Of a stretch of DNA of 36,289 nucleotides, positions 1-36,289 are shown one piece after another. Within the stretch, counting starts at the first letter, position 1, and each line of letters starts with the position of its first letter. A program made the position numbers and the translations under genes. The DNA is from a virus, in the IMG/VR virus record IMGVR_UViG_3300020442_002498, positions 1 through 36,289 of that record, one strand, 5' to 3'. The notes beneath the pieces were generated by a model. It made no database searches, was not told the origin of the DNA, and was given only the letters and a program-made list of their open reading frames with translations.

Positions 1-2
1 CT

Positions 3-800
3 GTTGGAAGTGTTGCAGGTGGATGGGCAGGAGCTGCAGGAGGTGCTAAAGCTGGTGCACTTATTGGAGCTATGGCCGGTCCGTTAGGAGCCGCTGTCGG
101 TGGCGTCTTAGGTGGTGCAGTTGGTTACGTAGCAGGTAGTAAATTTGGAGAAGCTGTAGCCAATCCCATCAGAGGTTCGATTTCTGCAGGTATGGATTAT
201 CTTGGTCCTAAGATGGATCAAGCGATGAATAAGGCAAAAGAATTTGGAGTATCTTTGGGAAATGATATATCAAACATAAAGAGTAAAGCATCTGAGTTTG
301 GTAGTAAAGTTGTAGAATTTGGAGGTACAGTAAAAGGCCAACTTTCTTCTGGACTCAATACAGCCAGAGGTAAAATAAACGAACTTTCTAGTGCTGTTGG
401 TAAGAATTTAGTAGGAGCTGTTGGAAAAGCTAAAAGTAAAATTAGTAGTATGATGTCCAGCATAAAATCAAAAGCAGCAAGTTTAGCTAGTTCTGCTAAA
501 TCAACTGCATCTTCAGCTTTAAACGCTGCAGCTAATTTTATGGGATTCAAAGCAGCTGGAGGTCCAGTATATAAGAGTGGAACATACATGGTCGGAGAAA
601 GAGGACCAGAGCTTGTTCATTTAAGTAGAGGATCTACAGTTGTTCCAAATCATCAGATTCAAGGTGGCGCTGCTCAAGGTGCAGGTGGAGATTTGGTTGC
701 AGAATTAAGGGCTCTAAGAACAGAATTAGATAAGATTGCAGCTAACACAGCTCGTGGAGCGAATGCAGCAGAAAGAACTAAGATAGGATCAGCGGCGTAA
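3..800 (+). CDS. Tail tape-measure protein, C-terminal part (5' truncated by window)
   Basis: The reading frame is already open at base 3, so this is the tail end of a longer gene. The first 60 or so visible residues are Gly/Ala-rich (glycine-zipper-like). A Lys/Ser/Ala-rich amphipathic stretch follows, and then a segment reading GGPVYKSGTYMVGERGPE. That GG-x-V...VGE-x-GPE signature is common near the C-terminus of phage tail tape-measure proteins, where it precedes a polar tail. Tape-measure proteins fill the tail tube, set its length and can take part in DNA entry. Its stop overlaps the start of the next baseplate-type gene by one base (TAATG), as expected in a tail operon. An internal ATG at 72 is not taken as the start because the frame is open upstream of it. 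The family call is fairly sure; the missing N-terminus prevents any length check. Confidence 0.72.
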   Translation, partial: VGSVAGGWAGAAGGAKAGALIGAMAGPLGAAVGGVLGGAVGYVAGSKFGEAVANPIRGSISAGMDYLGPKMDQAMNKAKEFGVSLGNDISNIKSKASEFGSKVVEFGGTVKGQLSSGLNTARGKINELSSAVGKNLVGAVGKAKSKISSMMSSIKSKAASLASSAKSTASSALNAAANFMGFKAAGGPVYKSGTYMVGERGPELVHLSRGSTVVPNHQIQGGAAQGAGGDLVAELRALRTELDKIAANTARGANAAERTKIGSAA

Positions 801-3800
801 TGGGACTAAAAGATTTTGACATAAGCAAAATACAGTCATTTAAGTATGATACCTTTGATGCAGATTCTAAAACCCCACAACAGTTTGGAGATGGTCACTC
901 AGAATACATAACTGATGGGATTAGAGGTGGACGTCACGGTGGAACAGAACCAGGTGTAAACGGTGCAACTCCTCATCATCAACACGAACATTCTGGATTA
1001 GATGGTCCTCCATTATATGATACGATAAAGGCTTCACAAACATTTATTTATAACGGTTACACTGTTTTGGGAGTTGAAGATCCTATACAAACTAAATTTA
1101 TAGATGGAGATAACGCAGATTGGCCGTCTCAAATCATGATACCTGGAACTATCGCAGGAAGAACAGCTAGTCAACCAGATGGAGTTGGTAGTTTAGGAAA
1201 TCCACAAACATTTACAATAAATCATGCTGCTGGAGAATATACAATTACGGGTCTTCAGGGTGAATTTGGAATTAGTGAGATAGATTTACTAGCTGAGAAG
1301 AGTTTACCGATGAATTTTTGGAAAAACTCAATAGAAGGCACAGATAATTATCCAATATTCGATAGCTATATTTTGACAGAAGCCAAAAGAGGAAGCGAAA
1401 CACATGGAACAAATTACATGTATCCTACTCAGAGATTTTTTGGTAATGGTAGTCCAGACGAACAACCAGGTAGATTTGGTCCTGCTCAAACTGGATTTAC
1501 TATTAGTGGTTATGGAGCAAGAACAGTTGAAGGTAGTTTAGTTGACAATATAACAGAAAATTACACCGAGCTTGTTAAGAATAGTGGAGACATGTATCAG
1601 GATTTTATTAACAAACAAACCAGTTTACAGTTAGATTCTGTTTACCCATGGGATGATTTTACTTCCTTTGACTCTACTTTATTTGAAATGGGATTTTTTC
1701 CTGGAACAAGAGCAGTAAGAATAGGTAGTCCATTTAGACCAAATACAAAACCGTTATTTACTGAAATAGCACCACAATCTAATATTAAAGATTTAAAAAG
1801 TATAAAGGCTGGAGATTTTGGTGGTGGAGGTGATGGATTTGATTTCGAAGAACAGCCAAAAATATTACATTTATATGATTCATTTATATTGGCTGGAGAT
1901 GATGGCAGTTCTTATGCTAGTAAAGCATTTGAATTTCAAAAAGATTTTAAATGGAAAAGCATAGAATTTTCTCAAGATCAATTAAACAATGCTAGTGCTT
2001 GGGCAAATAATACTTGGAATAGTATGGTAAATTGGGCATTGCAAGGGTATGATAATTCAATAATACCAACCGTTAATGTTGTCAATAGTATGAGAGGTAG
2101 AACTTTAGATGCCCACACTCAAGCAGTTTATATGTCTAGAAAGGGTGTAGATGAATCTAAAGAATTAGGATCAGAGTCAGCATTACCCGGTATAAAAACA
2201 GTATACGATGAAAGACAACATCTTATACCAGAAGATTACAATATTGATGAAACTAAATTTGATGGTACAGCACCTAGATTAGCATTCCTATATAAGTCCA
2301 TAATATTAGACTCTGCAGATAGTGCAACTTTTACTACAAATTTAAAAGATCATCTAATGAAGGGTACTGGAGATTTTGACAAGTATCAAATACCTTGGAA
2401 ATCTTCATTAGATCATCCTCAAGGTACAAGTACTCAAGGTAGAAAGTATAACGAATCACAGCCATATATAGCTGGAAGGGAATACGGAGAATCAGCAGCT
2501 ACTACAGCTCCATCTCAAGACCCATTTAAATTTTTCTCTAAGCTTACTGATAAGTCTTCAGTATTCAATGTTAGACCACAAGGAGAAGATAAACTTTTAG
2601 AAAAGACTGGATTTGTTGAAACTCCTCCAGATAATTCCATATTAAAGACAGAAAATTTTTCATCACCATCGGCTAGTGTTAATATTCCAATAAAGGCAAG
2701 GGCATTAGGAAAAACCGAAGGTGTACTAGATGGAAATCAAACAATTGCAGATTTAACGCAAACTACATCTGAGCTAAACACAAATATAGAGAATACTACT
2801 GACACAACTGGACTGATAAACAGATACAGTACCTTGGCTTATGGTGCTCTAGGAGCTGACGATAGTAACGATCAAAACGATCCTGGTGGAGCGAAATCAA
2901 TGGTCTATGAAGAGACACTAAGATCTCCATCTGAGATGAATCAGACAGTAAACAAAGACTTAGGTGGATTAGGAAATGCAGAACGATCAGAAGATTTGTT
3001 AGCATTAAGTGGAAAGTCCAGAGAAGGTGATAGAGCTGGTGCTAGAGATATTGGAAAGGGTAAAATTTACGCCATTGGAAGACAAGGTTTAGTCGATGTA
3101 ATTGGATCTGCAGATAAAGATAAAGTGGTTTCAATTGATGGTAAAGCTGTTATTCATTTAGATAATGGTAAAATATTAAAGGGTAACAAGTTCGTTGACC
3201 AAGTTAATGCTATTCCTTATGGAGAACGAACTGGTGGAGCAGATGATAAAGATGTAGAAGATCTAGATTTTATTCCTTTAATTTTTTATGATGTATGGAA
3301 TGAAAAGTCTATTACGTTTAGAGGAATGAATTTAGGTGCAATAACTGATACTGTTACTGCAAATTGGCAAGAGCAAGAATATGTTGGCAGACCAGTTAAA
3401 TCACATACATACGGTGGAGCAGAAAGGGCAATATCATTTGATTTCGACATTTATCCAAAAACAAGACAAGAATTCCCAGTATTGTTGGAAAAATTAAATT
3501 ATCTTGTTGGATTGTGTTATCCAAATCTGGATAGATTTTTAAGAATGAATGGACCACTAATTAAGATTACACTGGGTGATATACTTAGAGCACAAACAGG
3601 ATTTTTAAATACACTTACAGTTACATTCCCAGATGACAGTCCATGGGAAATAGATAAAGGATTAAGGTTTACAAAAAGAATAAACGTTCAGTGTGAATTT
3701 ACATATATTGGTGGATACATTCCTGTATCTACTGGAAAACATTATGGTCTAAGTTGGTTAAATGGTCAAGACTATACAGCTCAAGGAGTAAAGTTTGAAG

Positions 3801-3904
3801 ATTATCCAAACAGAGCAAAAGCAAGCAATCCTGATGAAGCAACAAGTGCAATACCAGGTATAAGTAAACTATTTACAGAATACGGACAAGATAATGTACA
3901 ATAG
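800..3904 (+). CDS. Large tail/baseplate structural protein
   Basis: A 1,034-residue protein translationally coupled to the tape-measure gene. The N-terminal half is rich in Gly, Asp and Asn, with HGGTEPGVNG and a His-rich HHQHEHSG segment near residue 60. I do not recognise that part. The last 200 residues look like a compact fold: a TANWQEQEYVGRPVKSHTYGG segment, then FDFDIYPKTRQEF, then GPLIKITLGDILR and DSPWEIDKGL. This pattern resembles tail-tube-junction or baseplate proteins of contractile-tail phages, where 'GPLIxxTLGD' followed by 'SPWEI' recurs. The position between tape measure and a LysM baseplate protein supports a baseplate or tube-cap role. Its end overlaps the next start by 11 bases. 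No catalytic motif was seen. The function is inferred from position and a faint C-terminal resemblance. Confidence 0.6.
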   Translation: MGLKDFDISKIQSFKYDTFDADSKTPQQFGDGHSEYITDGIRGGRHGGTEPGVNGATPHHQHEHSGLDGPPLYDTIKASQTFIYNGYTVLGVEDPIQTKFIDGDNADWPSQIMIPGTIAGRTASQPDGVGSLGNPQTFTINHAAGEYTITGLQGEFGISEIDLLAEKSLPMNFWKNSIEGTDNYPIFDSYILTEAKRGSETHGTNYMYPTQRFFGNGSPDEQPGRFGPAQTGFTISGYGARTVEGSLVDNITENYTELVKNSGDMYQDFINKQTSLQLDSVYPWDDFTSFDSTLFEMGFFPGTRAVRIGSPFRPNTKPLFTEIAPQSNIKDLKSIKAGDFGGGGDGFDFEEQPKILHLYDSFILAGDDGSSYASKAFEFQKDFKWKSIEFSQDQLNNASAWANNTWNSMVNWALQGYDNSIIPTVNVVNSMRGRTLDAHTQAVYMSRKGVDESKELGSESALPGIKTVYDERQHLIPEDYNIDETKFDGTAPRLAFLYKSIILDSADSATFTTNLKDHLMKGTGDFDKYQIPWKSSLDHPQGTSTQGRKYNESQPYIAGREYGESAATTAPSQDPFKFFSKLTDKSSVFNVRPQGEDKLLEKTGFVETPPDNSILKTENFSSPSASVNIPIKARALGKTEGVLDGNQTIADLTQTTSELNTNIENTTDTTGLINRYSTLAYGALGADDSNDQNDPGGAKSMVYEETLRSPSEMNQTVNKDLGGLGNAERSEDLLALSGKSREGDRAGARDIGKGKIYAIGRQGLVDVIGSADKDKVVSIDGKAVIHLDNGKILKGNKFVDQVNAIPYGERTGGADDKDVEDLDFIPLIFYDVWNEKSITFRGMNLGAITDTVTANWQEQEYVGRPVKSHTYGGAERAISFDFDIYPKTRQEFPVLLEKLNYLVGLCYPNLDRFLRMNGPLIKITLGDILRAQTGFLNTLTVTFPDDSPWEIDKGLRFTKRINVQCEFTYIGGYIPVSTGKHYGLSWLNGQDYTAQGVKFEDYPNRAKASNPDEATSAIPGISKLFTEYGQDNVQ

Positions 3905-4199
3905 ATATAAAGAAGCAAGAATAAAGGTCAACTCTGATAATAAAGTTAGATATTTTAAACCTAGCTTATATCCAGATATAGAAGAAAAAGATTCAGATGT
4001 TGTACATGTCGTTAGACCTGGAGAAAGGTTAGACTTATTAGCTCACAAATATTATGGAGATGTGGGTTTATGGTGGGTGATAAGCAGAGCGAATAGACTT
4101 GATCCTTCAGATGTTGGTCTTAAAGCTGCTACACAGTTAAGAGTTCCAACAGATATAGGAGACGTACTTCGTAAGTATAAAGCCGTAAACGTGGAGTAA
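3894..4199 (+). CDS. LysM-domain baseplate protein (gp53-like)
   Basis: A 101-residue protein with one LysM-type domain at about residues 38-90: VVRPGERLDLLAHKYYGD, then LWWVISRANRLDP, then a QLRVPTD end. This is the usual LysM order (entry strand, YGD turn, WxxIxxAN helix, LxIP exit). In contractile phages a small LysM protein sits in the baseplate wedge or hub (T4 gp53, and XkdP/gpX-type proteins). There it holds parts together and may touch peptidoglycan. The start lies inside the end of the upstream large gene and the next gene begins two bases after its stop, so it is part of the baseplate operon. The domain call is firm; the exact T4 counterpart is inferred. Confidence 0.75.
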   Translation: MYNRYKEARIKVNSDNKVRYFKPSLYPDIEEKDSDVVHVVRPGERLDLLAHKYYGDVGLWWVISRANRLDPSDVGLKAATQLRVPTDIGDVLRKYKAVNVE

Positions 4200-4201
4200 T
4201 A

Positions 4202-7186
4202 ATGGCTGGTTTTAGAAAAAATATTCATAAGAACATTCAAATGGCATTGGATGAAAGGGTCAAAGCTGCATCATCTTATGGTGGTAGTAATGATGGATTA
4301 CGTTCTGAATTACTAGGACCTGTCAGCGAAGATACAAAACCGTTTAATTTAACATTCGATGCACAAATGTCAAAGACACCATTTATTAGGATGATTTCTC
4401 CTGGTGAATCTAGTACTGAAATATTATATGGAATGTTTAATGATACAGTGGAAGGTGTACAGATTGGAGCAGCATTAGATCAAGATTTTTTTGAATCAAG
4501 AGCTGAAAAAATTGGACCTACAGATACAGAGCAATATAGACTTTCTCAAAATTATAAAGATTCCAGTACCGATGATTATAGTACAAGTGATTTTGGAAAA
4601 CCAATTCCAGGAATAATTGATGCAGAAATACAATTTGTAAAATATGGTGGAGCAGTTAGAAAAGCAACTGTAAATTGGACATGTTATACGTTAAATGATT
4701 TAGAAAAATATAGTGAAGGTTCATTTTTGTCTCCAGGTAGAAATGTAATATTAGACTGGGGTTGGGTTAGAAGTGGTAAAGGAATGGAACAAGTTCCTAA
4801 GATATTAACAACAGATGGAAATGGAAAAGTTACATTAGACGAAGCACTGTTTGCTCCAAAAATAGAAACTTACGTATCTCCAAATGATGATAAAAAGAAA
4901 ATTTTTAAGTCTGCAGATTCTGCATGGGAAATGTTATGGAAACAACACTACGGAGATTGGGGTGGATTGATTGGTATAATATCCAATATGAGTTGGAACA
5001 TGAATAAGGATGGTTCCTTTGCATGTACAACTGAAATATTAGCAAAGGGAACAAGTGTATTTGAACAGCAAATACCAAGCCCTAAAAAGGAACAAATGAA
5101 CGAATTACCGTTGGGACAAAATAGTTTCGATTCTTTTATTAGGGAGTTAACAAGTGAAATTGCAGATGGAAAAGATGTTGATTTAAATATGTTAGCAGGT
5201 CCAGCTCTCAATATACAAGAGCGTGTTAATACTTTAGATATAGAAATAATGCAAAAGTACTTCGGAGACATTTTAGAAAAGAAAGCCAAAGTACAAGAAC
5301 GAGCACAAGAATTAATGGATGCTGGAGAGGATTTCGGAGATCCAAGCAATTATGATGAGGGAGACATTGTAAAAGTTCCAGCAATAATAAACGATAAAGA
5401 TTTTAACATCGTAGGAATTTTAGAACCGACAGGTGGAACTCTACCAGATGAATTAGGTGGAAATTTTAATTTGTTAGAATACGAAGAAACAGATCCAAAT
5501 GATCCAGATGCAGATCCAAAACTTAAACGATCAGCAAACATTTCTGCAAAAATATGGGTTAGATGGGGTTGGTTTGAAGATAATATTGTTTCGTATTACG
5601 CAGCTGATCAAGTAGCCAGAGAAAGTGGAAGACCAGAAGCTGAGTTTAGATCTATAGAAAGGGTTAGTGAAGCTGAAGATCCAGATAAAAAAACTGAAAG
5701 CGGGTTGAGAAGTATAAAAATAAAAAATACCCCTAATCTGTACACCTATGATCCAAACGTTTTTATTTTACCTGGACAATATCCAGAAGATTGGCATCAA
5801 AATCATAAGAAGGAAAGTGAAGAGGACGAAGATAATAAAAGCACATATAGAATATTAGCAGAATATATCAATGCAAATTGTCCTCATTTTTCAGTAGACG
5901 AAAGTAAAACACAAGGTTACCTTAGAAATGTAATGATAAACTTAGGTGAATTACAATCTGTGTTTAGTGCTCCAGGCCATTCTATTCAAAGTGCCATGCT
6001 AAAATTAGCTGGATCTTTAAATAGTCAAGTTAAGGTATGGAATTTTGCAGTTGATAAGGCAGATAATATTTCAACGTCTATGACAACATATTTTATACAT
6101 GAGGAAGAATCGGCAGATGCAGAAGAAGAACAAAACGATGATCCTTCTACATCATATATTTTTGAAAACTATGGTTTAAATAGTATAGTTAAAGATATTT
6201 CTTTAGGTGCATCGATGCCAGATAAGTTTGCAGTTATGGCTGGATATGGGTCATTTAGAGAGGAAGAACAAGCAAAAGGGGATATTGATATTGTTAGAAA
6301 CCTATTGAGAGATAGAAGCGGAGATAGTTCAGACGAAGCTCAAGCGAAAGCAGTCGGTGAATTTTTTGCTAATCCAGCAAACGTAAGTAAAATAGGTGCC
6401 ATAAAAAAATCAAAATCAGATTTAACGAAATATGGTCATGTTGGTGGAAAAAATAATGATATTGGAGAGTTAGAAGATGAAGGATTAGAAGGCTCAAAAT
6501 GGAATCATCAATTTAACAGTACACTAACCGATTTGAACCCTGGATCAAAAGCAAATTATTCTAAGCAATTTGAATCAAAATTTAAAGATAGTTTGGTAAA
6601 TGCACAAACAACGCTTGCAGCTACTAAAGGAGAAATACTTCCATTAGCAGATCAACAAAATCTAAACGTTTTAAGTTTCCCTTCTGAAGTAAGTGAAGAT
6701 GTACGCAAAAATTTAAAAACAGAATTTAAGAGACCGTATGATTTAAACGGAACTTTGAGATCACATTTCATGACTACATTAAAATGGTATCACGAAGATT
6801 CTCCACTAACGAAAACGCAGGGAACAAGTAAGTCTTTAACTCTTCCGTTAGAGTTGGATATGACAATAGAAGGATGTTCTGGATTGTTTGCTGGAAATAT
6901 GTTTAGACTTTCATATTTACCAAAAAGGATGTATGGTCAAACAAGTGTGGAGAATCAAACTCCAAGATCTTACTTTCACATTTCTGGTGTAACACACACC
7001 ATAGGTAAAGAAGGTTGGGATACAAAGATACAGGGAAGATTAAATAGGTATAATCCTGAAGCTCAAGATATTGAAGACAATTTAAGAAAGGCAGCAAGAG
7101 AGTGGAAGGAAACTAATAGGAAAAAGTTAGACGATATATTCGAAGCAAATCTTAGAAAAATGGCTTATGAGGATCCTAAAGAATAA
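4202..7186 (+). CDS. Large baseplate/hub-type structural protein, unassigned
   Basis: A 994-residue protein beginning two bases after the LysM gene. The first 250 residues contain a structural-type region (FNLTFDAQMSKTPFIRM, then PIPGIIDAEIQFV, then NVILDWGWVRSG). The final 150 contain LTLPLELDMTIEGCSG...GNMFRLSYLP...FHISGVTHTIG...WDTKIQGRLNR. The last segment resembles the terminal strands of hub or spike-linker proteins, where a measured quantity is followed by 'W-x-T-x-I-x-G'. The middle is acidic and poorly structured by eye (DPNDPDADPKL around residue 440; an EEDEDN run around 540). No hydrolase motif was found. Its stop overlaps the next ATG by one base. A hub or wedge role is inferred from order; the family is not recognised. 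Confidence 0.55.
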   Translation: MAGFRKNIHKNIQMALDERVKAASSYGGSNDGLRSELLGPVSEDTKPFNLTFDAQMSKTPFIRMISPGESSTEILYGMFNDTVEGVQIGAALDQDFFESRAEKIGPTDTEQYRLSQNYKDSSTDDYSTSDFGKPIPGIIDAEIQFVKYGGAVRKATVNWTCYTLNDLEKYSEGSFLSPGRNVILDWGWVRSGKGMEQVPKILTTDGNGKVTLDEALFAPKIETYVSPNDDKKKIFKSADSAWEMLWKQHYGDWGGLIGIISNMSWNMNKDGSFACTTEILAKGTSVFEQQIPSPKKEQMNELPLGQNSFDSFIRELTSEIADGKDVDLNMLAGPALNIQERVNTLDIEIMQKYFGDILEKKAKVQERAQELMDAGEDFGDPSNYDEGDIVKVPAIINDKDFNIVGILEPTGGTLPDELGGNFNLLEYEETDPNDPDADPKLKRSANISAKIWVRWGWFEDNIVSYYAADQVARESGRPEAEFRSIERVSEAEDPDKKTESGLRSIKIKNTPNLYTYDPNVFILPGQYPEDWHQNHKKESEEDEDNKSTYRILAEYINANCPHFSVDESKTQGYLRNVMINLGELQSVFSAPGHSIQSAMLKLAGSLNSQVKVWNFAVDKADNISTSMTTYFIHEEESADAEEEQNDDPSTSYIFENYGLNSIVKDISLGASMPDKFAVMAGYGSFREEEQAKGDIDIVRNLLRDRSGDSSDEAQAKAVGEFFANPANVSKIGAIKKSKSDLTKYGHVGGKNNDIGELEDEGLEGSKWNHQFNSTLTDLNPGSKANYSKQFESKFKDSLVNAQTTLAATKGEILPLADQQNLNVLSFPSEVSEDVRKNLKTEFKRPYDLNGTLRSHFMTTLKWYHEDSPLTKTQGTSKSLTLPLELDMTIEGCSGLFAGNMFRLSYLPKRMYGQTSVENQTPRSYFHISGVTHTIGKEGWDTKIQGRLNRYNPEAQDIEDNLRKAAREWKETNRKKLDDIFEANLRKMAYEDPKE

Positions 7187-8013
7187 TGGCTAAAAATTTT
7201 ACAACATCACCACTTCAAGCTGATACACCAGTAACTTTTGTGGAATCACCAGAAACAAAAAAGGTATTAGTTAAACCAACAAAAACAGTTGGAATAGTAT
7301 ACATTCCAGATAATACGGTTGAACGATATGAAGGACCGTTTATGACAAATGTTGGAGAGTTTACATATAGCAATACAGATCCACTAGTTAGTGTTAGAAA
7401 AGACCAAAACTATTTTATTGTTTATTTAAAATCTAAACGTGTAGTTTATGAATTGGCTGTTAATAGGCAAAGAATAGACAGGAAGAAACGAGTCAATCAA
7501 GAAGTTTATTCAGAAATAAAATCAGTATCTAGAGATGTATATCCAGTAAAAAAATATCCAACTGCAAAGGATTTACCATTTGATCAAATATTTTTTCCTA
7601 GAATATTTGCAAAAAACATACTGTATGATACGTCAGAGGTGGCTGAAGTAACATCCGTAACTAATTCTACAAGCTATGTATTTGGAAGAATGAATTGGCA
7701 AATAGGTGGTCTCAGAGAACAAGCAAGAATGAATAATGAAAAAGAACTACTAAAGTTGGAAAGAGTATTTCCAGGTATATCAGAAAGAATACCACCGTTA
7801 CAACTTCACAGGGAAACTGTTTTAAAAGAACAAAGTGCAGTAGCTAGAATAGCTAAAAATCCAATGTACACTCAAGTTGATCAACCAACAATAGATTCTC
7901 CTGTTGAAGATGTTGTAACGGCACCAATACAATCTCCTAAAAGTGGTCCAGTTACACCTCCTAGTCCAGGAAATACAACAACAGTTAGTAAAGGATCTGG
8001 TGGTGGATACTAA
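7186..8013 (+). CDS. Putative virion structural protein, unknown family
   Basis: A 275-residue protein whose start overlaps the preceding baseplate-type gene (TAATG), so it is the last member of the tail run. Residues 1-110 alternate short hydrophobic and charged stretches consistent with beta structure. The middle is basic (RQRIDRKKRVN near 98). The last 50 residues are low complexity, rich in Pro, Thr, Val, Ser and Gly, and end in GSGGGY. Low-complexity Gly/Ser tails are common on exposed or flexible virion parts, but no specific family was recognised. A short AT-rich gap of 43 bases separates it from the next gene. A structural role is inferred only from neighbours. Confidence 0.45.
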   Translation: MAKNFTTSPLQADTPVTFVESPETKKVLVKPTKTVGIVYIPDNTVERYEGPFMTNVGEFTYSNTDPLVSVRKDQNYFIVYLKSKRVVYELAVNRQRIDRKKRVNQEVYSEIKSVSRDVYPVKKYPTAKDLPFDQIFFPRIFAKNILYDTSEVAEVTSVTNSTSYVFGRMNWQIGGLREQARMNNEKELLKLERVFPGISERIPPLQLHRETVLKEQSAVARIAKNPMYTQVDQPTIDSPVEDVVTAPIQSPKSGPVTPPSPGNTTTVSKGSGGGY

Positions 8014-8056
8014 ACTTTTTTGAGTTTTAAAAGGGTTGCACAATATATATTAATAA

Positions 8057-9316
8057 ATGGTTATAGAAAGTAAAAATCAATACAAAGATTTATTAAATTT
8101 CATACGTGGTAAGGATGTTGCAATATCTTTAATGCGTCATGATTTTAGAGTACATCCAGCAGAAAGTTCTACAACTATAGCATCAATTTGTTGCGGGTCA
8201 GAACATCATGATATTATTTTTGACCATAGTGAATCGATTGAAAAGTTAGATATGCAAGAATTGAGTGTTGCAAAAAGATTTTGGGTCGATGATTTAAAAC
8301 AGTTTTATCATCTAACTGGTTTTGAAAATGTATATGATGTAAAATTAATGAACTGGGTAAATGAAGAATTTTATGATGACATACCTCTTCCAACAGTTTT
8401 TGAATTTGTTTATAAAAATACACCCAAGGACGGAAACAAAATTGTTCCATTAGTAAAGGTTATAGAATACAATCAACAGAGATTATCATCTATAGGTCAA
8501 ATGTCAGACGTTTTAAGTATAACAAGAGCTGCATTGAAATATAATGAAGCAGCATTGTCTTTAGCAAAATTAGAAAATAACGGATTACAATCAGACAATA
8601 AAACTCTATATACAAACTATAACTTATACACTTCTACTGGTAGACCTTCAAATACATTTGGTGGAATAAACTTTGCAGCTCTAAATAAAAACGATGGATC
8701 TAGAAAAATATTTAAATCTAGATATGAGGGTGGAGTATTGGTTGAGTTAGATTACGATGCGTACCATTTACGTTTATTGGGTGCTATATTAGATTATAAG
8801 TTTCCAATCGATAAATCGTTACATCAATACTTTGCTGATGAAGTTTATCACTGTTCTTACGAAGATGCAAAGGTTAAATCTTTTCAGATATTATATGGTA
8901 ATGCTCCTATAGACTCAGAAAAGAATCCATTTTTTTACGGGGTAGATAGATTGGCGCACACTATCCAAGATTACTTTAGTAAGAACAAATGTTTTCTATC
9001 TCATATTTATAATAAACCTTTCGGGGTCAAAAGCATAACGGACGTCAATAAGAACAAACTACTAAATTATTTTGTTCAATCTTATGAAACGGAAAGGAAT
9101 CTAAACGTTATCAGGGACGTTCATAAATATTTGTCGGAGAAGCAAACTAAAATGGTACTCTACACGTATGACAGTTTCCTTTTTGATTTCAATCATAAAG
9201 ATGGATTAGAAACATTAAAAGGAATTAAAAAAATAGTTGAATCAGATAAATTTCCTGTTAAGGTTTCTGCAGGTCAGGACTATGATAGTTTAGAGGACAT
9301 AACGAAAAGGTTATAG
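8057..9316 (+). CDS. Divergent family-A DNA polymerase-like protein (short)
   Basis: A 419-residue protein with the order of motifs seen in the palm/fingers half of DNA polymerase I. TSTGRPSNTFGGINFAALNK (about 192-211) matches the TGR...N-x-Q region. LVELDYDAYHLRLLG (228-242) matches motif A, with Asp232 in place of the catalytic Asp of DYSQIELR. AKVKSFQILYGN (271-282) matches the K-x7-YG of motif B. LYTYDSFLF (369-377) sits at motif C, keeping Asp372 but lacking the usual His before it and Glu after it. The motif-B Arg is also absent. The N-terminal 150 residues show no clear exonuclease motif. The phage separately encodes a full PolB replicase, so this is an accessory or possibly degenerate polymerase. 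No Shine-Dalgarno stands before the ATG; an AATAAAT element overlaps it. Family call moderate, activity uncertain. Confidence 0.6.
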   Translation: MVIESKNQYKDLLNFIRGKDVAISLMRHDFRVHPAESSTTIASICCGSEHHDIIFDHSESIEKLDMQELSVAKRFWVDDLKQFYHLTGFENVYDVKLMNWVNEEFYDDIPLPTVFEFVYKNTPKDGNKIVPLVKVIEYNQQRLSSIGQMSDVLSITRAALKYNEAALSLAKLENNGLQSDNKTLYTNYNLYTSTGRPSNTFGGINFAALNKNDGSRKIFKSRYEGGVLVELDYDAYHLRLLGAILDYKFPIDKSLHQYFADEVYHCSYEDAKVKSFQILYGNAPIDSEKNPFFYGVDRLAHTIQDYFSKNKCFLSHIYNKPFGVKSITDVNKNKLLNYFVQSYETERNLNVIRDVHKYLSEKQTKMVLYTYDSFLFDFNHKDGLETLKGIKKIVESDKFPVKVSAGQDYDSLEDITKRL

Positions 9317-9317
9317 T

Positions 9318-11546
9318 ATGGATTTACAAAAAATGATAAGCGATGTAATTGAGACCGTGTCTTATAAGACAGCTAATGGTTTAGTTGATTTACAAGATCC
9401 TGGTCACATGTACATGGTAAGAGAAGAATTAAAAAAACATATTCATCCCAAAATTGTAGCTCAATTATTTGAAGCAGACGATAATGAAAAACAACCAGAG
9501 TTAGATGATGCAAGTAAAAAACAAAAAGAAAAATTAAAGCTGGTATGGAAAGGACAGGGATACGGTAAAGAGGGTGAAGAAGGTATAACACATAAAAATG
9601 TTGATGGTAAACTTGTTGCGGTTGATAAGGATAAGGATGATAAAAAGGATAAAAAACAACAGGTGGATTTTACTTCAAATGCCGAAAAAGAGAAAGAGCA
9701 AGCTGCTTCACAAAATAAAGATTATGATCCAGCAAATGCAGATTGGCAACCTGAAGGGGGAAATCAACAGAGAGCAGTAAATAGAACAGCTGATAAATTG
9801 AGATCCATTACTGGTCAAATTCCAGTAGAATCTGATGCAGAAGATAAAGCAATAAATAATGTTATAAACGCTATAGAAAGTGGTTCAACTCCAAAGCCTG
9901 AAGATGTAAAAGTATTCAACAAGTATATAAGAATCAAAGATGTTAGTGGACAGTCAAACCCAGAATTCGCATTTTATATTTCTAATACAACCGCTGGTGA
10001 GTTTATGCAAGGAAGAAGATTAAAGGTTGAGTTGGGTACTAGTAAAAATGCTCAAGATATAAGAAGAAAATTAGAGGCTCAGGGTATACAAGCAGCAAGT
10101 GCTTCTACGACTGCTGGAAAGGTTCCACCAAAACTTGCTGGTAAAACTATGACTATGACTAAAATATCTAAAGAACATGGTGGAGGAGTTGTAGAGCATA
10201 AAGTAAAAAAGACCAGGGATAAGGATGGAAAAATAACTCAAGTAAAACTTGGTAATAGAGTTTTAAAAAGAATACCAGAACCTGATCCTGAAGACGTATT
10301 ATCTGAAGCACTGAATAGATATGCAGAAATTAAAGCTGCAAACCCAGATATTGATGATAAGGAAGCAAAAAGATTAGCTAAGAAAAGACTAGCAACTATA
10401 AAACGTAATAATAGAATGTTAGATCAATATGAAAATATAGATTCTGTACCAGAAGCTAGATTAGTCAAGGGAGCAGATACTAGCACACCAGAAGGAAGAC
10501 AAAAAACTGCCAAAGAAGGACCAAAGGTTATGGCAAATGCAATTAGAAAGCACATGGAGAAGTCTGGTCCTTTAACAAAAGACGAAGAAAGAATGCTAAA
10601 AAGAATGGAAGCATTGGGTGAAATATCTGATAAAGAAGAATACGAAAAAGAAGCTATGAAAATGTTATCAGATATGCAGAAAATTGAGAGTATGAGGAAG
10701 GGAGTTCCTGATGTAGCTGAAGCAATTATAATGTGTGTAATGAATAAGAAAGGTTTAGATTGTGTTGCTCCTGCAGGTGAAACATATCAAGTTGCAGATT
10801 TAATTGTATTTCCTCCTAAGGATAATCCAGAAGATCCAAATTCTGCAGAGTATATAGTATTTTTAGAGAGTGCAGGTGGATTAAGTGTTAAGTGGAAGGG
10901 TGGAGCTGCATCTGGAGCAAGAGCAAAAATAGAAGTAACAGCTTTTCAAAACGACGAAACACAAGAAGATTTAACGAACATTTTAGATTTACATAATAAC
11001 TTTATGGGAACATCTAAACAACCATTATCAAGAAAACGAATTGATGACGGAAAGAAACAATTAGATGAAAAAGAAGCAAAAGCAAAACAATCTAACTTGT
11101 TGCAAGATAAAGATTACGATGATAAGGGAAATTTAATAATTCCAGGAAGCAATCCTCCGAGATCTACAAGAGATTGGTCAGAGGATTCTATAGCAGATTG
11201 GCAAAGAAAAAATAAATTACCACCTGATTGTACTCCAACATTGGCAGATTCTGGAATAGACTGTTTAAGTAAAGAAAATAAAGACCTTCTCTTAGATTCA
11301 TTAGAACAATACTGTAGAGGTGGTATTATGTTGGCTAAAATACATAATAGAGATTTAGATTATCAACCGTATGGTAATGCAAATGGTACGGCTGATGAGT
11401 TAGAATTGTCAAATGGAATAGACTGCGTAAATCACATGCATTTTCAACCAAATCCCGGGTTTGATTTTACCAAGGATAAAGATGGAAACCACATAGTTAG
11501 ACCAAACGCAGTTTATGCAGGACATTTGGAGAGAGTTTGTGATTAA
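9318..11546 (+). CDS. Large Lys/Asp-rich protein, unknown function
   Basis: A 742-residue protein starting two bases after the PolA-like gene. Residues 50-160 are highly charged and repetitive (DKDKDDKKDKKQQ and similar), giving a disordered linker. The central part (300-480) is helix-rich and basic, with many Glu/Lys pairs typical of coiled coils. A more globular section near 485-560 contains MCVMNKKGLDCVAPAGETYQ and YIVFLESAGGLSVKWKGG. The C-terminal 130 residues hold several Cys and His residues (DCTPTLADSGIDC, EQYCRGG, IDCVNHMHF, and a final RVCD). I do not recognise the family. Large charged proteins next to tail genes are often virion-internal or maturation proteins, but that is only a guess. 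Its last bases overlap the NUDIX gene. Confidence 0.55.
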   Translation: MDLQKMISDVIETVSYKTANGLVDLQDPGHMYMVREELKKHIHPKIVAQLFEADDNEKQPELDDASKKQKEKLKLVWKGQGYGKEGEEGITHKNVDGKLVAVDKDKDDKKDKKQQVDFTSNAEKEKEQAASQNKDYDPANADWQPEGGNQQRAVNRTADKLRSITGQIPVESDAEDKAINNVINAIESGSTPKPEDVKVFNKYIRIKDVSGQSNPEFAFYISNTTAGEFMQGRRLKVELGTSKNAQDIRRKLEAQGIQAASASTTAGKVPPKLAGKTMTMTKISKEHGGGVVEHKVKKTRDKDGKITQVKLGNRVLKRIPEPDPEDVLSEALNRYAEIKAANPDIDDKEAKRLAKKRLATIKRNNRMLDQYENIDSVPEARLVKGADTSTPEGRQKTAKEGPKVMANAIRKHMEKSGPLTKDEERMLKRMEALGEISDKEEYEKEAMKMLSDMQKIESMRKGVPDVAEAIIMCVMNKKGLDCVAPAGETYQVADLIVFPPKDNPEDPNSAEYIVFLESAGGLSVKWKGGAASGARAKIEVTAFQNDETQEDLTNILDLHNNFMGTSKQPLSRKRIDDGKKQLDEKEAKAKQSNLLQDKDYDDKGNLIIPGSNPPRSTRDWSEDSIADWQRKNKLPPDCTPTLADSGIDCLSKENKDLLLDSLEQYCRGGIMLAKIHNRDLDYQPYGNANGTADELELSNGIDCVNHMHFQPNPGFDFTKDKDGNHIVRPNAVYAGHLERVCD

Positions 11547-11946
11547 ATTAAAGGATATATTAGTGGAAAAGAAAGTTTGTGATACTGCAGGAATTATGTT
11601 AGTTAACTCAACTGCAGGAATAGTGTTATGCAAAGATTCAGAAAAGTGGGGAATTCCAAAGGGTAAAGTGGAGCCAGGGGAAACACCACTAGAAGCGGCT
11701 TGTAGGGAGGTTTTAGAGGAAGTCTCTATATTAATATCTCCAGAAGGTTCACACATAAACGAACCAGTTAAACTGGAAAGAACCGTAAAAAATAGTAGAG
11801 GTGGAGATTTTTACATTTATAAGTGTAAGGTTAAACTCCCCGTAGTTCCAGTAAAAAGCGCAGAACACGAAGCTGTTGGTTGGTTTCAAAACCGAAAAAA
11901 TTTACCAGAAATAATAGATCCACGTATCAAGGACTTAATAGAATGA
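11539..11946 (+). CDS. NUDIX hydrolase
   Basis: A 135-residue NUDIX-fold enzyme; the family hydrolyses nucleoside diphosphates linked to another group (oxidised dNTPs, ADP-ribose, NAD, capped RNA). With the GTG at 11539 as start, the NUDIX box G-x5-E-x7-RE-x2-EE spans residues 42-61. Gly42, Glu48, Arg56, Glu57, Glu60 and Glu61 are all present; the usual Gly after EE is Ser63. WGIPKGKVEPGE is the classic entry to the box. The GTG is preferred because GGAGAG lies five bases before it. An ATG at 11515 in the same frame has no ribosome site and would deepen the overlap with the upstream gene. The stop (ATGA) overlaps the next start. Substrate cannot be told from sequence; T4 NudE and housekeeping roles are possible parallels. 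Confidence 0.85.
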   Translation: MIKLKDILVEKKVCDTAGIMLVNSTAGIVLCKDSEKWGIPKGKVEPGETPLEAACREVLEEVSILISPEGSHINEPVKLERTVKNSRGGDFYIYKCKVKLPVVPVKSAEHEAVGWFQNRKNLPEIIDPRIKDLIE

Positions 11947-12332
11947 AGACACAATTACTTTGCACTTTCTGTAAAAAGTATGAGTTAGATGAAACCTTAG
12001 AGGTGATCACGATGGCTGCTGAAGTAGTTTTCGATAAGATCTACGTATTTGAGAATCAAGAAGATCCAGAAGCTTTGATCTGCACGTATAATGTAGAAAA
12101 GACTGGAGACTTTATACAGAACAGTAAAACGATGGCAATACATCGTAAGAGAGAAACAAATACACTGTATACAATTAACGCATTAAACGAAGCAATCAGA
12201 AAAGATAATGAAGGAATATTAGATAAGACATTTTCTTTAGATTGGACTCAATACAATAACAGTCTTTTATTGACAAACGATAGAGGACTAAATGTTGTAC
12301 GAACTAAATTACATAAGATCATAAACGTATGA
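11943..12332 (+). CDS. Unknown phage protein coupled to NUDIX and Rdx genes
   Basis: A 129-residue protein beginning MKTQLLCTFCKKYELDETLE. The start at 11943 is chosen because its ATG overlaps the NUDIX stop (ATGA), the same junction style as its neighbours; a longer in-frame start at 11880 lies within the NUDIX gene. The protein is mixed alpha/beta with a CTFC pair at residues 7-10, a central LICTYNVEKTGDF, and the segment NTLYTINALNEAIRK. The body looks like a compact conserved protein and I have an impression of similar proteins in marine T4-like phages, but I cannot name a family. Its own stop overlaps the start of the UGA-containing Rdx gene, so the three are probably translated as a coupled unit. 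Confidence 0.7.
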   Translation: MKTQLLCTFCKKYELDETLEVITMAAEVVFDKIYVFENQEDPEALICTYNVEKTGDFIQNSKTMAIHRKRETNTLYTINALNEAIRKDNEGILDKTFSLDWTQYNNSLLLTNDRGLNVVRTKLHKIINV

Positions 12333-12562
12333 ATATAAGCATAACATATTGTACTTCCTGAGGGTATTTAAACCACGCTCTCAGTTTGAGAAATTCAATT
12401 ATAGATAAATTTGGCTTTGATGTCGAATTAATTAAAGGTACTGGAGGAATCTTCGAAATCACTTTGAATAATAGTTTAGTATTCAGTAAAAAAGATTTAG
12501 GCAGATTTCCTGAAGATGGGGAAATAGAAGACCTCATCGAAGGTTACGAATCAGTAACATAA
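12329..12562 (+). CDS. SelW/Rdx-family thioredoxin-like selenoprotein (in-frame UGA = Sec)
   Basis: A 77-residue protein if the in-frame TGA at 12359-12361 is read as selenocysteine (U). The N-terminus reads MNISITYCTS-U-GYLNHAL, giving strand-Y-C-x-x-U, exactly where SelW/SelT/SelH (Rdx, PF10262) proteins carry CxxC or CxxU. The rest continues in the same frame with the family's signatures: KGTGGIFEITLNNSLVFSKK, then GRFPEDGEIEDLIEG. Rdx proteins are small thioredoxin-fold redox proteins. The ATG overlaps the previous stop (ATGA), which fixes the start, and the frame closes with TAA. A hairpin suited to a bacterial SECIS follows the UGA. The standard code is used elsewhere here (other genes end in TGA), so recoding would be local. 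Alternatives are a one-base Cys-to-stop mutation or readthrough. Decoding would need SelA/B/C/D from the host; none is in this window. Confidence 0.8.
12379..12391 (+). promoter_or_regulatory. Candidate bacterial SECIS hairpin
   Basis: TCTCA (12379-12383) pairs with TGAGA (12387-12391) around a GTT loop. It can also be drawn as a four-pair TCTC/GAGA stem with an AGTTT loop. The loop G lies first or second, and 22 bases separate the UGA from the three-base loop. Bacterial SECIS elements sit inside the coding region just after the UGA, with a short stem of about 4-6 pairs, a G early in the apical loop, and a spacing of roughly 16-37 bases. The match is good, but the stem is short and no clear lower stem was found, so folding and covariation are needed. 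Confidence 0.55.
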
Positions 12563-12620
12563 AAAAAAATAAAAAATATATATAAAAAACAGCGTTTTGG
12601 GATTTTAACGCCGTATATAT
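12563..12620. other. AT-rich spacer with a small hairpin
   Basis: The first 28 bases after the Rdx stop are nearly all A and T. A five-pair hairpin GCGTT (12592-12596) with AACGC (12607-12611) follows, but there is no T-run after it, so it is a poor intrinsic terminator. This segment is the upstream edge of the gene-free region 12563-13266. It may hold a promoter for the structured RNA, though no clear -35/-10 pair was seen. Confidence 0.4.
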
Positions 12621-12722
12621 ATTCTCAAGGAGTTAATAAATATATATTAATTGTTTGAGAATGTTTTTTGAAAAATTGAGAAATACAGAGAATTGCTAAC
12701 TCTGTATGGGATTGACTGAACA

Positions 12723-12823
12723 TTGGGTTATCGTAAGAAGCCCAAAAGGTAATACTTCCTTAGAACCGTGGTGGTTTGATATTCGGCCAAATGTGGAAAA
12801 TATCTTACGACAGTATTAAGGAA
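12723..12823 (+). other. Possible pseudoknot domain within the structured RNA
   Basis: TTGGG (12723-12727) pairs with CCCAA (12741-12745), leaving a 13-base loop. That loop contains TCGTAAGA (12731-12738), which is fully complementary to TCTTACGA at 12803-12810, outside the hairpin. A further pairing, TTCCTTA (12756-12762) with TAAGGAA (12817-12823), starts between the two arms of the 8-pair helix and ends after it, so the helices cross. AATACT (12751-12756) can instead pair with AGTATT (12812-12817). Helices of 8 and 7 perfect pairs in crossing order are unlikely by chance in 100 bases, but no folding program was run. Confidence 0.5.
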
Positions 12824-13077
12824 ATGTACTTTCAGAACTTAAATAAGAAGCGATTCTTATGACTCTCTTGTGAGTAAGGGTAAAACTGAAATCTCACCTA
12901 GCTGACCGAATAAACCAAACTTCGAGGGTTAAGGTATCGGTATAGACATTGTAGTCGCTCAAACGTAAGCTAACCACTTATTAGGAGAATCATCGTAACT
13001 GATGAATATCGAGTTGAGAGTAGAAAAAATCGAAGCTGAAAGTTGTGAGTATTCGCTAATCTCACATCCCCAATTTA

Positions 13078-13147
13078 TAGCTACGCCCCTAGACCGCGCT
13101 TTTTTCTCCACTAGAATTAAGAAATAAAAGCCACTAGGGGCGGGCTA
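13078..13147 (+). other. Long 3'-terminal hairpin of the structured RNA
   Basis: TAGC (13078-13081) pairs with GCTA (13144-13147). After a small internal loop, CGCCCCTAG (13084-13092) pairs with CTAGGGGCG (13134-13142). The inner arms GCTTT (13098-13102)/AAAGC (13127-13131) and TTTCT (13103-13107)/AGAAA (13120-13124) extend it to about 23 pairs. This is the most GC-rich helix of the region and stands out in an AT-rich genome. No T-run follows directly, so it looks like a structural end or processing site rather than a classic terminator. Confidence 0.6.
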
Positions 13148-13266
13148 GTTAAGACAGGTTATGAAAAAAAGATTAAAAAAAACTGATTTTTGGGAAATAT
13201 ATAAAATATATATTCCTGTAGAAAGTAACTAATAAACAATAACAAATACAAATTAAGGAGAATGTT
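13148..13266 (+). promoter_or_regulatory. Leader of the SSB gene with TATAAAATA element and strong ribosome site
   Basis: The AT-rich stretch between the structured RNA and the SSB gene holds an imperfect palindrome at 13193-13216 (GGAAATATA...TATATTCC). It contains TATAAAATA, similar to phage late-type promoter cores, and the same nonamer recurs before the small gene at 29204. A perfect AAGGAG (13255-13260) lies six bases before the ATG at 13267. This suggests that SSB has its own promoter and strong translation, as is usual for gp32. The promoter is a guess from composition and the repeated core; the ribosome site is clear. Confidence 0.4.
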
Positions 13267-14043
13267 ATGGACATTGCTGCTATCAAAGCACGATTAGGCG
13301 AACTTCAACAAGCCACAACTAAAACTTCAAACCTCTGGAAACCCTCTCCAGGTAAAACTCAAATAAGAATAGTCCCTTATAAATTTAACAAGGACAATCC
13401 GTTTATTGAGTTGTATTTTCATTATGATATGGGAGATAAGTTTTATCTTTCACCTATTTCATTTGGAAGACCAGATCCGATTGAAGAGTTTGCCACAAAA
13501 CTAAAAACTTCTGGTAATGGTGATGATTACAAGTTAGGAAAGAAAATCGAAGCCAAAATGCGTACATTTGCCCCAATCATTGTTCGCGGCGAAGAGAATG
13601 AAGGTGTTAAGTTCTGGGGATTTGGTAAAATGGTTTACCAAGAACTTTTAAGCATCATTGCAGATCCTGATTATGGTGACATTACTGATCCAGTTAATGG
13701 TAGAGATGTTGTAGTCGAGTTCAAAACCAGTGAAGAAACTGGTCGCTCATTTCCAATGACTACAATTAGGGTTAAACCTAATCAAACTCCGGTTACAGAA
13801 AATCCTGATATAATGAAAACATTGAAGGATACTCAGCGCGACATAACTAGCATCTATCAAGAGCATAGTTATGATGAGTTGCACAAAGTTCTAAACGGTT
13901 GGCTCAATCAAGATGGTGAAGAGCAAACTGATGCAACTACCGAAACCACAAAAACAGTGACACCATCATCAAATGACTTGGAAAAAGCAAAGACTACTAC
14001 ATCCGATGTTAGCAGTGCTTTCGACGAGTTGTTTAATAGTTAA
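13267..14043 (+). CDS. 32: Single-stranded DNA-binding protein, T4 gp32-like
   Basis: A 258-residue protein with the three-part layout of gp32. A short basic N-terminal self-association segment (residues 1-20, IKARLGELQQ) comes first. The OB-type core follows, with WKPSPGKTQIRIVPY (24-38), FIELYFHYDMGDKFYLSP and aromatic residues spaced for ssDNA stacking. The tail is acidic and Thr/Ser-rich and ends SSAFDELFNS, as for interaction with partner proteins. It coats single-stranded DNA in replication and recombination and works with the UvsX and helicase genes downstream. The gene is isolated: a gene-free leader with AAGGAG before it and an intrinsic terminator after it, so it is probably a separate, highly expressed transcript. 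By eye it uses more CGN Arg and mixed codons than the structural genes, fitting high expression. Cys/His zinc ligands of T4 gp32 are not evident. Confidence 0.85.
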   Translation: MDIAAIKARLGELQQATTKTSNLWKPSPGKTQIRIVPYKFNKDNPFIELYFHYDMGDKFYLSPISFGRPDPIEEFATKLKTSGNGDDYKLGKKIEAKMRTFAPIIVRGEENEGVKFWGFGKMVYQELLSIIADPDYGDITDPVNGRDVVVEFKTSEETGRSFPMTTIRVKPNQTPVTENPDIMKTLKDTQRDITSIYQEHSYDELHKVLNGWLNQDGEEQTDATTETTKTVTPSSNDLEKAKTTTSDVSSAFDELFNS

Positions 14044-14052
14044 AAACGCAAT

Positions 14053-14083
14053 AAAAGGCCTGAAAATTATTCAGGCCTTTTTT
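14053..14083 (+). terminator. Intrinsic terminator after the SSB gene
   Basis: AAAAGGCCTGA (14053-14063) pairs perfectly with TCAGGCCTTTT (14071-14081) around a seven-base AT loop, and the T-run continues to 14083. It begins ten bases after the SSB stop and separates SSB from the UvsX gene. It is the clearest terminator in the window. Confidence 0.92.
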
Positions 14084-14099
14084 AATTTAGGGGAATTAT

Positions 14100-15200
14100 A
14101 TGTCTAAAAAAGATATGTTGGCAAGTGAGATTGCCGATAGTTTAAATAGTAAATTCAAAGGACAAAAGGTAGCGTACTTCCTGGATGGATCAGCGTCTAC
14201 TCCTACTGATATAGATGATTTCATTTCAACTGGATCTTCTATTTTGGATTTAGCTATTTCAAATAGACCTGATGGAGGTATAGCAGTTGGTAGAATAACT
14301 GAGATTAATGGTTTATCATCAACTGGTAAGTCTTTATTGGGTGCTCACGTATTAGCTGAAACACAGAAGAAGGGTGGTGTAGCAGTTTACATCGATACTG
14401 AAACTTCTGTTAGTCGCGAATTTTTAGAGGCTATTGGTTGTGACGTTGGCAATTTATTATATCTTCATATTGAAACTGTGGAAGAAATATTCCAAGCTAT
14501 TGAAGATATTATTCTTAAAATAAGAGAATCTGCCAAAGATAAACACGTTACAATATTAGTTGATAGTTTAGCTGCTGCTTCTACTAAAGTAGAAATGGAA
14601 GCTGATTATGATAAAGATGGTTGGGCTACTAGTAAGGCGATTATCATTTCAAAAGCTATGCGTAAGATTACACAAATGATTGGAAGAAATAAAGTTACAC
14701 TAGTCTTTACGAATCAATTGAGACAAAAAATGGGTGTGATGTTTGGAGATCCTTACACAACAAGTGGTGGATTAGCTCTTCCTTTTCATTCTTCTACTAG
14801 GATTCGTTTGAAGAATATGGGTCAAATAAAAGACAAAGAACAGAATATTATTGGTGTAAAGTGTAGAGCTCAAGTAATAAAAAATAGAATCGGGCCACCT
14901 ATGAGAAGTGCAGATTATGATATGTATTTCGATAGAGGTATAGATGATGTTGGTGGATGGTTACAGGTTCTAAAGGAACTTAAAGTTGCAAAAGTTGCTG
15001 GAGCTTGGTACTCTATTGAATATAATGGTGACACTAAAAAATTCTTATCTAAAGACTTTGTCAATATATTAGACGAAGATCCAGATTTCAAAGAATACCT
15101 ATATGACAAGATATGTGAAAACAGCATATTAGAATACGAGACCAATAGAGGAATCGATGATGTTGAATTTACAGATGAAGTCATAAACGAAGATGCGTAA
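14100..15200 (+). CDS. uvsX: UvsX/RecA-type recombinase
   Basis: A 366-residue RecA-fold ATPase. Walker A is GLSSTGKS (71-78), preceded by the RecA-like ISTGSSILDLAI segment. GGVAVYIDTETS carries the catalytic-Glu region. Walker B is HVTILVDSLAA. VTLVFTNQLRQKMG is the strand with the RecA Asn-Gln pair, followed by a loop-2-like GDPYTTSGGLALPFHSSTRIRL. The acidic C-terminus is typical of UvsX. It pairs homologous DNA strands in recombination-dependent replication and repair, acting with gp32. An AGGGG ribosome site stands before the ATG, just after the SSB terminator. Its last codons overlap the FEN nuclease start. T4 UvsX is of similar size. Choosing UvsX over cellular RecA rests on the gp32-helicase neighbourhood and the divergent motifs. 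Confidence 0.9.
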   Translation: MSKKDMLASEIADSLNSKFKGQKVAYFLDGSASTPTDIDDFISTGSSILDLAISNRPDGGIAVGRITEINGLSSTGKSLLGAHVLAETQKKGGVAVYIDTETSVSREFLEAIGCDVGNLLYLHIETVEEIFQAIEDIILKIRESAKDKHVTILVDSLAAASTKVEMEADYDKDGWATSKAIIISKAMRKITQMIGRNKVTLVFTNQLRQKMGVMFGDPYTTSGGLALPFHSSTRIRLKNMGQIKDKEQNIIGVKCRAQVIKNRIGPPMRSADYDMYFDRGIDDVGGWLQVLKELKVAKVAGAWYSIEYNGDTKKFLSKDFVNILDEDPDFKEYLYDKICENSILEYETNRGIDDVEFTDEVINEDA

Positions 15201-16212
15201 ACGATACGCAGAAATCTTAAAACATCTACAAAATTCTAACAAGCCTGCAGAGGTCAATGACCATGTATTACTTGTAGATGGTTTAAACAACTTCATTAGA
15301 GCTTGGTCCGCCTCCCCTGCCACCAATGCTGATGGAGTACACATCGGAGGAATGATAGGGTTCTTGCAAAGTGTTGGCTTGGCAATTAGAACCCTTCTTC
15401 CTACGAGAGTCATCATTGTTTTTGATGGAGCTGGTGGATCTCAACGTAGGAGAAAGATCTACGAAGGATATAAAGGCACAAGAAAACCACCAAAAAGACC
15501 AAATAGATTCCAAGAGTTGGATGTAGAAGACGATAGAGAAAGTTTATCTAGACAGATTGGAAGATTAACACAATATTTAGAAAATCTTCCATGTAATACA
15601 ATATCAATTGATAAGGTAGAAGCAGATGACGTTATTGGTTATATTGCTAAGCAAGGATTACCTTCATCTAAGATCTCAATAATGTCAACGGATAAGGACT
15701 TTCTTCAATTGGTAAATGATAGAATCTCTGTTTGGTCTCCAACAAAAAAGATAATGTATGACAGAAATAGAATACATGAAGAGTTTGAAGGTATTCTAGC
15801 AGAAAATTTAATATATTACAGAATAGTAGATGGTGATAAATCGGATAATATAAATGGAATTAAAGGTTTTGCGTTAAAAACTATATTGAAAAAAAATCCA
15901 TTTTTGAAAACCGAAATCATATCTAGTATAGAAGAATATATACAAAGATCAGGTTTTAAAGATTACAAGGATTTATTGATACGCAATTATAAATTAATGC
16001 AGCTAGAAAATGTTAATATTTCTGGCAATGCAAAATTAAAGGTTTTAGATACTGTTAAACTTCTTCCTTCTAGATTAGTGAAGTACAAACTTCATGCTAT
16101 GTTTTTGGAAGATAAAATAAATCAAGCTATTAGAAACCCTGATGTATGGTTACAAGACACATTTAACAGATTAGATATGGTAATAAATAATGACACCACC
16201 TCCAGTAGCTGA
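15193..16212 (+). CDS. 5'-3' exonuclease / flap endonuclease (T4 RNase H-like)
   Basis: A 339-residue FEN/PIN-like nuclease. Acidic metal-binding residues appear in order: LLVDGLNN (about 27-34), RVIIVFDGAGGSQRRRKIYEGYKGTR (first Asp and the basic clamp), DKVEADDVIGYIA (about 140-152), IMSTDKDFLQLV, and VDGDKSDNINGIKGF. The last is the helix-hairpin-helix entry in which the two Asp residues bind metal and the Gly-rich turn binds duplex DNA. Such enzymes remove RNA primers and flaps from lagging strands; T4 rnh (305 residues) is the parallel. The ATG overlaps the last codons of the UvsX gene and the gene ends 23 bases inside the helicase gene, so the three are probably one transcript. Motifs appear complete. 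Confidence 0.86.
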   Translation: MRKRYAEILKHLQNSNKPAEVNDHVLLVDGLNNFIRAWSASPATNADGVHIGGMIGFLQSVGLAIRTLLPTRVIIVFDGAGGSQRRRKIYEGYKGTRKPPKRPNRFQELDVEDDRESLSRQIGRLTQYLENLPCNTISIDKVEADDVIGYIAKQGLPSSKISIMSTDKDFLQLVNDRISVWSPTKKIMYDRNRIHEEFEGILAENLIYYRIVDGDKSDNINGIKGFALKTILKKNPFLKTEIISSIEEYIQRSGFKDYKDLLIRNYKLMQLENVNISGNAKLKVLDTVKLLPSRLVKYKLHAMFLEDKINQAIRNPDVWLQDTFNRLDMVINNDTTSSS

Positions 16213-17584
16213 TTCTCTTACAAAATATGGAAGCAGCTTTCAAACAAAAATAGTTACCTGCTTATTAACTAAGTCAGATTTTATAACGACTGTATATGAT
16301 TTACTTCAGCCAGAACAGTTAGACACTGAAAGTAAACAATGGCTTACTAGAGAAATTAAATCATACTTTTACGAATATAAAGTTTTACCCACTCTAGATT
16401 CATTAAAGGTAAAAATAAACGAAATTACAAATGAAATTTTAAGACAGTCAATTGTTGACGAACTTCGTGAAGTAATGAAACATATTGAAGCTAAAGACTT
16501 GGACTTTATTCAAAATGAAACATTACAGTTTTGTAAAAATCAAGCATTAAAGGGAGCAATTGTACAATCTGTAGACTTATTGCAACAGGGAAGATATGAC
16601 GATATAAAGAGAATTATTGATAATGCAATGAGAGCTGGAACAAGACGAGATGTTGGTTTGAATTATGTTAAAGAATTTGATTCTATTTTGGATGAAGTTT
16701 CTAGGGATTGCACATCAACTGGATGGTCAGCTGTTGATGAAATAACTGATGGTGGATTGGCTGGAGGTGAATTAGGAATTGTAGTTGCTCCATCTGGTAT
16801 AGGAAAAAGTTGGGTACTGCAAGCTCTCGGAGCAAATGCTTTAAGAGCTGGTAAAAACGTAGTACACTATACATTAGAATTGAATCAAGCTTATGTTGGT
16901 TTAAGATATGCAGCAATATTTTCTGGAATTGAAACATCACAAATTGCACCAAATAGAGATAAAGTAAAGAAAATGATTACAGACCAATGTAAAGGTGAAC
17001 TGTTAATAAAATACTATCCTTCGAAGTCAGCTTCTGTACAAACTATCTACACACATTTGAAGACAATAGAATTATTAGGTCATTCTCCAGATTTAATATT
17101 GGTTGATTACGCAGATCTATTGACTGACACTTCTGGAACTGGAGAGTTAAGACATCAATTAGGTAACATTTATGAAGAGCTAAGAGGACTAAGTGGTGAA
17201 TTTGGTATACCCTTATGGACAGCATCTCAGTCAAATAGATCAAGCTTGGAAGAACAAGTTATTGGAGCAGAAAAAATAGCAGAATCATATAACAAGGTAA
17301 TGACCGCAGATTTCGTTATGAGTTTATCTCGAAAAATTGAAGATAAAGTTGCAAATACGGGACGTGTACACATAATTAAGAATAGATTTGGTCCAGATGG
17401 TTTAACATTTCCAACTACTATGAACTGCGCCATTGGACAAATCGATGTTTATGATTCTGGAACAATGAACGGACAAACCGTTCAGAAACAAATGAATAAT
17501 GGAAATGAATATGTCAGGAAGTTGCTAAAGAAGCGTTACGATGAATTCGAGACAACACCCCCTACAACAACAGAAAAAGATTAG
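16190..17584 (+). CDS. 41: Replicative DNA helicase, DnaB/gp41 family
   Basis: A 464-residue DnaB-type helicase. The N-terminal 150 residues are helical, matching the primase-interacting collar. The RecA-like motor follows, with STGWSAVDEITDGGLAGGEL, Walker A APSGIGKS (200-207), the glutamate-switch region VVHYTLELNQ, Walker B PDLILVDYADLL, and the sensor segment PLWTASQSNRSS. The C-terminus is acidic and Thr-rich. It unwinds the fork as a hexameric ring, and in T4 the counterpart is gp41. It overlaps the FEN gene by 23 bases and sits 12 bases before the ribonucleotide reductase gene. The helicase loader (gp59) and primase (gp61) are not recognised in this window. Confidence 0.88.
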   Translation: MTPPPVADSLTKYGSSFQTKIVTCLLTKSDFITTVYDLLQPEQLDTESKQWLTREIKSYFYEYKVLPTLDSLKVKINEITNEILRQSIVDELREVMKHIEAKDLDFIQNETLQFCKNQALKGAIVQSVDLLQQGRYDDIKRIIDNAMRAGTRRDVGLNYVKEFDSILDEVSRDCTSTGWSAVDEITDGGLAGGELGIVVAPSGIGKSWVLQALGANALRAGKNVVHYTLELNQAYVGLRYAAIFSGIETSQIAPNRDKVKKMITDQCKGELLIKYYPSKSASVQTIYTHLKTIELLGHSPDLILVDYADLLTDTSGTGELRHQLGNIYEELRGLSGEFGIPLWTASQSNRSSLEEQVIGAEKIAESYNKVMTADFVMSLSRKIEDKVANTGRVHIIKNRFGPDGLTFPTTMNCAIGQIDVYDSGTMNGQTVQKQMNNGNEYVRKLLKKRYDEFETTPPTTTEKD

Positions 17585-17596
17585 GAGTTACCCACA

Positions 17597-19609
17597 ATGA
17601 ACGAACCGTTTTTGCTATCAAAATCATTTATTAAGAAATATCAACGTAAAAAAGCCCCGTTTGGATTTAATGGATTAGGTGAATTAGTCTACATGAGAAC
17701 ATACTCTAGAATGAAGAGTGATGGAAAAAACGAAATGTGGTGGGAAACAGTTAAGCGTGTTGTAGAAGGAACATATACAATGCAAAAAAATCACATTGAT
17801 TCTCATCAGTTGGGTTGGAATCCATGGCAAGCTCAAAAATCTGCACAAGATATGTATGATAGAATCTTCAATATGAAGTTCTTACCACCAGGTCGTGGTT
17901 TATGGGCAATGGGAACAGAGATAACCGAGGATAGAGGATTATATGCTGCACTTAATAATTGTGCATTTGTATCTACTGAAACTATAAAGGAAGATTTAGC
18001 TGAACCGTTTTGTTTCTTAATGGACGCAAGTATGTTGGGTGTTGGTGTTGGTTTTGATACAAAAGGTGCAGAACAAGTAATTGTAAAGGGTGTTAATAAA
18101 GATAGAGAAGATCAAGAGTTTGTTATTCCAGATAGCAGAGAAGGATGGGTTGAATCTTTAAAATTATTACTAGAATCATATTTCCATGGAACTGCTCCAA
18201 TTGAATTTGATTATTCATTGATCAGAGCCGAGGGTACACCAATTAAAGGATTTGGTGGTGTGTCTAGTGGGCCTCAGCCGCTCATTGAGTTGCATGAGGC
18301 TATAAGAAATGTTTTAGGTAAAAATGTTACAAAACCAATTACAATAACAACAATAGTAGACATAATGAATTTGATAGGAAAATGTGTTGTTGCAGGAAAT
18401 GTTAGAAGAACTGCAGAGATTGTTTTTGGTGATCCAGATTCTGAAGAATACTTAGACTTAAAAAATTATGAGGTTAATCCTCACAGAGATCAATATGGTT
18501 GGACTTCCAATAACAGTATATTTGCTGAGTTAGGAATGGACTACACTGAAGCATGTAAACGAGTTGCACTAAATGGTGAACCTGGATTTGCATGGCTAGA
18601 TAATATGAGACACTATTCTCGTATGAAAAATGGAGGAGATAATAAGGATCACAGAGTTATGGGTGGAAATCCATGTTTGGAACAGTCTTTAGAAAGCTAT
18701 GAATTATGTTGCCTTGTGGAGACATTTCCAAATAATCATGATTCTTTTGAAGATTACGCAAGAACTTTGAAGTATGCGTACTTATATGCGAAGACTGTTA
18801 CTCTTGGAAAAACTCATTGGTCAAAAACAAATAGAGTTATGTTAAGGAACAGACGTATAGGATGTTCTGTTAGTGGAATAGCACAGTTTATAAACGATAA
18901 AGGTATAAATGATTTAAAAAATTGGTTAGAAGATGGATATGATGTCATTCAAAATTGGGATAAACAATATTCAGATTGGTTGGCTGTACCTCGTTCTATT
19001 AAAACTACTTCAGTTAAGCCAAGTGGTACCGTTTCATTATTGGCTGGTGCTACTCCAGGTTTACATTATCCCGAATCTAGATTTTATATTAGGCGTATTA
19101 GATTAAGTAATAATTCTCCATTAATTGCACCTCTTGAAAAAGCTGGGTACAAACTAGAACCTGCTTTTGGATCAGAAGATACAACATGTGTAGTTGAAGT
19201 ACCAGTGGATGTTGGAGAAGGAATAAGAACTGTTTCAGATTTAACAGTATGGGAACAATTTAGTTTGGCAGCATTTATGCAGAGACATTGGGCTGATAAT
19301 CAAGTAAGTTGTACTGTTACATTTGATCCAGAAAGAGAAGGACCACAATTACCACACGTGTTAAATTATTTTCAATATCATCTTAAAGGAATAAGCTGTT
19401 TACCACGACATGATTATGGTGCATTTCCACAGATGCCGTATGAAGCTATTGATGGAGATGAGTACGAAAAACAATTAAAAAAATTAGGAAAATTAAGTTT
19501 TAGACAAGTAAAAGGAAATGAGGCGGAAGTCGACAAGTTTTGCAATAATGACGTTTGCGAGATCATCCCAACCACAGGGGATAATGACGATCAAGACTAT
19601 GCAAACTAG
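17597..19609 (+). CDS. nrdJ: Class II (adenosylcobalamin-dependent) ribonucleoside-triphosphate reductase
   Basis: A 670-residue monomeric class II RNR of the RTPR type. NNCAFVST carries Cys122 of the active-site disulfide pair. GNPCLEQSLESYELCC carries Asn358, the thiyl-radical Cys360, Glu362 and the partner Cys371. The C-terminal tail has a C-x4-C pair (Cys649, Cys654), as in the Lactobacillus RTPR shuttle cysteines. No partner radical-generating subunit (NrdB-like) is present, as expected because class II uses vitamin B12 to generate the radical. It reduces ribonucleoside triphosphates for phage DNA synthesis and needs thioredoxin-like reductant. The gene follows the helicase by 12 bases, behind an AGGAG. 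The next gene is the TonB-dependent receptor, suggestive because B12 enters Gram-negative cells through such receptors. The call is firm. Confidence 0.93.
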   Translation: MNEPFLLSKSFIKKYQRKKAPFGFNGLGELVYMRTYSRMKSDGKNEMWWETVKRVVEGTYTMQKNHIDSHQLGWNPWQAQKSAQDMYDRIFNMKFLPPGRGLWAMGTEITEDRGLYAALNNCAFVSTETIKEDLAEPFCFLMDASMLGVGVGFDTKGAEQVIVKGVNKDREDQEFVIPDSREGWVESLKLLLESYFHGTAPIEFDYSLIRAEGTPIKGFGGVSSGPQPLIELHEAIRNVLGKNVTKPITITTIVDIMNLIGKCVVAGNVRRTAEIVFGDPDSEEYLDLKNYEVNPHRDQYGWTSNNSIFAELGMDYTEACKRVALNGEPGFAWLDNMRHYSRMKNGGDNKDHRVMGGNPCLEQSLESYELCCLVETFPNNHDSFEDYARTLKYAYLYAKTVTLGKTHWSKTNRVMLRNRRIGCSVSGIAQFINDKGINDLKNWLEDGYDVIQNWDKQYSDWLAVPRSIKTTSVKPSGTVSLLAGATPGLHYPESRFYIRRIRLSNNSPLIAPLEKAGYKLEPAFGSEDTTCVVEVPVDVGEGIRTVSDLTVWEQFSLAAFMQRHWADNQVSCTVTFDPEREGPQLPHVLNYFQYHLKGISCLPRHDYGAFPQMPYEAIDGDEYEKQLKKLGKLSFRQVKGNEAEVDKFCNNDVCEIIPTTGDNDDQDYAN

Positions 19610-19673
19610 CATAAAATGCGGACAGGCAGATGGCACACCTGTAGAAAAATGTGCCTACTTACTAATCATAAGC

Positions 19674-19679
19674 AAGGAG
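19674..19679 (+). promoter_or_regulatory. Ribosome-binding site fixing the receptor start
   Basis: AAGGAG lies eight bases before the ATG at 19688. It favours that start over an in-frame ATG 72 bases upstream, which has no such site and would put 24 polar residues before the signal peptide. Confidence 0.8.
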
Positions 19680-19687
19680 AAGAGATT

Positions 19688-22414
19688 ATGAACTATCGTA
19701 ATCTATTTGTGTCTTTACTTCTTACATCAGGTTTGTTTGCTCAAGCCGTTGTAGGTGTTGTAACAGACGCGAACTCAGAACCACTTGTTGGAGCGAATGT
19801 AGTCGTTGAAGGAACAGATCTTGGAGGAGTTACCGATGTTGAAGGTAAATTCAAAATAGAGATTGCCACCGGTGACTATAACATTACAGCGTCCTTCATT
19901 GGTTATGTTCCTATCACTAAATCAGTTAGTGTTGGGGATATTGTATCTAGTGTCAACTTCTTTTTAGAAGATGACGTAGTTGCAATGACAGCATTGGAAG
20001 TTTTGGCTTCACGTGCTGACGAAAATACACCAGTTGCTTATACTACGGTTGATAAAGCTGAAATGGAAGTACGTCTTGGTTCTCAAGATATTCCAATGGC
20101 GCTTAATATGACACCGTCAGTGTATGCTACGCAACAAGGTGGTGGTGCGGGCGATGCTCGTATTAATGTTCGTGGGTTTAACCAAAGAAACGTTGCAGTT
20201 ATGATTAACGGTGTTCCTCAAAACGATATGGAAAACGGTTGGGTTTATTGGTCCAATTGGGACGGTGTAGGAGATGCTACCTCGTCAATCCAGATGCAAA
20301 GAGGTCTATCAGCTGTTAATCTTGCAACACCTTCTATTGGTGGAACTATGAACATCATAACAGATCCTGCTGCTCACGAAAAGGGTGGAAAATTGAAGCA
20401 GGAAGCTGGAGCTGGTGGTTTTATGAAAACTACCCTCAATTACAACTCAGGTCTTATCAACGATAAGTTAGCTTTAAGTGGAACTATCGTTCGTAAAACA
20501 GGAGATGGAATCATTGATGGAACATGGACAGATGCATGGGCTTATTACTTTGGATCAAGCTATGCAGTTAGTGACAAACAACGATTCGAACTGTACGCTA
20601 TTGGTGCACCTCAGCGTCATGGTCAAAATCTATACAAGCAAAACATTGCGACTTACTCACAAGAGTTAGCTGGTGACATCGATGGATACGATGAAACTGC
20701 TTTCGCTGAAGGTGAGAAGTTCGAAGATGAAGCTGGTAGACATTTTAACCAGAACTGGGCACCTGTGGATGAATCCTATAAAGGCAAACAGTATTTTTAT
20801 ATGTACGGTGCAAACACTGTAGATAGAATGAATGCTGGTATGCTTAATGAAAGGGAAAATTACTTCCACAAGCCTCTTGTCAATTTAAACCACTTTCTAA
20901 CTTTAAATGACAATGCAAGATTAAGTTCAGTATTATATTGGAGTGGTGGCTCTGGTGGAGGTACTGGAACTTATGGTAGCGTAAAAAGAAAACCCGCGAT
21001 AGAAGGAAACCCGTGGTATGCAAGTTCACCGTGGATGTGGGATTGGAATGCTGAGATTGCAGAGAACTCTGCTAATGTCGATTCTGCTTTCAGTGACACA
21101 GAGAAACGTTCAACTGGTATCCTTCGCAATTCAATCAATAGACAAAACACTTACGGTTTAATTTCTAAACTTAACTACGATGTATCAGATGAGTTAGAAG
21201 TTCAAGTAGGTATTGATTGGAGGACTGCTAAAATAGAACACGCTCGTGAAGTACGTGATCTACTTGGTGGTGACTATTATGTTGATTATGCAGATGACAA
21301 TTTTGCAGATGGTAAAGTTGTTCGTTTAGGAGATGAAATTGCATATTTCAACACAACCACAGTAGATTGGTTTGGTACATTCGCACAAGGTAAGTATGCA
21401 ACAGACAAAATGAGTATTTACGGTATGGGTGGTTTATCCACTATAGCTTATTCTTATCAAGATCACTTTACAGTGCTAAATGAGAAGATTAAAGCTGATC
21501 CAATTACTACATTTCAGTTAAAAGGTGGCGCTACTTACAATTTAGATGATCGTATGTCTGGATTTATGAATTACGGATACGTTCAAAAGCCACCAATCAT
21601 GGACAACGTCATATACTATGATGGAACAGTAGCTACTGACCCTGATAATGAGAAGTTTAAGAGCTTTGAATTCGGTGGTAAGTATAACAGTGATAAAGTA
21701 GCTGTTAAGTTGAGTTCTTACAATACTAAGTGGATTGATAGGAACATCACAAAAGCTGTTTCAACAGGTCAAGGTGACTCAGGCGATACAGATGTTATCT
21801 TCTTAAGAGGTGTGCAACAAGATCATACAGGATGGGAAGTTGAAAGTAAAATTGCTATCAACGATATGTTGGATGTTGATCTAGCCTTAAGTAAAGGAAC
21901 ATGGAAATTCGCAGGAGATGCAGAAGGAACTTATCAAGAACAGGAGTTCAATGATAATGATGAAGTCATCGGTATGAAGACTACTGATTATGCTTACGCA
22001 CTTAATAACCTTTGGGTTGGTGATATGCCACAAACAGCTTACGTTGGTGGATTAACATTAAAGCCAATTAAGGGTTTACAAATGCAAGCATTGTATAAGA
22101 TGTACGATGACAATTATGCAGATTGGAGTCCAGATGATCGTGAAATAGACGGAGATCCTGATAGATCACAGGTTTGGAAAGCACCTGGTTACAGTAAGCT
22201 TGATTTACATTTATCATATAAGCTTCCAATAGACGCAGTTGATATGACATTATCAGCACACGTCTTCAATGCACTTGATGCAGTTTATGTACAAGATGCA
22301 ACTGACAATAGTCAGTATAATGGGTATGGTGACAAAGTTCACGCTGCTCATAACGCAGAAGTATTTCTTGGAACACCAAGATATGCTAATGTAGGAATTA
22401 CGGTTAACTTTTAG
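19688..22414 (+). CDS. TonB-dependent outer-membrane receptor (complete)
   Basis: A 908-residue intact receptor. Residues 1-19 are a signal peptide ending LFAQ. Residues 20-95 form a CarboxypepD-like regulatory domain (VVGVVTDANSEPLVGANV, then ASFIGYVPITKSV). Residues about 110-227 are the plug, with INVRGFNQRNVAVMINGVPQ, NDMENGWVYWSNWDG and PSIGGTMNIIT. The rest alternates as beta strands of a 22-strand barrel and ends ITVNF with the terminal Phe used for outer-membrane insertion. Such receptors import siderophores, cobalamin or glycans with TonB energy. The NDMENGWVYWSNW plug motif and N-terminal domain are typical of FCB-group receptors. About half of the Arg codons are CGN by eye, against mostly AGA in phage structural genes, suggesting acquisition from a host. 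Its ligand is unknown; proximity to the B12-dependent RNR suggests cobalamin. Superinfection exclusion is another possibility. Confidence 0.92.
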   Translation: MNYRNLFVSLLLTSGLFAQAVVGVVTDANSEPLVGANVVVEGTDLGGVTDVEGKFKIEIATGDYNITASFIGYVPITKSVSVGDIVSSVNFFLEDDVVAMTALEVLASRADENTPVAYTTVDKAEMEVRLGSQDIPMALNMTPSVYATQQGGGAGDARINVRGFNQRNVAVMINGVPQNDMENGWVYWSNWDGVGDATSSIQMQRGLSAVNLATPSIGGTMNIITDPAAHEKGGKLKQEAGAGGFMKTTLNYNSGLINDKLALSGTIVRKTGDGIIDGTWTDAWAYYFGSSYAVSDKQRFELYAIGAPQRHGQNLYKQNIATYSQELAGDIDGYDETAFAEGEKFEDEAGRHFNQNWAPVDESYKGKQYFYMYGANTVDRMNAGMLNERENYFHKPLVNLNHFLTLNDNARLSSVLYWSGGSGGGTGTYGSVKRKPAIEGNPWYASSPWMWDWNAEIAENSANVDSAFSDTEKRSTGILRNSINRQNTYGLISKLNYDVSDELEVQVGIDWRTAKIEHAREVRDLLGGDYYVDYADDNFADGKVVRLGDEIAYFNTTTVDWFGTFAQGKYATDKMSIYGMGGLSTIAYSYQDHFTVLNEKIKADPITTFQLKGGATYNLDDRMSGFMNYGYVQKPPIMDNVIYYDGTVATDPDNEKFKSFEFGGKYNSDKVAVKLSSYNTKWIDRNITKAVSTGQGDSGDTDVIFLRGVQQDHTGWEVESKIAINDMLDVDLALSKGTWKFAGDAEGTYQEQEFNDNDEVIGMKTTDYAYALNNLWVGDMPQTAYVGGLTLKPIKGLQMQALYKMYDDNYADWSPDDREIDGDPDRSQVWKAPGYSKLDLHLSYKLPIDAVDMTLSAHVFNALDAVYVQDATDNSQYNGYGDKVHAAHNAEVFLGTPRYANVGITVNF

Positions 22415-22425
22415 AACGGTAATTT

Positions 22426-22498
22426 GGGGCTGTAGCTCAGTTGGGAGAGCGCCGCACTTGCACTGCGGAGGTCGCAGGTTCGATCCCTGTCAGCTCCA
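22426..22498 (+). tRNA. tRNA-Ala (anticodon TGC)
   Basis: A 73-base cloverleaf. The acceptor arms GGGGCTG and CAGCTCC pair fully with one G-U. The D arm contains AGCTCAGTTGGGAGAGC. The anticodon arm is CCGCA-CTTGCAC-TGCGG, with anticodon TGC. The T arm is GCAGG-TTCGATC-CCTGT. The discriminator base is A and the 3' CCA is not encoded. It lies 11 bases after the receptor gene and just ahead of the promoter-like element of the nucleotide block. It would read GCA, a codon that appears often in these phage genes. Confidence 0.97.
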
Positions 22499-22509
22499 CA
22501 AAAAAAATG

Positions 22510-22553
22510 AAAAAAAGCATGTACTTATATGCCGGTTATTTAGTAGATTCTAA
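22510..22553 (+). promoter_or_regulatory. Promoter-like element, copy 1
   Basis: AAAAAAAGCATGTAC (22510-22524), a 19-base spacer, then TAGATTCTAA (22544-22553). The same two blocks with the same spacer length recur at 23935-23978. It stands just before the TS-fold enzyme gene and after the tRNA. Two fixed blocks about two helical turns apart with an unconserved spacer look like a promoter or activator-promoter pair. The downstream block only partly resembles TATAAT, so phage-specific or activator-assisted recognition is inferred. Confidence 0.6.
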
Positions 22554-22576
22554 TATTAAAATAGAGGGTTTTACGT

Positions 22577-23449
22577 ATGACAGATACAAAACATAATAAT
22601 AGTTCGTATCAAAACTTAAATCAAACATTGTATTGGATAGTAAACGATGTTATGAGAAATGGTTCTGATGTCGAAGCAAGAGGTACTAAACAAAAAGAAA
22701 TTTGTTTTTATAAGACTATCATAGAAGATCCAACAGACTTACTTATATCATATCCAGATAGAAAGTTTAATCCAGATTATGCAATTACAGAATGGTTGTG
22801 GTATCTTTCTCAGCATAAAAGCACAGTCAATATTGGTAAAATGGCTAAAATATGGGATATGATAAAAGATGATAAAGGTGAATGCGAATCAAACTATGGT
22901 GAATATTTGATTCCAACTGGTCAATGGCATTGGGTTATAAACGAGCTAGCTCAAGATGCAGATTCTAGACGTGCAACAATTGCTATCAATCAACCATATC
23001 ATAAAAATAAAAATTCAAAAGATATTCCATGTACACAATATCTTCAGTTTTTTATAAGAGATAATAAGCTGAATATGGGTGTTTATATGAGATCTAATGA
23101 TGTTGTTTATGGTTTTTGTAATGATATATTCACGTTTGCATTATTTCACCAGTTAATGTTTAATAGTCTAAGAAAGATTTACGGTGAAGAGTTTAAATTA
23201 GGTGAATATACGCATCACGCTGGCAGTATGCACATCTACGAAAGACATTATGATATGGCCAATAAGATAATATCAAATAAAGCAGCTGAATATTATAAAG
23301 CTGATAATCCCAAAATTGTTGTACATCCAGATGTTGATTTAGATTACATATTAGCAAACGAGTTGTATCTTCCCAGAGAAGACATGTCTAAAGACGAAAT
23401 CAAAAAAGTTTCACAAGAAATAAGTTCAAAAATATTAATTAGAGGATAA
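22577..23449 (+). CDS. Thymidylate-synthase-fold enzyme, probably dCMP hydroxymethyltransferase
   Basis: A 290-residue member of the thymidylate synthase superfamily. The nucleophile is Cys152 in the PCTQYLQFF segment, DSRRATIAI (129-137) supplies the phosphate-binding Arg pair, and GSMHIYERHY is the nucleotide-contact segment. The decisive stretch is MRSNDVVYGFCNDIF (171-185). The position of the dUMP-specific Asn of thymidylate synthase is Asp183, and the wording is very close to T4 gp42 (MRSNDVVFGFRND as I recall it), which makes 5-hydroxymethyl-dCMP. A SNYG segment near residue 105 also matches. It would supply modified dCMP from methylene-tetrahydrofolate. If the Asp is misaligned, it would instead be a divergent thymidylate synthase. 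It leads a block with dUTPase, PolB and the Nmad1 protein. Confidence 0.75.
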   Translation: MTDTKHNNSSYQNLNQTLYWIVNDVMRNGSDVEARGTKQKEICFYKTIIEDPTDLLISYPDRKFNPDYAITEWLWYLSQHKSTVNIGKMAKIWDMIKDDKGECESNYGEYLIPTGQWHWVINELAQDADSRRATIAINQPYHKNKNSKDIPCTQYLQFFIRDNKLNMGVYMRSNDVVYGFCNDIFTFALFHQLMFNSLRKIYGEEFKLGEYTHHAGSMHIYERHYDMANKIISNKAAEYYKADNPKIVVHPDVDLDYILANELYLPREDMSKDEIKKVSQEISSKILIRG

Positions 23450-23450
23450 A

Positions 23451-23936
23451 ATGGAAAATAAAATTGTTATATTTGATTTGGATGGTACGTTAGCTACTAT
23501 AGACGAGCGTATGAAAAAAGCTACTGGTGGACAGAGCACTGAATCAGATTACAATAAAATAGACTGGTCAGTATTGCACGATCCAGAAAATATAAAGATG
23601 GATGAGCCAAATGTACCAGTAGTTGAAACATGTAGGTTGTTTTATGATAACGGTTATAGTATCTATATTTTTTCTGGTAGATCTGATAGAACAGAAGAAG
23701 CCACTAAAGAATGGTTAGCTACTCATGAAATACCCTATCATAAATTGGTTATGAGACCGAACACTAAAAAAGAAATGTTCATTCCAGATGATGTTTTAAA
23801 ACAGGGTATGTTAGATTCATTAGGAAAATATGAACAATCATTAATTTTATGTGTGTACGATGACAGACAAAAGGTTGTTGATATGTGGAGAAGAAATGGA
23901 TTGGTATGTTGTCAAGTAGCACCAGGAAATTTTTAA
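23451..23936 (+). CDS. HAD-family phosphatase like the PNKP 3'-phosphatase domain
   Basis: A 161-residue HAD-fold protein. Motif I is FDLDGTLA (Asp9 and Asp11), motif II is IFSGRSDR, and Lys residues near TKKEMF serve motif III. DDRQKVVDMWRRNG forms motif IV, ending in CCQVAPGNF. The D-D-R-x-x-V-V-x-M-W-R-R segment and the final QV-x-x-G-x-F match the C-terminal 3'-phosphatase half of T4 polynucleotide kinase (PseT). Here it stands alone without the kinase P-loop domain. It probably removes 3'-phosphates from DNA or RNA ends or acts on small nucleotides. It starts one base after the TS-fold gene; its last two codons run into the second promoter-like element. Confidence 0.8.
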   Translation: MENKIVIFDLDGTLATIDERMKKATGGQSTESDYNKIDWSVLHDPENIKMDEPNVPVVETCRLFYDNGYSIYIFSGRSDRTEEATKEWLATHEIPYHKLVMRPNTKKEMFIPDDVLKQGMLDSLGKYEQSLILCVYDDRQKVVDMWRRNGLVCCQVAPGNF

Positions 23937-23978
23937 AAAAAGCATGTACATTAACAGGTTTTTACGTTTAGATTCTAA
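23935..23978 (+). promoter_or_regulatory. Promoter-like element, copy 2
   Basis: AAAAAAAGCATGTAC (23935-23949), a 19-base spacer, then TAGATTCTAA (23969-23978), identical in both blocks and spacing to copy 1 at 22510-22553. It lies in the 59-base gap between the HAD phosphatase and the next gene, whose ribosome site (CAGGAG) follows directly. It probably drives the block running through dUTPase, PolB and the Cas4-like nuclease. Confidence 0.6.
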
Positions 23979-23995
23979 CATCCACAGGAGATTAT

Positions 23996-24334
23996 ATGGC
24001 TAAAAAAATAAATCAATCTGTTTTGACTCAAGCAGATAAAATCATAAACGAACGTTCAGAAGAAAAGGAAAGAATGTATGGTCCTTTCTCTGAAGGTATG
24101 CGTCGTGCAGCTATGATTGCAACTGGTATGACTGGTAAAGAATTTACTGGTTCAGACATATACGCATGTATGGTTGCACTAAAGTTGAGTCGTCATTCAT
24201 ACGCATACAAACGAGATAATATACTCGATGCATGTGCTTACTTAGGTGCATTAGAAAATTATGTCGATGAGTATGGTTACAAAGATACAGAAGAACCAGT
24301 TGAACTAGGAGAAAAGTCAAATGAAGGTAAGTAG
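23996..24334 (+). CDS. DUF6378-like small phage protein
   Basis: A 112-residue mostly helical protein. EERMYGP-like spacing (EKERMYGPFSEGM) near residue 20 and a C-terminal half LKLSRHSYAYKRDNILDACAYLGALENY are the recognisable parts. The 'K-x-S-R...RDN-x-x-D-x-x-AYLG' pattern matches small phage proteins I associate with DUF6378. The helix with spaced acidic residues is also reminiscent of MazG/all-alpha NTP pyrophosphohydrolases, which would suit its place among nucleotide genes; this is an inference. The start follows CAGGAG behind promoter-like copy 2. The gene ends 14 bases inside the dUTPase gene. Confidence 0.6.
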   Translation: MAKKINQSVLTQADKIINERSEEKERMYGPFSEGMRRAAMIATGMTGKEFTGSDIYACMVALKLSRHSYAYKRDNILDACAYLGALENYVDEYGYKDTEEPVELGEKSNEGK

Positions 24335-24755
24335 AATACGCGATGTTAAAATGCCACAAAGAGCAAATTCAAATGATGCAGGAATAGATTTCTTTGTACC
24401 TAATGATTACGAGGGTAAGTGGTTAGGTAAAAACGAAGGTGTACTTATACCTTCTGGTATACGAGTAAATGTTCCAGAAGGACATGCACTAATTGCATTT
24501 AATAAATCTGGTGTTGCAGTGAAACGACAACTGTTAGGTGGAGCATGTGTAGTTGATGAAGGTTATCAAGGTGAGTTACACATTCACGTTATCAATTTAA
24601 GTCAAGAACCACAAAGAATAGAAGCAGGTGAAAAGATTATGCAGTTCATATTAGTTCCGATGTTTTATGATGCTGTAGATGAAGTACCTGATGAAGAATT
24701 ATTTTCAGAACAATCAACTAGGGGAGATGGCGGATTTGGATCCACAGGAGTTTAA
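24321..24755 (+). CDS. dut: dUTPase (trimeric Dut family)
   Basis: A 144-residue protein with all five Dut motifs in order: SNDAGIDFF (motif 1), a region before NKSGVAVKRQL (motif 2), GACVVDEGYQGELHIHVIN (motif 3, with the nucleotide-gating Tyr), a hydrophobic AGEKIMQFILVP (motif 4), and the C-terminal RGDGGFGSTG (motif 5). Length is usual for a homotrimeric dUTPase. It hydrolyses dUTP to dUMP, keeping uracil out of phage DNA. Some viral and archaeal relatives also take dCTP, which would suit the neighbouring dCMP-hydroxymethylase-like enzyme, but nothing here decides that. Its start overlaps the gene before it, and its end overlaps the polymerase gene by 29 bases. Confidence 0.93.
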   Translation: MKVSRIRDVKMPQRANSNDAGIDFFVPNDYEGKWLGKNEGVLIPSGIRVNVPEGHALIAFNKSGVAVKRQLLGGACVVDEGYQGELHIHVINLSQEPQRIEAGEKIMQFILVPMFYDAVDEVPDEELFSEQSTRGDGGFGSTGV

Positions 24756-27192
24756 ACTATCAAGAGTATGTTCTTCTTTCGACAAAGGAAAGTGGAAGAT
24801 ACATCAGTTTGGTTACAATCAAGAAAACAAACCAGTTAAAAAGGTTGCAATAGTAGAAGACTATTTCTATTATTCCAAGAAACACATCAACGATGTTATT
24901 GGTGAATATGGATTTAGAGTAGAAGAAAACGAAACTGCACCAAGTTTGTATGGTGAAGAAGTTTGTAAGGTATACTACAAATCTATAAAGGCAAAGAGAA
25001 GTCTATCTAAAAAATATCCAGAACGTGTGTACGAAGAAGACGTATTACCCGAACAGCGATACATCTTAGACAATAATGTTGAGTGGTCAGAGTATCGAAA
25101 CATCATGTATTTCGATATTGAAACATGGTATGATGATGAAGATCCAGATGGAAATATGCCTGATCATGCTAGAATGCCAATCACTGCAATTGTTGGTTAT
25201 TCAACATTAGATGAAGAATACTTTGTGTTTAGTTGGCAACCAGAAAAGACTAAAGACTTTGAAGAACCAAAGTTAGTATCGGACGGTAAAGTCAATTACA
25301 GCTTCTTTGCTAACGAAACAGATATGTTGTTTTCGTTTATTGAGTTTGTTAGACTTTCACATGTAGATGTTTTGACTGGATGGTATTCAAGTCAATATGA
25401 CCTTCCATACATTATAAATCGTGCTAAAGCTTTAAATCTAGATTCTAGAAAGTTATCACCAATTACTCAACTAAAGATGTACAAGAAAGGTGATTTCTAT
25501 AGAATCTATCTTCAAGGCTTAGATCATATTGATATGCAAGATGCTTTACAAGATCTTGGTTACAATCTTCCAAACTGGAAACTAGCAACAGCAGCAGAAA
25601 CAATATTAGCAGATCCTGATGTTGAGAAGCTAAAAGCATCCACATGGAAAAACTGGTTGGATGACTATAAAGGTTTCTTAGAATATGCTATTCGAGATGT
25701 TGAAATACTAGTTGAGATTGAAAAGCGTGTTAAGATATTTGATTTATACACGTCACTACAATCTACAGCTGGTCTAGTCAATATGAGTTTGGTTATGATG
25801 AAATCTGTTGTGGTTGATTCTTACATACTATCATCATTTCATAATAAAATTATATTTCCAACAAGACGAACGTTACAAAAGCAAAGTTATGCAGGTGCAG
25901 TTGTCTTAGATCCAAAAGAACCAGGTGTACACAGAGATATGTGCATATTAGACTACACATCTCTATATCCTACTACGATTATGGCATTCAATATTTCTCC
26001 AGAAACTTACATTGCTTCTGAGTCAGATTGTCAACAATTGGGTATGAAGTTCGAAGATATAATGGAATCACTAGATAATGATGGTATAGGATACATCGAT
26101 ACTGGAAATCATCCAGATTTATTCGGTGGTAGATATTTGTTTTATAGTCATGATCATAAATTAGGTCTAATGCCATTCTTACTTAAAAAGCTGTTCTTAC
26201 AACGTGTTGAAGCAAACAAGAAGTTAAAGATGGATTCAACTCCAGAAGAAGAAAAGCTATCTCTAAATGTTAAACAAAAAGCAATTAAGCTGATTCTAAA
26301 CTCTGCTTATGGCGCTATGGGTTTTAACTACTTTAGGTTGTATAAGCCAGAATGTGCAGACGCAATTACTTATTTCGCAAGAGAAGCATTGAAATATGCA
26401 GTTGTAAAATGGCATACTGAATTGGATCATCCAGTTGTTTACGGTGATACCGATTCTATTATGATCAAACAGAATGGTTCATCCATTGATGATATAATGG
26501 GTAAGCTAGACAAATTCAAAGGTATGCTCAAAGATGATTTCTTAATGCGATATGCTAAGTCAGTTAATGATGAATATTTCCTAATGGATCTAAAGTTCGA
26601 AATGGATCTGGATTATATGTATTTCGGTAATGTTAAGAAAAGGTATTATGCAATTGAAAGATCATCTCAAAAGTCTTACATCAAAGGTCTAAACATCATT
26701 AGAAAAGATGCACCTAAGTATGCTAAAAAACGATTAGATACTCTAGCAGAAAAAGCTGTCAGACAAACATTGACGTTAGATGAGTTGGTTGATCTTAGGA
26801 AAGAAATCGAAGTAACACCTTATGAAGAACTTGGTATAACTAAGTCTTTTACTAAGAAGTTCTTCATGTATACAAAGAATAAACCTCAACATCTCACAGC
26901 AGCAATGTGGTCAAATGAGATAATGAATGCAGGTGTAGATCACATGGACAAACCATTATTGTTTTATGTTAAGTCTAAATGTCAAGATGATTTGAAACCA
27001 AGAGAACGTAACACTGCAATTTGTCTCAATGAAGAACAGTTAGACTTGATTGATAAAAACTCTGATAAGTTCGAAATGGATTATGACACATTCTTTCAAA
27101 AACAAATACTAGATCAGATTGAAGAATTTGATGAAATACCTGCAGTTAAAAAGGTAATACAAGAATATAAGGAGAGTACAGCAAATGCCTAA
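24727..27192 (+). CDS. 43: Family B DNA polymerase (replicative, gp43-like)
   Basis: An 821-residue DNA polymerase. The proofreading domain opens with YFDIETW (Exo I, Asp130 and Glu132), has GWYSSQYDLPYI (Exo II), and includes YAIRDVEILVEIE (Exo III, with the Y-x3-D). The polymerase domain has LDYTSLYPTTI (motif A, around residue 410), KLILNSAYGAMGFN (motif B), YGDTDS (motif C, around 572) and KKRYYAI (the K-x-Y segment). Both activities therefore look intact. The ATG at 24727 is chosen because GGGGAG precedes it directly; another in-frame ATG 48 bases upstream lies deeper inside the dUTPase gene. Spacing of the ribosome site is tight, so the start is less certain than the rest. The gene ends a few bases inside the next one. 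Confidence 0.93.
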   Translation: MADLDPQEFKLSRVCSSFDKGKWKIHQFGYNQENKPVKKVAIVEDYFYYSKKHINDVIGEYGFRVEENETAPSLYGEEVCKVYYKSIKAKRSLSKKYPERVYEEDVLPEQRYILDNNVEWSEYRNIMYFDIETWYDDEDPDGNMPDHARMPITAIVGYSTLDEEYFVFSWQPEKTKDFEEPKLVSDGKVNYSFFANETDMLFSFIEFVRLSHVDVLTGWYSSQYDLPYIINRAKALNLDSRKLSPITQLKMYKKGDFYRIYLQGLDHIDMQDALQDLGYNLPNWKLATAAETILADPDVEKLKASTWKNWLDDYKGFLEYAIRDVEILVEIEKRVKIFDLYTSLQSTAGLVNMSLVMMKSVVVDSYILSSFHNKIIFPTRRTLQKQSYAGAVVLDPKEPGVHRDMCILDYTSLYPTTIMAFNISPETYIASESDCQQLGMKFEDIMESLDNDGIGYIDTGNHPDLFGGRYLFYSHDHKLGLMPFLLKKLFLQRVEANKKLKMDSTPEEEKLSLNVKQKAIKLILNSAYGAMGFNYFRLYKPECADAITYFAREALKYAVVKWHTELDHPVVYGDTDSIMIKQNGSSIDDIMGKLDKFKGMLKDDFLMRYAKSVNDEYFLMDLKFEMDLDYMYFGNVKKRYYAIERSSQKSYIKGLNIIRKDAPKYAKKRLDTLAEKAVRQTLTLDELVDLRKEIEVTPYEELGITKSFTKKFFMYTKNKPQHLTAAMWSNEIMNAGVDHMDKPLLFYVKSKCQDDLKPRERNTAICLNEEQLDLIDKNSDKFEMDYDTFFQKQILDQIEEFDEIPAVKKVIQEYKESTANA

Positions 27193-27568
27193 AATGATAA
27201 AGGACACACCAAAAAGCAGTAAGGCAAAGGTTGATGTTATAGATTATATGGAAACAAAATATCCAGAAATGACATCTGAGTTCAAAAAAATACAGAGAGA
27301 ACAGTATGAACTGTTTCTACATAAACAACATGATTATGGTCCACAGAATATTGCAGTTGGACAACCATTGGTAAATGATGAGGAGAAAAGATTATCATTG
27401 ATGGGTATTTGGTTTAGGATAAATGATAAGGTAGAACGAATCAAAACTATACTCATGAGAGGTGATAATGGTTCAGTAGAAGGTGAAGGATTAGTTGACA
27501 GTTATAGTGATATTTCAAATTATGGAGTAATGGCACAAGTTGTTGCTCGTGGAAAGTGGGGTAAGTAA
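27185..27568 (+). CDS. Nmad1/DUF1599 nucleotide-modification-associated protein
   Basis: A 127-residue protein with the pattern of DUF1599 (PF07659, named nucleotide modification associated domain 1): KQHDYGPQNIAVG (about 52-64), a LSLMGIWFRINDKVERIK helix (75-92), and DSYSDISNYGVMAQVVARGKW (105-125). The family was linked computationally to pathways that modify DNA bases in phages; its chemistry is unknown. Its presence here, together with a dCMP-hydroxymethylase-like enzyme, makes modified cytosine a natural suggestion. It overlaps the polymerase end by eight bases and its stop overlaps the next ATG by one. Confidence 0.8.
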   Translation: MPKMIKDTPKSSKAKVDVIDYMETKYPEMTSEFKKIQREQYELFLHKQHDYGPQNIAVGQPLVNDEEKRLSLMGIWFRINDKVERIKTILMRGDNGSVEGEGLVDSYSDISNYGVMAQVVARGKWGK

Positions 27569-27831
27569 TGGCTGGAAGACCAAAAAAATATGTCAGACCA
27601 ATAATACGTAGAAAATGTATGCACTGTGGAAAGATGAAGTTAGATCCGTACATTAAGACAATCGTTCCTACTATGAATGAGTGGGATATAGCAGAACAAA
27701 AAGCTGCAAATAAAGGTAAAAAGGTAGAAAAAATAAATAGAGCCGATTTAAAGGGTGATAGGAAATGCGACATAAAATATTATTGTGATCAGGTGTGTTA
27801 TTCAGAAGCTATGGGAGTAACTAGTGGGTAG
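27568..27831 (+). CDS. Small zinc-ribbon-like protein
   Basis: An 87-residue basic protein. The N-terminus is RPKKYVRPIIRRKCMHCGK, with a Cys-x-x-Cys pair. Towards the C-terminus KCDIKYYCDQVCYSEA gives further Cys residues (C-x5/6-C-x3-C). The two knuckles could bind one zinc, as in zinc ribbons, with a charged loop between them. No named family was recognised. It starts in the TAATG junction with the Nmad1 gene and overlaps the nuclease start by eight bases. DNA or RNA binding is plausible from charge and cysteines but unproven. Confidence 0.65.
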   Translation: MAGRPKKYVRPIIRRKCMHCGKMKLDPYIKTIVPTMNEWDIAEQKAANKGKKVEKINRADLKGDRKCDIKYYCDQVCYSEAMGVTSG

Positions 27832-28690
27832 AATTAGTTGGTCTCAAGTATCGATATACGATGCATGTCCGTATAGGTGGAAACTTAGTTATATAGATAA
27901 GAAGAGTAAATGGAAAGACTCTATTTACACGGTTTATGGAAAGGCTCTACACGAAACATTGCAAGCATATTTGGAAGAAATGTATAACGAATCAATAAAG
28001 AAAGCTGATTGTTTAGATTTACCAAATATGTTAGTTGACAGGTTACGATTTCATTATGCAAAGGCTATAGAAAAGGAAGATGGTGTACATTTTTCTTCTC
28101 AAAAGGAATTGACTGAATTCTGTTTACAAGGTGCAAAAGCATTAAATTGGTTTAAGAAACACAGAGGTAGTTATTTTTCAAAGCAAAATTGGGAATTATT
28201 AGGTTGTGAGGTTGAAATCGATACTAAGTATAAGCAAGTTGACGTAGTTGGGTATATTGATGTTCTACTTAGAAACACAAAGACGGGTAAAATAAAAGTG
28301 ATCGATCTTAAAACCTCAACTAGAGGTTGGAACGCAAATAGAGAAAAGAAAGATCCTATGAAAAAGGGTCAGCTTATATTTTATAAGAAGTTTATTGCTG
28401 AGAAATATGGAGTGGATGTTTCAGATGTTGACATTGAATTTATTATTATAAAAAGATTACTTTGGGAAAAGTCAGATTTTCCTCAAAAATACATACAAAG
28501 ATGGGAACCTCCTTCGGCTCAAGTATCAATAAACAAGACTTTTAAAAATGTTGACGTATTTATAGATGAATGTTTTAACGAAGATGGAAGTTACAAAGTA
28601 GATGCAGAGTATAAGAAATTGGGTTTACAAAATAACTGTAAATGGTGCGAATTTAAGGACCAGCCAGATTTATGTGATAGGAAGGAATAA
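27824..28690 (+). CDS. PD-(D/E)XK nuclease, Cas4/RecB-like with Fe-S cysteines
   Basis: A 288-residue nuclease starting at GTG, with GGGAG upstream. Key residues of the RecB/Cas4 type are in order: ALHETL (His43), VDVVGYIDVLL (Asp146), KVIDLKTST (Asp161 and Lys163), and GQLIFYKKF (the Q-x3-Y, Gln183 and Tyr187). Cys15 near the N-terminus (YDACPYRW) and three C-terminal cysteines (Cys272, Cys275, Cys284) match the four ligands of the 4Fe-4S cluster in Cas4 and AddB. It is therefore probably a single-strand exonuclease used in recombination, end processing or host DNA breakdown. No other CRISPR component is nearby, so a Cas4 role in spacer acquisition is not suggested. Confidence 0.85.
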   Translation: MGRISWSQVSIYDACPYRWKLSYIDKKSKWKDSIYTVYGKALHETLQAYLEEMYNESIKKADCLDLPNMLVDRLRFHYAKAIEKEDGVHFSSQKELTEFCLQGAKALNWFKKHRGSYFSKQNWELLGCEVEIDTKYKQVDVVGYIDVLLRNTKTGKIKVIDLKTSTRGWNANREKKDPMKKGQLIFYKKFIAEKYGVDVSDVDIEFIIIKRLLWEKSDFPQKYIQRWEPPSAQVSINKTFKNVDVFIDECFNEDGSYKVDAEYKKLGLQNNCKWCEFKDQPDLCDRKE

Positions 28691-28692
28691 TT

Positions 28693-29142
28693 ATGATACC
28701 TAAAGTAAGAATATACGCAGCAGATTTTATCGGTACAGATATGGAAAGTAGTATTTGGTCAATCATAACGGATACAGCACAGCAAAATTCTCTTGAATTT
28801 AAGTTGCTATTTCATACAGAAAAAACTCAATTTGATAAGATTTTAGCTTCAATTTCTAAACATGAAAAGGAATTAGAAGGTAAAATGTTAAGAACAGAGA
28901 TAAAAACCAGTTCAGCTGCACATAAGGAATTTGTATTTTTAGAAGCAACTACTGGTCCAACTATTTCAAACTGTAGATTTTCATACAAAGCTCCTGCACC
29001 CATAAATGTAATTGGTGCAATGTCATTTCTAAACTCTCATTTCGAATTTATGCAAAGAAATAAGGAGGCTGACTTTGAATCTAAAAGGAAGCAAAAAAGA
29101 AATGATGGGGAATCACATGGTCCCCAAGCTAATTTCAATTAA
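28693..29142 (+). CDS. Unknown protein in the replication block
   Basis: A 149-residue protein, two bases after the nuclease. The first 40 residues look alpha/beta (KVRIYAADFIGTDMESSIW). The middle has KHEKELEGKMLRTEIKT, and a strand-rich stretch follows (HKEFVFLEATTGPTISNCRFSY). The last 25 residues are charged and polar, with an ESKRKQKRN segment, and likely disordered. I do not recognise a family. Position at the end of the polymerase-nuclease block suggests an accessory DNA-metabolism role, but no motif supports a specific one. Confidence 0.6.
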   Translation: MIPKVRIYAADFIGTDMESSIWSIITDTAQQNSLEFKLLFHTEKTQFDKILASISKHEKELEGKMLRTEIKTSSAAHKEFVFLEATTGPTISNCRFSYKAPAPINVIGAMSFLNSHFEFMQRNKEADFESKRKQKRNDGESHGPQANFN

Positions 29143-29158
29143 AACATCGTTTTACTTT
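29140..29158 (+). terminator. Weak candidate terminator after the replication block
   Basis: TAAAAC (29140-29145) pairs with GTTTTA (29149-29154) around a three-base loop and is followed by CTTTTG. The stem is AT-rich and the T-run is short. It lies between the last gene of the block and a promoter-like sequence, so a transcript boundary here is reasonable, but the hairpin alone is weak evidence. Confidence 0.35.
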
Positions 29159-29161
29159 TGT

Positions 29162-29189
29162 TTGTCAATATATATTATTGTATAAAATA
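29162..29189 (+). promoter_or_regulatory. Candidate promoter before the small regulator gene
   Basis: TTGTCA (29162-29167) resembles a -35 box and TATAAAATA (29181-29189) a -10 or phage-late core, but the 13-base spacer is short for sigma-70. The same TATAAAATA core occurs before the SSB gene at about 13200. A GAGG ribosome site follows and the gene begins at 29204. Low confidence because AT-rich gaps give such matches by chance. Confidence 0.3.
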
Positions 29190-29203
29190 AGAGGAATGTT
29201 ACG

Positions 29204-29419
29204 ATGAGTAAGACAAAACCAAAGGAAGTATGGAGTCTTACGTCAATTAAAGTTTTAGATGAGATATATTCTACCTTTAAACAAGACGGAAAAGATTCTA
29301 ATATTACTTTACAAAAGTTAGTAAACAGATCTATGTATTTGTTTGCCACAGATCAAGGTTTCAAAGATAAAATCCAAGGAACTGAGATACTTAGCGAAGA
29401 CTATAAAACTGGATATTAA
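29204..29419 (+). CDS. Small ribbon-helix-helix-like protein
   Basis: A 71-residue protein. VWSLTSIKVLDEIYSTFKQ followed by NITLQKLVNRSMYLFATD fits the strand-helix-turn-helix layout of ribbon-helix-helix DNA-binding proteins: a short strand, then a helix, a turn and a second helix beginning TLQKLVNRS. The remaining 20 residues are charged. It has its own ribosome site and a candidate promoter, and it precedes the sugar cluster by 15 bases. A transcription regulator of this or another block is plausible. The family call is moderate because the protein is short and RHH folds have little sequence signal. Confidence 0.55.
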   Translation: MSKTKPKEVWSLTSIKVLDEIYSTFKQDGKDSNITLQKLVNRSMYLFATDQGFKDKIQGTEILSEDYKTGY

Positions 29420-29434
29420 GTTATAGGAGTAAAA

Positions 29435-30913
29435 ATGCCAGAGTATAAGATTGGCGATATTCGAAACGGATATAAGGTTGTACCAAAAGAGGAAAGAAAG
29501 ACTATTCTTTTACTTAGTGACGATTTGAGAATGACCTCTGGAGTTGGTAATGTTTCGAAGGATTTCGTGTTAGGTACATGTCACATATTTAATTGGGTTC
29601 AAATAGGTGGAGCCATAAATCACCCAGAAGCTGGAATGAATGTTGATATTAGTGAAGATACAGCTAAGAGAACTGGAGTTTTAGATGCTGTGGTTAAAGT
29701 TCATCCTTCAAGTGGATATGGAAATCAACCAATGGTTAGAGCATTAATGGATCATTATAAACCAGATGCATTAATGATTTACACAGATCCAAGATTTTGG
29801 GAATGGTTATTTCAAATGGAGCATGAGATTAGACAAACAACACCAATACTATATTATAATATTTGGGATAGTTTGCCATATCCAATGTGGAATCAAAAGT
29901 ATTATGATTCTGTTGATGCTTTATTTAACATATCAAAACAGACTACAAATTTGGTGAAACAAGTTAGATCTGAGTATGAGCCATGGCAAGTTACATACTT
30001 ACCACATGGTGTGAATCATGATGAATTTTATCCAATACCCGATGATTATGAACAAAAGGATAAATTCGAATCATTTAAAAAGCAAGGTACTATGGACAAA
30101 GAAAAGGATTTCGTAGTATTCTATAATGCTAGGAATATTCGTAGGAAACTTCCAGCTGATATAATCATGTCGTACAAAGCATTTTGTGATACACTAACTA
30201 AAGAACAAGCAGATAAGTGTATGTTAATGATGCACTGTACTCCTGTTGATGAGAATGGAACTGACTTGCCTCAGATAGTTAAAAATATATGTCCAGAATA
30301 TGATGTTATGTTTTCAGCAAATAAGTTAGAACGGGAACAATTAAATTGGCTTTACAATCTAGCTGATGTTTCAATACTAATAAGCTCTAATGAAGGATTT
30401 GGATTGATGGGTGCAGAGTCAATAATGGCTGGAACACCGATTATAATTAATGTTTCTGGAGGAATGCAGGATTATTGTGGATTTAAAAAGGAAAATGGTG
30501 AATATTTGACTGTAGATGATTACACAATGGAATGGGGATCAAATCATGATGGAAGATATAAAGATTGTGGTGAATGGGCATTTCCAGTATTTCCAACTAG
30601 TAGATCTCTACAGGGATCATTGGCTACACCATATATTTCAGATGATAGACCAGACTTTCAAGATGTTGCAATACAATTAAAGAATGCATGGAAAGAAAGA
30701 GGTTCTAAATTGAAAAAACGTGGTAAGCTTGGAAGAGAATGGGCTATCAAAAACAATTTCACCGTTGAAGCAATGTCTAGATTATTTATGGAACAAATAA
30801 ATGAATCGTTGGAGAAGTTCAAACCTAGAACTAGAATAATGTTAGATAATGCTACGAAATGGTCTAAAAAAGTTCCAAAATGGAATGGTTTAACAGTTAC
30901 TAAGGAGATATAA
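29435..30913 (+). CDS. Glycosyltransferase, GT4/GT-B type
   Basis: A 492-residue protein with two Rossmann-like halves. The N-terminal half has TILLLSDDLRMTSGVGNVSKD (acceptor-side loop) and PILYYNIWDSLP. The C-terminal half has VTYLPHGVNHDEF, FVVFYNARNIRRKLP and LISSNEGFGLMGAESIMAGTPII. That last segment is the E-G-F-G-x7-E nucleotide-sugar motif of GT4 enzymes, in which the second Glu contacts the donor. GT4 enzymes are retaining transferases that build glycans. It opens the sugar cluster, and its stop overlaps the next ATG by one base. Donor and acceptor are unknown; host polysaccharide, virion or modified DNA are candidates. Confidence 0.85.
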   Translation: MPEYKIGDIRNGYKVVPKEERKTILLLSDDLRMTSGVGNVSKDFVLGTCHIFNWVQIGGAINHPEAGMNVDISEDTAKRTGVLDAVVKVHPSSGYGNQPMVRALMDHYKPDALMIYTDPRFWEWLFQMEHEIRQTTPILYYNIWDSLPYPMWNQKYYDSVDALFNISKQTTNLVKQVRSEYEPWQVTYLPHGVNHDEFYPIPDDYEQKDKFESFKKQGTMDKEKDFVVFYNARNIRRKLPADIIMSYKAFCDTLTKEQADKCMLMMHCTPVDENGTDLPQIVKNICPEYDVMFSANKLEREQLNWLYNLADVSILISSNEGFGLMGAESIMAGTPIIINVSGGMQDYCGFKKENGEYLTVDDYTMEWGSNHDGRYKDCGEWAFPVFPTSRSLQGSLATPYISDDRPDFQDVAIQLKNAWKERGSKLKKRGKLGREWAIKNNFTVEAMSRLFMEQINESLEKFKPRTRIMLDNATKWSKKVPKWNGLTVTKEI

Positions 30914-32217
30914 TGTATAAGCCAAAGGTTTTAGTTACGGCACCAGTTGCTACAAGATCTGGATACGGATCAAGATCACGAGATGTTGTCAGAGCACTGA
31001 TTGAATTAGATAAGTATGATGTTATAATTCAACCTGTTTCATGGGGTGTTACATCACATAATGCTTTAGTTGTAGACGATCCAAAGGATAAGTTGATAAT
31101 TGACAGGATTAAATCTGTAGAAGAATTAAAGGCACTTCAACCTGGAGATCTTGATGTTCATATTCACATTGTTGTTCCAAATGAGTTCACACCACTAGCA
31201 AAATATAATATAGGTATAACTGCTGGTTTAGAGTGTACAACTATTCCACTTAATTGGATAGAGGGAATGAACAGAATGAATTTAACATTAGCAAGCTCAG
31301 AGTTTAGTGCTGAAGTTTTAAGATCTACTCAGTTTAAGCATTCTGAGAATAATCAGATTATGAAAGCTGAGAATCCAGTTGACGTCATATTTGAAGGTGC
31401 TGATACTAGCATATATAAAAAGACAGCTTTGTGTTCAGAAGTTCTACATAATGAATTAAAGAGTATAAAGGAAGACTTTAATTTCTTATTTGTTGGACAT
31501 TGGTTACCTGGTGGATTGGGACAAGATAGAAAAGATGTTGGTATGTTAGTAAAAACATTTATGGAGACATTCAATGCATCTCAAAATGTGGGTCTAATCT
31601 TAAAAACTAGTGGATCAACTACGTGCATGATGGATAGGGAGCAGATGTTAACCAAGATAGAAGATATAAAAAATATTGTAAAGAGACAAATGCCAGATCA
31701 CAATATACCAAACGTGTATCTCCTTTCTGCAGATCTATTTGATACAGAAATGAATGACTTATATAATCATCCAAAGGTTAAGGCTCATGTATCCTTTACC
31801 CATGGAGAGGGATTTGGAAGACCATTATTGGAAGCTTCTTTATCTGAAAAACCAATTATAGCTCCAAATTGGAGTGGACATGTGGATTTCTTGGATAGGA
31901 AGTATTCGGTAATGATTCCTGGATCATTGGTTGACTTGGCACCAGACGCTCTTCAAGAAGGATTGAGAGTAGATGGTCAAAAGTGGTTTCAAGTTAATTA
32001 TAAAGATGCAGCTATGGCCATGGTGGACGTTAAGAAAAATTACAGAAAATATAAGATCAGGTCTAGGAAACAGGCTAAGAATAATAGAAATAGATATTCA
32101 TTCGAAGCTATGAAACGTAGATTGGATTCCTTACTGACTAAACACCTTCCAAAGTTTACAGAGAAGGTGCAAGTACAATTACCTAAATTAAATTTACCAA
32201 AACTGGAGAAAGTATAA
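30913..32217 (+). CDS. Glycosyltransferase, GT4/GT-B type (second copy type)
   Basis: A 434-residue protein. KVLVTAPVATRSGYGSRSRDVVRAL is the N-terminal GT-B acceptor loop, VDVIFEGADTSIY precedes the second domain (FNFLFVGHWLPGGLGQDRKDVG), and THGEGFGRPLLEASLSEKPII carries the E-G-F-G-x7-E donor motif. It is related in plan to the enzyme before it but different in sequence, so the pair may add successive sugars. The C-terminus is basic (KIRSRKQAKNNRNRYS) and ends LPKLNLPKLEKV. It is joined to both neighbours by TAATG junctions, implying translational coupling. Confidence 0.83.
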   Translation: MYKPKVLVTAPVATRSGYGSRSRDVVRALIELDKYDVIIQPVSWGVTSHNALVVDDPKDKLIIDRIKSVEELKALQPGDLDVHIHIVVPNEFTPLAKYNIGITAGLECTTIPLNWIEGMNRMNLTLASSEFSAEVLRSTQFKHSENNQIMKAENPVDVIFEGADTSIYKKTALCSEVLHNELKSIKEDFNFLFVGHWLPGGLGQDRKDVGMLVKTFMETFNASQNVGLILKTSGSTTCMMDREQMLTKIEDIKNIVKRQMPDHNIPNVYLLSADLFDTEMNDLYNHPKVKAHVSFTHGEGFGRPLLEASLSEKPIIAPNWSGHVDFLDRKYSVMIPGSLVDLAPDALQEGLRVDGQKWFQVNYKDAAMAMVDVKKNYRKYKIRSRKQAKNNRNRYSFEAMKRRLDSLLTKHLPKFTEKVQVQLPKLNLPKLEKV

Positions 32218-32432
32218 TGGAACTTATGAGAAATGAAATTATCAGTGCTAGTATTCTTCATTTTAAAGCTCACATTGAAAAGCATAGAATCAACGTTGAG
32301 AATATACTTAGAAATACCGTTGGTGTTGCAGAACATCCCGATATCATGGAAACAGTAGAAAAGGAATTAGCAATAATTGCCGAATACGATGATAAATTAG
32401 AAGTACTAAGAAAGTATTTCCCAGAGGATTAA
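32217..32432 (+). CDS. Small helical protein, unknown
   Basis: A 71-residue, probably all-helical protein (LHFKAHIEKHRINVENILRN and MDTVEKELAII-like helices) ending in an acidic FPED. It starts in the TAATG junction with the glycosyltransferase and ends one base before the next gene. The clean start, coupling and codon use like the neighbours argue that it is real. No family or function was recognised. Confidence 0.6.
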   Translation: MELMRNEIISASILHFKAHIEKHRINVENILRNTVGVAEHPDIMETVEKELAIIAEYDDKLEVLRKYFPED

Positions 32433-32433
32433 T

Positions 32434-32868
32434 ATGGAATCAATAATACAGTGTCACGTTTGTGAAGATAATAATAGATGCTTTCAAGACGAACAAGAAG
32501 GCTACACAAGTTACATGTGTTTTAACTGTGGTTTTATGAGCGATAGTAGATTTAGTAAGGAACACGAAGATAAAGTAAAACAGGATTCAGCACAGCTTAT
32601 CAATAAGTTAAAGGTTTGGGATGATCTTAGACAAATTTATTGGTATCCTTCAGTTGTCAATATGGGTAAGTTGGGAATAATATATCCAGATGGTACACTA
32701 GAAGATTGGAAATGGAAATATGCAAAAACTGTTCCAGTTCCTAAAGAAAAACAGAAGGCACTCTCTAATTATAGTATGATGTTAGATGTTGATAATGCTG
32801 TAGAATACGAAAGAACTGACTTTTTGAGTGCAGTAAAAGAAATGGGAATAGCTAAGGATATTAAATAA
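32434..32868 (+). CDS. Zinc-ribbon-containing protein, unknown
   Basis: A 144-residue protein. QCHVCEDNNRCF and YMCFNCGFMSDSRF within the first 40 residues give two Cys-x-x-Cys knuckles, the usual zinc ribbon of transcription or replication factors. The rest (WDDLRQIYWYPSVVNMG, then IIYPDGTLEDWKWKYAK) is a small mixed fold with several Trp residues that I do not recognise. The stop overlaps the next ATG by one base. Position within the sugar cluster gives no clue to function. Confidence 0.62.
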   Translation: MESIIQCHVCEDNNRCFQDEQEGYTSYMCFNCGFMSDSRFSKEHEDKVKQDSAQLINKLKVWDDLRQIYWYPSVVNMGKLGIIYPDGTLEDWKWKYAKTVPVPKEKQKALSNYSMMLDVDNAVEYERTDFLSAVKEMGIAKDIK

Positions 32869-33470
32869 TGCCTGAAAAAAAGGGGAGAAAAAGGTATCAA
32901 TGGACAAAGATGAGAGCTGGTGACGTTGTCGAATTTAGCTATAAAGGGCAGAGAAAGAATGCAAGACGTAGATACAGAACAGTGCTCATTCTTTCTGAAA
33001 AGGTTATGGTTGTGAGAAAGGATGGTAAAAAGGTTAGATTGGTTCATGGACTACAACTAAGGTCTACTCCCAGAAGGAAGGGTAGTAGGATATTAAAGGA
33101 AGCACAATATTCAAAGCTACTACGAAAGATAGGAAGAGTAGAGGTTAGGGAATACGATAAAACAGAAGAAGGACTTGGTTACGCTATCGCTGGAGCCAGA
33201 CAGACAGCACTTAAAAGATACGAGAGAGTGGATGCATTGGTTGCTGAGTATGGAATTTATAGGACATTTGATTACAATATATGTAAACGTAATGCTTTAT
33301 TTTTAAGTGAGTTTCAATGGCCTGACAATACGATAGAAGCGGCGCAAAAGAAAGCTGCTGAAAAAATTGTAGAAGCTGGACAACGAGCTATACAGAATTA
33401 TTTTAAGAAACAAGATGTTAAACCTATTGGATTTAAACCATTTGATATTCCGGACAGACTTAAAAAATGA
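32868..33470 (+). CDS. Basic protein with SH3/KOW-like N-terminus, unknown
   Basis: A 200-residue very basic protein (Arg- and Lys-rich over the first 90 residues). MRAGDVVEFSYKGQRKNARRRYRTVLIL and VMVVRKDGKKVRLVHGLQLR suggest a small beta-barrel, as in SH3/KOW-like nucleic-acid-binding domains. The C-terminal half is helical (EAAQKKAAEKIVEAGQRAIQ) and ends IPDRLKK. Nucleic-acid binding is inferred from charge and fold impression. I have a vague impression of relatives in marine phages, not a verified family. It overlaps the next gene by four bases (ATGA). Confidence 0.6.
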   Translation: MPEKKGRKRYQWTKMRAGDVVEFSYKGQRKNARRRYRTVLILSEKVMVVRKDGKKVRLVHGLQLRSTPRRKGSRILKEAQYSKLLRKIGRVEVREYDKTEEGLGYAIAGARQTALKRYERVDALVAEYGIYRTFDYNICKRNALFLSEFQWPDNTIEAAQKKAAEKIVEAGQRAIQNYFKKQDVKPIGFKPFDIPDRLKK

Positions 33471-34096
33471 AAATAAGCTACGCGGTTACAACACACAACG
33501 AACATAAAGAAATATCAGAACTGATTCCATTTATATTGGAACATAAAGATTTTGAGGATGAACTGGTCATAATAGACGATCATTCAGATTATAAGACGTG
33601 GAGAGTTTTTGACGAATACATTCACGATAAGGATAACAACATACGATTTTTTGAGCGAGCATTGTATAATGATTTTGCAGCTCATAAAAACTTCATGACT
33701 GAACAGTGTGCAGGCGATTATATTTTCAATATAGATGCAGATGAAATGCCACATGAAAACTTAATTAAGAATGTCAAATCACTAATAGAAATGAACCCCA
33801 GAGTTGATCTGTATTGGGTACCACGGGTTAACACAGTGGAAGGTTTAACAGATGAACATGCGAGTGCATGGGGATGGAAAGTTAACGATAAGGGATGGGT
33901 GAATTGGCCAGATCCACAACAAAGGTTGTATAGGAATAGTAAAGACATTCAGTGGGTTAGACCAGTTCATGAAAGATTGGTCGGTGCAGATGTGGAAACT
34001 GGATTACCAGCTGAAGAAGAGTGGGCATTATATCACCACAAGAAAATAGAAAAACAAGTTGAACAAAATCAAAAATATGCAAGGATATTATCATGA
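33467..34096 (+). CDS. Glycosyltransferase family 2 (GT-A)
   Basis: A 209-residue GT-A enzyme. ISYAVTTHNEHKEISELI is the N-terminal nucleotide-binding strand-loop, LVIIDDHSDYKTW is the second conserved strand, and FNIDADEMPHENL is the D-x-D metal and nucleotide-sugar site. It is short for a GT2 protein but keeps the whole catalytic half; the C-terminal KKIEKQVEQNQKYA helix is typical of small phage or LPS transferases. It shares ATGA junctions with the genes on both sides. Substrate unknown. Confidence 0.82.
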   Translation: MKISYAVTTHNEHKEISELIPFILEHKDFEDELVIIDDHSDYKTWRVFDEYIHDKDNNIRFFERALYNDFAAHKNFMTEQCAGDYIFNIDADEMPHENLIKNVKSLIEMNPRVDLYWVPRVNTVEGLTDEHASAWGWKVNDKGWVNWPDPQQRLYRNSKDIQWVRPVHERLVGADVETGLPAEEEWALYHHKKIEKQVEQNQKYARILS

Positions 34097-34965
34097 AAAT
34101 TTTAGTTACTGGAGGTGCTGGATTTGTTGGTACCAATTTAATAAAGGCCTTATTGAGAGAGGGTCATGATGTTACATCAGTAGACAATTATAGTACTGGG
34201 TTTGAGCATAATCATCAGGAAGGATGTAAGTATATAAACACTGATTTGTCAATTGAAGAACCAAAGCACGGAGCATGGGGTCAAGATAAATTTCAAATAG
34301 AAAAGCCAGATATGATATATCACATGGCAGCGTTGGCTAGAATACAACCTTCGTTAAAGTGGCCAACTAAAACCATAAACAACAATTTCAACAGTACGTT
34401 AAATATTTTAGAATACGCAAGAGAAAATGAAATTCCTGTGGTGTTTGCAGGATCAAGTTCATTTCATCATGGATTATGGGGAAGTCCTTATGCATGGTCT
34501 AAGTTTGCGGGGGAACAACTTTGTGAATTGTACTGGAAAGTTTATAAATTACCAACTGCTATATGTAGATTTTATAATGTGTATGGACCACATCAATTGG
34601 AATCTGGTACTTATGCTACAGTAATTGGAATATTTGAAAAGCTACATAGAGAAGGAAAACCATTAACTGTTACTGGAACTGGTGAACAAAGACGAGATTT
34701 TACACACATCGATGATATAGTAGATGGAATAATTAAATGTTCACTATCAATCGAGACAGTTGCTGGAGAAATATTTGAGTTGGGTAGAGGTGAAAACCAT
34801 TCAATAAACGAATTAGCCGATATGTTTGGAGCAGAAAAAGAATACATACCAGCTAGGGATGGGGAATACGATATTACTTTAGCTAACTATTCTAAAGCAA
34901 ATCAAGTTTTAGGTTGGCAACCAAGAAGAGATTTAGAAGATTATATTAGGATGATTGTAGAATGA
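34093..34965 (+). CDS. NDP-sugar epimerase/dehydratase (extended SDR)
   Basis: A 290-residue extended short-chain dehydrogenase. The NAD site is the G-G-A-G-F-V-G fingerprint at residues 7-13, the substrate-side segment is VVFAGSSSFH, and Tyr133/Lys137 form the catalytic Y-x3-K (SPYAWSKFAGE). RFYNVYGP and QRRDFTHIDDIVDGI are the sugar-binding and C-terminal signatures of the UDP-glucose 4-epimerase/GDP-mannose dehydratase group. Length is slightly below the usual 310-340. It probably interconverts nucleotide sugars for the transferases beside it. Whether it is a 4-epimerase, dehydratase or reductase cannot be told. ATGA overlaps occur on both sides. Confidence 0.87.
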   Translation: MKILVTGGAGFVGTNLIKALLREGHDVTSVDNYSTGFEHNHQEGCKYINTDLSIEEPKHGAWGQDKFQIEKPDMIYHMAALARIQPSLKWPTKTINNNFNSTLNILEYARENEIPVVFAGSSSFHHGLWGSPYAWSKFAGEQLCELYWKVYKLPTAICRFYNVYGPHQLESGTYATVIGIFEKLHREGKPLTVTGTGEQRRDFTHIDDIVDGIIKCSLSIETVAGEIFELGRGENHSINELADMFGAEKEYIPARDGEYDITLANYSKANQVLGWQPRRDLEDYIRMIVE

Positions 34966-35804
34966 GAGAGATTAAGCTCATAACAAACTGTGAGAGACCA
35001 CCAAATTATTTGATGGATTACTGTTTGAATAATTGGTTGGATCTTGGATTTAAACCAGAAAATTTAATATTCTTGGTCAATAATATATCTCATTTTGATA
35101 TGGTTGAATCACTGAAGGAACATTATAACATCGATGCAGTTAGAGTTGAATCTGCTGATGATATTTACAGAAAGGATCAGTGTGTTGTATGGGATGATTT
35201 GGTTGAATATGATTATGGAGCATACCACGACAGAGAGTATTCAATAATAAACAATGTACAACATATACTATTGGATAAGGGTGTTGATGTTGTAATATTT
35301 TTAGATAGAGATGAAACGCTTTATCATCCAAATTTAATGGAGCTTCTACAAACATTTGAAGAACCAATAATTAGGCCACGTGGAATAGAAGTCATACAGA
35401 CTGGTGATGAAGCACCATTGGATGTTACTAAACCCATTTATGAACAAAGAAAGTATGTTAGATATTATCCTTCTAAGAGTAAAGCTTGTATAACTAGAAT
35501 ACCAGTAGAGTGGATGATTGGACGTCATGGAACTTTATGTGGAAGATGGCCTCATGCAGATGATCAGCATTTTGAGAGCGGCGGAGATAGAACAGAATAT
35601 CCAGATTTAATCTTGTATCATATAGATAAAGTTGATATGAATCTAATTTATAAACTTAGAATGGAAAGTCAGCAAATTTTTAAATCAAACGACAGACATA
35701 CAGGTGTCATAGACGAACAACAGTTTACTGATTGGTTTACTGAAGCACAGAGAAACGGTGAACTATATGAAGACCAAAAATTACTTAAGGAAATAGGAAT
35801 ATGA
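34962..35804 (+). CDS. Probable GT-A glycosyltransferase-like protein
   Basis: A 280-residue protein. EIKLITNCERPPNYLMDYCLNNW at the N-terminus, VVIFLDRDETLYHPNLMELL (about 107-126, a D-x-D/E site like those of GT2 and GT92 enzymes), and LILYHIDKVDM near 225 resemble capsule/LPS transferases. I do not recognise an exact family. A helix-rich, polar C-terminus follows. The gene starts in an ATGA overlap with the epimerase and its stop overlaps the next start, consistent with a polycistronic sugar operon. Confidence 0.62.
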   Translation: MREIKLITNCERPPNYLMDYCLNNWLDLGFKPENLIFLVNNISHFDMVESLKEHYNIDAVRVESADDIYRKDQCVVWDDLVEYDYGAYHDREYSIINNVQHILLDKGVDVVIFLDRDETLYHPNLMELLQTFEEPIIRPRGIEVIQTGDEAPLDVTKPIYEQRKYVRYYPSKSKACITRIPVEWMIGRHGTLCGRWPHADDQHFESGGDRTEYPDLILYHIDKVDMNLIYKLRMESQQIFKSNDRHTGVIDEQQFTDWFTEAQRNGELYEDQKLLKEIGI

Positions 35805-36289
35805 AAATAAGTCAAACTAAATTTGAAGAAGCAAAAATTTTTACACCAGAAGTTTATTATGATGACAGAGGATTTTTTATGGAATCGTTTAACGATGAAA
35901 TACATGATGAATTGGGTGAAGTTTATTGGCCTCAAGATAATCATTCAAAATCTCATAAGGGAGTATTAAGAGGTTTACACTATCAGTGGGCAGAACCAAT
36001 GGGAAAGTTAGTTAGAGTTGTTAATGGATCTGGAATAGATTGTATAGTTGATATTAGATTAAATTCAGATACATTTGGTCAACATGAAATATTCCTATTA
36101 AGTGAAAATAATCAGAAAATTTTATGGGTACCACCAGGATTTGCTCATGGATTTCTATCATTAGAAGACAATACCCATTTATGTTATAGGACAAATGCTA
36201 AACACAATCCCGATGCAGAAGGAGCAATAAGTCCATTTGATATGCAGTTAGACATAGATTGGGGATTGGATAGGGAACACATAATGGTT
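35801..36289 (+). CDS. rfbC: dTDP-4-dehydrorhamnose 3,5-epimerase-like (RfbC), cut by window end
   Basis: The visible 163 residues run off the end of the window without a stop. VYYDDRGFFMESFN, SHKGVLRGLHYQ (His60, the catalytic base), GKLVRVVNGSG, ILWVPPGFAHGFLS and HLCYRTN (Tyr129) are the usual motifs of RfbC/RmlC cupin epimerases. About 20-25 residues are probably missing. It forms dTDP-4-keto-L-rhamnose from the 6-deoxy-4-keto-glucose precursor, or a related keto-sugar. RmlA, RmlB and RmlD are not seen here and may lie beyond the window or in the host. The start overlaps the previous stop (ATGA). Confidence 0.88.
   Translation, partial: MKISQTKFEEAKIFTPEVYYDDRGFFMESFNDEIHDELGEVYWPQDNHSKSHKGVLRGLHYQWAEPMGKLVRVVNGSGIDCIVDIRLNSDTFGQHEIFLLSENNQKILWVPPGFAHGFLSLEDNTHLCYRTNAKHNPDAEGAISPFDMQLDIDWGLDREHIMV

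Follow-up and report, generated by a model that had tools for sequence, protein, structure and literature searches.

On balance we lean towards reading the locus described here as an auxiliary module of T4-like marine phages, comprising a complete TonB-dependent outer-membrane receptor (TBDR) that would act as an importer, was captured once and carries an RNA leader of its own. The locus lies in the window, by which we mean the whole stretch of DNA analysed, a single virus record of 36,289 bp (IMG/VR record IMGVR_UViG_3300020442_002498) that was searched in full. Its features are listed in Table 1.

Table 1 Features of the receptor locus in the window (nucleotide positions unless residues are indicated)
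Feature	Position	Strand	Evidence or remark
Class II (adenosylcobalamin-dependent) ribonucleoside-triphosphate reductase (RNR)	17597..19609	+	TIGR02505, PF21995, PF17975; usual upstream neighbour
Leader RNA, H-type pseudoknot	19618..19657	+	Covariation; covariance model match 61.9 bits
Pseudoknot stem 1	19622-19626/19638-19642	+	
Pseudoknot loop 1	19627-19631	+	CAGAT
Pseudoknot stem 2	19632-19637/19650-19655	+	
Pseudoknot A-rich loop	19643-19649	+	
Ribosome binding site	19674..19679	+	AAGGAG; 8 nt spacing to ATG at 19688
TBDR	19688..22414	+	908 aa; Pfam, AlphaFold model, phage family
TBDR signal peptide	residues 1-19		
TBDR CarboxypepD domain	residues 20-95		
TBDR linker	residues 96-110		Possible TonB box
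TBDR plug	residues 111-226		
TBDR barrel	residues 233-908		
tRNA-Ala(TGC)	22426..22499	+	Module part in the window's own subgroup
Thymidylate synthase	22577..23449	+	PF00303; downstream edge of the cargo site in the window's subgroup

The receptor and its descent

The reading frame of the receptor is open and intact. Another in-frame ATG lies upstream at 19616; the start with a ribosome binding site is the one given in Table 1. All the parts that an earlier note on this DNA had named in calling the receptor complete were recovered: a signal peptide (judged by eye, MNYRNLFVSLLLTSGLFA-Q), a CarboxypepD-like domain (CarbopepD_reg_2, 5.6e-17) and a plug (PF07715, 3.2e-14), both above the Pfam cut-off, a barrel with Phe as its C-terminal residue, an own ribosome site and no frameshift. 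From 105 phage and host relatives, AlphaFold gave a model (pLDDT 81, pTM 0.77) that has the form of a complete plugged barrel and aligns with the solved receptors FyuA, BtuB and FhuA over residues ~100-908 (Z 30-35). The stretch ALEVLASRA, located in the linker between the CarboxypepD domain and the plug, is conserved in phage and host copies and represents a putative TonB box. The protein is predicted to be a TonB-driven importer of a ligand. It scored 67.5 bits against the SusC/RagA model TIGR04056 (cut-off 368), and no SusD-like lipoprotein partner was recognised by eye beside the receptor gene in phage or host loci.

Cellular relatives of the receptor come nearly all from Candidatus Neomarinimicrobiota (SAR406), with identities up to ~70%. 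L082 and L131 look like exceptions but are, judged from synteny, phage contigs of the receptor family binned into unrelated MAGs labelled Flavobacteriales and Euryarchaeota, and they are a warning against host calls from bins. In Neomarinimicrobiota the receptor is a core gene, typically single per genome (12 host genomes; two copies in G010) and far from the next-best TBDR. It has the same domains and plug as the phage copies and 55-70% full-length identity to them. In a tree of 144 rows, 97 phage receptors clustered in one group embedded in host sequences (SH-aLRT 99). This group also includes, at the end of a long branch, the receptor of one host contig (L083); a single phage group was not rejected (p-AU 0.18). 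On L083, a contig of a Neomarinimicrobiota MAG, the receptor gene (986-3736) is followed by the start of a second TBDR gene and is without the pseudoknot described below. Since the phage copies cluster together within the single-copy receptors of Neomarinimicrobiota, the simplest reading, short of proof, is one old capture from a host of this phylum, and the phylogeny that the earlier note had recommended for finding the donor thus points to Neomarinimicrobiota. Receptor distances track RNR distances only in part (r 0.31, compared with r 0.60 for RNR and RecA), and exchange of the gene between these phages after its capture is therefore probable.

Through the ancestry of their receptor, these phages are linked to Neomarinimicrobiota as their probable hosts. 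With the phage RNR as query, a search of 245 Fidelibacterota (Neomarinimicrobiota) genomes yielded no contig from such a phage and a single partial match of 46%. Borrowing of the RNR from the host was rejected because hosts carry a different class II type; in the Neomarinimicrobiota host checked, a class II RNR scored above the cut-off of TIGR02504.

The host origin had been proposed in the earlier note from the arginine codons, half of which were said to be CGN. The count is correct (15 of 28 Arg codons, against 3/37 and 5/37 in large structural genes), and the origin itself is borne out by the position of the phage group inside the Neomarinimicrobiota receptors. The inference of a recent transfer from elevated GC and CGN usage was rejected: the capture appears to be old, yet 96 of 96 phage copies show the excess of GC. 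The ssb gene is CGN-rich as well (5 of 9 Arg codons). At 8.5%, the alanine content of the receptor is the highest among the window genes tested.

Genomic setting, loss and relocation

Upstream of the receptor gene, the window encodes a gp32-type SSB, RecA, a 5'-3' exonuclease, DnaB and the RNR (368 bits against TIGR02505, cut-off 340); downstream follow tRNA-Ala(TGC), thymidylate synthase, dUTPase (assigned by eye) and DNA polymerase B. A scan of IMG/VR located relatives of the receptor on at least 314 contigs. In the best 80 of these 314, a set biased toward close relatives, the order (ssb-recA-exo-dnaB-)RNR-TBDR-(polB) is kept as far as the contigs reach, with the exception of L046. The next marker downstream of the receptor is DNA polymerase B in most relatives. 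When the RNR-seeded scan was pooled with the TBDR-seeded and RecA-seeded scans, the two genes were adjacent in 149 of the 155 loci holding both. The RNR lies directly 5' of the receptor in 197 fetched loci, 112 of them also with a downstream phage marker, and these counts are not of independent events because the fetched loci partly overlap. No broken phage copy was found; the short copies all stop at contig ends. A chimeric assembly, which the earlier note had wished to see excluded from flanking genes on independent contigs, is rejected, as hundreds of contigs share the same gene order. That note had also considered carriage of a whole receptor unusual, which the adjacency counts contradict within this lineage: relatives of the phage do carry the gene, and some have lost it, leaving scars.

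The tRNA-Ala is also located 3' of the receptor in L004 and L046 and is retained in the scar phages L162 and L249; in L004 (12734-12884) it is followed by a tRNA-Glu. Contig L235 (7,976 bp; RecA 100% identical, neighbours nearly identical), which ends within the RNR gene, is a second sample of the window's phage. A glutamine synthetase gene directly follows the RNR gene in L034 (6561-7547), L064 (1369-2370), L189 (6546-7550) and L231 (8025-9011), with the receptor either present or absent. Since this gene was inserted there in several phages independently of the presence of the receptor, the 3' side of the RNR is a cargo hot spot.

Several phages with the same RNR carry no receptor. In the close relative L162 (RNR 87%), the RNR is followed by the last ten receptor codons, a spacer and the tRNA-Ala (2866-3140), which represents a deletion scar. 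In L249 (15480-15710), the first half of the pseudoknot is joined to the last receptor codons at a short GCAGA repeat, and the 22-residue receptor remnant was also recovered by an independent search. The scars, each of which rests on a single contig, retain the last 10-16 receptor codons after the RNR. The two deletions are independent, as expected of a conditionally useful gene. In L217, L231, L251 and L300 the receptor is missing with no visible scar. The phage L046 possesses the usual replication cluster (RecA 78%) and an RNR with no receptor behind it; leader, receptor and tRNA-Ala lie together elsewhere on the contig, ~31 kb downstream of recA. Pilin-like genes with prepilin signal sequences are also present on this contig (17470-19023). 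Wherever the endpoints are visible, the leader and the module move or vanish together. It follows from the scars, the relocation in L046 and the scarless absences that the receptor is dispensable and modular, and that the leader belongs to the receptor and not to the RNR.

The pseudoknot leader

The gap of 78 bp between RNR and receptor (19610-19687), in which the earlier note had missed a structured RNA leader, contains GCGGACAGGCAGATGGCACACCTGTAGAAAAATGTGCC. In the aligned leaders, the helices ACAGG/CCTGT and GRCACA/TGTGYC interlock and directly abut each other, and the third loop is rich in A, as in a classical H-type pseudoknot. Among 85 distinct leaders (L184 was excluded from the alignment as too divergent), 98% of the pair cells were standard, and 57 cells carried double changes, compared with 9.7 in shuffles; none of 500 shuffles scored as high. 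Both sides had changed in 6 of the 11 pairs, with compensatory changes in both helices, and shifting the partner by 1-3 columns left at most 57% paired. Variants of helix 1 include ACAGG/CCTGT, ATAGG/CCTAT, ACTGG/CCAGT, GCTGG/CCAGC and GCAGG/CCTGC among others, and those of helix 2 are GACACA/TGTGTC, GGCACA/TGTGCC, GACGCA/TGCGTC, AGCACA/TGTGCT and AACACA/TGTGTT. The pseudoknot was nearly always present among 139 distinct leaders. Its 3' edge is located ~28-36 nt before the AUG, and the spacer to the ribosome site is AU-rich (GC 22% in 135 leaders).

The structure is tied to the receptor. A covariance model recovered one pseudoknot per phage, at the receptor gene, with 38-68 bits in phages; it was absent from 65 host loci (best 17 bits), and scores in the 149 genomes examined from the host phylum did not exceed chance (best 21.8 bits). 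The pseudoknot is likewise absent from phages lacking the receptor, and no second copy was found in the genome, including the region before ssb. Of 231 occurrences of the pattern, 220 precede a receptor and the other 11 are cut by contig ends inside the start of the gene. Where glutamine synthetase stands between RNR and receptor (L034 and L064), the leader stays by the receptor. The leader thus has the attributes by which an RNA operator or riboswitch is recognised, namely a covariation-supported structured 5' leader tied to one gene. A search of Rfam with the window leader returned no family at the gathering cut-off and none credible at E<=10. Directly 5' of the pseudoknot, the motif 'TTTCACATAC' occurs in about half of the phages and is absent from the window; it might be a promoter. 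Its pairing with stem 2 was considered and dropped, as it fails in phages with TGCGTC.

Structured leaders in front of host-derived metabolic genes are known from T4-like cyanophages as the manA and wcaG RNA motifs (PMC2864571). These motifs differ in structure and in the genes they precede, whereas the leader described here serves one gene only and has no Rfam family. A parallel in architecture is the translational operator of T4 gene 32, in which a pseudoknot and an AU-rich unstructured stretch precede the ribosome site (PMC535899). Both leaders combine a pseudoknot of ~30 nt, an AU-rich spacer and the ribosome site. The stem and loop sizes of the two pseudoknots differ. The T4 operator autoregulates the SSB gene; the pseudoknot in the window precedes a receptor gene, has a shorter spacer and, unlike in T4, has no copy in the phage's own ssb leader. 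In the ssb leaders of the window (13167-13266) and its relatives, TAAACA/TTAAC repeats lie between a small hairpin and the ribosome site, an arrangement reminiscent of an operator of the gene 32 type. The preQ1-I riboswitch resembles the window leader in being a small 5'-leader pseudoknot of the H type whose third loop is A-rich. This likeness is a lead only: the window leader has a longer second stem, keeps the ribosome site outside the stem and matched no Rfam family at the E-value given above.

We put forward tentatively, and with less than even confidence, that the leader acts as a regulatory RNA, new and specific to phages, of either the riboswitch or the protein-operator type. It would control the importer in infected SAR406 cells and allow a lytic phage to sense and adjust the uptake of its host. 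On this reading the receptor and its leader, joined in some phages by the tRNA-Ala, would make up a module that can be transferred and lost.

Possible roles of the receptor

In 19 close receptor pairs dN/dS ranged from 0.07 to 0.28. The plug is the most constrained part (0.07), followed by the barrel strands (0.12) and the extracellular loops (0.16). The phage plug shows 90% identity to that of host copies, the linker that joins it to the CarboxypepD domain is about equally conserved in phages and hosts, and no fixed residue differences separate phage from host receptors. The phage receptor hence looks to be kept by purifying selection, and it combines the properties expected of an auxiliary gene, being host-derived, fixed in phage genomes and intact. 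Extracellular loops, which were delimited manually on the secondary structure predicted by the AlphaFold model, were 70% identical among phages and 57.5% among hosts at 70-75% strand identity, and 83% and 73.5%, respectively, at 85-90% strand identity. Because phage loops are more constant than host loops at equal strand identity, the outward face appears to be kept as for an unchanged cargo. Besides this slower loop change, the phage receptors differ from those of Neomarinimicrobiota in forming their own group, in the pseudoknot leader and in the phage replication context.

Of the three functions suggested in the earlier note, import of a nutrient fits these data best. The receptor, captured once from a Neomarinimicrobiota host and set in a cluster for nucleotide metabolism and replication, would there have gained its pseudoknot leader. 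Its mRNA would be made with or after that of the RNR, during replication of the phage DNA, and the leader, folding just 5' of the ribosome binding site, may tune translation on binding of a ligand, which could be a metabolite or an RNA-binding protein encoded by the phage (the gp32-like SSB, for example). The receptor would then reach the outer membrane, where the TonB of the host could drive import of one large, scarce nutrient; import would continue while host genes are shut down and feed nucleotide and protein synthesis of the phage. In line with such a role, the gene adjoins those for RNR, thymidylate synthase, dUTPase and polymerase, and glutamine synthetase occupies the same gap in some phages. 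Against it stand the phages that hold the same RNR and no receptor, and a fold that matches siderophore and cobalamin receptors alike. The constrained plug, the constant loops and the lack of fixed phage-host differences favour import over a decoy or a fast-changing exclusion receptor. Two routes to the cargo were uninformative: in the fold comparison siderophore and cobalamin receptors tie, and the lone host ortholog lies near genes for SRAP, a DnaG-like primase and other housekeeping functions.

A role in superinfection exclusion, in which the phage receptor displaces or dilutes the host copy so that competing phages cannot adsorb while the nutrient supply continues, seems unlikely to us. 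TBDRs are common entry points of phages and are blocked by them, as FhuA is by Cor (PMC11436027), and the solved FhuA-Llp complex was among the structure matches. Phage and host receptors share only ~53% of their extracellular-loop positions; this phage-host identity (53.5%) is, however, no lower than that between hosts (52.8%). Exclusion would favour diverse loops, and those of the phages are more constant than the barrel predicts; moreover, no separate blocking protein was seen.

Quite improbable is import of cobalamin for the B12-dependent RNR of the phage, by which the adjacent genes would constitute a module for import and use of the cofactor. The class II RNR is the neighbour in nearly all loci, the Neomarinimicrobiota host checked has a class II enzyme too, and the structural match to BtuB (Z 34.6, level with FyuA) is one of the best. 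This reading is weakened by the cobalamin riboswitches of the hosts, which adjoin other genes: in 11 of 12 host genomes a single riboswitch lies beside another gene, in ten of these a distant TBDR-like gene (20-26% identity where aligned) and in one a DUF5074-like propeller below the Pfam cut-off, and none was found near the host orthologs examined. Furthermore, the receptor gave no NCBIfam match to a B12 receptor, several phages hold the RNR alone, and leader and receptor of L046 moved without it. The DUF5074-like protein (L156, 413-1480) is possibly a BtuG-like surface protein.

Very improbable is a decoy, a role suggested in the earlier note, or a conversion of the surface without transport, for instance by protein shed on membrane vesicles to soak up competing phages, toxins or predators. 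Nothing specific to it was found, selection is strongest on the plug, which a pure decoy does not need, and conservation of the linker in front of the plug resembles that in hosts.

Phage-borne TBDRs as such are of a known kind. A SusC-like receptor in the marine megaphage Mar_Mega_1 and in LR745206 was proposed as an auxiliary uptake gene (PMC9723777), and in one pelagiphage isolate a gene close to the tail genes carries the annotation TonB-dependent receptor (PMC10504331). The megaphage case likewise concerns a whole receptor in a marine phage; no conserved family, site, leader or losses were described there, and the receptor of LR745206 aligns with that of the window only over residues 93-263 (28% identity). 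What is new is a receptor spread widely among phages, together with a new RNA leader devoted to it, deletion scars and relocation. No report of receptor-carrying phages of Marinimicrobia/SAR406 was found in the open-licence literature.

The receptor group together with the pseudoknot provides a clean marker for phages that probably infect Neomarinimicrobiota. As a well-defined module of gene and RNA with natural losses and a relocation, it allows direct tests of two questions. One is whether nutrient import is extended by phages through replacement of outer-membrane receptors, and the other is what signal is sensed by the small pseudoknot leaders of marine phages. Since an intact host-derived receptor and a virus-specific RNA leader co-occur almost everywhere, these viruses appear to actively control what the infected cell imports, and may thereby steer uptake in an abundant, uncultured phylum of the ocean.
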